Below, in pieces: positions 1 through 64,000 of a stretch of DNA of 64,000 bases. Origin of the DNA: Prochlorococcus sp. AG-363-P08. GTDB lineage: Bacteria; Cyanobacteriota; Cyanobacteriia; PCC-6307; Cyanobiaceae. The notes under the pieces were generated by a model. It did no database searches and had not been told where the DNA came from. It was given only the letters and a program-made list of their open reading frames with translations. The DNA lies in NCBI GenBank assembly GCA_003278195.1, contig QCGE01000001.1, positions 1 through 64,000 on the forward strand, given 5' to 3'. Numbering within the stretch: the stretch's first letter is position 1; each line of letters begins with the position of its first letter. Made by a program: the position numbers and the translations under genes.

Positions 1-221
1 ATTTTCCTGAAACACTTAGCCCTTAACTTCAGGGGACCCTTCTTATGCAATTTGCAAAAGAATTCCCCTTTTTCGCATAAGGACCCTAAACCCTTACAAA
101 AACTTGAAGTTTCAGTAGAGAAGCAAAAATCAATCATTACTGCATCTTCCTATGAAGAGATGAAGCTTGTTAACCTCTTTTGAAGAGAGAGGTTTGTTGT
201 CAAACGCCCCTCAAGAGATCA

Positions 222-1853
222 ATGGGAACAAGTTCAACCTTTGAAAACCGAACCAAAGAAAAGGAGTTAAACGCCAAAATACAAATTGGCGAAAAAGTTT
301 TATTAATACGTCTTCCTTGCAATCCAATCTTCCCAGTTGGGGCTATTTATCTAGCTGACCACTTGCATAAAAGATTTCCTGAACTCAAGCAACAAATCCT
401 TGATCTTGCTTCCATTCCTTTAATCGATGTACAAAAGGTTCTGATAGAGACAATTAAAGAATTTCAACCATCAATTCTGGTCTTCTCTTGGCGGGATATT
501 CAAATTTATGCGCCTGTAGATGGACGAGGCGGAAATCCCCTTCAAAACTCCTTTGAAGCCTTTTATGCAAAAAACCCTTTCAAAAAACTTAGGGGTGCAA
601 TTGGTGGATTAAGGCTTCTAACTAGTCATTATGGTGAGCTATGGAGAAATAAGCGCTTAATAAGTAAAGGAATTGTTTGCGCCCGAAGATACAAGCAAAG
701 TGCTACTGCAGTAGTGGGTGGAGGAGCAGTAAGTGTTTTTTATGAGCAATTAGGAAATTCACTTCCCAAAGGAACAATTATTTCCATAGGAGAAGGCGAA
801 CCATTATTAGAGAAATTACTGAATAAAAGCAATATTGATAGTGAAAGATGTTTTCCGGCTGGCGAATCACCCCGAAAAGGTCTAATACATGAGCAACCTC
901 TTAGCCTTCCAAAAACAGCGTGTAACTATAAATATATAGAATCAATATGGCCACAAATGCACTGGTACTTAGAGGGTGGTGATTTTTATATAGGAGTTCA
1001 AACAAAAAGAGGATGTCCACACAATTGTTGTTACTGTGTTTATACTGTTGTCGAAGGCAAGCAAGTAAGAGTCAACCCAATAAATGAAGTTATTAATGAA
1101 ATGCGCCAACTTTATGACTTAGGTGTAAGGGGTTTTTGGTTTACAGATGCACAATTTATTCCTGCAAAACGCTATATTGAAGATGCAAAAGAGCTCCTTA
1201 AAGCGATTGATCTTGAAGGCCTAAAAGATATACGATGGGCAGCATATATAAGAGCAGACAACCTTGATGAAGAATTAGCCGAATTAATGGTAAAAACTGG
1301 CATGAGTTATTTTGAAATTGGTATCACCTCAGGCTCCCAAGAATTAGTAAGAAAAATGCGTATGGGTTATAACCTTCGTACTGTTTTAGAGAACTGCAGA
1401 ATACTTTCAAAAGCTGGCTTTAAAGACAAAGTCTCTGTTAATTATTCCTTTAATGTTATCGATGAGCGTCCAGAAACAATCCGACAAACAATTGCATATC
1501 ACAGAGAACTCGAAAATATTTTTGGAGTTGATAAAGTGGAACCTTCAATATTTTTCATAGGGCTTCAGCCACATACTCATTTAGAACAATATGGATTTGA
1601 CAAAGGAATCATCAAGCCTGGCTACAACCCTATGAGCATGATGCCATGGACTGCAAGGAAACTGCTCTGGAATCCTGAACCTATGGGAAGCATTTTTGGG
1701 CGGGTTTGCCTGCAAGCGTTCGAAATCAATCCCAACGATTTTGGCAGAACCGTGATGGATCTTCTTGAAGATGATTACGGTGTCTCCCCTCTAGAAGAGG
1801 CCTTAAGGGCTCCTCTAAAAGGAGAAGGTGCTCTTGCAAAAGCGGTCAGGTAA
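222..1853 (+). CDS. B12-binding-type radical SAM protein
   Basis: Predicted radical S-adenosylmethionine enzyme of about 543 residues; the substrate is unknown. The N-terminal third (LLIRLPCNPIFPVGAIYLAD, later AVVGGGAVSVF and SIGEGE) resembles the cobalamin-binding fold of B12-dependent radical SAM proteins. The [4Fe-4S] motif is CPHNCCYC with C265, C269 and C272, followed by FTDAQF and EIGITSG segments typical of the barrel. I chose the ATG at 222; the open frame extends 14 codons upstream to a TTG. The 3' end overlaps the convergent CPBP protease gene by 79 bases. Family assignment is secure, function is not. Confidence 0.8.
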   Translation: MGTSSTFENRTKEKELNAKIQIGEKVLLIRLPCNPIFPVGAIYLADHLHKRFPELKQQILDLASIPLIDVQKVLIETIKEFQPSILVFSWRDIQIYAPVDGRGGNPLQNSFEAFYAKNPFKKLRGAIGGLRLLTSHYGELWRNKRLISKGIVCARRYKQSATAVVGGGAVSVFYEQLGNSLPKGTIISIGEGEPLLEKLLNKSNIDSERCFPAGESPRKGLIHEQPLSLPKTACNYKYIESIWPQMHWYLEGGDFYIGVQTKRGCPHNCCYCVYTVVEGKQVRVNPINEVINEMRQLYDLGVRGFWFTDAQFIPAKRYIEDAKELLKAIDLEGLKDIRWAAYIRADNLDEELAELMVKTGMSYFEIGITSGSQELVRKMRMGYNLRTVLENCRILSKAGFKDKVSVNYSFNVIDERPETIRQTIAYHRELENIFGVDKVEPSIFFIGLQPHTHLEQYGFDKGIIKPGYNPMSMMPWTARKLLWNPEPMGSIFGRVCLQAFEINPNDFGRTVMDLLEDDYGVSPLEEALRAPLKGEGALAKAVR

Positions 1854-2650
1854 ATCAAGAAAATCACCACAAGAGAAAGAAGTCCAATCAAACCTCCTAA
1901 TGGATTGGGTTCCATTGCCCCAGGTCCAACTAACCAAGATGGAGCTTCAGGGGAAACTTCTATTAAAGATTTCGTCAAAAAGAACCAACCGCCTACCAGC
2001 CCCCCATGCAAACCAATGCAACCCCAAATCGACCCCCTATCTAAAAGCCTTCTCAAGGCTAAAATTAGGCCTAGCAAGAAAAGGCCTACAAGTAATCCCA
2101 AAGAATGGAATAAATTCGTATCAAACCTAATATGAGCAAGGCTGAAAATTGTTGCCTGGACTAAAAGGCTAGGCCAAAGTCCAAGCAATTGATTTAGTTC
2201 ACTCAAAAGCCAACCCCTAAAAATTAACTCCTCTGCAAAGCCAACCCCCAGTAATAAAAGCAAAGTATTCAATATATTTGCTGAGTCAAAATCACCGCCC
2301 CAAACGCAAAAGGACCCTTGAATTAGAATAGAAAAAATCAAAAATAATAATCCAGTTGCGATAAAGGTGCCTTTGAAAAAACTAAGGGCAATTAATTTGC
2401 CTGACGAACAGGAAATCCCGAAATAATTCCATGGGGTTGTAATTTCCCATCTTGTTCTAGCCCAAGTTGGTAAATATAAAATAAAATATGAAAAGCTTAT
2501 TATTGTACCTATGAGATCTTGCTTATCAGGTGGTAGTTTTATTCCAACAGAAAGCATTAATTGGACAGTAATCCAGCCAAAAATATAAAGTATCGGGATA
2601 AAAATAAAAGTTTCCACCCAAAGCTTTTGCTTATGATCAAAGATCTTCAT
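1775..2650 (-). CDS. CPBP family intramembrane metalloprotease
   Basis: A 291-residue polytopic membrane protein of the CPBP (CAAX protease and bacteriocin-processing, Abi) family. Expected catalytic ligands are visible: EELIFR (E140, E141, R145), SLAH (H173) and GLHGG (H215), each in a hydrophobic stretch. It is the last gene of an apparent dapL-clpS-CPBP operon, 13 bases after clpS. Its final 26 codons are antisense to the end of the radical SAM gene. The substrate is unknown; bacterial members are linked to membrane-protein processing. Confidence 0.82.
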   Translation of the reverse strand: MKIFDHKQKLWVETFIFIPILYIFGWITVQLMLSVGIKLPPDKQDLIGTIISFSYFILYLPTWARTRWEITTPWNYFGISCSSGKLIALSFFKGTFIATGLLFLIFSILIQGSFCVWGGDFDSANILNTLLLLLGVGFAEELIFRGWLLSELNQLLGLWPSLLVQATIFSLAHIRFDTNLFHSLGLLVGLFLLGLILALRRLLDRGSIWGCIGLHGGLVGGWFFLTKSLIEVSPEAPSWLVGPGAMEPNPLGGLIGLLSLVVIFLIYLTAFARAPSPFRGALKASSRGETP

Positions 2651-2663
2651 AATATTTTTGATC

Positions 2664-3029
2664 TTAGTTGTCTTTCTCCAGAGTACTCGTTAAACCTTTG
2701 CCTTTAAGAGATTCACAATAGAATTCTGCAGGCTCTAAATCACAAACTATCACCAGTCCAACTCCATTATTATGGGCCTCTAGCATTATCGAAATCGCAT
2801 CTTGATCACTGAGTTTTGGGACAACCTCACGCAATGAACTTACAACATATTCCATGGAATTCACAGGGTCGTTATGAAGTAAGACCTTATATAAAGGCGA
2901 ATTTTTACGAAGTGTTTGTGATTTCTTTTCAAGAACTGTAGAACCACTATTGCTGCTTACTTTTAATTGGAGAGCAATAAAAGCGTGACTTTCTTTCAAC
3001 AAACCAAAACCCCTAAAGTTATCTTTCAT
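2664..3029 (-). CDS. clpS: ClpS adaptor of the Clp protease
   Basis: ATP-dependent Clp protease adaptor, 121 residues. The ClpS core begins near residue 45 with YKVLLHNDPVNSMEYVV, the conserved loop that forms the N-degron pocket, and ends with a C-terminal strand containing EPAEFYCESLKGKGL. About 40 poorly conserved residues precede the core. It should deliver N-degron substrates to ClpC/ClpA-type chaperones in the cytosol. It starts 10 bases after dapL and 13 bases before the CPBP gene, so co-transcription is likely. Confidence 0.9.
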   Translation of the reverse strand: MKDNFRGFGLLKESHAFIALQLKVSSNSGSTVLEKKSQTLRKNSPLYKVLLHNDPVNSMEYVVSSLREVVPKLSDQDAISIMLEAHNNGVGLVIVCDLEPAEFYCESLKGKGLTSTLEKDN

Positions 3030-3039
3030 GGTAGAAATT

Positions 3040-4263
3040 TTATAGAGAAGAAATGCGATTCATTGCTTTTACAACATTTTCACGACTATTAAATGCAGAA
3101 AGTCGGAAGTAACCTTCACCCGCTGCACCAAATCCACTTCCAGGAGTACCCACAACATTTGCATTCTTTAATAAATAATCAAAAAAGTCCCATGAATCAA
3201 AATCTTTTGGAGTTTTAATCCATACATATGGAGCATGTTCGCCTCCGTAGACAGTAAGTCCTGCAGCAGAAAGATCTCTACGAATAATGCTTGCATTTTC
3301 CATGTAAAAATTCACCAAGGTTGATATTTGGGCTTTACCCTCAGAGGAGTAAGCAGCTTCTGCCCCTCGCTGAACAACATAACTAACTCCATTGAACTTT
3401 GTAGACTGCCTTCTGTTCCAAAGACTCCATAGATCAACTTTGCCATCCACAGATTGTCCAACAAGGTCCTTAGGGATAACGGTATAGGCACAACGTATTC
3501 CAGTAAATCCAGCATTCTTAGAAAAAGATCTAAATTCGATTGCACAATCACGAGCACCTTCTATCTCATAGATCGAATGAGGTAATGCTTTATCTTGAAT
3601 AAAAGCCTCATAAGCTGCATCAAAAAGAATCAAAGCCTCATTTCGCTTTGCATAATTAACCCAATTTTGTAATTGCTCTTTATTAGCTACTGCTCCTGTC
3701 GGATTGTTTGGAAAGCATAAATAAATCAAATCAACCTTTTGGTCAGGGATAGTTGCTTGAAAAGAATTCTCAGCCCCTATTGGCAAATACAACAGTCCTC
3801 CATATCGGCCAAGGTCCCCTGCAGGGCCAGTTCGGCCAGACATAACATTGCTATCTACATATACGGGATATACAGGATCTGTAACTGCAATTCGATTCTC
3901 TATGTCCAAAATATCCAAAATATTGCTGCTATCACATTTAGAGCCATCTGAAATGAAAATCTCATCAGGATCGACCTCGCAACCGCGCTTTTGAAATTCC
4001 TCTTTAGCAATAGCTTCTCTAAGCCAAATGTAACCTTGTTCCGGCCCATACCCGCGAAAGCCCTCAGTTGTACCCATTTCGTCTATGGCAGCTTTCATTG
4101 CTTCCCGACACGCAGGAGGTAAAGGCTCCGTCACATCCCCGATACCTAAACGAATCAAATCTGCATTAGGACTAGCCTGTTTAAAGGAATTTACTCTCCT
4201 TGCAATCTCTGGAAAAAGATACCCAGCCTGAAGCTTTAAGTAATTGCTGTTGACCTTAACCAC
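3040..4263 (-). CDS. dapL: LL-diaminopimelate aminotransferase
   Basis: PLP enzyme of 407 residues that converts tetrahydrodipicolinate directly to LL-diaminopimelate for lysine and peptidoglycan synthesis, the route used by cyanobacteria and plants. The start [23 protein letters not shown] is characteristic of DapL. The PLP lysine lies in [13 protein letters not shown], and the NNPTGAV and [14 protein letters not shown] segments of class I/II aminotransferases are present. Length matches the family. First gene of the dapL-clpS-CPBP operon; divergent from the large radical SAM gene with about 96 bases between starts. Confidence 0.96.
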
Positions 4264-4359
4264 GATGTCTCATTGTATTGACAATAATCATCCTGCTACG
4301 CAGAGTGTCTTTTTTAAATTGCCTCCATACGATGAAATAAGAAGCAGGCTTTTCCTAAA

Positions 4360-7053
4360 GTGACTTTTACCTCCCGAAATGTACCAAAGCCTAGTGAAAT
4401 CCCTTCTCCTATTGACTTTGAAGAGCTAATCGACGCATCTATAAGTAAGCCCGCTAGATACTTAGGCAATGAATTAGGGACCAAGCCACATGACTGGGAG
4501 AAGGCCTCTGTACATTGGGCACTTACATATCCTGAACTATATGAAGTTGGAGCAAGCAATCTTGGGCACATTATTCTTTACTCAATTCTAAATTCAATTT
4601 CAGGGCAACTTTGCGATCGTGCTTATCTACCAGCTAGCGACATGTCCCAGAAATTACGCGAAAAGTCTCAATTACTTTTTGGTGTTGAGACAAAGTTTCC
4701 TTTAGCTACTTTTGACATACTTGGCTTCAGTCTAAGCTACGAATTAGGAGCAACAAATATTTTAGAAATGATCGATCTAGCAGGTCTTCCAATATATTCT
4801 GCTGATCGGAAAGATTTATCATTAGATGATCCTTTATCAGCTCCTCTGATTTTTGCAGGTGGACCAACAGCTACAAGTAATCCAGAGCCTTTTGCACCTT
4901 TCTTTGATTTCTTTGCACTTGGTGATGGTGAAGAACTCTTGCCAGAAATAGGATTAGTTGTTGCTGAAGGAAAGAAAGCACAACTATCTCGTTCTGAAGT
5001 GCTTTTGGATCTAGCTCAAATCCCTGGTGTATATGTTCCATCAATGTATGAAATCAGTGCTGATGGAACATCTATTAAGCCAAAAAATGACTCATTACCT
5101 AAAAGAATTCTTAGAAGAGTTGCTTCACCCATTCCTCAATATGGAATGGGTTTAGTCCCTCATATAGAAACAGTACACGACCGATTAACAATAGAAATCC
5201 GTAGAGGATGCACCCGAGGCTGTCGATTTTGCCAACCAGGAATGCTCACTCGCCCTGCGCGAGACGTAGAACCTGAAGAAGTCATTAATGCTGTACACCA
5301 AGGGATGAGAGAAACTGGATACAGTGATTTTTCCCTCCTTTCACTCAGTTGTAGCGACTATCTATCACTACCTGCAGTTGGTACAGAGCTTCGCAATCAA
5401 CTAGCTGACAAACAAATATCCCTACAACTACCAAGTCAAAGAGTTGACAGGTTTGACGAAAATATCGCACATATTCTTGGAGGAACTCGACAATCTGGTC
5501 TTACTTTTGCCCCTGAAGCTGGGACACAACGTTTAAGAGACATTGTCAATAAAGGGCTTACCGATGAGGAGCTATTAAGAGGGATTCGAACAGCAATGCA
5601 AAAAGACTTTCGAAAAATAAAGCTCTATTTCATGATTGGACTGCCAGGCGAGACTGATGAAGATGTAATTGGGATAGTTGAAACATGCCGCATTCTTCAA
5701 AATAAATGCAAAGACTTAGGTCAACTAAAACTTAATATCACTATCAGTAACTTCACTCCAAAGCCTCACACTCCCTTTCAATGGCATAGTGTCTCTACTA
5801 AGGAATTTGAGCGCAAACAAAGTATTTTAAAAGCCGAATTTAAAGCTCTTAAAAGAGTGAAAGTAAACTACACAGATGTACGACTTTCTGCAATAGAAGA
5901 CTTCCTTGGTCGTGGAAATCGAAAAATCGCAGAAGTTATAGAAGGCGCATGGCGAAATGGTGCAGGAATGGATGCTTGGTTTGAAACTATTGATAAGACC
6001 TACTTAGCATGGACAAATGCAATTTCTGAAGCAGGCCTAATTCAACATTACCGAAAGCTCGAGCTTGGATTATGGAGTGCAGTAGAAGGACTTGACAGAA
6101 AAGATCTTTTTAACTTTTGCTCTCAACCATTACCCTGGGATCATATTGATACAGGAATAGAAAAAAAATGGCTTGTCAATGATCTTCTGAGGGCATTAAA
6201 AGCCCAAACCTTAGAAGACTGTTCTTTTGAGAGCTGTAGCAGTTGTGGAGTTTGTGGTGAAGATCTAGGTGAAAATATTGTAATCCCTCCACCGCTACAA
6301 ATTCCAACAAGAATCCCACAAAAATCTTTACCTAGCAGCAGAGTTTCGAGAGTTAGATTGAAATTCTCAAAAACACATCCAATATCACTTATTAGTCACC
6401 TTGACCTTGTAAGAATGCTCGAAAGAGCATTACGAAGAAGTGGGCTTCCTGTTAGTTATTCAAATGGCTTCCACCCATTACCGAGACTGCAAATAGCTCT
6501 CGCGCTCCCGCTAGGTGTTGAAGCATTTGGAGAATGGATGGATATTGAATTTACAGAGGTAATCAAATCAGAGAAAATCTTAGAGAAGCTACAAGCTCAA
6601 TTGCCAAGTGGTATTCGAATCTTAAGTGCCAAAAATGTCTTGGTCAAGCAAAAAAGCCTTTCTCAAGAGCTTGCAGAAGCACATTGGAGCTTTAAGATAT
6701 CTAACTTAAATAAAGAAAAAATAAACCATTCTGAATTAGACAAAGCTATTAAAAAAATTAAAGACTCTAAAACACTTATTTGGAATGATAAAGACAAAAA
6801 AGGAAGACTAAGAGTTAGGGATTACTTCAATGAGCTAAAAAATCTTCATGTAAGGTTCAATGTCATAAAAAAAGCTGACTTTCTAAAATCTACTGATATT
6901 AATTCTCCGCTTATTTATCTAGAAAGCCGCATTGACACATTAGGAAGAAGCATAAAACCCAACCAAATCAAGTACTGGTTAGAAAAAGATATCGGAAAGT
7001 CCCTTGAAATAACTAGCATAACCAGGGATGAACTCTTCTTGTTTGAGTGCTAA
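4360..7053 (+). CDS. Radical SAM / DUF2344 fusion protein
   Basis: An 897-residue two-part protein. Residues 1-640 match the TIGR03960-type radical SAM family, with an N-terminal B12-binding-like region (LTYPELYEVGASNLG, FAGGPTA, GDGEELL) and the cluster motif CTRGCRFC (C284, C288, C291). A Cys-rich linker (SFESCSSCGVCGEDLG) leads to a C-terminal DUF2344 domain (LKFSKTHPISLISHLDLVRMLERALRRSGLPVSYSNGFHP). The fusion is usual in cyanobacteria. The reaction is not known to me; DUF2344 proteins often sit beside rne/rng, as here. The start codon is GTG with a weak ribosome site. Confidence 0.88.
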   Translation: MTFTSRNVPKPSEIPSPIDFEELIDASISKPARYLGNELGTKPHDWEKASVHWALTYPELYEVGASNLGHIILYSILNSISGQLCDRAYLPASDMSQKLREKSQLLFGVETKFPLATFDILGFSLSYELGATNILEMIDLAGLPIYSADRKDLSLDDPLSAPLIFAGGPTATSNPEPFAPFFDFFALGDGEELLPEIGLVVAEGKKAQLSRSEVLLDLAQIPGVYVPSMYEISADGTSIKPKNDSLPKRILRRVASPIPQYGMGLVPHIETVHDRLTIEIRRGCTRGCRFCQPGMLTRPARDVEPEEVINAVHQGMRETGYSDFSLLSLSCSDYLSLPAVGTELRNQLADKQISLQLPSQRVDRFDENIAHILGGTRQSGLTFAPEAGTQRLRDIVNKGLTDEELLRGIRTAMQKDFRKIKLYFMIGLPGETDEDVIGIVETCRILQNKCKDLGQLKLNITISNFTPKPHTPFQWHSVSTKEFERKQSILKAEFKALKRVKVNYTDVRLSAIEDFLGRGNRKIAEVIEGAWRNGAGMDAWFETIDKTYLAWTNAISEAGLIQHYRKLELGLWSAVEGLDRKDLFNFCSQPLPWDHIDTGIEKKWLVNDLLRALKAQTLEDCSFESCSSCGVCGEDLGENIVIPPPLQIPTRIPQKSLPSSRVSRVRLKFSKTHPISLISHLDLVRMLERALRRSGLPVSYSNGFHPLPRLQIALALPLGVEAFGEWMDIEFTEVIKSEKILEKLQAQLPSGIRILSAKNVLVKQKSLSQELAEAHWSFKISNLNKEKINHSELDKAIKKIKDSKTLIWNDKDKKGRLRVRDYFNELKNLHVRFNVIKKADFLKSTDINSPLIYLESRIDTLGRSIKPNQIKYWLEKDIGKSLEITSITRDELFLFEC

Positions 7054-7068
7054 TGTCTTACTAGGTCA

Positions 7069-7097
7069 TGTATATAGGGCAGCCTCTGCCATATACA
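7069..7097 (+). other. Strong stem-loop between DUF2344 gene and rne
   Basis: TGTATAT (7069-7075) pairs with ATATACA (7091-7097), and GGCAG (7078-7082) with CTGCC (7086-7090), around a 3-base loop with a 2-base bulge. It lies 15 bases after the stop codon at 7053. There is no T-run, so it is either a 3'-end stabiliser or processing element, or part of the rne leader, rather than a classic terminator. Confidence 0.6.
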
Positions 7098-7321
7098 TCT
7101 CCTGGTCTCTTGATCCAACTTCATTTGGTAAGCAAGACCACAACCGCTCATTAATACCCGTCGGTCAAACTCGGTTAAAAGAGCTGGTTAATTCATAGGA
7201 GCAAAGACTCCGACTATTTCTGTAACGGCCTTGGGCCTTCAATTCCCTACCACCTCGATGCAGCAAGTCTGCGGTGATTGATCAGATTTGAACTGTCCAG
7301 GGCTACAACACTTTCTTTTCT
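7098..7321 (+). promoter_or_regulatory. rne 5' leader / promoter region
   Basis: Non-coding gap in front of RNase E. It is richer in G and C than other gaps of this genome and holds short complementary blocks, for example GGAGCAAAGACTCC around 7199-7212. RNase E genes of other bacteria carry long autoregulatory leaders. No promoter could be assigned with confidence. Confidence 0.35.
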
Positions 7322-9238
7322 ATGCCTCAACAAATTGTCATCGCTGAGCAGCTGCGAATCGCAGCCTTGCTCACTGATGAGCGAGTAGATGAATTAATTG
7401 TCGCTCAAGGTCGCTACCAAATCGGGGATGTCTATCTAGGCACAGTCGAAAACGTACTTCCAGGAATTGATGCCGCCTTTGTAAATATTGGAGAAAGCGA
7501 AAAAAATGGATTTATTCATGTAACTGACTTAGGGCCTCTTCGCTTAAAAAAAGGTGCCGCAGGAATAACAGAGCTACTTGAACCACGCCAACAGGTCTTG
7601 GTTCAAGTAATGAAAGAGCCTACTGGTAATAAAGGTCCAAGGCTCACAGGAAATCTTGCTCTGCCAGGCAGATACTTAGTGCTGCAACCTAATGGGCAAG
7701 GTGTAAATATCTCCCGAAGAATCAATTCAGAAGGAGAAAGAAATCGATTAAGAGCTCTTGGCGTTCTTATTAAGCCACCTGGATCAGGGCTATTGATTCG
7801 TACAGAAGCGAATGAAATAAATGAAGACTTACTTATTGATGATCTTGAGGGACTACTTAGACAATGGGAGGCTATTCAACAAGCAGCAGAACATGCTGAG
7901 CCCCCAGTACTACTAAACCGTGATGAAGACTTTATTCATAGGGTCTTAAGAGACCACATCAGTGCAGACCTAATAAAAGTGGTAGTAGATGAACAAAATG
8001 CCTTAGAAAGAGCGCAGAATTTTCTTAAACAGGATGGGCAAAATATCCTTGTAGAAGCTCATTCAGAACATTCAAATCTTCTTGATCATTATCGTATAAA
8101 CACTGCAATACGAGATGCACTCAAGCCAAGGGTTGATTTACCATCAGGCGGTTACGTAATAATTGAGCCAACAGAAGCACTTACAGTAATTGATGTCAAT
8201 TCAGGCTCATTTACAAGGTCAGCAAATGCTAGAGAAACAGTTCTTTGGACTAATTGTGAGGCAGCCTTAGAAATCGCACGCCAGTTAAAGCTCAGAAATA
8301 TAGGTGGGGTAATTATTATTGACTTTATTGATATGGAATCACGTAGAGATCAATTACAACTACTAGAACATTTCACAACCGCAATACGTGACGATCATGC
8401 CCGGCCTCAAATCGCCCAACTCACAGAGCTTGGCCTAGTAGAACTAACAAGAAAACGACAAGGGCAAAATATTTATGAACTATTTGGTAAAGCTTGTCCA
8501 AACTGTGGCGGACTTGGGCATGTGGCTGTTCTACCAGGGAATGATCTCCTTCAACCCCTAGCCACAGCATCTGGTTTAGTACGACCATTAACTTCGAGCA
8601 AAGGTGAGCTTAGTAGTTCCATAGATTCAAATACTTCCCGAAAGAAACGTGGCAAAGCGAAAACGAGCTCTGAAAACTCAATCATCCCAAATGACTCTGT
8701 TGAAGAAAATAATCTTGACGCCAATCTTGAAGCAAATGAATCTCAAGATGACTCTCAACAAACAGAAGCATCAAATAACAGACAAGAGCCAGAGTTAATT
8801 GCTGTTTCTATGACAAAAGAGCAAACCGAACTTTTTGGCTGGCTTGGATTAAATCCAGTACTGCTTCTTGATCCATTACCAGAAAATGAAAACCTATTGG
8901 TTCGCGCAGTTCTTCCGGGTGAAAGCTCAGAGTTAATACTTGAGGAAGCGCGTCAACAAATTCTTGAAGGTTCAATCAAAAGGCGTCGCAGAGGAAGAAA
9001 TGCTGGAGGTAAAAGTGTTGGCAGAACAATTCCTGACAACAGTTCCTATAACAATGATATTGATAACAACAATCCTCCCTCTATAGAGTCTAAGAATGAA
9101 GCCATGGCAGTTGAAATAACACCTCTAGAGGAGGATCACCCTATTGTTATTGATGAAAGCTCAATAGGCGAAAAACCGTCAACTGAAGAAGCTGAAGATC
9201 CACGTCGAAGACGCAGACGTTCTTCAGCTACAGGCTGA
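7322..9238 (+). CDS. rne: Ribonuclease E/G
   Basis: Endoribonuclease of the RNase E/G family, 638 residues, the compact cyanobacterial form. The S1 domain starts near residue 35 (IGDVYLGTVENVLPGIDAAFVNIG). The DNase I-like catalytic Asp residues are D291 in VIDVNSGS and D334 in IIDFIDMES; the Zn-link motif CPNCGGLG has C392 and C395. The C-terminal 220 residues are low-complexity and end in RRRRRRSSATG, which contains the arginine-rich nonapeptide known in cyanobacteria to bind polynucleotide phosphorylase. It is followed one base later by rnhB, so the two are probably translationally coupled. Confidence 0.96.
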   Translation: MPQQIVIAEQLRIAALLTDERVDELIVAQGRYQIGDVYLGTVENVLPGIDAAFVNIGESEKNGFIHVTDLGPLRLKKGAAGITELLEPRQQVLVQVMKEPTGNKGPRLTGNLALPGRYLVLQPNGQGVNISRRINSEGERNRLRALGVLIKPPGSGLLIRTEANEINEDLLIDDLEGLLRQWEAIQQAAEHAEPPVLLNRDEDFIHRVLRDHISADLIKVVVDEQNALERAQNFLKQDGQNILVEAHSEHSNLLDHYRINTAIRDALKPRVDLPSGGYVIIEPTEALTVIDVNSGSFTRSANARETVLWTNCEAALEIARQLKLRNIGGVIIIDFIDMESRRDQLQLLEHFTTAIRDDHARPQIAQLTELGLVELTRKRQGQNIYELFGKACPNCGGLGHVAVLPGNDLLQPLATASGLVRPLTSSKGELSSSIDSNTSRKKRGKAKTSSENSIIPNDSVEENNLDANLEANESQDDSQQTEASNNRQEPELIAVSMTKEQTELFGWLGLNPVLLLDPLPENENLLVRAVLPGESSELILEEARQQILEGSIKRRRRGRNAGGKSVGRTIPDNSSYNNDIDNNNPPSIESKNEAMAVEITPLEEDHPIVIDESSIGEKPSTEEAEDPRRRRRRSSATG

Positions 9239-9239
9239 T

Positions 9240-9839
9240 ATGGAAATTCAAAAGCAAAAGATCATTGCAGGTGTAGACGAAGTAGGAAGAGGTAGCTGGT
9301 TTGGCCCTGTTTTCGCAGGAGCAGTTGTTCTAAGCAACACTTCCACAACAAAACTAATTGCAGAAGGTTTAGCTGATAGCAAAACTTTGACCCCCAGGAA
9401 AAGAGCTCATTTAGTGCCAATAATCAAATCACAAGCTTCATCATGGGGTCTTGGCCAGGCTTCCTCTAAAGAAATAGATGAACTAGGCATAAGAAGAGCT
9501 ACCGAAACTGCAATGTTAAGAGCATTACAGAAGCTCTCTCACAAGCCTGATTTAGTTCTCGTGGACGGTTCACTTCCTTTAAGACTTTGGCTTGGGCCCC
9601 AGGAAAACATCATCAAAGGTGATAGCAAATATGCAGAAATCTCAGCAGCTAGTGTTATCGCAAAAGAGGCACGAGATGAACTAATCAAACGATTAGCAAA
9701 AATCTTCCCGGAATTTGGGCTTGAGCAACATGTTGGCTATGGGACAAAAAAACATAAAGGAGCAATTTTGAAACAAGGTCCTTCACGACTTCATCGCATT
9801 AGCTTTCTCAAAAAAGTTTTAACAAAAAATAATTCCTAG
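9240..9839 (+). CDS. rnhB: Ribonuclease HII
   Basis: RNase HII, 199 residues, removes ribonucleotides and RNA primers from DNA. GVDEVGRG near the N-terminus supplies the first acidic pair (D13, E14), followed by GSWFGPVFAGAV; LVDGS gives the third acidic residue, and the GDSKYAEISAASVIAKEARD block is standard. The C-terminal HVGYGTKKH segment is also conserved. The ATG is one base after the rne stop, placing it in an rne-rnhB operon. Confidence 0.96.
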   Translation: MEIQKQKIIAGVDEVGRGSWFGPVFAGAVVLSNTSTTKLIAEGLADSKTLTPRKRAHLVPIIKSQASSWGLGQASSKEIDELGIRRATETAMLRALQKLSHKPDLVLVDGSLPLRLWLGPQENIIKGDSKYAEISAASVIAKEARDELIKRLAKIFPEFGLEQHVGYGTKKHKGAILKQGPSRLHRISFLKKVLTKNNS

Positions 9840-9851
9840 TTTAAGGCATAT

Positions 9852-10370
9852 TCAAGACTTCTCTTCCTCGCACCATTCACTAAAATCCTGCACCAACTGC
9901 TTGCCAACACGTGCTTTTATTCCAAGCAATATCCCATTCAGAACTGAATGACCTGTACTTTCCAAAACTGAAACAGGAATAAGCCTTAGCAATGGAGGCT
10001 GACTAACGGTTACTCCAAGTATTGCTTCCCCCTCTAAGCCATTTGATGTTGCTTCTAAAGTCGCATCAAGGGTGAGCTTGAAATCATCAACCATCGCGAG
10101 ACCCTTGAGTTCGCTATCAGTAGCGCGCATTTTGAGTTTCCCATCAGAATTAACAACCTCAATTGAAACAACAGGGTTTATTTGAAGTTGAAAAACATTG
10201 AAGCTAGTAACGGTGTAGCGAAAACTCCCAGGAGAAAGAAGGGTTAACTTCTTAGCATCTAGCATTGCTCCTACAACCCTCTCTTGCTCGAGCAAATATC
10301 CTGTAAGGCGTTCAACATTTCGTCTTACAGGCAGATCAAGATGCTGCCTGGCTCGAAAGGCCAGAGACAT
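9852..10370 (-). CDS. DUF1997 family protein
   Basis: A 172-residue soluble protein of the DUF1997 family, widespread in cyanobacteria and plastids and of unknown biochemical function. No signal peptide or membrane span is seen. Residues 20-130 are predicted beta-rich (FRYTVTSFNVFQLQINPVVSIEVV), and a C-terminal helix carries GILLGIKARVGKQLVQDFSEWC. It converges on rnhB with a 12-base gap and diverges from pheA with 53 bases between starts. Confidence 0.75.
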   Translation of the reverse strand: MSLAFRARQHLDLPVRRNVERLTGYLLEQERVVGAMLDAKKLTLLSPGSFRYTVTSFNVFQLQINPVVSIEVVNSDGKLKMRATDSELKGLAMVDDFKLTLDATLEATSNGLEGEAILGVTVSQPPLLRLIPVSVLESTGHSVLNGILLGIKARVGKQLVQDFSEWCEEEKS

Positions 10371-10423
10371 GTCTATTGACTAAAGCGCATTGATCCTATC
10401 GAGCTTTCTCCCCTAAATCTCTA

Positions 10424-11272
10424 ATGCAAACACGTGTTGCCTTCTTAGGACCAGAGGGTACCTATGCCGAGCAAGCGGCACTTGCCCTAGCAAAGTTAGA
10501 AAAACTTAACGAGCCAGAGTTAATTCCTTTCAGGGGATTACAAGCAGTCATCGAACATTTGGCTAACAAAAATTGTGAGGCAGCTGTAGTGCCTGTCGAA
10601 AACTCTGTCGAAGGTGGCGTCACTGCAACCTTGGATTCCCTTTGGAGCCATTCAAAGGTTTCTATCAGAAGAGCTCTTGTAATGCCCATTAGACATTCTC
10701 TTTTTGGCAGTGGCGAGCTCAATAAAGTTTCAGAGGTTCTCTCACACCCTCAAGCCATAGCCCAATGCAGTGGCTGGCTGACAAAGAATCTCCCTAATGC
10801 AATTCAATTACCAACTAGCTCAACAGCTGAAGCAGTCAGAATGGTTGCAGGAAGTAATTTCCGAGCCGCAATTGCCTCTAAAGCAGCAGGGGAAATAGCT
10901 GGCCTTAAAGAACTTGCTTTTCCAATTAATGATGTAGCAGGCAATCGAACCCGCTTCCTAATGCTTCAATCAACAGCTAAGAAACAAACTGGAGACAAAG
11001 CTAGTCTTGCATTTTCACTACATACAAATGCACCTGGGGCATTACTTGAGGCTCTTGGCTGTATTTCGAAAATGGGCCTAAATATGAGCAGGATCGAGTC
11101 AAGGCCATCAAAAAGAGAGCTAGGAGAATATGTATTTTTCGTAGATGTGGAAATACCAAAAAGTAAACCAGAAGCTTATCAACTTCTAATCAACGATCTA
11201 GCCCCCCTTTGCGAACGTCTAGCGGACTTCGGAAGTTATCCAAGCAACGAAATAGAAAGCTCAATTATTTAG
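10424..11272 (+). CDS. pheA: Prephenate dehydratase
   Basis: Monofunctional prephenate dehydratase, 282 residues, makes phenylpyruvate for phenylalanine synthesis. It has AFLGPEGTYAEQAA at the start, VPVENSVEGGV, and the catalytic NRTRF motif in VAGNRTRFLML. A C-terminal ACT regulatory domain (SLAFSLHTNAPGALLEAL ... IESRPSKRELGEYVFFVD) holds the ESRP phenylalanine-binding motif, so feedback inhibition by Phe is expected. No chorismate mutase domain is present. The 3' end overlaps the convergent methyltransferase gene by 8 bases. Confidence 0.95.
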   Translation: MQTRVAFLGPEGTYAEQAALALAKLEKLNEPELIPFRGLQAVIEHLANKNCEAAVVPVENSVEGGVTATLDSLWSHSKVSIRRALVMPIRHSLFGSGELNKVSEVLSHPQAIAQCSGWLTKNLPNAIQLPTSSTAEAVRMVAGSNFRAAIASKAAGEIAGLKELAFPINDVAGNRTRFLMLQSTAKKQTGDKASLAFSLHTNAPGALLEALGCISKMGLNMSRIESRPSKRELGEYVFFVDVEIPKSKPEAYQLLINDLAPLCERLADFGSYPSNEIESSII

Positions 11273-12206
11273 GAGAAGAACGAAAAACACCAAACCTCAT
11301 CATTCCTTTAGAGAAAGCAAACCACATAAGCAGAATCGTAGGGATCTCCCTTAAAGCCTTCAAGAAGGCCTTAGGGCCAAGAGCAAAAAGTACTTCAGGA
11401 CGCCTAATTCCTTCTAAAACTGATTCCAACCAAGAAGGCAAAGTTTGATGTGTCCAATCATCAGTATCTATAGAGGTATTTGAAAAAATGCTTTGCTTTA
11501 AATGATTACGAAACTGTGGAATACTTGCAAACTCTGGATGAGCCCATTGATTAAGTAACTGATTCATGATTAATTTCTCAAGAATATTTAATTCGCCTTG
11601 CATAGGATCCCTTCTATTCCAATCAGCAACTGCCAAAACTCCCCCAGGCCGTAAAACTCTTAATAATTCGTCTGCGTATCGCTGTTTATCAAGAATATGT
11701 GGTCCTACTTCTACACTCCAAACAGCATCAAAACTTGCTTCACTGAATTCAAGATCTAGTGCATCCATTACTAAAAATTCACAAGATATTTCTTCATTAG
11801 TTAACTCTTTTGCACGTTTAATTTGAGCGGTACTTATACTTATACCGAGAACATCAAAGCCATAATCTCTTGCCAATATCCTTGAACTGCCACCAATTCC
11901 ACAACCTACATCTAGAACACGTGAACCAGGAGGCAACTTATCCAGTCCACTCCATTTAACTAATTGATGAACAAATACAATCTTTGCATATCTAAAATCT
12001 ATTTTCTTTGGAGGGAGGCCATAAAAGCCCAAGTGAACATGATCACCCCATAATTTCTCTAGCAACTTATCCGATGTCCAATCATCATATGCTGATGCAA
12101 CACTTTTCGATGATTCATATCTTCTGTCTTTCTTTATCCATATGAACAAAAAAATTGACAGAAATGCAACACAAAAAGAAATCAGTAGAAAGCCCTGAGC
12201 CATCAA
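11265..12206 (-). CDS. MPBQ/MSBQ-type methyltransferase
   Basis: SAM-dependent methyltransferase, 313 residues. An N-terminal membrane anchor (FLLISFCVAFLSIFLFIWI) precedes the SAM-binding motif VLDVGCGIGGSSRILA and VWSVEVGPHILDK. From memory it aligns along its length with Synechocystis sll0418, the 2-methyl-6-phytylbenzoquinol / solanesylbenzoquinol methyltransferase of tocopherol and plastoquinone synthesis (shared KSVASAYDDWT, WGDHVHLG, REVPTILLM). A gamma-tocopherol methyltransferase (slr0089 type) is less likely, because that enzyme lacks the anchor and these blocks. Its start overlaps the stop of the LON-domain gene by four bases. Confidence 0.85.
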   Translation of the reverse strand: MMAQGFLLISFCVAFLSIFLFIWIKKDRRYESSKSVASAYDDWTSDKLLEKLWGDHVHLGFYGLPPKKIDFRYAKIVFVHQLVKWSGLDKLPPGSRVLDVGCGIGGSSRILARDYGFDVLGISISTAQIKRAKELTNEEISCEFLVMDALDLEFSEASFDAVWSVEVGPHILDKQRYADELLRVLRPGGVLAVADWNRRDPMQGELNILEKLIMNQLLNQWAHPEFASIPQFRNHLKQSIFSNTSIDTDDWTHQTLPSWLESVLEGIRRPEVLFALGPKAFLKALREIPTILLMWFAFSKGMMRFGVFRSSPK

Positions 12207-12865
12207 CTATTTGCCTGGTCAGCATTAGCAAAAGTATCTTTTAGGACTGTTCTTGCTGCAAGTTCTCGTCTTGTTTGATCAAGCATTACAAATTCCCGCT
12301 CAAGACGTTTTGTGGTATCAGTCAATTCCAATAAATTTTGTTGTTCATGAGCAACAGGTCCACCCAGATGAGAAGCAATCCAGAAGGAAAGTTCCCTTGG
12401 CAAATCAGGAAGATCATCTGGAAGAGTTATTTCCTTCCCGGTGAGCTTGCCTGTAAGACTGACAACGTCCTTAAGAGAAGTCAGGACATTTTCAGCCAAT
12501 TTCTGAAGAGCATCTTGATCACTTACTGACGAATCTTCTATCCAAGTAACCAAGGCAGTACGAAAAGGTGCCTCCCTGACAATCTCAAGAATACGGAATC
12601 TTTGTTGACCAAGAGTCACAATATTGCTCCTTCCATCTTCTGAAGTCTGATGTTGCATTATTTCTGCGCAACAACCCACGTCCGACAACTTATTGGTACT
12701 TGGATCTAAACGTACTACCCCAAAGCGTCTATCCGCCTCCAGAGCACTCCTGAGCATCATTCGATAACGAGACTCGAAGATATGAAGTGGTAGAACTTCC
12801 TGAGGGAAAAGGACGACATCAGGAAGAGGGAAGAGAGGCAATTCCCTCACTGAGAGGTCGTTCAC
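12203..12865 (-). CDS. LON substrate-binding domain protein
   Basis: A 220-residue protein made only of a LON N-terminal (substrate-binding) domain: ELPLFPLPDVVLFPQEVLPLHIFESRYRMML at the start, then FGVVRL and GQQRFRILEIVREAPFRTALV. It has no AAA or protease domain, so it is not Lon itself. The role is unknown; such stand-alone domains are common in cyanobacteria. It lies 58 bases downstream of rpsJ on the same strand and overlaps the methyltransferase start by 4 bases, so it may be read from the str operon. Confidence 0.85.
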   Translation of the reverse strand: MNDLSVRELPLFPLPDVVLFPQEVLPLHIFESRYRMMLRSALEADRRFGVVRLDPSTNKLSDVGCCAEIMQHQTSEDGRSNIVTLGQQRFRILEIVREAPFRTALVTWIEDSSVSDQDALQKLAENVLTSLKDVVSLTGKLTGKEITLPDDLPDLPRELSFWIASHLGGPVAHEQQNLLELTDTTKRLEREFVMLDQTRRELAARTVLKDTFANADQANS

Positions 12866-12923
12866 TGAAATCTCCTCAACAACACCTTAATGGTAGAGAA
12901 AAAAATCTAATTTCGTATTTTTT

Positions 12924-13244
12924 TCAAAGCTTAACTTCAATATCTACACCACTAGGTAGATCCAATTTCATAAGGGAATCAATAGTCTTGGCAGATGGGT
13001 TGTAAATATCGATGATTCGTCGGTGAGTTCTGGTCTCAAAATGCTCTCTAGAATCCTTATCTACATGAGGAGATCGAAGAACACAATAGATCTTCCTTTT
13101 CGTAGGGAGAGGGATGGGGCCAATTGCCGTAGCTGCGGTGTTATCAGCTGTTTCAATGATCTTGTCGCATGAGAGATCAAGCATTCGTCTATCAAAGGCT
13201 TTTAGACGGATCCTGATTTTCTGCTGAGCTATTGCAGTTGACAT
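12924..13244 (-). CDS. rpsJ: 30S ribosomal protein S10
   Basis: S10, 106 residues, full length. [19 protein letters not shown] at the N-terminus and [35 protein letters not shown], the loop that contacts 16S rRNA and NusB, are conserved. In cyanobacteria rpsJ follows tuf at the end of the str cluster instead of leading the S10 operon, and that is the arrangement here. Confidence 0.98.
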
Positions 13245-13345
13245 GAAACTCTTTGAATAAATCCCCTAAAAGGGTTTAAAGAATGGGTTGTCGAGGTTCT
13301 CGAAATAACCAATACTGAGGTTAAATCAGAATTGTTTTTAATCTA

Positions 13346-13379
13346 ATTCATGACCAGACAAAAATTTCTGGTCATGAAT
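13346..13379 (-). other. 13-bp perfect inverted repeat between tuf and rpsJ
   Basis: ATTCATGACCAGA (13346-13358) and TCTGGTCATGAAT (13367-13379) form a perfect 13-bp stem with an 8-base loop. It lies in the unusually long (150-base) gap between tuf and rpsJ, 15 bases after the tuf stop. No T-run follows on the minus strand, so it looks like a processing or stability element, or a weak attenuator, rather than a full terminator. Confidence 0.7.
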
Positions 13380-13394
13380 ATAAAGACCAATTAA

Positions 13395-14594
13395 TTATTC
13401 TACGATTTTAGAAACAACACCTGCACCAATAGTGCGACCTCCTTCTCGAATAGCAAAACGCATATTCTTCTCAATAGCGACTGGGCAAATCAACTCGCCT
13501 GTCATGTTAATTCTGTCACCTGGCATCACCATTTCTACATTGCTGCCATCGTCAGCAGTAAATGCTGTGATCTGACCAGTCACATCTGTTGTACGGATAT
13601 AGAACTGTGGCCGATATCCAGCAAAGAATGGAGTATGCCTTCCTCCTTCTTCCTTCTTAAGTACATAAACCTCACCTTCAAATTTAGTGTGAGGAGTAAT
13701 GGAACCTGGCTTCACAAGTACCATTCCACGCTCTATATCTTCTTTCTGCATTCCTCGAAGTAAGAGACCTACGTTGTCTCCTGCCATTCCCTCATCCAGT
13801 AATTTTCTAAACATTTCAACACCAGTAACAGTTGTCTTGCGGGTGTCCTTAATACCAACAATCTCAATTTCTTCTCCAACATTCACCTTCCCTCTTTCAA
13901 TCCGACCTGTTGCCACTGTGCCCCTTCCAGTAATTGAAAAGACATCCTCAATCGCCATAAGGAAAGGCTTGTCAACTTCTCTCTCAGGTTCAGGAATAGA
14001 TTCATCAACTGCTTGCATAAGTTGATCAATCTTGCCTTCCCACTCTGCATCTCCTTCGAGAGCCTTGAGAGCCGAGACTTGAATAACGGGCAAATCATCC
14101 CCTGGGAAGTCATAACTCGTAAGGAGTTCGCGAATCTCCATCTCTACAAGCTCAATCATTTCCTCGTCATCAACCATGTCGCATTTATTAAGCGCCACAA
14201 CCAAGGAAGGAACACCAACTTGCTTAGCCAAAAGGATGTGCTCTTTTGTTTGAGCCATAGCTCCATCGGTTGCAGCAACAACGATGATTGCCCCATCCAT
14301 TTGGGCCGCACCAGTGATCATGTTTTTCACATAATCAGCATGACCAGGACAGTCAACGTGAGCATAGTGGCGCCCTTCTGTCTCATACTCAACGTGAGCG
14401 GTATTAATGGTGATCCCACGTTCACGCTCTTCTGGGGCTCCATCAATGTCACCATAATCTTGGGCCTGAGCTTGTCCTTTCTTGGCAAGGACATTAGTAA
14501 TTGCTGCTGTGAGGGTGGTTTTACCATGATCAACATGGCCAATTGTGCCAATGTTGACGTGAGGCTTGTTCCTCTCAAACTTCTCGCGAGCCAT
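13395..14594 (-). CDS. tuf: Elongation factor Tu
   Basis: EF-Tu, 399 residues, delivers aminoacyl-tRNA to the ribosome. GTPase motifs are [10 protein letters not shown] (G1), the RGITI region (G2), DCPGHADY (G3), NKCD (G4) and SALKAL (G5). Domains 2 and 3 are complete, ending [14 protein letters not shown]. It lies 50 bases after fusA in the str cluster. Confidence 0.99.
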
Positions 14595-14644
14595 TTTGTT
14601 TAAAGAATCGGGGTGGTAAAAAAGTTAGTTGATAATTATAGAGA

Positions 14645-16720
14645 TCAGGAATTGCCCTGATTCTTGGAAATGATGGCTTCAGCCACATTGCGAGGAACTT
14701 CCTCGTAATTACTGAACTCCATCGAAAAGATACCCCGACCCTGGGTCATTGATCGGAGTTGTGTGGCGTAGCCAAACATTTCAGCCAAAGGCACCTTGGC
14801 ATTCACTTTAGACAGTCCATCGTCAATGGACTGTCCTTCAACCTGCCCCCTGCGTGAAGATAAGTCACCAATAATGGATCCAAGAAAATCTTCAGGGACT
14901 TCAACCTCAACCTTCATCATTGGTTCAAGCAGTACAGGATTGCACTTTTTGACACCATCTTTAAAGGCCATTGATCCTGCGATCTTGAAAGCCATCTCTG
15001 ATGAATCAACATCATGATATGAACCATCAACAAGAGTCACCTTGACATCAATCAATGGATATCCGGCGATAACCCCTGACTCTGATGTTTCTTTCATGCC
15101 TGATTCAGCCGGCTTAATGTATTCCTTGGGAACTACACCACCAACAATTTTATTCACAAATTCAAATCCAGAGCCTGGTTCACCAGGCTCAACCTGAATT
15201 ACCACATGCCCATATTGCCCCTTACCACCAGTCTGACGGGCAAACTTTCCTTCCCCTGAAGAACTAGCTCGAATAGTCTCTCTATAGGAAACCTGAGGAG
15301 CACCAATATTTGCCTCAACCTTGAACTCACGCAACATACGATCAACAAGAATTTCTAAATGAAGCTCACCCATGCCTGCAATAACAGTCTGATTAGTCTC
15401 AGCATCTGTACTAACTCGGAAAGTAGGGTCCTCCTCTGCGAGTGCAGTTAAAGCTTTAGAAAGTTTCTCCATATCGCCTTTTGTCTTGGGCTCAACAGCT
15501 ACAGAAATTACTGGTTCAGGTATGAAAAGCGTTTCAAGAACAATAGGGTCATCAGTCGTACACAAAGTGTCCCCAGTGGTTGTATTTTTCAACCCCAAGA
15601 CTGCACCTAGATCTCCTGCACGTAATTCATCCACTTCTTCACGATCGTCAGCTTTAAGAACAATCAAACGTGATATCCGCTCCTTCTGATCCTTAGTGGA
15701 ATTCAGAACATAACTGCCTTTAGCAAGGACACCTGAATACATCCTTACGAAGGTCAACTTTCCATAAGGGTCAGACATCACTTTGAAGGCCAATGCGCTA
15801 AAAGGAGCATTGTCATCTGATGGCCGAAGTGCTTCCTTACCACTAGGCAACAAACCCTGAATAGGAGGAACATCAACTGGAGCTGGTAAATAACTAACGA
15901 CTGCATCTAGAAGTAATTGAACACCTTTATTTTTGAAAGCAGACCCACAAAGCATTGGAACTAACCCATGCTTTAAAACACCCTCACGAATGCCAGCCTC
16001 TAATTGATCTTGATTTAATTCTCCCTTTTCTAAAAAGACCTCAATAAGGGCTTCATCTGTTTCTGCTACACACTCCATCAATCTCCCTCTCCACTCAGCT
16101 GCAAGATCAGTCATTTCAGAAGGGACCTCTGTCTCTTCTATGTCCTTACCAAGGTCATCTTTATAAATAAAAGCCTTGTTTTTAACTAAATCGACTATCC
16201 CTTTAAGATCGTTTTCTGCGCCTATAGGGAGCTGAATAGGAACTGCATTAGCTTTGAGTCGATCCTTGATCTGGTTATAAACCTTTAAAAAATCCGCGCC
16301 TGTGCGATCCATTTTATTTACGAAAACCATTCTAGGGACTGAATAGCGATCAGCTTGTCGCCAAACAGTTTCTGATTGGGGTTGCACACCACCAACAGCA
16401 CAAAAAACAGCGATCACACCATCCAGTACCCTCATTGATCGCTCAACTTCAATTGTGAAATCAACGTGACCTGGGGTATCAATAATGTTGATGCGGTGTT
16501 CATTCCAGGTAGTGGAGATTGCAGCCGCAGTAATGGTGATGCCACGCTCTCGTTCCTGAGCCATCCAGTCTGTTACTGCTGCTCCATCATGAACCTCGCC
16601 CATCTTGTGGACGACTCCTGAATAGAACAAAATCCTTTCTGTACAGGTAGTTTTACCCGCGTCAATATGGGCAGCGATACCGATATTTCTGACGCGTTCC
16701 AGGGGAAAGGCGCGAGCCAC
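14645..16720 (-). CDS. fusA: Elongation factor G
   Basis: EF-G, 691 residues, drives ribosomal translocation. Motifs include [17 protein letters not shown] and [10 protein letters not shown], with domains II-V complete. The open frame begins nine codons further up, but the GTG at 16720 gives the usual [14 protein letters not shown] start and has a GGAGGG ribosome site 7 bases upstream, so that start was chosen. It lies between rpsG (95-base gap) and tuf. Confidence 0.98.
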
Positions 16721-16815
16721 AGGAAACCCTCCGGGGTGAAGCAACAAAACAAGGGTGAGACTCTACAGGTCAGCCCATCAAATATGAAGTATTTCTTACT
16801 TTGGAGTATTCAGTT

Positions 16816-17286
16816 TCAATACCGGTAATGCGCAAAAGCTTTGTTAGCTTCTGCCATTTTGTGAGTCTCTTCCCTCTTACGCACTGCACTGCCAGCTTCA
16901 TTAGCCGCATCAATAAGTTCACTAGCCAATTTTTGGGCCATGCTTCGACCATTCCTAGATCTTGAAAAGTTAACTAACCAACGTAATGCCATTGCCGTTC
17001 CACGCTCCTGTCGAACCTCCATAGGCACTTGATAAGTTGCACCGCCAACTCGACGGGCTCTAACTTCAACTAGTGGGGTGGCATTTTTAACTGCAGTTTC
17101 AAAAAGCTCTATTGGATCCCCACCAGTTCGCTCATTAATGAGTCCGAATGCTTCAGAAAGAATTCTTTGAGCTGTTGATTTCTTTCCATGTTTCATCAGC
17201 CTTGCAACCATCATTGTTGCCAACCTGTTATTGAACTGAGGATCAGGTAAAACCGGTCTTTTTTCGGCAGCATTTCGTCTAGACAT
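16816..17286 (-). CDS. rpsG: 30S ribosomal protein S7
   Basis: S7, 156 residues. Head-domain 16S rRNA binder and assembly initiator. The sequence [39 protein letters not shown] and the [14 protein letters not shown] hairpin are conserved, and the C-terminus ends FAHYRY. Second gene of the str cluster, 61 bases after rpsL. Confidence 0.98.
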
Positions 17287-17347
17287 GGCTTTTCAAAAAA
17301 TTTGGTTGTCAAATGTAAAGAAAAAATTGATTTTTTAAAGGCATTAT

Positions 17348-17725
17348 TTATTCAGCCTTTGGAGACTTCGCTCCATACTTAGAACGAGCTTGCCGACGGT
17401 CTTTTACTCCAGCCGTATCAAGCGTGCCTCTAATAATGTGATAGCGGACTCCAGGAAGGTCTTTAACTCTGCCTCCACGTATCAATACAACTGAGTGCTC
17501 TTGAAGGTTATGACCAATACCTGGAATGTAGGCCGTAACCTCAAATCCAGAAGTAAGTCGAACTCTTGCAACCTTCCTTAAAGCAGAATTTGGCTTTTTG
17601 GGCGTAGAGGTATATACCCGTGTGCAAACACCTCTACGCTCTGGACAAGCACGTAACGCTGGTGACTTTGTCTTTCTTGAAAGACGCTGACGCTCAGTTC
17701 GAATCAGCTGTTGAATAGTTGGCAT
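17348..17725 (-). CDS. rpsL: 30S ribosomal protein S12
   Basis: S12, 125 residues, decoding-centre protein. [24 protein letters not shown] is the usual start, so the ATG at 17725 was chosen over an upstream in-frame extension of 14 codons. [14 protein letters not shown] and [18 protein letters not shown] are intact; the lysines where streptomycin-resistance changes occur are wild type. First gene of the str cluster, so its promoter should lie in the gap before glsF. Confidence 0.97.
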
Positions 17726-18207
17726 CGACGATAGACAGAGGGCAGAAAGTCCGACCTTTTTAAACAAAGATCTAGATTAGCTCTTCGCGTACCCCAAAAA
17801 CCGCAAAAAAGCCTGATTGGAACAATACAGAATTAGCTAGAAAGCTATGTTTTTAGCCTGAATGGAAGTCAATTCAACACTTAAATCCAAGCAAAATAGA
17901 ATAAAAAGACTGTCTAGGTAAAAATCCTGGTATCTAGATCCCTAAATGAACCCCCAATTGATCTGATGACTTAGAAAGATGAAGCCTTGTCTCTAAAAGT
18001 TATCAAGATTCAATCCACATTCGTGGTTTAAATATCCGTGCTTTCCTAGGTTCAAGGAAGATGCAAGCATTGAGCAGTGAGATGCCTAAATTGAATGGAC
18101 TCCAAAATAATTCCTAATCCAGGGCATCTCCTTAGAATTAAAACTTTCTAAATTGAAATTGGTTTACACAACCCTTCAAGACGAAAGAAAAAGCTTAGTT
18201 GAAGTTT
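17726..18207 (+). other. Intergenic region rpsL / glsF (divergent)
   Basis: A 482-base gap that must hold the promoters of the str operon (leftward) and of glsF (rightward). No reading frame of note is present. An 8-bp inverted repeat, GAGATGCC (18079-18086) and GGCATCTC (18123-18130), could form a long-range stem in the glsF leader. I looked for an NtcA site (GTA-N8-TAC) and found no clear match. Confidence 0.5.
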
Positions 18208-21200
18208 ATGTCTGACGTTCCCAATCGTTCTAATTGGCCCTACTGCGACAGCAATACTCCAGGTATAGCTGCTGGAGAGAAAGATGCTTGTGGGGTGGGC
18301 TTTTTAGCCCAGATCCAAGGGAAAGCTAGTCATTGGATATTGGAACAAGCCTTGCAGGGCCTGAACTGCATGGAGCATCGAGGAGGCTGTGGTGGAGACA
18401 GTGACTCTGGAGACGGAGCAGGCATACTTTGTGCCATTCCCTGGAGGTTCCTCCGCTCTGTTTGGCCTGCAATAAAGACTGAGAATAATAACTATGGATT
18501 AGGCATGCTTTTCATGCCTAAAGAACCTTCAAGAAGAGAAAAAGCTCGAAAATTTTGTGAGGAAGAAGCAAATGCATTAGGTCTCATCTCGAGAGGGTGG
18601 CGCAAGGTTCCAGTCGACCCATCCACACTTGGAATACTCGCTAGAGAAAATGCTCCTTACATAGAACAATGGCTAGTAGAAACAAAAGACAGTATTGCTA
18701 TTAACGAATTTGAAAAAAATCTTTTTCGTTTAAGACGTCGAATCGGCAATCGTGCAAAAACTTTATGGGCGAAACATTCAATTGATTTTTATGTCGCCTC
18801 TCTAAGTACCAGAACAGTTGTTTACAAAGGAATGGTTCGTTCTTCTGTTCTCGCGAAGTTCTACAAAGATCTACAAGATCCTCGCTTTGAAGTTTCTTTT
18901 GCTGTATATCACCGCAGGTTCAGCACAAACACTCTTCCTAGATGGCCTCTGGCTCAGCCAATGAGATTGCTCGGACATAACGGGGAAATAAACACTCTGC
19001 TAGGCAACCTGAACTGGGCAAAAGCCACAGAAGTAAATCTTGAAGATGCTTGGGGTTCTGACGCAGAAGACATCAAACCAGTTGTGAATCCAGCCTTTAG
19101 TGACTCAGCAAATCTTGATGCAACACTTGAACTGCTTGTTCGCAGTGGAAGACCTATTACTGACAGTCTGCTTACTCTTGTACCAGAAGCATTCAGATAC
19201 CAACCAGAGCTAACTAATAAGCCCGAGATTCAGGCCTTCTATGAATACTCCGCCTGCACTCAAGAGCCCTGGGATGGGCCGGCATTACTTGTCTTTTCAG
19301 ATGGACAATACGTTGGAGCAACGCTTGATAGGAATGGTTTACGTCCAGCTCGCTACTGCATAACAAATGATGGGTTCGTTGTTATGGGATCAGAAGCAGG
19401 AGTGGTTGACATTAAAGAAAGTCAAATCATCGAAAAGGGCCGCCTTGGACCTGGGCAAATGCTTACTGTGGACCTGGAAAATAATCGCCTACTAAGAAAT
19501 TGGGATGTCAAAAAAGAAGTCGCTCTTAGATATCCTTATCAAGAATGGTTAACACAAAACCGCAAGACTCTTTCAGCTCATCCCTGGCAAGAAAAAACAG
19601 ATTTAAAAGATTTAGATCTTCTGCAACAGCAAACTGCTTTTGGCTTTACTGCCGAAGATTTTGACTTAGTAATTGAAGCAATGGCAGGAGGAGCTAAAGA
19701 ACCGACCTATTGCATGGGTGATGACATCCCACTTGCAGTTCTTTCAGACAAACCTCATCTGCTATATGACTACTTCAAGCAAAGATTTGCCCAAGTCACA
19801 AATCCACCAATAGATCCATTAAGAGAAAAACTAGTGATGAGCCTAGAGATGCATCTAGGGAAAAGAAGATCACCACTCCGACCTGAACCATCGGCTGCGT
19901 CAGTAATACATATTAAAAGCCCAATTTTGAATGAAGCATCATTAGAATCGATATCTAAACAAGGAATCTCTACAAAAACAATCAAGACACTTGTGTCTTT
20001 AAAAAATGGCCCTGAAGAACTGAAAAAGCAAATATCACAAGTCTGCAATGATGCAGAACAAGCAGTATTAAATGGTTCCCAAATTTTGGTTCTATCAGAC
20101 AAAGGGGTAGATGCAAATTTGACATACATTCCACCTCTCCTAGCCGTTGGCTCTGTTCATCATCACCTATTAGAAAAGGGACTAAGACTAAACACCTCAA
20201 TAATTATCGAAACAGCTCAATGCTGGAGTACTCATCATCTTGCATGTCTCATTGGTTATGGAGCCAGTGCAGTTTGCCCTTGGCTTACTTGGGAAACAAC
20301 ACGTCATTGGTGGAAACACCCTAGAACTCAAAAACTTTTTGAAAGTGGAAAACTAAATTCTCTAAGCATTATTGATGCTCAATTAAATCTTCAAAAAGCA
20401 CTAGAAGATGGTCTCCGCAAAATACTTTCTAAAATTGGAATCTCAATGCTATCTAGCTATCACGGTGCACAAATTTTCGAAGCAATTGGCATCGGTGCTG
20501 ATCTGGTCGATTTAGCTTTCAAAGGAACAACAAGCCGTGTAGCAGGAATAAGTCTTAATGATTTAGCAAGTGAAACACTCACTTTTCATTCAAAAGCATT
20601 TCCAGAACTTGACAAGAAAAAACTCGAATTTATGGGCTTTGTTCAATACAGGACGGGGGGAGAATTTCATCTAAATTCTCCTGAGATGACCAAAGCCCTT
20701 CATAAGGCAGTAAAAGAAGGTCCTGGGTATGACCATTTCTCAACTTATAAGGCTCTCTTAGAAGGACGACCTGTTACAGCATTGCGTGATCTCCTAACAC
20801 TGAAGCCAGCTAAATCTCACTGCCCCCTAGATCAAGTTGAAAGTGTTGAAGACATATGCAAACGTTTCTGCACAGGAGGAATGAGTCTTGGCGCACTTTC
20901 AAGAGAAGCTCATGAAGTACTTGCCGTAGCAATGAATCGTATTGGAGGAAAAAGTAATAGTGGCGAAGGAGGAGAAGATCCTCAAAGATTCAAAATAATT
21001 AATGATGTAGATGAAAGCAATTCTTCTAAAAGTCTTCCCAGTATCAAGGGATTGAAAAATGGGGATACCGCATGCTCTGCTATTAAGCAAATTGCCTCAG
21101 GACGTTTCGGGGTCACCCCTGAATACATTCGAAGTGGTAAGCAACTTGAGATCAAAGTTGCTCAAGGAGCAAAACCAGGAGAAGGAGGACAACTGCCAGG

Positions 21201-22797
21201 TCCAAAAGTTGATGAATATATAGCCAGACTTAGAAACAGCAAGCCAGGTGTTGCACTGATTTCCCCCCCTCCTCATCACGACATTTATTCAATCGAAGAT
21301 CTTGCACAACTTATTCATGACTTGCACCAAATCCATCCAGCTGCAAAGGTAAGCGTAAAATTAGTTGCGGAAATAGGGATTGGAACAATTGCAGCAGGAG
21401 TAGCTAAAGCAAATGCAGACGTAATACAAATTTCAGGACATGATGGCGGAACTGGAGCATCCCCACTTAGCTCTATAAAACATGCTGGTAGTCCCTGGGA
21501 ACTTGGCCTAACTGAAGTTCATAGAGCCCTTATTGAAAATGGTTTACGAGATCGAGTCTTACTCAGAGCAGATGGTGGATTAAAAACAGGATGGGATGTT
21601 GTAATTGCTGCTCTACTTGGGGCTGAAGAATACGGTTTTGGGTCAATTGCAATGATTGCGGAGGGCTGCATTATGGCAAGGGTATGTCATACAAATAATT
21701 GCCCTGTAGGTGTTGCTACCCAGCAAGAAAAATTACGTAAAAGATTCCCAGGTCTTCCAGAGCATGTAGTTAACTTCTTTTTATTTATCGCCGAAGAAGT
21801 AAGGCAAATAATGAGTATTTTAGGTGTTTCACGATTAGAAGACCTTATTGGTAGAACTGAATTTCTAACTCCACGTAAAACAAACCTAGCCAAAACTCAA
21901 TGCCTTGACCTTTCATGCCTTCTAAACCCAATTAATTCAGGGGAAGAAAGATCTTGGCTAATTCATAGCAAAAAGCCACATGACAATGGCGAAATCCTTG
22001 AGAACAAACTTCTGATAGATAAGGAGATAATTTCTGCAATTGCCAACCACAAAGTGGTCACTAGAGAATTAAAGATCCTAAATACCGATAGAAGCGTTTG
22101 TGCACGTATTTCTGGAGAAATAGCCTCTATGCATGGGAATAAAGGCTTCAAAGGTGAACTAAGGCTCAACTTCAATGGTTCAGCAGGACAAAGTTTTGGC
22201 GCATTCTTACTTCAAGGAATGATTTTATCTCTAACAGGGGAAGCCAATGACTATGTAGGTAAAGGGATGAATGGAGGACAAATAACAATTACACCTTCTT
22301 TATCCCAAGGCAATGCTAGTGACCAAGTAATACTTGGGAATACCTGCCTTTATGGAGCTACTGGTGGAAGCCTTTATGCTCTTGGCAGGGCTGGGGAAAG
22401 ATTTGCAGTTAGGAACAGTGGAGCCATCGCAATCATTGAGGGTGCTGGAGACCATTGCTGTGAATATATGACTGGTGGGGTTGTGGTTGTACTTGGTACT
22501 ACTGGGAGAAATGCCGCTGCTGGAATGACTGGTGGCGTTGCATTTCTATTAGATGAAGAAGAGAAAGCAGAGATGAGAGTCAACAAAGAAATTGTAGAGT
22601 TCTCAGACTTACAAACTAATGAGCAAGAAAAGCTCCTAAAGGAATTAATAGCAAAATATCTTAGACAAACAAAAAGCGAAAAAGCAAAGGAAATAATTGA
22701 AAATTGGAATTACTGGAAAGGGAAATTTAGGGTTCTTATACCACCGAGCGAAAGAGAAAATCTTGGTTTACGATCTAAAGAGAAGCTTGCGGTATAG
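18208..22797 (+). CDS. glsF: Ferredoxin-dependent glutamate synthase
   Basis: Fd-GOGAT, 1529 residues, transfers the amide of glutamine to 2-oxoglutarate using ferredoxin electrons; the second half of the GS-GOGAT nitrogen assimilation cycle. After a 27-residue propeptide, C28 in DACGVGF is the N-terminal nucleophile of the glutaminase domain. The central FMN/synthase region includes SISPP-type and GHDGGTGASPLSS motifs; CHTNNCPVGVATQ holds the 3Fe-4S cysteines; a C-terminal GXGXG beta-helix follows. The ATG at 18208 was chosen; a TTG three codons upstream is possible. Length excludes an NADPH small-subunit partner. Confidence 0.97.
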   Translation: MSDVPNRSNWPYCDSNTPGIAAGEKDACGVGFLAQIQGKASHWILEQALQGLNCMEHRGGCGGDSDSGDGAGILCAIPWRFLRSVWPAIKTENNNYGLGMLFMPKEPSRREKARKFCEEEANALGLISRGWRKVPVDPSTLGILARENAPYIEQWLVETKDSIAINEFEKNLFRLRRRIGNRAKTLWAKHSIDFYVASLSTRTVVYKGMVRSSVLAKFYKDLQDPRFEVSFAVYHRRFSTNTLPRWPLAQPMRLLGHNGEINTLLGNLNWAKATEVNLEDAWGSDAEDIKPVVNPAFSDSANLDATLELLVRSGRPITDSLLTLVPEAFRYQPELTNKPEIQAFYEYSACTQEPWDGPALLVFSDGQYVGATLDRNGLRPARYCITNDGFVVMGSEAGVVDIKESQIIEKGRLGPGQMLTVDLENNRLLRNWDVKKEVALRYPYQEWLTQNRKTLSAHPWQEKTDLKDLDLLQQQTAFGFTAEDFDLVIEAMAGGAKEPTYCMGDDIPLAVLSDKPHLLYDYFKQRFAQVTNPPIDPLREKLVMSLEMHLGKRRSPLRPEPSAASVIHIKSPILNEASLESISKQGISTKTIKTLVSLKNGPEELKKQISQVCNDAEQAVLNGSQILVLSDKGVDANLTYIPPLLAVGSVHHHLLEKGLRLNTSIIIETAQCWSTHHLACLIGYGASAVCPWLTWETTRHWWKHPRTQKLFESGKLNSLSIIDAQLNLQKALEDGLRKILSKIGISMLSSYHGAQIFEAIGIGADLVDLAFKGTTSRVAGISLNDLASETLTFHSKAFPELDKKKLEFMGFVQYRTGGEFHLNSPEMTKALHKAVKEGPGYDHFSTYKALLEGRPVTALRDLLTLKPAKSHCPLDQVESVEDICKRFCTGGMSLGALSREAHEVLAVAMNRIGGKSNSGEGGEDPQRFKIINDVDESNSSKSLPSIKGLKNGDTACSAIKQIASGRFGVTPEYIRSGKQLEIKVAQGAKPGEGGQLPGPKVDEYIARLRNSKPGVALISPPPHHDIYSIEDLAQLIHDLHQIHPAAKVSVKLVAEIGIGTIAAGVAKANADVIQISGHDGGTGASPLSSIKHAGSPWELGLTEVHRALIENGLRDRVLLRADGGLKTGWDVVIAALLGAEEYGFGSIAMIAEGCIMARVCHTNNCPVGVATQQEKLRKRFPGLPEHVVNFFLFIAEEVRQIMSILGVSRLEDLIGRTEFLTPRKTNLAKTQCLDLSCLLNPINSGEERSWLIHSKKPHDNGEILENKLLIDKEIISAIANHKVVTRELKILNTDRSVCARISGEIASMHGNKGFKGELRLNFNGSAGQSFGAFLLQGMILSLTGEANDYVGKGMNGGQITITPSLSQGNASDQVILGNTCLYGATGGSLYALGRAGERFAVRNSGAIAIIEGAGDHCCEYMTGGVVVVLGTTGRNAAAGMTGGVAFLLDEEEKAEMRVNKEIVEFSDLQTNEQEKLLKELIAKYLRQTKSEKAKEIIENWNYWKGKFRVLIPPSERENLGLRSKEKLAV

Positions 22798-22800
22798 GCG

Positions 22801-23106
22801 ATGCAATGGTTTATAAAAACAGAGTTTTTTACAGAAAAAACCAAGTCATTATCCTCTGAAGAGCGAAAAATCTACTTAAAGAAACACCTCGACTGGACAA
22901 AATCACTCAAGAAAAAAGGAGTCAAACTTTATAGCGGTTATTTGACAAATAAGAATGGGGTTCCTGGTGGAGGAGGCTTACTAGTTTTTCAAGCAAAATC
23001 ATTCGAATTAGCAAACGAGCTTATCCAAAATGATCCAATGATTAAAGAAGGTCTAGTAGAGTGGAAGCTGCAAAAATGGGTTTTAATTTCAGGAGATTTA
23101 AGTTGA
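22801..23106 (+). CDS. YciI-like protein
   Basis: A 101-residue protein related to the YciI/YCII family (dimeric alpha-beta barrel fold). It shows KKHLDWTKSLKKKGVKLYSGYLT, then GGGGLLVFQAKSFELANELIQNDPMIKEGLVEWKLQKW. The function is unknown. It starts 3 bases after the glsF stop, so it is probably translated from the glsF message; that link to nitrogen metabolism is inference. Confidence 0.75.
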   Translation: MQWFIKTEFFTEKTKSLSSEERKIYLKKHLDWTKSLKKKGVKLYSGYLTNKNGVPGGGGLLVFQAKSFELANELIQNDPMIKEGLVEWKLQKWVLISGDLS

Positions 23107-23110
23107 TAAG

Positions 23111-23995
23111 CTAGCGAGGATATTTCTTCATCAATTTCTTTACTTCACCAGCATGGTAACTACTTCGAGTCAAAGGCGAACTGATAACTTGTAGAAAGCC
23201 AATTTCCTCTTCTCCTATCTTCCTAAAATATTCAAACTTTTCAGGACTGACAAAGCGTTCAACTGGGATATGTTTCTTACTAGGAGAAAGATATTGACCA
23301 ATGGTTAAGATATCTACTTCTTGTTTTTTGAGATCCTGCATAACCCCCAGGATCTCTTCATCACTTTCCCCCAATCCAACCATAAGTCCAGATTTCGTGT
23401 AAACCTTTTCAGACATTTGCCTTACCCGTTCTAATAACTCTAAAGATCTTCGATATTTCCCTTGAGGTCTTGCTCTTTTATATAGCCTAGGAACAGTTTC
23501 AATATTATGGTTCAAAACATCAGGCGAAACATGCATAAGTCTAGTTAAAGCTTCCCAATTACCACACAAGTCTGGTATTAGGAGTTCAATAGTTGTAGTT
23601 GGAGAGCTACCTCTAATCATCTCAACACATTTAAAAAACTGACTTGCACCGCCATCTTCTAAATCATCTCTATTAACAGAAGTAATCACTACGTGTGAGA
23701 GAGATAATCGAGAGACTGCTTCTGCTAAACGGGTTGGTTCAGTTGGATCTAAAGGTAAGGTGGCCTTTTCAAAGTCAATATCGCAATAAGGGCAAGCCCT
23801 GGTACAACCAGGGCCCATAATTAAAAAAGTTGCTGTACCACCTGCAAAGCACTCTCCAATATTTGGACAGCTAGCTTCTTGGCAAACAGTATTTAGATTG
23901 AGATCCACAAGAAGATCTGCAACTTTCCCAATACGTTCTCTTTGAGGAGCCTTTACTCGTAACCACTCAGGTTTATTTAAAGCAAGATCTTTCAT
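23111..23995 (-). CDS. lipA: Lipoyl synthase
   Basis: Radical SAM lipoyl synthase, about 294 residues, inserts two sulfurs into octanoyl-protein to make lipoate. The auxiliary cluster motif [12 protein letters not shown] and the SAM-cluster motif CTRACPYC are both complete, followed by [15 protein letters not shown] and the C-terminal [13 protein letters not shown] with the RSSYHA serine ligand. I chose the ATG at 23995; a TTG nine codons upstream (24022) is possible, but neither has a good ribosome site. Confidence 0.95.
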
Positions 23996-24061
23996 ATAAG
24001 AAGAGTAGAAAACAATCTTCAAGATTTAGCTGTCTTTAAAAAATCTTCTAAAGTCAAAATT

Positions 24062-24135
24062 CGGGATGTAGCGCAGCTTGGTAGCGCACTTCGTTCGGGA
24101 CGAAGGGGCCGCAGGTTCGAATCCTGTCATCCCGA
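24062..24135 (+). tRNA. tRNA-Pro (anticodon CGG)
   Basis: A 74-base cloverleaf: acceptor CGGGATG (24062-24068) pairs with CATCCCG (24128-24134), discriminator A at 24135. The D arm has GCGC...GCGC, the anticodon stem CTTCG/CGAAG encloses TTCGGGA, giving anticodon CGG, and the T loop is TTCGAAT. The body closely matches bacterial tRNA-Pro(CGG). CCA is not encoded. Confidence 0.95.
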
Positions 24136-24179
24136 TTCAAAAAAATTTTTAGCTATCAATTCAAATACACCAAGACATC

Positions 24180-25997
24180 TTAATAACCACGAGGGGTAAC
24201 CATGCGGCCTTTTGAAATTCGTGTGGAACTATTACCTAACAGAATCAATGAGAGCATGTCCACTTTATTTACTGGAAACTCAGAAAGAGTATGCAATTGG
24301 ACCTCCTCTTCCTCTCGGCCAAGCTGCCTAGCAAGTGCAACAGGAGTTTTAGCTTCTCTATGCGCTAGGAAAATTTCAATTGCTCTTAGTAACTGCCAAT
24401 CACGATTTTGTGATCTTGGATTATAGATTGCGACAACAAAATCTCCTGCTGCTGCTGCTTCTAACCTTCGTTCAATAACAGACCAATTGGTTAGACAGTC
24501 GCTAAGGCTAATCGCACAAAAATCGTGCATAATTGGCGCCCCAAGTTTTGCAGCGGCAACTTGTAACGCAGAGATACCTGGATGAACCTCAAACAATGGA
24601 TTGGGGCAATGATTATCTTCTAACCAAAGTTCTAGAGCCAAACCTGCCATTCCATATATTCCGCTATCCCCAGAAGAGATCAGAGAAACTTTTACCCCTT
24701 GCTTAGCTAATTCCAAAGCCCTCTTACACCTTAAAAGTTCGTTAGTTAATTGACTATCTATGCGCACTTGATCAGCCCTTCGCAAGGGCTCTACCAAATC
24801 CAAATATCTGCTATATCCAATCCATACGACTGATCTTGACAAAGCAGCTCTTGCGTCTTGAGTCATGAAAGACAAATCACCTGGACCACTTCCAACTAAA
24901 TGCAACTCCCCCTGATCAGGAGCAAAAGGCGTATCTGAATTTGCTATTGCAAGAGTCACAGCGCCTACTTGCCCTTCATGCGCAGAAAATATTCTCTTAT
25001 TAAGCAACAACTTTTTTGGATTATCCGCTGCCAATAACGCTGCACTTTCAGCTACAGATGGAGTCCCAATTGCTTGTTCTACTACAAGAGAAGGATTTGG
25101 CACCTCTACTGTGGAGAGCAATTCCTTGCTAAAAAAACGTATTGGCCAATTAAATATTTTAGATAAAGAAAGAAGGCATTTCTCATCTGACTTTATATCC
25201 ACACTTGCTAACCCAGCCACAGCTTCTATGGCAATACCAATTTCATTTAAAGAAGCTTCTAAGGCTGTCTTAAGTAATTCATAACTTGTACTTCTTTCAC
25301 ATCCCACCCCTATCCAAACCGTAGGCGGGTGCCAACTACAGTTATTAGTCTTATAAGGACTTATGAAAACCTTTGGTAATAAAGAAGTTTTTTCTTCAGA
25401 TAATTCAAAAGAACTTTTTGCTGCATCACTTTCGAGCCAAAGAGTTGAGCCGGAAAATTGCTCAACATGACATTTAACTCCTCGAGCTTGAGAAAACATC
25501 AATTCATTCCACTGAGTAGTTTTTCCGCTACTTCGCCAACCCCAGTCCTTGCCAAAGCTATCTAAGGCCAAACGACCCATACAATTTGAATCACTAGTAA
25601 TTACTGGAATAGCTCCCAAATCTGCTGCTACTAGAAAAGCTAATTTTTCTGCTCCAGCTTTATGTCCTCCTATTAAGGGGACGACGTAATTTGCTTTTGA
25701 ATCAATAACCAAAACAGCAGGATCAATATCTTTACTTCCCAATAGAGGTGCTATCAGCCTTATAGCAGCTCCTATCGCCCCTACTATCAATAAGACTCCT
25801 TCGGAAGACCAGTATTTCTCCAATACCTCAGCAGCTGAAGCTATTAATAATTGATTTGGTGGATTCTCTAATTCAGATGCTGCTCCTGGAGTAAGAGCAA
25901 TATATTCACAGTGATTCCTACTTTTCAGTCGATTCAGCAGAGGCAAGGAGCTTTTAGAAAAGCCAAGAGCAAGTCTTTGAATTGGAAGCGTGCACAA
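24180..25997 (-). CDS. CbiG-CobJ fusion, cobalamin biosynthesis
   Basis: A 605-residue fusion. Residues 1-365 are CbiG-like (LIVGAIGAAIRLIAPLL, VPLIGGHKAGAEKLAFLVA, TVWIGVGCERSTSYELL), which opens the delta-lactone of cobalt-precorrin-5A. Residues 366-600 are precorrin-3B C17-methyltransferase (CobJ/CbiH): LHLVGSGPGDLSFMT, SSGDSGIYGMAGLALEL and VAIYNPRSQNRDWQL. The fusion is normal for this lineage, which makes pseudocobalamin. The only plausible start is the TTG at 25997; no ATG or GTG occurs near it, so the exact start is uncertain. Confidence 0.92.
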   Translation of the reverse strand: MCTLPIQRLALGFSKSSLPLLNRLKSRNHCEYIALTPGAASELENPPNQLLIASAAEVLEKYWSSEGVLLIVGAIGAAIRLIAPLLGSKDIDPAVLVIDSKANYVVPLIGGHKAGAEKLAFLVAADLGAIPVITSDSNCMGRLALDSFGKDWGWRSSGKTTQWNELMFSQARGVKCHVEQFSGSTLWLESDAAKSSFELSEEKTSLLPKVFISPYKTNNCSWHPPTVWIGVGCERSTSYELLKTALEASLNEIGIAIEAVAGLASVDIKSDEKCLLSLSKIFNWPIRFFSKELLSTVEVPNPSLVVEQAIGTPSVAESAALLAADNPKKLLLNKRIFSAHEGQVGAVTLAIANSDTPFAPDQGELHLVGSGPGDLSFMTQDARAALSRSVVWIGYSRYLDLVEPLRRADQVRIDSQLTNELLRCKRALELAKQGVKVSLISSGDSGIYGMAGLALELWLEDNHCPNPLFEVHPGISALQVAAAKLGAPIMHDFCAISLSDCLTNWSVIERRLEAAAAGDFVVAIYNPRSQNRDWQLLRAIEIFLAHREAKTPVALARQLGREEEEVQLHTLSEFPVNKVDMLSLILLGNSSTRISKGRMVTPRGY

Positions 25998-26488
25998 GAA
26001 CTAAATTTTAGATTAGTTAATCAAAAGGATTTTGAAAAAACGGCATTCAAAGCTTTTTAAAAATCTAGTAGAAAACTCGTTTCTTCAAAAGAAAGGTGCC
26101 GATGAGGGTAAAAGCAATCATTATTAACCTTATGTCACCTTGGCTATTCTAAAAACTCGACTTTTCAGTAGCCAACTGAAATTGATTGCCGCCAGAGTGA
26201 TCTTCATGAGTCCAATGGAGAGACAATTACCAAGCTTATTAATACGCTATAGAACATTTGTTACTTGCCTTTTGTAGGGACTGTCTCTCCGATCTATGCT
26301 CTATAAAGCGGTCCCCTTACCGGGGCCCACTCGCTCCAGTGTCAAATAAGGGTGAATCCCTTATTACCACTGGCGCCCGGAGATAGCACTACTTAGTTGA
26401 AGTGATGTCTTCGGGGCCCTGCCAAGCCTTAGGGCTTGTCCAAGGGGTGGCCCTCCACCTCGATACCCGTACCTCGAGGAACCTCTCG
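25998..26488 (+). promoter_or_regulatory. psaA promoter and long GC-rich leader
   Basis: A 491-base gap before psaA. The left half is AT-rich and should hold the promoter (TATAGA near 26249 and TATAAA near 26302 are possible -10 boxes, not proven). From about 26277 it turns GC-rich, with alternative pairings: GGGAC (26277-26281) can pair with GTCCC (26311-26315), while CCCC there can instead pair with GGGG (26322-26325). In-frame codons extend upstream of the psaA ATG to a GTG at 26402, but the encoded 29 residues do not resemble PsaA. Confidence 0.55.
26336..26373 (+). promoter_or_regulatory. Stem-loop in psaA leader
   Basis: AATAAGGG (26345-26352) pairs perfectly with CCCTTATT (26358-26365) around a TGAAT loop, and the outer blocks CCAGTG (26336-26341) and CACTGG (26368-26373) pair too, giving a 38-base hairpin with a small internal loop. 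It has no T-run and lies about 115 bases before the psaA start, so it looks like a leader RNA element rather than a terminator. Confidence 0.7.
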
Positions 26489-28738
26489 ATGACCATTAGC
26501 CCACCAGAGCGTGGGAGTAAGGCGATTTACGACCAACCTGTCGACAGGGACCTAGTCCCAGCCGATATTGAAAAAGCCGGTCAACCCGGTTTTTGGTCAA
26601 GAAGCCTGGCTAAAGGCCCCAAAACCACAACCTGGATTTGGAACCTCCACGCTGACGCTCACGATTTTGAAACCCACATCGGTGACCTGGAAGAAACAAG
26701 CCGAAAGATTTTTTCGGCCCATTTCGGACACCTAGCCGTAGTATTTATTTGGATGAGTGGTGCCTTCTTCCACGGTGCCCGCTTCTCTAACTACAGCGGT
26801 TGGCTGGCAGACCCGACGCACGTGAAACCCGGTGCGCAAGTGGTCTGGCCAATAGTCGGCCAAGAAATAATGAATGCCGATCTAGGTGCCGGATATAGCG
26901 GCATGCAGATCACATCAGGCATTTTCCCAATGTGGAGGGCCTGGGGCATCACTAGCGAGACAGAACTAATGGCTTTAGCCATTGGCGCTCTAGTGATGGC
27001 AGCCCTAGTTCTCCATGGCGGGATTTATCACTACCACAAAGCAGCACCAAAGCTTGAGTGGTTTAAAAAGATCGAATCAATGCTCCAACACCATCAGATT
27101 GGTCTGATAGGTCTTGGATCAATTGGTTGGGCTGGTCACTTGATTCATGTGGCAAACCCAACTAATGCAATGCTCAATGCCATTGATGCAGGCACTCCGC
27201 TGTCTATTAGTGGTAAAACAATTGCAAGCGTTGCTGACATTCCTCTTCCACATGAGCTTTACAACTCAGACGTTGTTGGGCAGATCTATCCAGGAGTTGC
27301 TTCTGGCATAGGAAACTTCTTCAGCCTTAATTGGTGGGCATTCAGTGATTTCCTTACCAATAACGGTGGAGTTGATCCTGTAACAGGAAGTCTTTGGGCG
27401 ACAGACATTGCTCATCACCACTTGGCTTGGGGTGTATTTGCCATTTTTGGTGGCCATATGTGGCGTAACACCATGGGCATTGGTCACAGCATGAAAGAGA
27501 TCATGGATAACGCCAAAGGCGATCCAATCCTCTTCCCTGCGCCTAAAGGCCACCAAGGAATTTTCGAATTCTTGAGCAATAGCTGGCACGCACAACTTTG
27601 CATCAACCTTGCAATGGTTGGTTCTGCGAGCATCATCGTTGCGCATCACATGTATGCGTTACCTCCTTATCCCTATTTGGCAAATGACTACGCCACTGTG
27701 CTTGGTCTATTTACCCATCACATGTGGATTGGTGGATTGATGATCTGTGGTGCAGCTGCTCATGGTGGAATCGCAATGGTTCGTGACTATGACCCTGCTT
27801 TACATGTAGACAACGTGCTTGATCGAATCCTCAAAGCACGGGATGCATTAATTAGTCACCTCAACTGGGTATGCATGTTCCTAGGCTTCCATAGCTTTGG
27901 CCTATATATCCATAACGATGTAATGCGTGCATTGGGTCGTCCAGGGGACATGTTTAGCGACACAGCGATCCAAGTCCAACCTGTTTTCGCACAGTGGACA
28001 CAACAGCTTTGGCAAAATTCAATCGGCACAGCATCTCTTGTTGGCGCTGGTGAATTGCCAGGAGGAATTAGTGATGCGTTCTCAATGCCTTTGGGAACAG
28101 CTGACTTGATGATCCATCACGTTCATGCCTTCACTATCCACGTAACCTTGCTGATCCTTCTCAAGGGTGTTCTTTACGCAAGAAGTTCTCGTCTTATTCC
28201 AGACAAGGCGCAACTAGGCTTCCGTTTCTCATGTGATGGTCCTGGACGTGGTGGTACATGTCAGGTTTCCTCTTGGGATCACGTATTCCTTGGTCTCTTC
28301 TGGATGTATAACTCCATCTCAGTCATCATTTTCTACTTCTCCTGGAAAATGCAAAGTGATGTATGGGGTCTTACAAACGGCAACTTTGCGCAAAGCAGCA
28401 TCACCATCAATGGATGGTTACGTGATTTCCTATGGGCCCAGTCCTCACAGGTTCTCACCGGCTATGGCAATGCATTAAGCGGCTACAGCCTTCTATTCCT
28501 TGGAGCTCACTTCATTTGGGCTTTCAGTTTGATGTTCCTCTTCACTGGCCGCGGTTATTGGCAAGAGCTTTTTGAGTCAATTCTTTGGGCTCATAACAAG
28601 CTGAGATTGGCTCCAGCCATTCAGCCTAGAGCTCTATCTATTACTCAAGGCCGTGCAGTGGGTGTCACTCACTTCCTTCTAGGCGGTATTGTTACCACCT
28701 GGACCTTCTTCCATGCCCGCCTTCTTGGGCTCGGCTGA
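26489..28738 (+). CDS. psaA: Photosystem I P700 apoprotein A1
   Basis: PsaA, 749 residues, binds P700, A0, A1 and half of the FX cluster. The start MTISPPERG matches PsaA of other picocyanobacteria and has GAGG ten bases upstream. FX ligands C582 and C591 lie in [10 protein letters not shown]. The motif is preceded by Ser where Pro is usual (FSCDG instead of FPCDG). The region around residues 510-535 ([24 protein letters not shown]) is shorter than in relatives I remember. About the first 500 coding bases use more G/C-ending codons than the rest. Confidence 0.98.
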
Positions 28739-28759
28739 CCTTTCCTGACCTTCCCTTAA

Positions 28760-30988
28760 ATGGCAACGAAATTTCCCTCGTTCAGCCAGGGTCTGGCACA
28801 GGACCCTACAACCCGCCGTATCTGGTACGGCATCGCCACGGCTCACGACTTTGAGAGCCATGACGGTATGACCGAGGAGCAGCTCTATCAAAAGATCTTC
28901 TCCACACATTTTGGTCATCTAGCCATAATTGGCCTTTGGGTTGCAGGCAACCTGTTCCACATCGCCTGGCAGGGCAACTTCGAGGCTTGGGTCGCCGACC
29001 CAACTCATGTTCGCCCAATCGCGCACGCAATCTGGGACCCCCACTTTGGGCAAGGCATCACTGATGCACTAACCCAAGCTGGAGCAAGTGGTCCAGTAAA
29101 TATTGCTTATTCTGGCCTTTACCACTGGTGGTACACCATTGGTATGAGGACTAATACTGAGCTTTATCAAGGTGCGATTTTCATCAATATTATGGTTTGC
29201 TGGCTCCTTTTTGCCGGCTGGTTACACCTTCAGCCAAGGTTCCGTCCATCACTTGCATGGTTTAAGAACGCTGAAGCACAACTCAACCATCACATTGCTG
29301 TTTTGTTTGGCTTCTCCAACATTGCTTGGACCGGTCACCTTGTTCACGTAGCAATCCCTGAATCACGTGGCCAACACGTTGGTTGGGATAACTGGCTTAA
29401 TGTTCTCCCTCACCCAGATGGTTTAACTCCATTTTTCACAGGTAACTGGGGAGCATATGCACAAAACCCTGATTCCTTAGACGCTGTCTTCGGAACAACT
29501 CAAGGAGCTGGAACAGCAATCTTCACTTTCTTAGGTGGAATGCAGCCAGATAGTGGATCTCTTTGGCTGACTGACATCGCACACCATCACCTAGCTCTAG
29601 GTGTTGTGATGATCATTGGTGGTCATATGTACCGGAACACATTCGGTATTGGTCACACACTTAAAGAAATAACCGAAGGACACAAGACAGATCATCCAAA
29701 TGATCCTCATAAAGGTCATTTCGGAATAAATCACAACGGTATCTATGAAACCGTTAACAACTCACTCCACTTCCAACTAGGCCTTGCATTGGCTTGCCTA
29801 GGTACAGCTTGCAGCTTGGTTGCCCATCACATGGGTGCCCTGCCTTCCTATGCATACATTGCACAGGACTACACAACCCAAGCAGCTCTCTATACCCATC
29901 ACCAATACATTGCAATCTTGTTGATGTGTGGTGCGTTCTCTCATGGAGCAATCTTCTTCATAAGGGACTACGACCCAGAACTAAACAAGGACAATGTTCT
30001 TGCAAGAGTTCTTGGAACAAAAGAAGCATTGATCAGTCACCTAAGTTGGGTCTGCATGCTCCTCGGTTTCCATACACTTGGCCTATACGTACACAATGAC
30101 GTATGTGTTGCCTTTGGTACCCCTGAAAAGCAAATCTTGATTGAGCCAATATTTGCTCAATTTGCAATGGGTGCTGCTGGAAAAACAATGTATGGCTTTG
30201 ATGCTTTGCTTTCAAACGCAAATAGTGCAGCCAGCCTTGCAGCAGCAAATGTACCTGGGAACCACTATTGGATGGATATGATCAATGCGCCAGACGCAAC
30301 TACCAATTTCCTTCCAATAGGACCTGCTGACTTTTTAGTTCACCACGGAATAGCTCTTGGCATTCATACAACTGCCTTGATCTTGATTAAAGGTGCTCTA
30401 GATGCAAGAGGATCCAAGTTGATTCCTGATAAAAAGGATTTCGGCTATGCCTTCCCTTGTGACGGTCCTGGTCGTGGAGGTACTTGCGATGTTTCAGCTT
30501 GGGATGCCACCTATATGGCACTTTTCTGGGCTGTTAACACTATTGCTTGGGTTCAGTTCTACTGGCATTGGAAACACCTTGCGATTTGGCAAGGCAACAT
30601 TGCTCAGTTCAACGAATCTGGAACCTATCTTATGGGATGGTTCAGAGATTACCTGTGGCTAAACAGCTCGCAGCTAATTAATGGATACAACCCCTTTGGA
30701 GTTAACGCACTATCACCTTGGGCTTGGATGTTCCTCTTCGGACACCTTGTTTGGGCAACTGGCTTTATGTTCCTCATCTCCTGGAGAGGCTACTGGCAAG
30801 AGCTAATCGAGACCCTTGTTTGGGCTCATCAGCGCACACCGATAGCTAATCTAGTTGGCTGGAGAGACAAGCCTGTAGCTCTATCAATTGTTCAAGCACG
30901 TTTGGTTGGTGTTACTCACTTCGTTGTAGGCACGGCTGTTACTTATGCAGCATTTGTGATCGGCTCCACAGCTGGCAAATTTGGATAA
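28760..30988 (+). CDS. psaB: Photosystem I P700 apoprotein A2
   Basis: PsaB, 742 residues, the partner of PsaA in the PSI core. The start [36 protein letters not shown] is canonical; FX ligands C567 and C576 lie in [12 protein letters not shown]. It starts 21 bases after psaA, so the two form an operon ending at the terminator at 31044. The first 290 bases or so use clearly more G/C-ending codons than what follows, as in psaA. Confidence 0.99.
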
Positions 30989-31043
30989 AAGTCCTTAATG
31001 TGCCCTGGCTTAAAAGTCGGTATCTAAAACGAAAAATAAAAAG

Positions 31044-31066
31044 CCCCGTCATAGACGGGGTTTTTT
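31044..31066 (+). terminator. Rho-independent terminator of psaAB
   Basis: CCCCGTC (31044-31050) and GACGGGG (31054-31060) form a perfect 7-bp GC-rich stem with a 3-base loop, followed by six T. An upstream A-run can extend the stem. It is 55 bases after the psaB stop. Confidence 0.93.
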
Positions 31067-31355
31067 ATTGCCTGATTTTTCTAAACCACATAACAAAATT
31101 CTCATCAAGCAAACAATGCTTTGCTTGCATTAAACAATTTGAAAAAAGAAAAAATTCATCTAGCCCAAATCAAACATTGCCAATTCAGCAAAACAGATAA
31201 TTAATGGCATTCAAGAAATCATTAAAGCTTCATAGAAGTCTTCTTTCTTAGGGAGCCTTATCGAAAGTTTTAAAGGTAATAAAATAACCAGGAAAAGCCT
31301 GACATCCTTGCAATGCCAAATTATATAGGCTTATTGTCAAAAGAAAGAAGATTAC
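31067..31355. other. psaB-psaL spacer, left part
   Basis: Together with the candidate small ORF and the terminators, this spacer separates psaB from psaL by 713 bases, long for this genome. The left part is AT-rich and holds no convincing reading frame; the plus-strand frame across the psaAB terminator looks like chance. Confidence 0.5.
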
Positions 31356-31520
31356 TTATTTGCTCGATTTTTGTTCAGTTTTTGCAGCAATTTTTGTGAG
31401 CAAATTATTCCAGGCAATGGGCCATCTCCACCGAAAAACTACACCCAATAGAAACAAATAGAATGTTCCTTCTAAAGGATGACTTACGTCAGAAAGCAAT
31501 GAAGAAAGCTGAATAGTCAA
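31356..31520 (-). CDS. Candidate small membrane protein, unknown
   Basis: A 54-codon frame starting at a TTG (31520) and ending at TAA (31356-31358). The product has a short N-terminal region, a hydrophobic segment (GTFYLFLLGVVFRWRWP) rich in aromatic residues, and a Lys-rich polar tail (LLTKIAAKTEQKSSK). The frame stays open another 20 codons upstream without an ATG. Trp-rich composition and a membrane-like layout argue against chance; a missing ATG and weak ribosome site argue for a degraded gene. I do not recognise the family. Confidence 0.35.
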   Translation of the reverse strand: MTIQLSSLLSDVSHPLEGTFYLFLLGVVFRWRWPIAWNNLLTKIAAKTEQKSSK

Positions 31521-31623
31521 TCTTTTAAAGTCATCAAGGTTAAATACATTGATTAATAAGCCAGCAAAACTAAGTTTTATCTAGCAAATGGCAACTTAAC
31601 TAGTTTGGAATGCTGATTCAGCT

Positions 31624-31667
31624 AAAAAAAGTTGTCCTGAGCAACATTTTGTCCAGGACAACTTTTT
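31624..31667 (-). terminator. Bidirectional terminator after psaL
   Basis: GTTGTCCTG (31631-31639) and CAGGACAAC (31654-31662) form a perfect 9-bp stem with a 14-base loop, flanked by seven A on the left and five T on the right. On the minus strand it lies about 35 bases after the psaL stop with a T-run after the stem, so it should end psaI-psaL transcription. It can also work on the plus strand. Confidence 0.88.
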
Positions 31668-31701
31668 AAAGATATTCAGCTCATAACGCCGAGTTAACTC
31701 A

Positions 31702-32301
31702 TCAGCCAACCCAAGGGAAGAAAGCTCCCTGCTTCATAAGAGTATCTACATGAAGTGTTCCACACAACAACCAAGCGAAAACTGCTCCGCCGCATCCACC
31801 AAGCCAAAAACCACTAGTAAAGTCTGCCCAACCTGTACGGGTGAATAGTTCAGTAGGTGGATTATCAATTGTGCAATCAGCCGGCTGAACGCTTGGGGCT
31901 TTGCCTGGTGCGTTGTAAAGGACAAGAAGTGCAGTAAGAATATGCATTGCACCTACAGCACTCAACAAACCTGCTGTTAAGGCAAAGTCTGAATTTCTAA
32001 ATGGTCCAGTAATAGCAAAAGGTCCAAATAGGAAATAACCAAACATCGCACCTATTTCTAGGCCACGGAAATTTGATGAAAGGCCCTCACGATAAAAAGG
32101 CAGATTATTAAGCCAGGCCTTTGTGAAGTAACCACTGTTGACTGGGGTTGCCAAGTCACCAACACATGGATCACTTGCAGGATTCACTGCCCACTGCTCT
32201 GCTATTCCAATATCATTTGGGCGAGCAGACTGGTCCCGATATTTTTCGGGAAACTTAACTGGGGTATTGGAGCGAAGAAACGGGTCTTGAAATTCAGTCA
32301 T
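31702..32301 (-). CDS. psaL: Photosystem I subunit XI
   Basis: PsaL, 199 residues, needed for PSI trimers in cyanobacteria. It contains [42 protein letters not shown], then transmembrane segments with [19 protein letters not shown] and [16 protein letters not shown]. An N-terminal extension of about 40 residues relative to freshwater PsaL is usual in Prochlorococcus. It lies 46 bases after psaI on the minus strand and is probably co-transcribed with it. Confidence 0.97.
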
Positions 32302-32347
32302 TTTGGGTAAAAAGCTGGGTTAGCGAGGAAAGGAGTTAGTCCTGCTT

Positions 32348-32464
32348 TCAGTCAGTTGCTGTGATGTGGCGACCAACCAGCACAATGAAAATTGCAGGTG
32401 TCACAAGGCCAATCAAAGGGACAAAAACCGATGGCAACCAGTTGGCTGCAAATTCACTAGTCAT
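32348..32464 (-). CDS. psaI: Photosystem I subunit VIII
   Basis: A 38-codon gene read directly from the minus strand. The product MTSEFAANWLPSVFVPLIGL, then VTPAIFIVLVGRHITATD, has the single transmembrane helix and the WLPSVFVPL(I/V)GLVFPA signature of PsaI, which sits next to PsaL in the PSI trimer core. It ends with TGA at 32348-32350, 46 bases before psaL; psaI-psaL pairing is usual in cyanobacteria. Confidence 0.95.
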   Translation of the reverse strand: MTSEFAANWLPSVFVPLIGLVTPAIFIVLVGRHITATD

Positions 32465-32579
32465 GGCATATACCATTAGATCCATAGATACTTTATATAG
32501 AGCCAATGTTGTGTTACTACTTAGACGCCATTGGCGAAATAAAAGTTCAATCCATTACGCCCAAACAATCATCTGATCA

Positions 32580-33068
32580 ATGAATGAAATTTTTGCAGGA
32601 GTCGCTGCTTTCACTGCTGCAGTAGTGATTTGGGGCCTAGGCCGAAGTCCACGTAAGCAAATCCTGAAAAGTAAAGACGCGAGCCTCGTAGCTGGTATTA
32701 ATCGTTCTCAAATTACACTTCTTAGGGCTAAAAACCAAAAAGAACAGACGAAATATGGGGGATTTAATGATGGCCCTCAATTTGACTGGGAAAATCCAAA
32801 AACTATTCAAGACCGTAAAAACCTGGTTTTAGAACTCCGCAAACTAATGAGTTCTGGGCCTGAAGAACGTTTAATCGCTATAAAAATCTCGTCTGCTTGG
32901 GATCACAGTTCCTCACTACCTTTTTTAAGACAGGGGCTCAAAGATTTTGATTCTCGAGTCGTAGAAGCTGCCGCATCAGGGATTGAGAGCCACAAAAGAA
33001 AACCAAGCAGCCAGTTCAAGAGCACTCAAGTCAAGCGACCTCCCCGTAATGTTGCTCTTATGCGGTAA
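32580..33068 (+). CDS. Hypothetical protein with N-terminal membrane anchor
   Basis: A 162-residue protein I do not recognise. One N-terminal helix (FAGVAAFTAAVVIWGLG) could anchor it. The C-terminal half (LRKLMSSGPEERLIAIKISSAWDHSSSLPFLRQGLKDFDSRVVEAAASGIESH) looks like one or two HEAT-type helical repeats. Divergent from psaI, with 115 bases between starts, and overlapping the convergent glycosyltransferase by 43 bases. Confidence 0.7.
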   Translation: MNEIFAGVAAFTAAVVIWGLGRSPRKQILKSKDASLVAGINRSQITLLRAKNQKEQTKYGGFNDGPQFDWENPKTIQDRKNLVLELRKLMSSGPEERLIAIKISSAWDHSSSLPFLRQGLKDFDSRVVEAAASGIESHKRKPSSQFKSTQVKRPPRNVALMR

Positions 33069-33988
33069 ATAGGCCTTGCTTGACTTTCATGATAAGTCCG
33101 AATCTGAAGCTCTCCTAAGAGGCCAAAACAGAATAATTGAACTCCTGCAAGGCCAAGCACAAGCGCCAATGTAAACAAAGGTCTTGTACCAATATCTGCT
33201 CCAAGGATCTTGATACTAAGCAAATAGGTTCCTGCTAAGAGACTTCCTGCTATTGCCAGAAGACCTCCAAACCCAAACACATACATCGGTCGGGTTAAAA
33301 AACTATTCATAAACCAAACTGTAAGCAGATCCATTAAGACCCTAAAAGTGCGATCAATTCCATATTTGCTGGACCCATACTGTCTTCCTCTGTGATTAAC
33401 TCTGACTTCTGTAATTCTTGCGCCTTCAATATTTGCCAATACAGGTAGAAATCTATGGAGCTCACCATATAAGCGCATATCAGCCAAAACTTCTTTTCTA
33501 TAAGCCTTTAAAGAGCAGCCATAATCATGTAAACGAACACCAGTAACTCTTCCAATCAACCTGTTGGCAATCCGAGATGGTAATTTCCTTTGCAGAGCTG
33601 GATCTTTTCGTTTATACCGCCAGCCTGAAACCAAATCATATCCTTCTCTTAATTTGTTTACTAGTAAAGGAATGTCAGCAGGATCATTCTGCAAATCACC
33701 ATCCAGACTTACTACTATCTCCCCAGAGGCAATATCAAAGCCAGCTGCCATTGCTGCTGTTTGTCCGTAATTCTTTCGTAAAAGAACTCCAACAATCTCA
33801 GTAACATTTTCACTTAATTGAGTAAGTACATTTGCTGTCCCATCCACCGATCCATCATTTACCAAAACCAGTTCAAATGTTTCACCACTAGGTCGCAATG
33901 CCGCTAGAAGCTGTTCTACTAGCTCAGGAAGACTTTCTTCCTCATTGAAAATTGGGACAACTACAGAGAGGTCTAGGGGCGAAGTCAT
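33026..33988 (-). CDS. Family 2 glycosyltransferase, DPM1-like
   Basis: A 320-residue membrane glycosyltransferase. The GT2 domain has SVVVPIFNEEESLPEL, LVNDGSVDGT, the metal-binding SLDGDLQNDPADI and GSSKYGIDRT. Two C-terminal transmembrane segments (MYVFGFGGLLAIAGSLLAGTYLL and LFTLALVLGLAGVQLFCFGLLGEL) place it with polyprenyl-phosphate hexose transferases such as the GtrB/DPM1 type. It probably loads a sugar on a lipid carrier for envelope glycans; the sugar cannot be read. Overlaps the convergent hypothetical by 43 bases. Confidence 0.85.
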   Translation of the reverse strand: MTSPLDLSVVVPIFNEEESLPELVEQLLAALRPSGETFELVLVNDGSVDGTANVLTQLSENVTEIVGVLLRKNYGQTAAMAAGFDIASGEIVVSLDGDLQNDPADIPLLVNKLREGYDLVSGWRYKRKDPALQRKLPSRIANRLIGRVTGVRLHDYGCSLKAYRKEVLADMRLYGELHRFLPVLANIEGARITEVRVNHRGRQYGSSKYGIDRTFRVLMDLLTVWFMNSFLTRPMYVFGFGGLLAIAGSLLAGTYLLSIKILGADIGTRPLFTLALVLGLAGVQLFCFGLLGELQIRTYHESQARPIYRIRATLRGGRLT

Positions 33989-34027
33989 GCCTTTAATAAA
34001 CAGCCATAAGCGTCTGAACTGACAGGA

Positions 34028-34786
34028 TCATGAAAGAGTAGAGCCGTCATAACAACAATCAACTCGCCCTGCCCCCCTCAACATAGAACGATAATGGCAG
34101 GCCAAGCGACTCATATCTGAATGGTATAAACAATCTAAGCCAATTCCATTCCTTCCATTTTCATTGCCAGAACTATGCCAATAGTGACCATTTCCTTTGT
34201 ATATAGCTACATGTGTACATCGAGAGTCAGTGCCAAAAAAAATTAAATCCCCGGGAATTAAGTCTTTAAAATTTTCATGATTTATTGGAACTGGTTTACA
34301 GAAATTTTCTTGTTGATATGCGTCTCTTGGCAACCAAATACCATGACTAGCAAACGCCCACTGAACTAGTCCAGAGCAATCAAAGTTTGGCCCTAAAGTT
34401 CCACCCCAAAGATACCTATTAGGACGATTAGAGGCCTGCTCGATCGAGGCAAGAACTTCTTTCAATCTCAAACGAATCTCCTTGTTACTTAATAATTGAG
34501 GTTTAAAAGCATCTAAGTCGATTCCTTCCACTAAAAGATCTTGGACCTTAAACCAGCATTGATAGCCATCTTCTAACAAACGAACATTTACGGTTTCTAA
34601 ATAAACTTGCGAAACCAGAGACTGTTTTCTTGACCTCTTAAGAATTTCAAAACACCTGGTAGCACATGCTTGTGTAGCCAAGACACGACCATTTTTTGCA
34701 GCATAACCATTAATACTTTTTTTTAATTTCCAGTAACTACCTGGCACAAATAATTCTTTTTGATCAGTGGTGACTATTGTCGTCAT
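34028..34786 (-). CDS. NlpC/P60 peptidoglycan endopeptidase
   Basis: A 252-residue protein with an N-terminal SH3-like region (about residues 15-80) and a C-terminal NlpC/P60 domain. The catalytic residues appear to be C137 (NFDCSGLVQWAF), H192 (THVAIY) and H204 (YWHSSG). Similar cyanobacterial enzymes cleave D-gamma-Glu-diaminopimelate bonds in peptide stems. No signal peptide is visible, which fits a recycling role, though export by other means is not excluded. Divergent from the serine hydrolase gene with 17 bases between starts. Confidence 0.85.
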   Translation of the reverse strand: MTTIVTTDQKELFVPGSYWKLKKSINGYAAKNGRVLATQACATRCFEILKRSRKQSLVSQVYLETVNVRLLEDGYQCWFKVQDLLVEGIDLDAFKPQLLSNKEIRLRLKEVLASIEQASNRPNRYLWGGTLGPNFDCSGLVQWAFASHGIWLPRDAYQQENFCKPVPINHENFKDLIPGDLIFFGTDSRCTHVAIYKGNGHYWHSSGNENGRNGIGLDCLYHSDMSRLACHYRSMLRGAGRVDCCYDGSTLS

Positions 34787-34803
34787 TATCTAAATCGAGC
34801 GCA

Positions 34804-35703
34804 ATGGCGTTCTATCGTTGCAGCAAAACTATGCATGCCCAGCTGGGCAGCCTTCTAGATCAACTTGAGCAAGAAGGCAGGCCTGGTCTTCGCAATAACA
34901 CAGCAATTACATGGATAACTTACGAAAAACAAAATCCGTCTAGTAAGAGCGGCTCTGGAGCCAGCTGGTTAAATGACAAACTTCTTTACCCTGCAAGCGT
35001 TGTCAAATTAATCTATGCAGTTGCAACAGAAGCATGGCTGCAAAAAGATTTAATTCCAGAAAGCGAAGAAACGCGAAGAGCTTTACGAACGATGATTCAA
35101 GAATCAAGCAATGATGCTACTGGTTTAATTGTTGATCTACTAACTGGGACAACAAGTGGACCATCATTGATTGGGGATGGATGGGATAAATGGGTTACAC
35201 AACGGCAATTAATTAACAAATGGCTTAGTGAATTGAACTGGCCAGAGCTCAAAGGCTTTAATTGCTGCCAAAAAACATGGGAGGACGGTCCATATGGACG
35301 CGAAAGGGATTTCTATGAATCTGACAACAGCAATCGGAATGCTCTTTCCACAGATGGAACAGCGCGCATATTGGAAGCTGTTATGACCAATGCTTTTCTT
35401 TCACCGAGGGCTTGCAAAAGATTAAAAGAAATCCTTTCAAGATCTCTTGATATCAAGCAAAGAAAAGAAAACCCGCTAAACCAGGTGGATGGATTTATTG
35501 GAGCTGGTTTGCCAAAAGGTTCTCAGCTATGGAGTAAAGCGGGCTTAATGAGCACAGCAAGGCATGATGCCGCATGGTTCTCTACACCTGGATCAAATCC
35601 TATGCTTTTGGTGATATTTACAATGGGACGTGAGCGCTCAACTGACAATTTTCTACTGCCAGCAATTGCTAACGGGCTAATTAAATTTAAAAATAAAAGC
35701 TGA
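34804..35703 (+). CDS. Class A beta-lactamase-like serine hydrolase
   Basis: About 299 residues with the penicillin-binding/beta-lactamase class A fold. The SxxK motif is SVVK (S65, K68) in LLYPASVVKLIYAV, the SxN-like motif is in IQESSNDATGLIVDLL, and the third motif reads LWSKAGLMSTARHDAAWF, with KAG where KTG is usual. No signal peptide is obvious. A D,D-peptidase or related esterase is as likely as a lactamase. ATG 34804 was chosen over a TTG at 34777 that would overlap the divergent NlpC gene. Confidence 0.75.
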   Translation: MAFYRCSKTMHAQLGSLLDQLEQEGRPGLRNNTAITWITYEKQNPSSKSGSGASWLNDKLLYPASVVKLIYAVATEAWLQKDLIPESEETRRALRTMIQESSNDATGLIVDLLTGTTSGPSLIGDGWDKWVTQRQLINKWLSELNWPELKGFNCCQKTWEDGPYGRERDFYESDNSNRNALSTDGTARILEAVMTNAFLSPRACKRLKEILSRSLDIKQRKENPLNQVDGFIGAGLPKGSQLWSKAGLMSTARHDAAWFSTPGSNPMLLVIFTMGRERSTDNFLLPAIANGLIKFKNKS

Positions 35704-35789
35704 AGCCTCTATAAAAAAATCCCAAGCAGGTTCAAAATAAAGCAGTTTTGCCTATTGGATTTTTAAACGCCGATGGTTAGAACTTAAGT

Positions 35790-35862
35790 AGGACCCAACG
35801 AGATCGAACGTAGAAATCAAATCAGATCTCAAGGGGTGAGGGGGAGCTATGCTCCCCCTTCT
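35790..35862 (+). ncRNA. Candidate small RNA with two hairpins
   Basis: In the 323-base gap after the serine hydrolase, GAGATC (35800-35805) pairs with GATCTC (35825-35830), and just downstream AGGGGGAGC (35839-35847) pairs perfectly with GCTCCCCCT (35851-35859) around a 3-base loop. The second hairpin is very GC-rich for this genome and could end either the hydrolase message or a short independent RNA. The T-run after it is poor (TTCTTC). I cannot assign it to a known Yfr family. Confidence 0.35.
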
Positions 35863-36026
35863 TCATTGAAGTCTGTTTTAGAAATCTATTTGTAATAAAA
35901 CAGTCTTCAATAAAAAGAAATTAAAATTCTCTAGGCCAACAAGATTCATATATCTATCGCAAAGAGGGGGCTTTTTTTATGGGCCTATGCCGTGATAGAC
36001 CAGAGGAGACTATTAAGGACGAGACA

Positions 36027-36221
36027 ATGCCATTCAATCGTTCTAGATGTGCAACTTGCCGAAACTTTGGAGGATGTCCACTGGAAGGTGGTTTCTGTCG
36101 AGTGTGGAATGTTCCTATCTCTTCTAATGATGTAAGGAGGTACAGCTGCCAACATTGGTCTATACAACAAAAAGGAAAACCAGCTCTTTTACCCAATGAC
36201 AGCATCCCTTCATTTGTCTAA
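36027..36221 (+). CDS. Small Cys-rich protein, unknown
   Basis: A 64-residue protein with five cysteines: CATC (C8, C11), C17, C24 and C41 followed by QHW. The spacing suggests a small metal or Fe-S site but matches no rubredoxin or zinc-ribbon pattern I know. ATG 36027 has AAGGA seven bases upstream; an in-frame ATG at 35979 behind GAGGGGG would add 16 residues and is a real alternative. It lies 26 bases before the next small gene. Confidence 0.65.
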   Translation: MPFNRSRCATCRNFGGCPLEGGFCRVWNVPISSNDVRRYSCQHWSIQQKGKPALLPNDSIPSFV

Positions 36222-36247
36222 GAATTAAATAAAGGTAGGAATAAAAA

Positions 36248-36481
36248 ATGAATGATAGCTTTTCAAAAGAAGTAGCCATTAGGGCACTTTTAAAGACCAA
36301 AGGATATGAATTTGATCATCATCATCATTGGTGGGTGAGAGAATGGAGTACAAATAACGGTCAAGAGAAAGTATTAGAAGTAGCGGCAAAAGGAGACAAT
36401 GGTGAATGGCAAAAAATGATGATGAAGCCTGATGGCTACTTGTTTTATACAGAGACGATCAGAGAGGAAATAGAAGAATAA
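36248..36481 (+). CDS. Small His/Trp-rich protein, unknown
   Basis: A 77-residue soluble protein with FDHHHHWWVREW in the centre and a C-terminal KPDGYLFYTETIREEIEE. I do not recognise the family. A ribosome site (AGGTAGGA) stands about 8 bases before the ATG. It follows the Cys-rich gene by 26 bases, so the two may be co-transcribed. Four adjacent His residues could bind metal; that is inference. Confidence 0.65.
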   Translation: MNDSFSKEVAIRALLKTKGYEFDHHHHWWVREWSTNNGQEKVLEVAAKGDNGEWQKMMMKPDGYLFYTETIREEIEE

Positions 36482-36605
36482 ATTGTTTTCTAGATAATTT
36501 CTTTATTTAAAATAGAAGAGTAAAATAACTAATGATTGAGAAATAAGCTCTTGCTAAGTGAAATCCTAAAAAGCATTTTTCACTTTATAAAGAAGCAATT
36601 AGGAA

Positions 36606-36694
36606 CGGAGAGGGAGGGATTCGAACCCTCGACAGAAGTTACCTCCTGTAACTCCTTAGCAGGGAGCCGCTTTCAACCACTCAGCCACCTCTCC
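36606..36694 (-). tRNA. tRNA-Ser (anticodon GCT)
   Basis: On the minus strand the acceptor GGAGAGG pairs with CCTCTCC, discriminator G. The D arm is GGCTGAGTGGTTGAAAGC. The anticodon loop reads CTGCTAA, giving GCT. A long variable arm (TTACAGGAGGTAA) and the T loop GGTTCGAATCC complete a class II serine tRNA of 89 bases. CCA is not encoded. Confidence 0.96.
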
Positions 36695-36751
36695 AGAAGC
36701 CCTACCTTATAACAGTGGCCAAATATCAAAAGAAATAGATAGTCATGATCT

Positions 36752-37951
36752 TCAGACGACAACGCGCGGCAATCGATTTTTAAAGCCACAAAGAACTTCC
36801 CAAGGAATTGTCCCGCACAAATTGCTCCATAACTTAGGACTTATGCACTGAGAACCATCCTGACCAAGCATGGTGACGATTGTTCCTACCGTAACCTCTG
36901 GGAAATCAGTTATATCTAACAACAGCTGATCCATTGTGATGGAACCTACTTGTGGTACTTGTCGACCATTAATTAAAGCGAAAATACGGCCTGACAATGA
37001 ACGACTTACGCCATCTGCATAACCAATACCTACCACTGCAAGTCGGCTTTGACGTTTTGTTGTAAAAAGATGGCCATAGCTAACACCAACCCCTGCTGAT
37101 ACATCCCTAATTAATGTCACTCTGGCCCTCACCGCTAAAGCAGGCTTTAAATTCAACTGAATCTCATTTCCATTGAATGGAGTATGACCATAAAGCGCCA
37201 ATCCAACTCTGACCATGTCGTAATGAAGCAGTGGATCCCGTAATGTTCCGGCTGTATTAGCAAGATGCCTACATACACCATTGTCTATATCTGGAATAGT
37301 CTTTAAAACCTCATTAAACCTCCTGCGCTGAGAGTCGGTTACATCTAATGAACCATCATCACGTCCTCCATCCGCCATTGCTAAATGGCTATAAATACCT
37401 TTTAAAACAACATGACTGAGACCCTTAATACCACTGACGATCGTTGATACTTCGTGAATATCGCAACCCAATCTAGACATCCCTGTATCAACCTTTAATT
37501 GCACCTTAAATATCCTTCCAGATGCTTCTGCAAGCCTTTGGCAAATCAATGTCTGTCCCATAGAACTCAAAGTCGGCATTATTTCCCAATGAAGGCAAGC
37601 TTTTAATTCTTGAGGCTCAACAAGATTTCCAAGCAATAGAATCGGAGCATCAATACCTGCCTGCCGCAACTGAATACCTTCTTGCAAAGTCGCAATACCA
37701 AGCTCCACTGCACCGCCCTGAAGTGCAGCTCTTGCAACGGTTTCTGCCCCGTGGCCATAACCATCAGCCTTAACAACTGCCATCAGGGCACATCCCCTAG
37801 AAAGGAAACCCTTTATTGCAGTGGTATTAGCCTCTAACGCAGATTGATTTACCTCTAACCAAGCTCTCTGATGGGGGTCTGATATAGAAGTTTTTTTAGT
37901 CTGATGCTCTTTTGCAAAATCGTTCACTTCGGTGGCGATCAAATCACGCAT
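36752..37951 (-). CDS. alr: Alanine racemase
   Basis: PLP alanine racemase, about 399 residues, makes D-alanine for peptidoglycan. The PLP lysine lies in MAVVKADGYGHGAETVA; VDTGMSRLG, the catalytic tyrosine in VSYGHLF and SITMDQLLLD are present. The frame stays open to a GTG at 38032 that abuts the divergent HNH gene. I chose ATG 37951, which gives usual length; ATG 38002 (416 residues) cannot be excluded. Confidence 0.93.
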   Translation of the reverse strand: MRDLIATEVNDFAKEHQTKKTSISDPHQRAWLEVNQSALEANTTAIKGFLSRGCALMAVVKADGYGHGAETVARAALQGGAVELGIATLQEGIQLRQAGIDAPILLLGNLVEPQELKACLHWEIMPTLSSMGQTLICQRLAEASGRIFKVQLKVDTGMSRLGCDIHEVSTIVSGIKGLSHVVLKGIYSHLAMADGGRDDGSLDVTDSQRRRFNEVLKTIPDIDNGVCRHLANTAGTLRDPLLHYDMVRVGLALYGHTPFNGNEIQLNLKPALAVRARVTLIRDVSAGVGVSYGHLFTTKRQSRLAVVGIGYADGVSRSLSGRIFALINGRQVPQVGSITMDQLLLDITDFPEVTVGTIVTMLGQDGSQCISPKLWSNLCGTIPWEVLCGFKNRLPRVVV

Positions 37952-38032
37952 GACGTTTAAAGCGTAATTGGGAGTGCAACAGCTACATGATGCCGTTAGC
38001 ATGCCTCGTAATAAAGGAGCTTGTGCTAACAC

Positions 38033-38536
38033 ATGGGCCAGGTTCTTGTTTTAAATGCTTCCTACGAGCCTTTAAATATCACCACCTGGCGGAGAGCCAT
38101 GGTGATGATGTTAAAAGGAAAAGCTGAGAGTCTGGAGCAAGATTCCAGTCGACTAATTCGACCTGACACAATGCTCCCAACGGTGATTCGTTTAAGGCAG
38201 TTCGTCCGAGTTCCTTTCAGAGAGCTTCCACTCACTAGAAAAAATATTTTGCAGCGAGATCGTCATTGTTGCCAATACTGTGAATACAAAGGTCCAAAGC
38301 TTTCCATTGACCACGTAATTCCACGAAGCAGAGGAGGAGAAGATAGTTGGGAAAATGTCACCACAGCATGCCTCTCCTGCAATGTTGCAAAAGGCAATCG
38401 CACCCCCAAAGAGGCAGATATGCCTTTAAAACGACCCCCAAGAAGACCATTAAGTAGCCTGAACTTTGAAGCGACTAGACAAATCGATTCCGGAAGATAT
38501 AGAGAGTGGGGCAAATACGTAATTGGCTGGAATTAA
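38033..38536 (+). CDS. HNH endonuclease family protein
   Basis: A 167-residue protein with a C-terminal HNH domain: CQYCEYKGPKLSIDHVIPRSRGGEDSWENVTTACLSCNVAKGNR, giving two zinc CxxC pairs and the DH...N...H-like core. The N-terminal VLNASYEPLNITTWRRAMVMMLKGKAE is shared by a common cyanobacterial family of unknown role. It stands alone, with no methylase or phage genes nearby, and ends 6 bases before the convergent prfA stop. Confidence 0.85.
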   Translation: MGQVLVLNASYEPLNITTWRRAMVMMLKGKAESLEQDSSRLIRPDTMLPTVIRLRQFVRVPFRELPLTRKNILQRDRHCCQYCEYKGPKLSIDHVIPRSRGGEDSWENVTTACLSCNVAKGNRTPKEADMPLKRPPRRPLSSLNFEATRQIDSGRYREWGKYVIGWN

Positions 38537-38542
38537 TTAAAT

Positions 38543-39640
38543 TCAACTTTCTTCCTGTTGACTAATTTCTTCCATTTGTCTGCGTTGTTCTTCAGCAATA
38601 CATGAGCCTATAAGTTCTTCTAATTGACCCTCTAGAACTGGTTCTAAAGAAAAATTCTTTCCTAATCGATGATCTGTAGTTCGATTATCTTTAAAGTTAT
38701 AGGTTCTAATTTTTTCACTCCGATCTCCTGTCCCTACTTGTGCAAGTCTTGCAGATCTTTCCTTGGCATTAGCTTCTGCAATTTGTCTTTCTAATAATTT
38801 TGCCCGCAAAATCTCCATAGCACGTTCTCTATTTTGTAATTGGGAGCGTTCTTGCGTACAAAAAACTCTTATACCTGTTGGTTTATGAAGCAGGTCAACC
38901 GCAGTCTCGACCTTATTAACATTTTGACCTCCAGCTCCACCGGATCTTGCAGTACTAATCTCAAGCTCCTTTGGGTCAAGCTCTACTTCAACGGGGTCAG
39001 CTTCTGGCATAACAGCAACGGTTGCGGTTGAGGTATGAACTCGCCCTTGAGATTCAGTTGCAGGAACACGCTGTACACGGTGGACCCCTGCCTCAAATTT
39101 GAGCTGACTAAATACCGAATCCCCTTTTACAGAAATGATCAATTCACGAAAACCACCCATATCAGCCTCTGTTGAACTCACAGGCTTTACAGACCAACCA
39201 ACACGCTGTCCATAGCGGTCATACATACGGGCTAAATCACCTGCCCAAATACAAGCTTCATCACCTCCTGCTCCAGCTCGAATCTCAAGCATGACACTTC
39301 TTTCATCACGAGGATCTTTAGGTAAAAGTGCAACGGTTAGCCTTTCTAAAAGAGAGTTTTTTTGTTCTTCCAGCTCTTTTAATTCATCTTGAGCCAAAAC
39401 CTCCATTTCTTCATCTCCCCTCGTCTCACGCAAAAGAACTTTTGCTTGCTCGCTCTCTACTTCAAGTTTCTGAAGTAGCTCATAATCCAAAACAATTGGT
39501 TCTAAACGCGATCTTTCTCTAGCGATGCTTTCCAATCGAGCAGGATTCGATGCAACATCAGGATCTGCCAATTGCCTTTCAAGGCTTCGAAAACTATTCG
39601 TGGCTGTTTCCAGCCTTATCTTCAAAGTAGAAGAGTCCAT
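38543..39640 (-). CDS. prfA: Peptide chain release factor 1
   Basis: RF1, 365 residues, ends translation at UAA and UAG. The catalytic GGQ is in [19 protein letters not shown]; the PAT anticodon tripeptide is in [16 protein letters not shown], which distinguishes RF1 from RF2. ATG 39640 was chosen; a GTG two codons upstream is possible. Last gene of the long ribosomal run, 56 bases after rpmE. Confidence 0.97.
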
Positions 39641-39696
39641 AGCCACTGATAACTAATTAAAAAGCTTCAGTTATCTCAGCGAAGAAAGAATAAAGA

Positions 39697-40065
39697 TCAA
39701 GCTGAGGGCTCTTCAGCGGTCTCAGTTGATGGTTTCTGAGAATCTTCTTTCACCTCTTCTTTTACCTCAACTTTTGCCTGGGCAGTAGAGGTCTCAGTTG
39801 GTGTTTTCTTAGAACTTTTTTTGGCCTCTTCTTTTACCTGGGCAGTAGCGCTATCAGTACTAGCCATTCCATACTTCCGCATAAACCGATCAACTCGACC
39901 TTCGGTATCAAGAATCTTTTGAGTACCTGTGAAAAAAGGATGATTCCCACTCCAAACATCCACATGAATCTCTGGCTGTGTTGACCCAGTAGTCATTACA
40001 ACCTCTCCATTGCAAATCACTTTTGCTTCTGGATACCACTTCGGATGAATATCAGGTTTTGGCAT
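39697..40065 (-). CDS. rpmE: 50S ribosomal protein L31, extended tail
   Basis: L31, 122 residues. The core is residues 1-66 (MPKPDIHPKWYPEAKVICNGEVV ... HPFFTGTQKILDTEGRVDRFMRKYG). It is of the type lacking the four zinc cysteines. The remaining 55 residues are a Lys/Glu/Ser/Thr-rich tail with an imperfect duplication (TAQVKEEAKKSSKKTPTET and TAQAKVEVKEEVKEDSQKPSTET). The tail is probably disordered. Confidence 0.95.
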   Translation of the reverse strand: MPKPDIHPKWYPEAKVICNGEVVMTTGSTQPEIHVDVWSGNHPFFTGTQKILDTEGRVDRFMRKYGMASTDSATAQVKEEAKKSSKKTPTETSTAQAKVEVKEEVKEDSQKPSTETAEEPSA

Positions 40066-40108
40066 AGCAATTAATCGAAAATGTGCAAAAAGAAAGTGAG
40101 AACGGAAA

Positions 40109-40519
40109 TCAACGCTTTGAAAATTGAGGTGCTTTACGGGCTTTCTTCAAGCCATACTTCCTTCGTTCTTTTGCTCGGGGATCTCGACTCAAATGTCCTT
40201 CCGTTTTCAAAGGTTTCCTATTGTCTTTAGAGAGCTCACACAAGGCACGAGCTGCTCCTTGCTTGATTGCATCAGCTTGACCAGTTAACCCACCTCCATA
40301 AACATTCACAAGAATGTCGTACTGACCATTAAGACCAAGCGTTTGAAGAGGTGCATTAACTGCTGCAATATAAGCAGGATTGAAATTCAGATAATGATCA
40401 CCTGGACGTCCATTGATAGTTAAAGCTCCTTTACCTGGAACAAGCCTCACTCGGGCTACCGAGGTCTTTCTTCGACCTGTCCCCCAATAAACGACGGTGT
40501 TGTTAGTGGAACTAGTCAT
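40109..40519 (-). CDS. rpsI: 30S ribosomal protein S9
   Basis: S9, 136 residues. [21 protein letters not shown] and the C-terminal [13 protein letters not shown], whose terminal KR reaches the P-site tRNA, are intact. The ATG overlaps the rplM stop by 4 bases (ATGA), the usual rplM-rpsI coupling. Confidence 0.98.
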
Positions 40520-40971
40520 TGTGCAGATGAAGAAGCTGTGTCAATTGGAAGTGCTTGAGGGTTCTGGGCCGCATGAGGATGAGTGGCTCCTCTATAAACC
40601 TTAAGTTTGCGAAATAATTGGCGCCCTAATGAATTGTGGGGGAGCATGCCTTTTATTGCTTTCTCAATAATCCTTTCTGGCAAGCGTTCTTGTAGAGCCT
40701 GGAATGTTTCTTCTTTCATGCCTCCAGGTCTTCCTGAATGACGCCGATAAAGCTTTTGCTGCGGTTTATTACCAGAAACTTTTACCTTCTCAGCATTTAC
40801 AACAACAACAAAATCGCCCGTATCCAAATGCGGGGTGTAATTGGGATTGTTCTTGCCTCGCAAAACTGAGGCAACTTCAGTGGCTAATCTGCCAAGTGTT
40901 TGATTCTCGGCATCCACCAAGTACCACTTGCGGTCTAGAGAATCAAGTTTAGGGACTGAGGTCTTGTTCAT
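40516..40971 (-). CDS. rplM: 50S ribosomal protein L13
   Basis: L13, 151 residues. It contains [27 protein letters not shown] and the [21 protein letters not shown] block. ATG 40971 gives the normal N-terminus; an upstream in-frame extension of 24 codons does not resemble L13. The 206-base gap to truA is the longest inside the minus-strand run and could hold an internal promoter. Confidence 0.97.
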
Positions 40972-41177
40972 CACACCGGCATGCCGGATCAATATATGCA
41001 CCACCGCAATCGATGGGGCTGTACAGGGAAGATTCCAAGCCAAAGGACTGACTCTCGTGGAATCTGATCCTTAAGCTTACACTTTCGAGTGAGCCAATAG
41101 AGGCAAACTAGTTCTTATGAAGAAAAAAATTTCTAATTAGAGTTCTCTTATAAGGAGTCCATATAGAATCCTGTCTC

Positions 41178-42059
41178 TCAAGGACTGAGGCGCCTTGAAG
41201 CAGTTGGCTGATCTGATGTTGGCAGTAAAAACAAAGGAGCAGAACCATATGAAAATGATTCAGAGAAAATTTTATCTTCATAACCTGTTCTCAAAAAACA
41301 TAAGCCATGAGGAGGTGCAGCTTCTTTAACTTCCTCTCTTTGTTTTAACTTCCAACGGGTCTCAAAGTCTACTTTTGACAATTTATGTTCTCCTAACAAA
41401 ACCAACTGTCCCACTATCAAGCGCACCATTCCATATAAAAAGCCAGTCGCTTGTATCTCGATAAACAAAAGATCTCCCTTCCTATCAAGAGTTACCTCCT
41501 CAATAGTTGTTCTTGAATGCGCTCTATTACTGCCTGATCTTTGAAATGCAGTGAAATCATGATTACCAAGCAAACCCTTTAATCCCTCAAGCATTAGTTC
41601 CTCATCTAAACGAAATTGATAACGATGCCAACTCCATGGCGCTAGAAAAACATTTGGGCTTCTGCTGTTAAAAATCGTGTATCTATATCTTCGAAACTTA
41701 GCCGAATAGCAAGCATGCCAATCTTTAGGACGATCAACAACTTCAAGAACACGAATTGATTTAGGTAACCTTCCATTTAAAGCAGATGCCCAACGCTTAG
41801 CTGGGATTGGACCACACACATCAAAATGAACTACTTGACCAGCCGCATGAACTCCAGCATCAGTGCGGCCTGCTGCAATTGTCTTAATTGGTCTATAAGG
41901 ATCTAACTGAGCAATCGCATCTTCCAAAACCTCCTGGACGGCTAAAGTTTTTTCTTGTCGCTGCCAACCACAAAAAGTAGTTCCATCATATTGAGCTATT
42001 AGCGCTAATCGCCTTGAAGATGAATTCTCAATACCAAGAGAACCTTTATCAGAAAACAT
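41178..42059 (-). CDS. truA: tRNA pseudouridine synthase A
   Basis: TruA, 293 residues, makes pseudouridine at positions 38-40 of tRNA. The catalytic Asp is in [45 protein letters not shown] and [17 protein letters not shown] are conserved. About 15 non-conserved residues precede the core. Placed between rplQ and rplM, the usual cyanobacterial order. Confidence 0.96.
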
Positions 42060-42108
42060 GTTATTGGCTTGAGGTAGTTTTCACCAAAAAACCAAATAAT
42101 AAAAGTCT

Positions 42109-42459
42109 CTAGACTAGCTCAATGATTGACATCTGCGCATTATCTCCTCTTCTAGGAACAGTTCTCACAATTCTTGTATAACCTCCTGCCCGACTGCCAT
42201 AACGCTCTTGAGCCTTCTCAAATAAAGCATGGACTAATTTTTTGTCATAGATATAGCCAATAGCTCGTCTTCGGGAGGCAAGGCTGCCTTCCTTCGCCAG
42301 GGTAATCATACGTTCTGCTTGATCACGCAAAGCCTTTGCCCTAGCTCGAGTTGTAGTAACTCGTCCTTCACGAATTAATTGTGTAGTAAGTCCTCGCAAC
42401 ATTGCTTTTCGCTGATCAGCTGGACGACCTAACTGTGGTACTCGACATTGGTGACGCAT
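42109..42459 (-). CDS. rplQ: 50S ribosomal protein L17
   Basis: L17, 116 residues: [29 protein letters not shown] at the N-terminus and [30 protein letters not shown] at the C-terminus. It follows rpoA by 38 bases. Confidence 0.98.
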
Positions 42460-42497
42460 GGTTCTGTTCGTATCTAGGGGGGTTAATCCAAATTAAT

Positions 42498-43436
42498 TCA
42501 AGCAGAAGTTCTACTTTGAGGAATTGAAATGCCAATCCTTTCAAGTGCTTCTATAACTTCGTCAGCAGACTTAGACCCAAAGTTTTTAATTTCAAGGAGA
42601 TCCTCATAACTAAATCCCATCAAATCAGAGACAGAATTAACTTGGGCGCGCTTTAGACAGTTGTAGGCACGAACTGAAAGATTTAATTCTTCCAAAGGTA
42701 TTTGAGCTTCTGCTGTGGGCTCAGGCTCTAAGGGAACCTCTTCGACCATAGTTACTGTTGCTAGAGGCTGAAAAAGCTCTATTAACTGATTAGCAGCTTC
42801 AGCTATAGCGTCATCAGGAGAAGTGGAGCCATCAGTAACAACCTCCATTCGTAATCTTTCTCGAGTAGAACCTCCTTCTGCAACAGCAGTTTCATCAATA
42901 GTGAAATTAACCCTTCTTACTGGCATGAAAACTGCATCTATTTGCAAAAGATCAATCGCACTAACCTCTTCGTCATGCCGATCAACTGGTCTATACCCAA
43001 CACCTCTCTCAACATGAACTTCTAATTCAAGGCTATGGCCTTCATGAACAGTGGCAATTGGCCGATTTGTATCTACTACTTGAACTTGTGAAGAAAACTG
43101 CAAATCTTTAGCTTTTACTTCTGCTGGACCAGAAACCACAAGCCTGCCTATCTCAAGATCTTGATTTCTACTATTGACAGAGAGTTGTTTGCAATTCAAA
43201 AGAATATCGAGGACATCCTCCCTAACACCAGGGATAGTTGCATATTCATGGTTAACCCCAGATATTCGGACTGCAGTAACTGCACTCCCCTCAAGTCCTC
43301 CCATCAAGACACGTCTCAGTGAATTCCCTAATGTTGTCGCCTGTCCGCGTTCAAGAGGACCAATAAGAAATACTCCTGTCTGAGAGTTATCAGAAGAGAC
43401 TTGATGCTCAATTCGATCAATCTGGTATTGGAGCAC
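42498..43436 (-). CDS. rpoA: RNA polymerase alpha subunit
   Basis: RpoA, 312 residues. The N-terminal assembly domain ([33 protein letters not shown]) and the C-terminal domain ([44 protein letters not shown]) are both complete. The linker near residues 225-245 is rich in Glu and Pro. It lies between rpsK and rplQ in the alpha operon; rpsD is not here, as usual for cyanobacteria. Confidence 0.98.
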
Positions 43437-43485
43437 GATCTAAAACAGGTGAATGGTTTGGGACAAGTAAATAGAAAGAAGCCTT

Positions 43486-43878
43486 TTAGACACGACGTCT
43501 TTTAGGCCTCCGACACCCATTGTGGGGCAAAGGGGTAACGTCTCTAATGAGTGTGATCTCAAGTCCTGCAACCTGCAAAGCACGGATAGCAGTTTCACGA
43601 CCTGAGCCAGGTCCTCTTACGAGAACTTCTATTTGGCGCATACCTTGTTCAAGTGCGCGCCTTGCTGCAGCTTCAGCAGCAGTTTGGGCAGCAAAAGGAG
43701 TTCCCTTACGAGCACCCTTAAAACCACTGGCCCCTGCAGAAGACCAAGAGATAACTTCCCCAGAAGTATCTGTAATAGAAACAATAGTGTTATTAAAGGT
43801 GCTCTGAATGTGCACAACTCCATTGGGGACGTTTCGTTTGGTCTTTTTGGAACCAGTTTTCTTTGTTGGTGTGGCCAT
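43486..43878 (-). CDS. rpsK: 30S ribosomal protein S11
   Basis: S11, 130 residues: [47 protein letters not shown] and the C-terminal [19 protein letters not shown] are canonical. The N-terminus is a short Lys-rich leader. Confidence 0.98.
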
Positions 43879-43940
43879 ATTCTGGGGCCTTTAGGAATGC
43901 GGTGAGGTGAATAGCTAGCTTTGAATTGGGAAGAGTCGAA

Positions 43941-44306
43941 TTATTTCTTCTTACCTGCAACTGTTTTCCGAGATCCTCTCCTGGTACGTGCATTAGTCCT
44001 AGTGCGTTGACCTCGGACAGGAAGGCTCATGCGATGACGACGTCCTCGCAAACAACCTATATCCTGCAATCTCTTTAGAGCCATCCCTTCTTGGCGCCTA
44101 AGATCACCTTCAATAGTGAAAGCCTCAGTTACGGTACGTAGCTTCTGGACATCACCATCTTCCAGATCTTTAACCCGGATATCAGGATTTACATCAGCTT
44201 GAGCCAAAATTGTTTTGGCCCTTGTCAAACCAATGCCATAGATGTAGGTCAAGGCGACTTCAATCCGCTTTTCGCGGGGTATATCGACGCCTGCAATCCT
44301 TGCCAC
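43941..44306 (-). CDS. rpsM: 30S ribosomal protein S13
   Basis: S13, 121 residues: [26 protein letters not shown], then the helical core, and [24 protein letters not shown] at the tRNA-facing tail. It follows rpmJ after a 97-base gap that holds two inverted repeats. Confidence 0.98.
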
Positions 44307-44356
44307 TGAGAACTAAATCGAAGGGAACAACGGCCCCTAATAGGGACACAGATTTG

Positions 44357-44387
44357 ATGAGCATGGCTTTTAACAAGAAATGCTCAT
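44357..44387 (-). other. Stem-loop in rpmJ-rpsM spacer
   Basis: ATGAGCAT (44357-44364) pairs perfectly with ATGCTCAT (44380-44387) with a 15-base loop. It lies directly beside the longer inverted repeat at 44389-44422, making a tandem of two hairpins upstream of rpsM. Confidence 0.6.
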
Positions 44388-44388
44388 G

Positions 44389-44422
44389 CAAGCAAAGACA
44401 GGTTTATCCCTGTCTTTGCTTG
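44389..44422 (-). repeat. 14-bp inverted repeat overlapping rpmJ end
   Basis: CAAGCAAAGACAGG (44389-44402) and CCTGTCTTTGCTTG (44409-44422) are perfect complements with a 6-base loop. The right arm and loop include the last rpmJ codons and the stop, so half of the stem is coding. No T-run follows on the minus strand. It may mark processing or partial termination between rpmJ and rpsM. Confidence 0.8.
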
Positions 44423-44517
44423 TGCTTAGGGTTGGCGCAAATGACCATGACCCGTCCATGGCGACGAATCACCCGGCACTTTTCGCACATTTTCTTAACC
44501 GAGGCACGCACCTTCAT
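44404..44517 (-). CDS. rpmJ: 50S ribosomal protein L36
   Basis: L36, 37 residues, read directly from the minus strand: [20 protein letters not shown], then [17 protein letters not shown]. The zinc ligands are C11, C14, C27 and H32. It lies 37 bases after adk; infA, often found between these genes in other cyanobacteria, is not present. Confidence 0.97.
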
Positions 44518-44554
44518 AGGGTGTGTATCTCCAATACACCAAACTAAGATCCTA

Positions 44555-45112
44555 CTACACTGCTTGATTCAAAATTAGTTCAATTTGACTCTGAATCTCT
44601 TGAATATCTCCTTTGGCTTCTACTCGAGTGATGAGGCCCTTTTTGTCATAGTAATCAATTAAAGGTTCTGTTTTCTGACGATATACATCGAGTCGGTTAG
44701 CAATTACAGCTTCATTATCATCATCACGTCCTCTTGCAAGAAGCCTTTCAATCAAGAGCTCATCATTAAGTTGCAAGACCAAGACAAGCTCTATTTGCTG
44801 ATTCATAGCTTGAAGAATCTCTTCTAAAGCTTCTGCTTGTGGAACAGTTCTGGGGAATCCATCTAAGAGCCAACCATCTAATGATTTTTTTAGATGACCT
44901 TCAACTATCGCAAGAACCAACTCATCACTAACCAACTCACCAGTTGCCATAACTGCAGATGCTTCATTACCTAAAGGAGTCTTGGCAGCAACTTCTGCTC
45001 GTAGAAGCTCTCCCGTAGACAAATGAGTTAACCCATTAGTCTTGCAAGTAATTTCAGCTTGGGTCCCCTTCCCAGCACCGGGCGGCCCTAAAAACAAAAG
45101 ACGACTCTTCAT
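44555..45112 (-). CDS. adk: Adenylate kinase
   Basis: Adk, 185 residues, the short form without a zinc lid. It contains the P-loop [41 protein letters not shown] and [22 protein letters not shown] 45112 was chosen over an upstream in-frame extension of 19 codons. Downstream of secY by 34 bases, the usual spc operon order. Confidence 0.97.
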
Positions 45113-45146
45113 TATTGGATCGAAAAGATTGATGAAATATAAAAAC

Positions 45147-46466
45147 TCATTGTCTAACAAGGCCCTCATAACGTTGAGAGATTACGTAAGTCTGGACCTG
45201 CTTAGCCGTGTCAATAGCAACACCAACAAGAATAAGTAAAGAAGTTGCTCCTAGCCCTTGAAAAGTCTGAACATTAGTTGCTCTTTCAACTGCTGCAGGA
45301 ATGATTGCTACGGAGCCAAGGAAAAGACCACCTAAAAGTGTTAATCGATTTTGAACACCCGATAGATAATTGCTAGTAGCACTACCAGGCCTAACACCTG
45401 GGATAGCAACACCGCCTCTTTTAAGATTAGAAGCAATGTCGATAGGATTTACTGTTAAAGAAGCGTAAAAATATGCAAATCCTAGAATCAATGCAAAAAA
45501 TACTATTGCATAGGGCCAAGGATTTGATGCTCCAGGATTTAAGGCGCCAGCAGCTCTAATTAACCATGGGATTTTTGTGAAATTTGCAATTGTAATTGGA
45601 AGAAAAATCAATGCAGAAGCAAAAATTATTGGCATAACTCCACCAGCATTAAGTTTTAAGGGCAAATAACTTTGTCGATTAGGAAGCATCCCAGTATTTC
45701 CAATCTGTCTTTTCGCGCTAACAATAGGCAATCTTCTTGCTCCTTCCTGAACAAAAATAATCCCAACAATAGTGACTAAAAACACAAACAAAAGTACAGC
45801 AATACCTATCACATCACTTCTATCACCAGTCTGGGCCTTCTCTATTGTTGATCCGAGAGCCTTTGGCAAAGTTGCAACTATATTCAAAAAAATAACTAAT
45901 GAGGCACCCTGCCCTATTCCCTTCTCAGTAATTATCTCGCTAAGCCACATGACAATTATTGAGCCAGTAACCAGTCCTAAAGCAGTTTGAATAACAAATA
46001 CAGATTCAGGAAGACCTTCGATCGCATATGGACGAAGAATCAAAGAAAAAACAACACTCTGAACCAACCCCCAACCAAGTGCAACGTACCTAGTGATCTG
46101 TGCGATCTTTCTTCGACCTGCCTCCCCCTCATTCTTTTGTAGGTCCTCCAACTGAGGAAGAGAAGCGGTCAAAAGCTGCAAAATAATGGAAGCATTGATA
46201 AAAGGGAGAATTCCTAATGCAAAAATTCCAAGTGTTGATATTCCACCACCTGTAAAAATATCTAGGAAGCCAATTAGTTGACCTCCCTGCTGTAAAAAGC
46301 TCTGAAAAGCCTGCCTATCAATCCCAGGCATTGGGATATATATTCCCAACCTGACAAGTAATAGCAATCCCAAAGTTGTAAGAACTCGCCCCCTCAGTTC
46401 ACTATTACGAAACAACTGAGTAAGAACTTCAGCAGCACTAGGATTGCGACCCCTACTAACAAGCAT
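45147..46466 (-). CDS. secY: Protein translocase subunit SecY
   Basis: SecY, 439 residues, ten transmembrane segments, the channel for protein export to plasma and thylakoid membranes. The plug region IDRQAFQSFLQQGG, GIFALGILPFINASIILQLL, the LPIVSAKRQIG loop and LKLNAGGVMPIIFASALIFLP are typical. ATG 46466 gives usual length. The 107-base gap from rplO is longer than most in the operon. Confidence 0.97.
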   Translation of the reverse strand: MLVSRGRNPSAAEVLTQLFRNSELRGRVLTTLGLLLLVRLGIYIPMPGIDRQAFQSFLQQGGQLIGFLDIFTGGGISTLGIFALGILPFINASIILQLLTASLPQLEDLQKNEGEAGRRKIAQITRYVALGWGLVQSVVFSLILRPYAIEGLPESVFVIQTALGLVTGSIIVMWLSEIITEKGIGQGASLVIFLNIVATLPKALGSTIEKAQTGDRSDVIGIAVLLFVFLVTIVGIIFVQEGARRLPIVSAKRQIGNTGMLPNRQSYLPLKLNAGGVMPIIFASALIFLPITIANFTKIPWLIRAAGALNPGASNPWPYAIVFFALILGFAYFYASLTVNPIDIASNLKRGGVAIPGVRPGSATSNYLSGVQNRLTLLGGLFLGSVAIIPAAVERATNVQTFQGLGATSLLILVGVAIDTAKQVQTYVISQRYEGLVRQ

Positions 46467-46573
46467 TGTCTTAGAAGAAAATTGAATTAAATGCTGAAGG
46501 ACTAAGAATGGCCACAAAAACTGTATGGTCTGATTCCTTAGACATTTGAAGCAACATTTTTAAATTCTCTTAT

Positions 46574-47026
46574 TTAGTCGAGAATTTCACAAGTGCCTCC
46601 TAGGCCCTCAATCTTAGTGCGTGCTGAAGCTGTGAAAGAGGCAGCTTGAACAGAGAGTTTTACTTTGATATTGCCATTACCTAAGATTTTAAGTGGGTGC
46701 TTTGGACTAGTAACAATTCCCTTCTTAACCAATAAATCAAGGTTGACCTTAGTTCCTTCTTTTAAATCATTAAGAGCAGAAACATTCACTACAGTGAACT
46801 CCTTTGGATTTACCAAAGTGAAATGCTTGAGCTTAGGAACTCTTCTGTAAAGAGGCATTTGGCCCCCTTCAAAGCCAGGTCGCGTAGGTCTTCCTGAACG
46901 TGACTTTTGGCCACGCATACCAAAACCACAACTAGCGCCTTGACCAGCTGCAATTCCACGACCTTTGCGTAGTTTCCGGCGCCTAGCACCGGCATTGGAT
47001 TTCAAGGATTGAAGTGAGTATTTCAT
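46574..47026 (-). CDS. rplO: 50S ribosomal protein L15
   Basis: L15, 150 residues: [35 protein letters not shown] and [23 protein letters not shown] 47026 was chosen over a TTG three codons upstream that would overlap rpsE. It follows rpsE directly; rpmD (L30), found here in many bacteria, is absent, as usual in cyanobacteria. Confidence 0.97.
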
Positions 47027-47031
47027 TGGTA

Positions 47032-47700
47032 TCAAGAATAGATCTGCTCAAGGGGGATTCCCCTTTCTTTTGCTGTTGCTTTATGAGTTCTAAGACCCGC
47101 TAAAGCAACCATTGCGGCCCTGGCGTTATTTAATGGAGTTTTACTTCCAAGTCTCTTAGCCAGAACATTCTTAATGCCCGCTAATTCAAGCACTGTTCTG
47201 ATAGAGCCTCCAGCAATCACACCAGTACCTGGTGCTGCAGGACGAATTAAAACACTAGCAGCGCCATCTCGACCATTTGACAATGTTGGAATAGAACTGT
47301 GACGAGTAAGTGGGACCTTAACTAAGTGCTTCTTACCATCTGCTACTCCCTTTCGTACAGCTCCTATTACATCACTTGCCTTACCAACTCCAACACCCAC
47401 TTGCCCACGCTCATTACCTACAACCACGATTGCTCTAAAGCTCATCTTTTTACCACCTTTAACTGTTTTAGAAACACGGCGTATCTGCACTACTCTCTCC
47501 TGCCACTCTGAATCACGTTCTTGACCCCGTCTATCACCTCTACGACCACCTTTCCTTTCTCGATCACCGCCACGACCACCACCTCGACGGCCTCCGCCGC
47601 CACTACCTTGCTCTTTTTGGCCCTGGCCCTCTGCAGCTGCAGGTACTTCGGCTGAAGTTGAGGCTTCCTTTGTGTTGTTTTGTTTGTTGGATTCAGTCAT
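47032..47700 (-). CDS. rpsE: 30S ribosomal protein S5, Gly/Arg-rich N-terminus
   Basis: S5, 222 residues. The core starts near residue 62 ([44 protein letters not shown]). It is preceded by an acidic-neutral stretch and then [26 protein letters not shown], an RGG-like low-complexity region absent from the 166-residue E. coli protein and longer than in many relatives. ATG 47700 was chosen. Confidence 0.97.
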
Positions 47701-47713
47701 TTTGAGAGCAGGG

Positions 47714-48082
47714 TCAGAATTTAAGGCCCGCTTCCCGGGCTGCTTCAGCAAGGGCTTTTACCCTGCCGTGATAAAGATTGCCCCCGCGATCGAAGACTAC
47801 CTGTTCTATGCCCTTTTCAAGAGCACGTTTGGCAACCAATGTGCCAACAGCAACCGATGCATCACAATTGCTTGCTTTACCTTTGAGATTGCTCCGCAAA
47901 TCTTTGTCCATTGTTGAAGCGGAACAAAGCGTGTTTTGAGAATCATCATCAATGACTTGAGCATAGATGTGATTATTTGAACGAAACACTGCAAGACGAG
48001 GCCTCTGCGGGTTTCCGGTTAAATGACGACGTAAACGCCTGTGGCGCTTCTGTGTCTGCTGCTTTCGGGAAAGAATGGACAT
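47714..48082 (-). CDS. rplR: 50S ribosomal protein L18
   Basis: L18, 122 residues, 5S rRNA binder: [29 protein letters not shown] and [28 protein letters not shown] at the C-terminus. Confidence 0.98.
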
Positions 48083-48115
48083 AATAAATAAATATGTAAG
48101 TAGTTAAGCAGATAG

Positions 48116-48655
48116 TTATTTCTTGCCGGATTTTCCAGCCTTACGCAAGATGCGCTCGCCTTGGTATTTAATTCCCTTACCTTTATAAGGTTCAGGTGGA
48201 CGAATAGACCTGATCTTAGCGGCTTCATTGCCAACCAATTCTTTGTCAGGTCCAGAAACAATAACGTTGGTGTTGTTCTCAACAGCAAAAGTAATTCCTG
48301 ATGGTGGTATCACCTCTATAGGGTGACTAAAGCCAGCATTAACAACAAGAGTTTTACCTTTGAGCTGGGCTCTTGATCCAACACCAACGATTTCTAATCT
48401 GCGTGTAAATCCTTTGCTAACTCCTTCAACCATATTTGCTAAAAGTGATCTACATAAACCATGACGTTCTCGAGATTTCCTCTTTTCATTAGTTGGAGTT
48501 ACCACAATTGTGTTTTCTACCTGACTGACAGTTACCCCTTCCGGGAGTGTTCTACTCAACTCTCCTTTGGGACCTTTCACAGTTACGGAAAGGCCTGAAA
48601 GAGTAACGTCAACCTTCTCAGGAAGCGGGATGGGGCTTTTACCAATACGTGACAT
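48116..48655 (-). CDS. rplF: 50S ribosomal protein L6
   Basis: L6, 179 residues: [17 protein letters not shown], two L6 repeats, and [30 protein letters not shown] with the 23S rRNA-binding motif. Confidence 0.98.
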
Positions 48656-48670
48656 GATTAATACTCCTTA

Positions 48671-49072
48671 TTAGAAGACATAGCAGAGAACTTCACCGCC
48701 AACACCTTGCTTACGGGCATCACGGTCACTCATAACACCTTTGGAAGTTGAGATAATCGCAACTCCGAGACCTCCTAATACTTTTGGGAGACCCCTGGTG
48801 TTCTTGTAAATACGTAAGCCTGGTTTACTAACTCTCTGCATAGATCTAATTGTCGGTTGACGATGCTTTCCGCTGTACTTCAATTCAAGTATCAGTTGAG
48901 TACTAACACCTTCTCCCTCTTCACTGATCTGAGCTATAAAACCTTCTTGCTGAAGCACTTTTGCAATGCTTCTAGACATTCGGGAAGCAGGGATACGAGT
49001 GGTTTGATGACGTTTCTCACTCGCATTTCTAATGCGGGTGAGCATATCTGAGATTGGATCGTGATTTGCCAT
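48671..49072 (-). CDS. rpsH: 30S ribosomal protein S8
   Basis: S8, 133 residues: [17 protein letters not shown] at the start and [27 protein letters not shown] at the end. ATG 49072 was chosen; the frame extends 32 codons into rplE but that part does not resemble S8. rpsN (S14) is absent between rplE and rpsH, as in other cyanobacteria. Confidence 0.98.
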
Positions 49073-49091
49073 AGTCGTCTTAGAAAAAAGC

Positions 49092-49631
49092 TCAGTTACT
49101 GCGGAAAGGCATTCCCATCTCGCTGAGAAGAGCTTTACCCTCCTCATCACTTCGGGCACTTGTGACAATTGTGATGTCCATACCTCTTATGGAATCAATT
49201 TTGTCAAAAGAAATTTCAGGAAAGATTATTTGTTCCCTTACACCAAGGGTGTAATTTCCCCGCCCATCAAAACTCTTTGGACTTATCCCCCTAAAGTCCC
49301 GAATTCTTGGGAGAGCCAAATTAATTAGCCTTTCAAGAAAGGCATACATACGGTCTCCGCGAAGAGTAACCGCACAACCAATTGGCATTCCCTGACGGAT
49401 TTTAAAGCCAGCAATAGCCTTTTTGGCTCTAGTGACAACAACTTTTTGACCCGTGATAGTTGCCAACTCTGAAACGGAAGCCTCCAAAGACTTTGAATTC
49501 TGAGCAGCTTCCCCTAAGCCCCTGTTTACGGTTACTTTTAGAACCTTGGGGACTTGATGAATGTTTTTGAGACTTAGATCTTTCAGCAATTTGGGCTGAA
49601 TTGTCTCTCGATAGCGTTTCTTGAGTGACAT
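49092..49631 (-). CDS. rplE: 50S ribosomal protein L5
   Basis: L5, 179 residues: [45 protein letters not shown] and the C-terminal [30 protein letters not shown]. Separated from rplX by an unusually long 118-base gap. Confidence 0.98.
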
Positions 49632-49749
49632 AAATTTCGATGTTAGTAGCTTCTGGACTTTGTCAGGAGCAGATCAGAAATAGAAGAGGGGTTTGAATAG
49701 TTGGGTTTAAATTGTTGAATGAAGAATTCAGGAAAGAAGTCAGAAGAGT
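49632..49749 (-). other. Pyrimidine-rich spacer between rplX and rplE
   Basis: A 118-base non-coding stretch inside an operon where most gaps are under 40 bases. On the minus strand it is pyrimidine-rich, with two similar blocks (TTTAAACCC and TTCAAACCCC) about 13 bases apart. No reading frame or clear hairpin was found; an internal promoter or an L5-related control site is possible. Confidence 0.4.
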
Positions 49750-50106
49750 TTAATCAATAACTTCTCCTGTTTTTTTAAGTCTTCGTTTCTTCGTACCATC
49801 TTTCTCTACAAACAACTCAACTCGACTTGCAACCTTTTTCGCAGTGGAATAAAGCATCACATTAGAAGCATGTATAGACGCCTCTTCAGTAACTATCCGA
49901 CCACCCTCTCCTTCTTGAGTAGGTTTAATGTGCTTAGTTCGAAGGTTTACTCCTTGAATAATTACTCGGTTTGTCAAAGGGAGTGTTCGCAACACCTCTC
50001 CTGTTTTACCTTTATCTTTTCCAGATATCACTTGAACAGTATCCCCTTTACGAATTCTCATTTTGAGCCGTTGGGTCAACTTTGTCTTGGTAGGTGTCAT
50101 TGTCAT
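49750..50106 (-). CDS. rplX: 50S ribosomal protein L24
   Basis: L24, 118 residues; the KOW motif is in [24 protein letters not shown], followed by [29 protein letters not shown]. The ATG at 50106 is one base after the rplN stop; a second ATG two codons on is equally possible. Confidence 0.97.
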
Positions 50107-50107
50107 G

Positions 50108-50473
50108 TCAAATAACCTCGGGTGCTAATGAAACAATTTTAGTGAAATTTCTCTCGCGGAGTTCACGTGCTACAGGTCCAAAAACCCTTGTTCCCCTTGG
50201 GTTTTTATCTTCATTGATTAAAACAGCTGCATTGTCATCAAATCTAATTGAGTTACCTGTATCTCTTCTCATAGTTGCTTTAGTTCTAACAACAACTGCT
50301 TTTACTACATCTGATTTCTTGACGCCCATATTTGGCATCGCATCCTTCACTGCAGCAACTATCACATCCCCAACATGGGCATAGCGTCGATTCGAGCCAA
50401 GAACACGAATACATTGAATTCGTTTTGCACCACTGTTATCAGCAACTGTGAGAAATGTTTCCTGTTGAATCAT
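50108..50473 (-). CDS. rplN: 50S ribosomal protein L14
   Basis: L14, 121 residues: [26 protein letters not shown] and [28 protein letters not shown]. Its ATG overlaps the rpsQ stop by 4 bases. Confidence 0.98.
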
Positions 50474-50736
50474 TGGTTTGCCTCCTGAGATTTGGCACTG
50501 TGACTAATCACTTCAGCAATCGCCCAGCGTTTTGATGAACTTAGTGGTCTTGTCTCAGTAATACGAACACGATCACCTATACGGCAAGCATTTTTCTCAT
50601 CATGCGCCTTATAACGAGTAGTGCGACTAATAATCTTTTGATAGATGGGATGCGGGAAGCGATTTTCAACCGCCACTACTACTGTTTTGTCCATCTTGTC
50701 GCTAACGACAGTACCGAGTCTTTCCTTAAGTGCCAT
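50470..50736 (-). CDS. rpsQ: 30S ribosomal protein S17
   Basis: S17, 88 residues: [29 protein letters not shown], then [22 protein letters not shown]. Confidence 0.98.
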
Positions 50737-50753
50737 TTTTTTAAAGAGTGAAA

Positions 50754-50966
50754 TCAGGAAGAAGCTTGGGAGCGACTTCGCTCCTTCTGAACCGTTAAAA
50801 GATGAGCTAGCTTGAGTCGTGCTTCTTTAAAACGGTGACTGTTATTCAGCTGCCTGGTGGCCTGCTGAAATCTCAAATCAAACAGATCTCGGCGAATGCT
50901 ATCGATCTGTTCGGTTATGTCCGCATCAGTAAGCTTGCGAACCTCTGCAACATCAGAAAGGGGCAT
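50754..50966 (-). CDS. rpmC: 50S ribosomal protein L29
   Basis: L29, 70 residues, two helices: [34 protein letters not shown], ending in a Ser/Arg-rich tail. It starts 2 bases after rplP. Confidence 0.97.
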
Positions 50967-50968
50967 GA

Positions 50969-51445
50969 TCAGGACTCCACTTTGACAGCTTTATTGGTGG
51001 ATGAAGTATTGGAAATGTTCGTTTGTTCCTGATCATCCAAACTCAGGAATTTAGTTTTAACGGGAAGCTTGTACTGGGCTAGACGCATAGCTTCCTTAGC
51101 GATCTCCTCAGTAATTTCTTCACCACCCATCTCAAATAAAATCCGACCAGGTTTAATTACTGCAACCCAGAACTCTGGATTTCCTTTACCAGAACCCATC
51201 CTGGTCTCAGCAGGGCGCATTGTTACTGGCTTATCAGGGAATATCCTTATCCATATTTTCCCTCCTCTTTTGACGTAGCGGGTCATAGCCCTCCTACTAG
51301 CTTCAATCTGGCGGGACGTAATCCAGCCACATTCCTGAGCTTGTAATGCAAACTGGCCAAAAGCAATGGTATTGCCTCGAGTAGCAACGCCACGCATGCG
51401 ACCTCTTTGCTGTTTTCTGAATTTGACTCTTTTAGGACTGAGCAT
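50969..51445 (-). CDS. rplP: 50S ribosomal protein L16
   Basis: L16, 158 residues. Core: [36 protein letters not shown], ending near LPVKTKFLS at residue 139. A 20-residue polar tail follows, longer than in E. coli L16 (136 residues). Confidence 0.98.
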
Positions 51446-51460
51446 AATTAAAACTCCAAA

Positions 51461-52189
51461 TCACCCTTCGTTAGAACGGTCTTCAAATTGTTGAGGCCTG
51501 CGATTGCCCCTACGTCGAGGGCTCGCACCCACAGGCAACTGCTGTTCTTCATTTGCGAGGACCTCACCCTTAAAGACCCATACCTTAATTCCCAAAACTC
51601 CATAAGTTGTACTCGCAACCCTTGTCGCATAGTCGATCTCAGCGCGGAGAGTATGTAGCGGAACACGGCCTTCACGAGTCCACTCTGTTCTTGCAATCTC
51701 TGCACCATTAAGACGGCCTCCGACCTGAATTTTTAACCCCAACACACCTGCTCTTTGCGCTCTTTGAACTGCCATCCGAATAGTTCGACGGAATGCAACT
51801 CTCTTTTCAAGTTGCTGAGCAATGTATTCAGCTAAAAGAAAAGCATCTGCATCAACTCGTTCTACTTCAACAACATTTATTCGAACTTGACGACTCCTGT
51901 CTCCAATTGTCTTCTGAATACCTGTTCTTAACTCCTCGATTCCACTACCCTGACGGCCAACCAACACGCCTGGACGAGCCGTCTTAAGTTCAACTTCTAG
52001 TTGATCTGCTTTGCGTGCAATCAAAACATCACTTATACCTGCAGCTCCATATTTTTTATGGATAAAGCGTCTTATCCGATCATCCTCCTGAAGAAGAGTC
52101 GGATATGTCTTCGCAGGCGCATACCAACGTGAACGATGTTCCTGGGTTATGCCCAGACGTAAACCAGTTGGATGGATTTTGTGTCCCAT
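51461..52189 (-). CDS. rpsC: 30S ribosomal protein S3
   Basis: S3, 242 residues: [24 protein letters not shown], the KH domain with the [11 protein letters not shown] loop, and the C-terminal [17 protein letters not shown] 52189 was chosen; the 27 in-frame codons upstream belong to the rplV gene region and do not resemble S3. Confidence 0.98.
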
Positions 52190-52208
52190 CAGTTCGATAA
52201 ATAGAGGA

Positions 52209-52574
52209 TCAGGAGTCGGGCTGAGCCGCCACACCAATACTGATGTGACAGGTCTGTTTCTTAATCGCAAATGCGCGGCCTTGGGCTCGGGGCCTATACC
52301 GCTTCATGGAAGGTCCCATATCTGCGGTGGCCTGAGAAATAACCAATGAGGCAGGGTCTAGGCCCATATTGTTCTCTGCATTCGCAACTGCGGACCTTAA
52401 AACCTTAGTTATTGGACCTGTAGAGCGATAGGGCATGAACTCAAGCATGATCAAGGCATCGCGGTAAGTGCGCCCACGAATTTGATCTAAAACACGGCGT
52501 ACCTTTGAGACAGAACCTCTTAGAAAACGTCCATGTGCCTTTGCAATCTTTTGTTCTTTCATATCTACTGACAT
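52209..52574 (-). CDS. rplV: 50S ribosomal protein L22
   Basis: L22, 121 residues: [40 protein letters not shown] and the exit-tunnel hairpin [24 protein letters not shown]. Confidence 0.98.
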
Positions 52575-52578
52575 TGTA

Positions 52579-52854
52579 TTAACGACCTCCTTTTTTATCT
52601 TTTATGTGACCTTTAAAAGTTCTTGTTGGTGCAAACTCCCCCAACTTATGCCCAACCATTTGTTCAGTGACAAATACAGGAATATGTGTTCTTCCATTAT
52701 GTACAGCAATTGTATGTCCGATCATCATTGGAAGAATAGTTGAGGCTCGAGACCAAGTTTTAATTACCGATTTATTATCATCGGCATTTTGCTTTTCAAT
52801 CTTGCGAAGCAAGCTATCAGCAATAAAAGGTCCTTTTTTGAGTGAACGTCCCAT
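52579..52854 (-). CDS. rpsS: 30S ribosomal protein S19
   Basis: S19, 91 residues: [21 protein letters not shown] and the conserved [35 protein letters not shown]. Confidence 0.98.
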
Positions 52855-52890
52855 AACGAAATTAAGTAGAAAAGTTGTAAGAGTGTGAAA

Positions 52891-53754
52891 TCATGAATCT
52901 CTTCCACCCCGACTACGTTTTGAAGTTCTACGACGCTTACGTAGAACAAGTCGATTACTAGGCTTATTCCTTTTTCTCGTCTTTAATCCTAAGGCTGGTT
53001 TACCCCAAGGTGTCACTGGGCCAGCACGACCAATTGGTGCACGGCCCTCACCACCACCATGTGGGTGATCACAAGGGTTCATCACACTACCCCTAACTTG
53101 TGGACGCCTACCAAGCCACCTACGACGGCCAGCCTTACCAAGGCTCGTATTCCTTACTTCTGAGTTACCAACCTCACCAAGAGTCGCATAGCACTCCTTC
53201 CTGACTAAACGAACCTCAGTAGAAGGAAGCTTCAGTGCTACATAATCTCCTTCTTTCGCCATAACCTGAGCACTTGAGCCTGCAGTTCGAGCCATTTGGC
53301 CTCCTCGGCCAGGGTAAAGCTCTACGTTGTGGACATTTGATCCAAGCGGTATTGCCGACAATGGCAACGCATTCCCTGCCTCAAGTGGCGATTTAGGTCC
53401 AGAAATCAGCTCTTGTCCTATGGCTATCCCTGCTGGCGCAAGAATATAACGCTTCTCTCCATCTACATAAAAAAGCAAGGCCAATCTTGCATTTCTATGG
53501 GGGTCGTAGTGAATAGCTGCAACCTTTGCTGAAATTCCATGCTTATTACGACGGAAATCAACAATTCTGTATAAACGCTTATGTCCACCCCCTCGATGCC
53601 GACAAGTAATTACACCTCGGTTGTTTCGCCCCTTCCGGCGATGCTTCGCCACAACAAGAGAACGCTCAGGCTTGCGAGCTGTAACTTCACTAAAGTCAGT
53701 TACAACCCTTCCGCGGGTTCCTGGTGTATAAGGTCGATAGGTACGAATTGCCAT
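52891..53754 (-). CDS. rplB: 50S ribosomal protein L2
   Basis: L2, 287 residues. [20 protein letters not shown], the peptidyl-transferase-centre segment [24 protein letters not shown] with its conserved His, and a basic C-terminus. Confidence 0.99.
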
Positions 53755-53765
53755 AATTTAAAACC

Positions 53766-54068
53766 TCAGGAATCAGGAAAAAGTTGAATGGAGTTCCCCT
53801 CGGCAAGCCTTACAACAGCTTTCTTGACCTGAGAACGTTTGCCAGCGAAGCGTCCCATCCTGCGACTGCGACGAGGTGGATTCATAGTGCTGATACCAAC
53901 TACGCGAACATCGAAAAGTTTCTCGACCGCTGCCTTGATATCTGGCTTAGCCGCACGAGGATCAACTTCAAATGTGTACTGATTAAGCTCCAAAGCATTA
54001 GTTGCCTTTTCTGTAATAAGAGGGCGTCTAATTACATCGGCTAGACGATTAGAAAAACGTTCAGTCAT
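53766..54068 (-). CDS. rplW: 50S ribosomal protein L23
   Basis: L23, 100 residues: [28 protein letters not shown]. Two ATGs (54074, 54068) are in frame. AAGGAGGT ends 2 bases before the first but 8 bases before the second, so 54068 was chosen. The start overlaps the rplD stop by 8 bases. Confidence 0.97.
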
Positions 54069-54693
54069 CGCCATACACCTCCTTAATAATGGCTATTGCC
54101 GTCTCACCTAGCACCAACGAATTGGCATGAAGTAAGTCGAAAACGTTAAGTTGATCTGCAGCAATCAACTTAACCTTTTCCAGATTCCTTACAGATCTGG
54201 AAATAGCCTCAGAAGGCTCAGAAAGAATGATCAGAACCTTGGAATCTTTAGAAATACCCAAACGAACTAAAGCATTTGTTATTTCACTAGTTTTTGGAGT
54301 CTTAAGACTCTTCCCAAAGTCCTTAACGACAATTGAATCTTCCATCCGAGCCATTAAAGCCGTGCGAAGAGCTAATCGTCGTTCCTTTCTGTTCATTGAG
54401 AGTCCATAACTCCTAGGCTTAGGACCAAAGATGATCCCTCCTCCCGGTCTCAACGGAGTACGAATAGATCCCTGTCGAGCTCTACCAGTGCCCTTTTGCT
54501 TATAAGGCTTACGACCACCACCTCGTACCTCAGATCTAGTGAGAGTGCTGGCAGTGCCCTGACGACTATGAGCTTGTTGTCGCAGGACAGCCCGATGCAT
54601 CAAATCAACCGCAGAGGTTTCCTTTGCAACCTTTAGATCGATGCTTGTCTTTCCGGCTTCCTTACCCTGCCAATCACGAACAGTGCATTCCAT
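54061..54693 (-). CDS. rplD: 50S ribosomal protein L4
   Basis: L4, 210 residues. The tunnel loop [48 protein letters not shown] is conserved. In E. coli L4 represses its own operon through the leader; whether that holds here is unknown. It starts 2 bases after rplC. Confidence 0.98.
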
Positions 54694-54695
54694 AA

Positions 54696-55355
54696 TTACT
54701 TACCTCCTCCTTGTGAGGCCTTAGCACCTACTCGATTTGCAGGGCGAATATTTAATAAGCCGCCTGGTTTACCAGGAACAGATCCTTTAACGACTAGCAG
54801 ATTGCGCTCACTATCAACTTTGAGAATAGTTAGGCCTCTTGTAGTTATCTGCTTTCCTCCATATCTTCCAGCCATTCGTTTACCGGGATAAATCCGACCT
54901 GGTGTTGTACCAGCACCAGTGGATCCAGGCTGTCTATGGTTTTTAGAACCATGACTCATAGGTCCCCTGCTAAAACCATGACGTTTTTGATATCCCGCAA
55001 AACCACGGCCCATAGTGTCACCACTTACATCCACCTTCTGCCCCGCTTCAAAGCTTCCAACAGTTATTGGAGAACCAAGCTCCAGATCTCCAAGATTTTC
55101 AACGCGATATTCACGTAAATAGCGAAGAAGAGAATCACCTGATTTCGCTAAATGACCTTTAAAGGGTTTATTGAGTAATTTTTCTCGAGTTTCACCAAAG
55201 CCTATCTGTACCGCGGAATAACCATCAGTATCAGAAGTCTTTAGCTGAGTAATTCTGCAGGGTCCTGCCTCGATCAAAGTGACCGGAACAGCTCTGCCTT
55301 TTTCGTCGAAGAACTGGGACATTCCCAATTTCTTCCCAAGGATGCCTATAGACAT
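54696..55355 (-). CDS. rplC: 50S ribosomal protein L3
   Basis: L3, 219 residues: [33 protein letters not shown] and [49 protein letters not shown] 55355 was chosen; 18 upstream in-frame codons do not look like L3. First gene of the S10-spc-alpha run; rpsJ is in the str cluster instead. Confidence 0.98.
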
Positions 55356-55758
55356 TGGATGAAGGGACGCCAGCAATAACAACCTCTTAAAAAAAGGCTT
55401 AAGGAACAAAAGCTGATAATTTCAAGCGATTACTGAATCCATTTTATTTTTAAATGCCGTTTTAAACGGATCTAAAAAAGAAATCAGTTATAGCTAGCTA
55501 ATACCAGCAGGCTGAGACTTTTCCGACTTCTGAGGAAATCGAGAGTTTCTCTGCAGCATGAAAAGAATTCAATACTGCCTGGCCCTATAGATCAGGCGCT
55601 ATCGCTTGATCTGCTTTGCTTATCTGGAGGCCCGGCTAGCGGTCGGGCACAGTATGAGCAGAGCAATTAAAAAGGCTACACCACAGACCCCCTAGGGGTC
55701 CAGAGGTGATGATTTTTCGTCCAACTGTCAGAATTAAGCTCTAAACGAATATGAATTC
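55356..55758 (-). promoter_or_regulatory. Divergent rplC / ndhN region with structured leader
   Basis: A 403-base gap that must hold the promoter of the whole ribosomal run (leftward) and that of ndhN (rightward). It contains AGATCAGGCG (55589-55598) paired with CGCTTGATCT (55603-55612), one G-U pair, 4-base loop; GCCCG/CGGGC near 55631-55649; and a near-palindrome GACCCCCTAGGGGTC at 55687-55701. The structured part is more GC-rich than its surroundings. No reading frame of note. Confidence 0.5.
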
Positions 55759-56220
55759 ATGCCGCTATTGCTATCTGGGCAGGGTTTTTTGAGTGACCTA
55801 GAGGCTGCTGGTTGCATAGCTATTAATGTCCCCTTAGAGGGTGGGGCAGAAACCCGCTTGCTTAGAAGACTTCGAGCCGCTGGATACCGAACTCAAATGC
55901 TTAGTGCAAGAGGCCTAGGAGATCCAGAATCATTTCTATTGCAACTACATGGTGTCAGGCCACCTCATCTTGGCCATCAAAACGTTGGTCGAAATGCAGC
56001 AGTAGGAGAAGTGCAACTTGTCATGCCTCAATTACTTGAATTTCTTTCTGAAGATCGTTCTGTTGTTCTTTGGCTTATTGAAGGACAAGTTCTATCTCGC
56101 TCTGAATTAATTGCCATTTCAGATCTCTGCGAACGCGAAAAGCGTCTCAAAGTGGTAGTAGAAATAGGAGGTTCTCGCAGTCTTAAGTGGGAACCCATGC
56201 GCACTTATCTCCAAAAATAA
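55759..56220 (+). CDS. ndhN: NDH-1 subunit N
   Basis: NdhN, 153 residues, a hydrophilic subunit of the cyanobacterial NDH-1 complex, working in cyclic electron flow and respiration at the thylakoid membrane. [53 protein letters not shown] is characteristic. It precedes ldpA by 23 bases, a common cyanobacterial pair. Confidence 0.95.
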
Positions 56221-56243
56221 TTAAGAATCAACAAGAGGTCTTA

Positions 56244-57281
56244 ATGAATAACGCCAGTAGAGGCGAAGAAGCAATAAGACGAGGATCCTGGGTCAAATTG
56301 ATATGTGGTGCAAGCAATCAGGATCTGAGCTCTATTACAGATTTATGTGCGGTATATGCAGTAGCGGGTGTTCATTGCATCGATGTCAGTGCTGATCAAG
56401 CAGTTGTGGTTGCTGCAAGAAAGGGGCTGGATTGGGCTGAACTCAATCACAAAGTTCGCCCATGGCTAATGATCAGTGTGAGCGATGGAGAAGATATACA
56501 TTTCCGAAAAGCCTGGTTTGACAATGCAGCGTGTCCTAAAGACTGCTCAAAACCCTGCGAAAAAATTTGTCCTGTTCACGCAATCAACCAAATACATGGC
56601 ATCAATCCATCACTTTGTTATGGATGTGGTCGATGTCTTCCAACTTGCCCTTATGGATTGATTAATGAAAAGAGTCATCGATTAGAACTCGATGCACTAG
56701 CAGCCCTAATCCGAGAACTTCAGCCTGATGCAATAGAGATCCATACAGCACCTGGACGTTTAAAGGCCTTTGAAAAAACAATCACTCAAATAATGAAGTC
56801 CAAAGTTCCATTAATGAGAATCGCAGTTAGTTGTGGGCTAGAAGGACACGGAATTAATGCAGAAGAACTTGCTGAGGAACTTTGGAAACGACATGCTTGC
56901 TTAAGAACTCATGATCAAAGACCTATCTGGCAACTCGATGGTCGGCCAATGAGTGGAGATATGAATCCAAGCACAGCCAAAGTTGCCATTGCTCTATGGG
57001 AAAAGATTCATCATCTAGCCCCTCCTGGGCCTTTACAACTTGCCGGAGGTACCAATGCATCCTCTATTGGCTTAGCTCCTCTTGCAATAGGCCTATCTGG
57101 AATTGCATTTGGTGGTTCAGCTAGAAGTCTTTTACAACCCTGGCTAGACGAAGCTCAAGCACGTGAAATCCCATTATGGGAATGGACTGATGGCTGGGAG
57201 ACTGCATTAACCCAAGCAAAACTATTGGTTCGTCCTTGGCTTACTCGAAATACCAAACAAAAAAAATTGCATTTGCATTGA
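56244..57281 (+). CDS. ldpA: LdpA, light-dependent period protein
   Basis: Fe-S protein of 345 residues. Two ferredoxin-like cluster motifs occur near residues 95-140: CPKDCSKPCEKICPVHAI and CYGCGRCLPTCPYG. In Synechococcus elongatus LdpA senses redox state and adjusts the circadian clock. ATG 56244 has AGAGG seven bases upstream and was chosen over an upstream ATG at 56187 that overlaps ndhN. It ends in a short basic tail (TKQKKLHLH). Confidence 0.93.
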   Translation: MNNASRGEEAIRRGSWVKLICGASNQDLSSITDLCAVYAVAGVHCIDVSADQAVVVAARKGLDWAELNHKVRPWLMISVSDGEDIHFRKAWFDNAACPKDCSKPCEKICPVHAINQIHGINPSLCYGCGRCLPTCPYGLINEKSHRLELDALAALIRELQPDAIEIHTAPGRLKAFEKTITQIMKSKVPLMRIAVSCGLEGHGINAEELAEELWKRHACLRTHDQRPIWQLDGRPMSGDMNPSTAKVAIALWEKIHHLAPPGPLQLAGGTNASSIGLAPLAIGLSGIAFGGSARSLLQPWLDEAQAREIPLWEWTDGWETALTQAKLLVRPWLTRNTKQKKLHLH

Positions 57282-57354
57282 CGAAGGTCGACCCACTATG
57301 TGTAACTATTTAGATATCAGTGAAAACACCTTAAAAAGTGTCGCGCTGAATCAT

Positions 57355-57426
57355 TGGGCCGTCGCCAAGCGGTAAGGCAGCGGTTTTTGGTACCGCCATT
57401 CCTAGGTTCGAATCCTAGCGGCCCAG
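57355..57426 (+). tRNA. tRNA-Gln (anticodon TTG)
   Basis: A 72-base cloverleaf: acceptor TGGGCCG (57355-57361) pairs with CGGCCCA (57419-57425), discriminator G. The anticodon stem GCGGT/ACCGC encloses TTTTGGT, giving TTG. The T arm is CTAGGTTCGAATCCTAG. CCA is not encoded. Confidence 0.96.
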
Positions 57427-57442
57427 TTACATCAAACTTTTC

Positions 57443-58219
57443 GTGAGTTTGCGTCCATTGCTGATATTTGATTTCGACGGGGTAATTGTCGACGGGATGC
57501 CTGAATACTGGTTTAGTGCGCGTCATGCCTGCCAACATCTCTTAGATAAAAAAGGCAAATCAAACGTTCTTCCTACGCAAATCCCTAAAGCCTTTCGATA
57601 CCTAAGACCATGGGTACATCAAGGCTGGGAAATGGTTCTTATTGCTGCGGAATTAATTAATACTGATAGTCCGTTAAACAAAAAAGGACCTCTTGCTTTT
57701 GCTAACAACTATTCGCTCTATTGCAAACAAGCGCTAGATCAATGGGGCTGGAGCCCTGAAGAGCTCCAAGAAGCAATAGAAAAAATACGCAAAGAAGCAA
57801 TTCAAACTAATAGAGAAAATTGGCTTTCTCTTCATCAGCCTTTCCCTGGACTAGTTGAACGACTCAATCGCCTAAGTCTAGAGCGCATAGATTTTGTCGT
57901 ACTGAGTACAAAAGGTTCTGCATTTACTAGCGAGCTACTGAATTGGCTTCAACTCAACCCCAGTCATATTTATGGTCATGAATCTGGAAGTAAACCGCAT
58001 GTTCTTAGACAACTCATTAAAGACAACGATCTTCATGGCTTCATAGAAGATCGTAGAGCGACTCTTGAAACAACAATCAAACACCCAGAACTAACTTCTT
58101 TACGGTGCTACTTAGCAAGCTGGGGATACCTAAAGCCTGATGACAAAAGGAATTTACCGCAAGGAATCCAATTACTAGAGCCAGAAGATCTTGCTCACCC
58201 CTTGGCGATGTGGCCTTAG
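57443..58219 (+). CDS. HAD-superfamily hydrolase
   Basis: A 258-residue haloacid dehalogenase-like phosphatase. Motif I is DFDGVIVDG at residues 9-17 (nucleophile and acid/base Asp), motif II is VVLSTKG, and a late FIEDRRATLET looks like motif IV. The substrate is unknown. The start codon is GTG (57443), only 16 bases after tRNA-Gln, so the two may share a transcript. Confidence 0.82.
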   Translation: MSLRPLLIFDFDGVIVDGMPEYWFSARHACQHLLDKKGKSNVLPTQIPKAFRYLRPWVHQGWEMVLIAAELINTDSPLNKKGPLAFANNYSLYCKQALDQWGWSPEELQEAIEKIRKEAIQTNRENWLSLHQPFPGLVERLNRLSLERIDFVVLSTKGSAFTSELLNWLQLNPSHIYGHESGSKPHVLRQLIKDNDLHGFIEDRRATLETTIKHPELTSLRCYLASWGYLKPDDKRNLPQGIQLLEPEDLAHPLAMWP

Positions 58220-58227
58220 TTCGTTAG

Positions 58228-58241
58228 CGTACGTCTGTACT
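58228..58241 (+). promoter_or_regulatory. Likely LexA (SOS) box upstream of recA
   Basis: CGTACGTCTGTACT fits the cyanobacterial LexA consensus RGTAC-N3-D-GTWC-B at all but the first position. It contains the inverted GTAC-N4-GTAC core. It lies about 128 bases upstream of the recA ATG and just after the HAD stop, a plausible promoter position. Confidence 0.7.
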
Positions 58242-58268
58242 ACCTAGCAATGTTGGAGCGACAGGGAT

Positions 58269-58288
58269 AAACGGTCTCGCCGTTTTTT
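58269..58288 (+). terminator. Terminator-like hairpin in recA leader
   Basis: AAACGG (58269-58274) pairs with CCGTTT (58280-58285) with a 5-base loop, and T continues to 58288. The stem is short, so termination would be partial. Lying between the LexA-like box and recA, it could end the HAD message or act as an attenuator. Confidence 0.45.
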
Positions 58289-58369
58289 CAAGTCCTGCAA
58301 TAAAGCTATATCTGCCGACCACACCAACGGCAAAGGGCTCATCATCTTGATCCTTTACTAACCACTGTT

Positions 58370-59509
58370 ATGTCAGCCGACGTGAAAACATCCAACACAT
58401 CCAATTCTGAATCGCGCCAAATTGAAGCCAAAGCAGGAGAGCGAGACAAAGCTCTAAGTCTTGTATTGGGACAAATAGAGAGAAACTTTGGGAAAGGCTC
58501 AATTATGCGACTTGGAGACGCATCCAGAATGAGAGTAGAAACGATCTCGACTGGTGCTCTCACTCTTGATCTTGCACTGGGAGGCGGATACCCAAAAGGA
58601 AGAGTGGTTGAGGTCTATGGCCCTGAAAGTTCTGGTAAAACAACTCTGACTTTGCATGCCATCGCAGAAGTTCAAAAAAAAGGTGGCGTAGCAGCATTTG
58701 TAGATGCAGAGCATGCACTCGACCCCGTTTATGCAGCTTCTCTTGGAGTGGACATAGAAAACCTTCTGGTTTCTCAACCCGACACAGGTGAAATGGCTCT
58801 AGAAATTGTCGATCAACTGGTCCGTTCAGCCGCTGTAGATCTAGTTGTAGTTGATTCCGTTGCGGCCCTCACACCAAGATCTGAAATTGAAGGAGAAATG
58901 GGTGATCTGGCCGTAGGAAGTCAAGCAAGGCTAATGAGTCAGGCAATGAGAAAGATCACAGGAAATATCGGAAAATCAGGATGTACAGTGATTTTCCTCA
59001 ATCAACTTCGCCTCAAAATCGGTGTTGTTTATGGAAATCCAGAAACAACCACTGGGGGTAATGCGCTGAAGTTCTACGCATCTGTCAGGCTAGATATTCG
59101 TCGTATCCAAACACTTAAACGTGGAACAGAAGAGTACGGAATCCGAGCCAAAGTCAAAGTAGCTAAAAATAAAGTTGCCCCACCATTCCGTATCGCTGAG
59201 TTTGACATTCTCTTTGGCCGTGGCATCAGCACAGTAGGTTGTCTTCTGGATCTAGCAGAAGAGACTGGTGTTGTAACACGTAAAGGTGCTTGGTACAGCT
59301 ACGAAAACGACAATATTGGTCAAGGTAGAGACAACACAATTACTTGGCTGGAAGAAAACCCCGAATCACGTGAAAAGATTGAACTACTAGTTCGTCAGAA
59401 ATTAACTGAGGGCTCGGAAGTAACCGCTAATTCAATGCGGCCACTAGCCGCCGCCGCAAGAACCACAACTGCTAAACAACCCATGAAGCCAATCTCTGAA
59501 GCTGCGTAA
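58370..59509 (+). CDS. recA: RecA recombinase
   Basis: RecA, 379 residues, strand exchange and LexA co-protease. Walker A is GPESSGKTT, Walker [11 protein letters not shown]; loop 1 [22 protein letters not shown] and loop 2 with [37 protein letters not shown] are complete. The N-terminal 25 residues are Ser/Glu-rich and the C-terminal tail is Ala/Thr-rich instead of acidic. Confidence 0.99.
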
Positions 59510-59512
59510 GCA

Positions 59513-59544
59513 GTAATTAATCAATTAATTGATTGATTAATTAC
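59513..59544. terminator. 13-bp inverted repeat at recA / DUF2839 junction
   Basis: GTAATTAATCAAT (59513-59525) and ATTGATTAATTAC (59532-59544) are perfect complements with a 6-base loop. They start 4 bases after the recA stop and include the last codons and stop of the convergent DUF2839 gene. Very AT-rich, no distinct T-run; probably a shared 3'-end structure. Confidence 0.6.
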
Positions 59545-59779
59545 GAACATCAGCTGGAGTCCACCAACCTGCAGCTGGACCAATAAAACGTACAACCACC
59601 CAAAGCAAAACCAGCGCACCGATACCTACCCAAGCACCACGTGTGGTGATGGCATAAAACTGGGCTTTCTGCTTCTCAGTAATAGGTAACCAAGAAACAA
59701 TTCTTGGAGAATCATCCTTGTTAGCTTTGTTATTTCGAGGTGGTAAACCCTGAACAGATCGTCTGCGCGCTTCGCCCAT
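59537..59779 (-). CDS. DUF2839 membrane protein
   Basis: An 80-residue protein of the cyanobacteria-specific DUF2839 family. N-terminal MGEARRRSVQGLPPR is typical, followed by WLPITEKQKAQFYAITTRGAWVGIGALVLLWVVVRFIGPAAGWW with one transmembrane helix. Function unknown. It converges on recA. Confidence 0.85.
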   Translation of the reverse strand: MGEARRRSVQGLPPRNNKANKDDSPRIVSWLPITEKQKAQFYAITTRGAWVGIGALVLLWVVVRFIGPAAGWWTPADVRN

Positions 59780-59820
59780 TTCCTTAAGAAACTAATTCTA
59801 ATTTAGAAAGATTAGAACGT

Positions 59821-61266
59821 TTAATCAGGCAAAAGCCGATTCAAAGGCCTACATGGCTGCAAAACCTGAAGAACATCACCGCCCCAACTTCTGCTTCTAA
59901 CTCGTCCATCCAGAATTGCGAGACGACCACAAGTTCGTCTTAACGGAGTTAATGCTGGAGGAATCAGACATAAAGCTTCGGGCAATAAAAAGCCTCGAAA
60001 CCAATCAAGACCCTTCCTTTTAAAAGCCTCAACACGCGAGGCAATGAGAGGCGACTCCAAACTCGCTAAAGGAAGTAATCCAATAATCAATTGTTCCGGT
60101 GCAGGTAGTTGATCTTGGTGATTTAACCACCACTCCCATCGACAACAGACAACACCATTGGAATCAGGTGAAGTTGTTTCATGTGAAATTCTTTTTCCAA
60201 ATTCAGCCGCCAAAGCGGTTGCAAGCTGCAGTCTCAACTGTGGATCATCTAACAAAATGATAGTCAAACCAGTTCGGCCCAAAATCAACCTTAAACACTG
60301 TTGCAAAAGATAATCAGCAAAGATTTCAGTATTAAGCAAAGGTTGCCGGCGAGGCATGTACAAAGGAATCGGATCCTGGATATTTGGCTCATTTAAAGAG
60401 ACCACAACAAGTTTTGGGAAACCCCCTTCCGGCGATTCTGCAAAGGTCAAAGAAGTATTCACAGCTCCACTAATCAAAATTGCAGGTTGATTCGTTAAAA
60501 GCCCTTGCAAAAGTTCCAAAGGCTCTAAAGGTTGTAATTGCCAAACCCAATTGAGCATCTTGTGATCTAGTTGTGCCCAAAGAGCCCATTGATCAGAATG
60601 AATATTTCGCAACGCCTGCCATGGGGAAGGTAAGAGGCTTAAAGAAGCTATTTCTTTTTGAACTGCGCGCAGATCAGAACCGTCCATTAAAACACTTGAA
60701 TTCGAACGAGAAGCAATCGCAAAAAGTCGAAGAGTTATACCTTCATATAGCTGAATTAATGATTGAACTAAAGAAGGATATGCATGACGTAAACGTTCCC
60801 AATCGTTGATGCTGACTTCAATTGTCATAGCATCTCTAAGTTTTTGAACAAAAAATTCTGCTTCTGGAATTATCAACTGTCTGTTCTTCAAAAAACCTTT
60901 TTCATAAGCTTCTATTAGGCCACCTACATCAAGCAACCAAATCTGATCCAGAGGAGGAGGTTTCGAACCTTCCCAACAGCCAAGAGAAAATCCAAACGAA
61001 TGAAGGCGGGGTAGTTCGACATTTAAAAATCTTCTTCTCAAAGGTTGAGAAAGAACCAAAACCCCTCCACATTCTTCTAAGCAAAGTGGAACCATCAAGC
61101 CAAGCCACCATTCGTTCTGAAAAATAGACTCAAGCTTGATCAGCGTATGGTCCTTTCTCCGAAGACTTCTTGCTACAAGCCTGCTAAATGTGAGGTGATG
61201 CGGCCATGTAGAAGAATTCTGCCTAAGCAGATTCTTCAAATTTTTATGGGCATTGGCTTCCAACAT
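59821..61266 (-). CDS. DinG/Rad3-like helicase-related protein, degenerate
   Basis: A 481-residue protein related to the DinG/XPD helicase group. The C-terminal half is the best evidence: KRKGLDWFRGFLLPEALCLIPPALTPLRRTCGRLAILDGRVRSRSWGGDVLQVL resembles motifs V-VI. A GxGKT Walker A is not visible where expected (WWLGLMVPLCLEECGGVLVLS), and the DEAH position reads PEAE. It is therefore unlikely to be an active ATP-driven helicase. Similar genes sit beside tyrA in related cyanobacteria; function unknown. Confidence 0.65.
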   Translation of the reverse strand: MLEANAHKNLKNLLRQNSSTWPHHLTFSRLVARSLRRKDHTLIKLESIFQNEWWLGLMVPLCLEECGGVLVLSQPLRRRFLNVELPRLHSFGFSLGCWEGSKPPPLDQIWLLDVGGLIEAYEKGFLKNRQLIIPEAEFFVQKLRDAMTIEVSINDWERLRHAYPSLVQSLIQLYEGITLRLFAIASRSNSSVLMDGSDLRAVQKEIASLSLLPSPWQALRNIHSDQWALWAQLDHKMLNWVWQLQPLEPLELLQGLLTNQPAILISGAVNTSLTFAESPEGGFPKLVVVSLNEPNIQDPIPLYMPRRQPLLNTEIFADYLLQQCLRLILGRTGLTIILLDDPQLRLQLATALAAEFGKRISHETTSPDSNGVVCCRWEWWLNHQDQLPAPEQLIIGLLPLASLESPLIASRVEAFKRKGLDWFRGFLLPEALCLIPPALTPLRRTCGRLAILDGRVRSRSWGGDVLQVLQPCRPLNRLLPD

Positions 61267-61360
61267 ATTGCAAGCCTAGAAAGCTAAAAAGAACAAAGCA
61301 TCGATACCCAAATATGGAAGTTCTTGGTCTATAACGATCTGAGGCTCTATAAAGACATTA

Positions 61361-62227
61361 ATGGAGCAAAAAGAACAACCATTTGGCGTAATTGGAGTTG
61401 TAGGTCTAGGGCTTATAGGAGGTTCCTTAGGCCTAGACCTACAATCACTTGGCTTCAAGGTGCATGGCCTAACTCACCGAAAAGAAACTGCTGAAAGAGC
61501 AATAGAACTCGAACTGGCTTCAAAAATAAGTACCAATCCTTCAATCTTGACAGATTGTTCTTTAATCATCTTGGCTCTACCCATCAAAGAGCTTCTAGAT
61601 CCAACAAAAGAACTTTTAAATTGCTTACCTCAAAAAGCAGTAATAACAGATGTTGGTTCTGTTAAAGAACCAATTTTAAAAATATGGAAAAAATTACACC
61701 CACGCTTTGTAGCCAGTCACCCAATGGCCGGGACAAATAAATCAGGCGTAGAGTCAGGCAGAAGAAATTTATTTCAAAACCGTACTTGGGTCTGCACCCC
61801 TGATGAAAATACAAACCAAAATGCACTCAAATTAGTAAAACTATTTGCCGAAAAGTTAGGTAGCAGATGGATACAAGCTGATGCCAGGGCTCATGATGAA
61901 GCAGTAGCTCTTATTTCTCATTTGCCAGTTCTTATAAGCGCTGCATTGCTAAAAACCGTAGAAGGAAACAAAGATCAAGATTTGTTCCCTTTACTGAAAG
62001 AACTTGCTTCTAGTGGCTTTGCAGACACAACACGTGTTGGGGGAGGAAATCCAACTCTTGGAGCAGCCATGGCATCTTCAAATACCAATGCAATACTTAA
62101 AGGAATCAAAAACTATCAATCTATTATTAATGATTTTGAAAAATTAATTAAAGAAGAGAATTGGCCAGATCTAAAAGAGCAACTCAATCAAACTAAAATA
62201 CTAAGAGAAGAATTCTTCTCGTCTTAA
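61361..62227 (+). CDS. tyrA: Prephenate/arogenate dehydrogenase
   Basis: TyrA, 288 residues, NAD(P)-dependent, tyrosine synthesis. The nucleotide-binding motif is VVGLGLIGGSLGLDL; ITDVGSVKEPI, SHPMAGTNKSGVE and ALISHLPVLISAAL are conserved. Cyanobacterial TyrA usually prefers arogenate and NADP. Divergent from the DinG-like gene with 94 bases between starts. Confidence 0.94.
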   Translation: MEQKEQPFGVIGVVGLGLIGGSLGLDLQSLGFKVHGLTHRKETAERAIELELASKISTNPSILTDCSLIILALPIKELLDPTKELLNCLPQKAVITDVGSVKEPILKIWKKLHPRFVASHPMAGTNKSGVESGRRNLFQNRTWVCTPDENTNQNALKLVKLFAEKLGSRWIQADARAHDEAVALISHLPVLISAALLKTVEGNKDQDLFPLLKELASSGFADTTRVGGGNPTLGAAMASSNTNAILKGIKNYQSIINDFEKLIKEENWPDLKEQLNQTKILREEFFSS

Positions 62228-62244
62228 AAAATGAAAATTTAAAC

Positions 62245-63750
62245 CTAAATATTTAAGGATATTCCCCTCTTGGACAAAAGCTGCCTACATGCCATTAAAG
62301 CAGACTGTGTAACACCTGCTGTACCTTCTCCAGGGTAAATCGAGTCTCCACATAACCATAAACCTGGAATTGGAGTTCTACTAGCCAATCCAAATGGACC
62401 AAAAAAATCGGGATGCTGGCCAATACCACCTACAATTCCATTAGGTCGACCAGTCCATTTAGCAAAACTTTTGGGAGTTGAAAGCTCATTATGATGCCAA
62501 TCATTAGAAGAAATCTTTAATAGATTTTCCAGCGCACATCTTATAGAAAGCTGAGATCTCTTTTTTTTATTTTTATAAGCGGCATCACTTAAATCACACC
62601 ATTCAAAAATATCCGTAAAGACACTTGCAATAACAGTTGCATAACCACTAGGAGCTCGTCCATCACCTTCACTACTAATTGAGACAAATAAATCACCCGG
62701 ATCATCAAGTGATAGTTGAATATGATTTGGACATTCCGCTGGTAAGAAATCTCTTTTAATTGAAGAATAGAAAACTATTGCTCCACTTGGAACGGGGAGT
62801 TTTTTTAAATAGTCAACATAAGAATCAACATGACTATTGCCAGGTTCAAGCAAGTCAATTAAGCATTGTGGAGGAAGACTACACACAACATCAAGTGCTG
62901 AATACTTTCTCACTTTTCCTACAGAATCTTGAACACTTACATTTACTAAATTCTTAGTGGGTTCAACATCTAAAGATATTACACGATGTTGGCAAAATAT
63001 ACCTCCTCCATCTCTCCTAATTGAATTACTTAATTGATCACTTAGAACTTGCATAGATCCATTCAAATGCCAAAGGCCTAAGGGATCCTGAGCCATTTGT
63101 AAAACTGTTGCCCCATATAATGCCGCTGTTCTATCCACTGGCTCTTGAGAATATAGTTTAAGTTGTAAATCCAAAAAATGTCTTAACCGTAAATCTTGAT
63201 TTACACCACAAAACCTTAGTAAATCAGCAACAGAGCATTTACTAAATAAACCTGAAAAAAGAGTAGATGGTCTAATTGCCTTGGAAAATTGAATGAAATC
63301 CCATGTATTTCTGAATGGAAGAATTGGGCCTCTATTTGCAAAATCCCAATTCGCAGAATGTAAATCTTCTAATAAACCCCAAAAAGATTCAGTACCAGGA
63401 AAATGTTTTTTACGCTCTTCTTTCCAACGGCCTCGATGATGCCAAAGATTAATCGGATCAAGACCATCTGCAAGATCTACAGAACATGCTGGATCTAATA
63501 AATGTGCTTTAGGCAATGGAATGCCTAAATGTTGAAAAACTCTCTGATGGCTCCCACCTATTTCAAATCCCGCAACCTGAGTAGCACCTGCATCAAATAC
63601 AAAAGGTCCACGAGAAAAAGTTCCGGCACAGCCACCTAATTGAGAATGTGCTTCAAAAAGAGTTACCTCAACTCCCTGATTCGCCAATAAGGCTGCAGTA
63701 GTCAGGCCTGCAATCCCTCCACCAATGACAATTACGGGTTCTTGTAGCAT
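62245..63750 (-). CDS. crtD: CrtD-type carotenoid desaturase
   Basis: FAD enzyme of 501 residues in the phytoene desaturase superfamily. The dinucleotide motif VIVIGGGIAGLTTAALLANQGVEVTLFEAH is followed by GGCAGTFSRGPFVFDAGATQVAGFEIGGSHQRVFQHLGIPLP, which fits the C-3',4' desaturase CrtD group better than the CRTISO/CrtH isomerase (which has GGSAGYFERxGYRFDVGAS). The C-terminal LWLCGDSIYPGEGTAGVTQSAL is the usual FAD segment. The physiological substrate here is unclear. Confidence 0.75.
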   Translation of the reverse strand: MLQEPVIVIGGGIAGLTTAALLANQGVEVTLFEAHSQLGGCAGTFSRGPFVFDAGATQVAGFEIGGSHQRVFQHLGIPLPKAHLLDPACSVDLADGLDPINLWHHRGRWKEERKKHFPGTESFWGLLEDLHSANWDFANRGPILPFRNTWDFIQFSKAIRPSTLFSGLFSKCSVADLLRFCGVNQDLRLRHFLDLQLKLYSQEPVDRTAALYGATVLQMAQDPLGLWHLNGSMQVLSDQLSNSIRRDGGGIFCQHRVISLDVEPTKNLVNVSVQDSVGKVRKYSALDVVCSLPPQCLIDLLEPGNSHVDSYVDYLKKLPVPSGAIVFYSSIKRDFLPAECPNHIQLSLDDPGDLFVSISSEGDGRAPSGYATVIASVFTDIFEWCDLSDAAYKNKKKRSQLSIRCALENLLKISSNDWHHNELSTPKSFAKWTGRPNGIVGGIGQHPDFFGPFGLASRTPIPGLWLCGDSIYPGEGTAGVTQSALMACRQLLSKRGISLNI

Positions 63751-63785
63751 TCCAAAATGCCTACAAAGCTAATCAAGAGAAGTGT

Positions 63786-64000
63786 ATGCAAAAGCAATTG
63801 CTTGAATCACTTTTTAACCCAAAAGGTCCCTTTGAAGGGAATGAACTACAAAATATTTCTTGTATTCAAGATGGATCTAAGAATAAAGCTTGGAAACTGG
63901 ACTTATCTGATGGACGGAAATTCTTTGCGAAAACAGGCGATAAACACATGCTGCAAGCAGAATCAAAGAGCTTAAAAAAGCTAAGTAGCTGGGCAGATCA
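63786..64000 (+). CDS. Fructosamine kinase family protein (partial)
   Basis: The start of a gene cut by the window end. ATG 63786 gives MQKQLLESLFNPKGPFEGNE, then LDLSDGRKFFAKTGDKHMLQAESKSLKKLSSW, with the ATP-binding lysine (KFFAK) and the Glu of the AE motif typical of fructosamine/ketosamine kinases, which repair glycated protein amines. Divergent from crtD with 35 bases between starts. 71 codons are visible. Confidence 0.8.
   Translation, partial: MQKQLLESLFNPKGPFEGNELQNISCIQDGSKNKAWKLDLSDGRKFFAKTGDKHMLQAESKSLKKLSSWAD

Follow-up and report, generated by a model that had tools for sequence, protein, structure and literature searches.

The stretch of Prochlorococcus sp. AG-363-P08 DNA analysed here (64,000 nt, termed the window) contains, behind a gene of the beta-lactamase fold, what looks like a separate small-RNA (sRNA) gene belonging to a multi-copy family of marine picocyanobacteria. 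Two short protein-coding genes, P1 and P2, follow it. We consider it likely (probability roughly 0.7) that the multi-copy sRNA gene is free-standing and that P1 and P2 are separate genes sharing the same variable site. The sRNA would be transcribed from its own two-element promoter, ending at a GC-rich hairpin, and we infer that its action is probably in trans, through either base pairing (of a large A-rich loop or of the tail) or protein binding. P1 and P2 would have come to lie between the beta-lactamase-fold gene and a tRNA-Ser gene, with P1 read from a promoter-like motif of its own and P2 probably carried on the P1 transcript. The best reading of the site from its sequence is a trans-acting sRNA together with small-gene cassettes that share a variable site next to a tRNA gene. 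A multi-copy family of structured sRNAs with an upstream signature of its own, unmatched by Rfam 15 and located in variable sites next to genes of small proteins, would give very abundant ocean phototrophs a testable regulator of their island genes. Two studies report that Prochlorococcus has few protein regulators and has kept many small RNAs (PMC2518516, PMC6778093).

The window belongs to a 1.58-Mb genome in 37 contigs (G000 in our numbering of genomes; loci are numbered L). The gene order at the site is NlpC/P60, beta-lactamase-fold gene, sRNA, P1, P2, tRNA-Ser(GCT) and alanine racemase (Table 1).

Table 1. Features of the site in window coordinates, and loci at which the sRNA precedes a third gene, P3
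Feature	Position or locus	Strand	Remarks
beta-lactamase-fold gene (Beta-lactamase2)	34777–35703	+	left border of variable site; listed ORF, start codon not settled
promoter-like element of sRNA family	35741–35758	+	about −49 to −32; consensus AGGTGTTTTTCCTCATGG; from 89-copy profile and four-copy alignment
−10-like TTAGAA of sRNA	35777–35782	+	from alignment and family profile
sRNA	35790–35867	+	about 78 nt; probable 5′ end at 35790, probable 3′ end past GC-rich hairpin
5′ hairpin of sRNA	35793–35837	+	internal loop between helices of 4 bp and 6 bp; apical loop 19 nt
GC-rich terminator-like hairpin of sRNA	35838–35860	+	stem 9–10 bp; TTCTTCATT directly 3′
A+T-rich imperfect inverted repeat	35866–35910	.	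third stem-loop, 3′ of sRNA
promoter-like CCGTGATAGACCA 5′ of P1	35990–36002	+	motif common to other P1 genes
P1, 64-aa Cys-rich protein	36027–36221	+	CxxC-x12-C-x16-C core
P2, 77-aa protein	36248–36481	+	one helix and five strands predicted; lacks upstream motif of most P2 genes
tRNA-Ser(GCT)	36605–36695	−	right border of variable site
RNA–P3 loci, first part	L072, L076, L078, L079, L091, L122, L123, L125, L127
RNA–P3 loci, second part	L159, L160, L161, L162, L164, L171, L176, L189, L199

Structure and upstream elements of the probable sRNA gene

The initial annotation had described two tandem hairpins ahead of P1, one with a GC-rich stem, as a candidate small RNA. The hairpins are real: the segment 35780–35935 folds at −48.8 kcal/mol, compared with −29.5 ± 3.4 kcal/mol in 200 shuffles (z −5.7), and holds three stem-loops in all. 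When folded separately, the sRNA core reaches a z of −4.2 and the segment 35866–35912 with the A+T-rich repeat behind it −5.0. The repeat is not seen behind the three closest sRNA copies (judged by eye; the DNA matches end before it), and within the window it has no further place besides its own two arms.

Both sRNA hairpins recur with compensating changes. Among 106 distinct rows, 17 of the 19 pairs are changed on both sides, a value that none of 500 shuffles equalled, and slid controls gave 3–8. In the alignment of all 115 matches, 96.9% of the cells are paired versus 79.6% after shuffling, with two-sided changes at 17 versus 10.3 pairs; because this alignment was fitted to the structure, the covariation leans towards it. 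An earlier set of 33 matches, fitted to a model of four sequences, had given two-sided changes at 14 of the 19 pairs versus 8.4.

Two elements precede the RNA in 89 copies (effective number 39): AGGTGTTTTTCCTCATGG at −49 to −32 and TTAGAAA at −13 to −7. A simple sigma-70 scan flagged no promoter at the sRNA or at P1, and one site elsewhere where 3.1 were expected. At the other end, a terminator scan makes a terminator-like call at the GC-rich hairpin; its U-tract is weak, so that read-through into P1 is possible. An ATG lies directly 3′ of the hairpin in 57 of the 89 copies. Transcription and both RNA ends are predictions from sequence. The proposal of a small RNA is well supported by covariation and conservation, by the number of copies and by the promoter-like sequence that belongs to the RNA itself.

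Distribution and sequence types of the sRNA family

A DNA search for close copies covered 201 genomes of the family and found them in G031, G079 and G011; three other genomes gave matches of 28–34 nt, all inside the A+T-rich part. The four copies of the window type begin with AGGACCC or AAGACCC, 3′ of a TTAGAA or TTATAA hexamer, and all have the 5′ hairpin and TTTTGCCTAxTG upstream. The sequence of the GC-rich hairpin varies among the four and its pairing is kept. A covariance model built from these copies matched in 26 of 400 genomes, and a second model, built from 30 matches, placed the sRNA in 123 of the 400 family genomes at E ≤ 0.001. The 123 include 52 of the 251 good genomes, and some of the matches lie near the threshold. 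Each positive genome has 1–6 matches among those listed; the window's own genome has a second strong copy at G000:C21:11625–11702.

Grouped by eye, the copies make up roughly five sequence types. The 89-copy set was hand-picked from the 115 matches, with most identical copies left out and the weak L088 kept. Counts of neighbouring genes use 105 of the 115: three duplicate loci, one truncated, one odd and one weak copy and four antisense echoes were removed, and the truncated L199 and long L211 copies were kept. At L081, several sRNA copies stand in a row around P1, followed by more hairpins with long T-run ends.

The P1 and P2 proteins

Judged from their relatives, P1 and P2 are real protein families. 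Both open reading frames that the initial annotation had pointed out, one with five cysteines and one with HHHHWW, are present, separated by the 26 bases it gave and preceded by AAGGA and GTAGGA, respectively. It had recognized neither family, and the two proteins indeed lack any match in Pfam (up to E 1) and in PADLOC. The sole NCBIfam match is to P2, at E 0.13, and the PHROGs matches (E 0.14 and 0.015) are to families of unknown function. Rows of single relatives come somewhat closer to described families: those of P1 touch three families (best E 0.028), and for P2, 4 of 15 rows reach DUF1579, at a best E of 0.0024.

P1 was found in 38 of 201 genomes by a single-sequence search and in 104 of 400 by a profile search at E ≤ 0.001, where weak matches make up more than half of the places listed. 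Aligned against named genomes, it occupies 9 loci, every one from Prochlorococcus single cells of the AG-363 or AG-409 series. Across 22 rows, C8, C11 and C24 never vary and C41 hardly does, unlike C17. The four conserved cysteines may bind a metal. Their CxxC...C...C spacing is shared with HiPIP-like and other small four-Cys proteins, and a PDB profile search up to E 5 yielded a single match, to a HiPIP at a non-significant E of 3.8. Structure prediction gave no confident fold for P1 (mean pLDDT 55.7). A phage origin of P1 was rejected, as neither phage records (at E 0.1) nor viral contigs contain a match.

P2 occurs in 23 of 201 genomes and is predicted with higher confidence (mean pLDDT 86.9). 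At the position of the window's histidine cluster, 7 of 14 aligned relatives have ENQ, preceded by a variable residue, and most of the others have DNQ, NNQ or something similar. HHHH appears in none of the 14, and we rejected a metal role for this cluster; of the metal ligands that the initial annotation saw in both proteins, those of P1 alone are left. A fold search of the PDB with P2 gave a best E of 0.7. Phage records contain no match to P2, and a relative at 35–37% identity is present on four marine viral contigs. Among viral folds, P2 comes closest to a protein of Synechococcus phage S-CAM9, at an E of 0.022, short of 0.001. On the marine viral contig L111 (4613–5183), a distant P2 relative lies directly behind a gene that we take, from its sequence, to be Nfu-like.

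Both families have upstream motifs of their own, picked by eye from the sequences before counting. Of 33 distinct P1 starts, 11, including that of the window, have GTGNTA[GC][AT] upstream (0.5 in letter shuffles); no member of the distant P1 group is among the 11. TTGCTAnnA precedes 16 of the 23 P2 genes (0.08 in shuffles) and is missing at the window's P2, which therefore probably depends on the P1 transcript. These motifs speak against the leader-led operon that the initial annotation had suggested.

The variable site in related genomes

The beta-lactamase-fold gene and the tRNA-Ser gene enclose different contents in different relatives. G168, G155 and G259 (L075, L080, L083) have the sRNA at the same site in the absence of both P1 and P2. 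In G079 the sRNA is inverted at this site and P1–P2 lie on another contig, and in G043 and G014 P1 occupies the site with sRNA copies on other contigs (among the matches listed). The order in G031 is beta-lactamase-fold gene, P1, sRNA; G011 has P1, sRNA, P1, P3; and G173 has a truncated sRNA copy 5′ of P1 and three copies 3′ of it. Because the RNA is found at the site without P1 and P2, and also inverted, it is hardly a leader of these genes or the 3′ end of the hydrolase message. The proposal of an RNA leader of a metal or redox operon thus finds no support at the window locus. In G043, the beta-lactamase-fold gene and P1 are separated by another hairpin-rich stretch (L030:1730–1796, complement).

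The possibility that the hairpin is only the terminator of the beta-lactamase-fold gene message, which the initial annotation had raised against itself, draws on its position: the sRNA begins 86 nt behind the gene here and about 87–95 nt behind it in G168, G155 and G259. We regard this as very improbable. Many members of the family stand at loci where no beta-lactamase-fold gene was found, with their upstream elements unchanged, the RNA is inverted relative to that gene in G079, and the covariation extends to the 5′ hairpin.

Linkage of the sRNA, P1 and P2

The three parts cluster loosely, though far more often than chance predicts, with P1 taken at E ≤ 1e-9. Among the matches listed, P1 and the sRNA lie within 3 kb of each other in 10 of the 21 genomes with both (0.22 expected), P1 and P2 in 5 of 10 (0.04 expected), and P2 and the sRNA in 6 of 20 (0.20 expected). 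The chance values are rough, since genomes are treated as independent and placement as uniform, and kinship inflates all the counts. Two pairs are borderline: in G028 the RNA partner of P1 is a truncated copy at 2.7 kb, and in G052 P2 and the sRNA are also 2.7 kb apart. P1 and P2, which the initial annotation expected to remain neighbours in relatives if they formed an operon, are direct neighbours in only 2 of the 10 genomes with both (G000 and G079), so that adjacency is largely not kept.

This clustering is also what a true metal or redox module, with sRNA, P1 and P2 held together by selection, would produce. Such a module is improbable: order, strand and spacing vary, the parts lie apart in 11 of 21, 5 of 10 and 14 of 20 genomes, the P2 relatives lack HHHH, and shared cargo of variable sites would give equal clustering.

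Beyond this site, 15 of the 105 sRNA copies (a raw count) point towards a tRNA gene whose 3′ end lies no more than 1300 nt away. The tRNAs are Cys (6), Ser-GCT (4), Asn (3), Ser-CGA (1) and Phe (1). Linkage and flanks together fit a picture of small cassettes exchanged among variable sites. Tycheposons, the tRNA-flanked cargo islands of Prochlorococcus, which are expected to have an integrase and tRNA attachment repeats, resemble the sRNA site in that variable genes lie beside tRNA genes. PMC2518516 places 9 of the 21 MED4 sRNAs in genomic islands and describes homologues that shift between sites, which agrees with the cassette picture.

RNA–P3 loci

A different arrangement is seen in 18 of the 105 copies, in which P3, a membrane-like protein of about 59 aa with no good Pfam match, is encoded on the same strand 54–97 nt behind the sRNA, across a conserved spacer. 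In 15 aligned loci the spacer contains AAGGAAGGGC, which is nearly complementary to GCCCUUCUU in the 3′ arm of the hairpin (pairing judged by eye). By translated BLAST, the upstream flanks of these loci form 8 groups, with 11 of the 18 loci in one, and the downstream flanks of 17 loci form 6 groups. A three-codon frame, AUG-NNU-UNC-UGA, also follows the hairpin in the 15 aligned RNA–P3 loci (positions 77–88 of the first alignment row, L072) and may be due to chance in an otherwise conserved sequence.

An arrangement with the RNA as leader, ahead of P3, seems possible at these other loci. Extended to the whole family, this would make the sRNA a mobile 5′ leader or attenuator, whose promoter and hairpins govern the small gene behind, P1–P2 in the window and P3 elsewhere. 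The potential pairing of spacer and hairpin, the occurrence of the RNA–P3 unit in varied flanks and the U-poor RNA tail all point in this direction, as does P1 on the same strand behind the sRNA in the window and in G011, and 1.2 kb behind it in G020. We nevertheless consider a general leader role unlikely. P1, P2 or P3 follows on the same strand within 1300 nt in only 21 of the 105 copies, the 15 copies noted above point at a tRNA 3′ end, P1 lies ahead of a complete sRNA copy in G031 and G173, and in the window a promoter-like motif belonging to P1 lies between the sRNA and P1.

A mobile regulatory cassette, in which the RNA acts both as a free sRNA and, at loci with a small gene behind, as a switchable leader of that gene, is a comparably tentative idea. 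If true, the two-element promoter and two-hairpin RNA would be a cassette copied around genomes, with some copies beside tRNA genes, and would tie the island small-protein genes P1, P2 and P3 into one regulon. We retain the free-standing sRNA gene as the preferred reading.

Comparison with known RNAs

Rfam 15 has no family at gathering score on the sRNA; the best low-scoring one is ncr1575, with 27.9 bits versus a threshold of 60. Nor did cmscan, run on 18 sRNA loci with E up to 0.5, place any family at the sRNA. In the literature, where sRNA sequences stand mostly in supplements and figures, we found no text that could be matched to this sequence.

The Yfr2–Yfr5 RNAs (Cyano-1, RF01701) are similar in being multi-copy and dispersed and in combining a 5′ hairpin with a terminator hairpin, but they differ in sequence and loop motif. 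The Yfr2 family has a GGAAACA repeat in the 5′ loop, as described in PMC1242208. This motif is present in 1 of the 89 sRNA copies, which is not the window copy, and the RF01701 model does not match the sRNA, leading us to reject identity with Yfr2/Cyano-1. Cyano-1 occurs alongside the sRNA in all nine genomes searched, at places that do not overlap. Some sRNA copies lie 0.5–2.5 kb from Yfr2 (G031:C1:748449/748920, G011:C21:5878/4766, G079:C2:21572/23957).

The motif core of Yfr1 and Yfr10 is CTCCTCAC / CUCCUCAC. It occurs in none of the 89 sRNA copies, and identity with these RNAs was also rejected. Upstream of the P1–RNA–P1 group of G011, ACTCCTCACACC at L060:1940–2010 (complement) is presumably a Yfr1 motif. 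Like the sRNA, Yfr1 and Yfr10 are small structured picocyanobacterial RNAs, and Yfr10 is of similar length, 78 nt in MED4 as given in Table 1 of PMC2518516.

A relation between the sRNA and Yfr103 is possible. A longer unit that begins with the sRNA occurs in a genome that we take to be CC9605, complete at two places and partly at a third. PMC5069720 reports Yfr103 as a multi-copy RNA of low-light Prochlorococcus and marine Synechococcus, with seven paralogues in CC9605; an imperfect palindrome is conserved around positions −58 to −29 relative to its start. Compared by that description, its length of 290–328 nt differs from the roughly 78 nt of the sRNA.

Elsewhere in the window, the psaA RNA (Rfam RF01752) matches at 26293–26492 with 147 bits.
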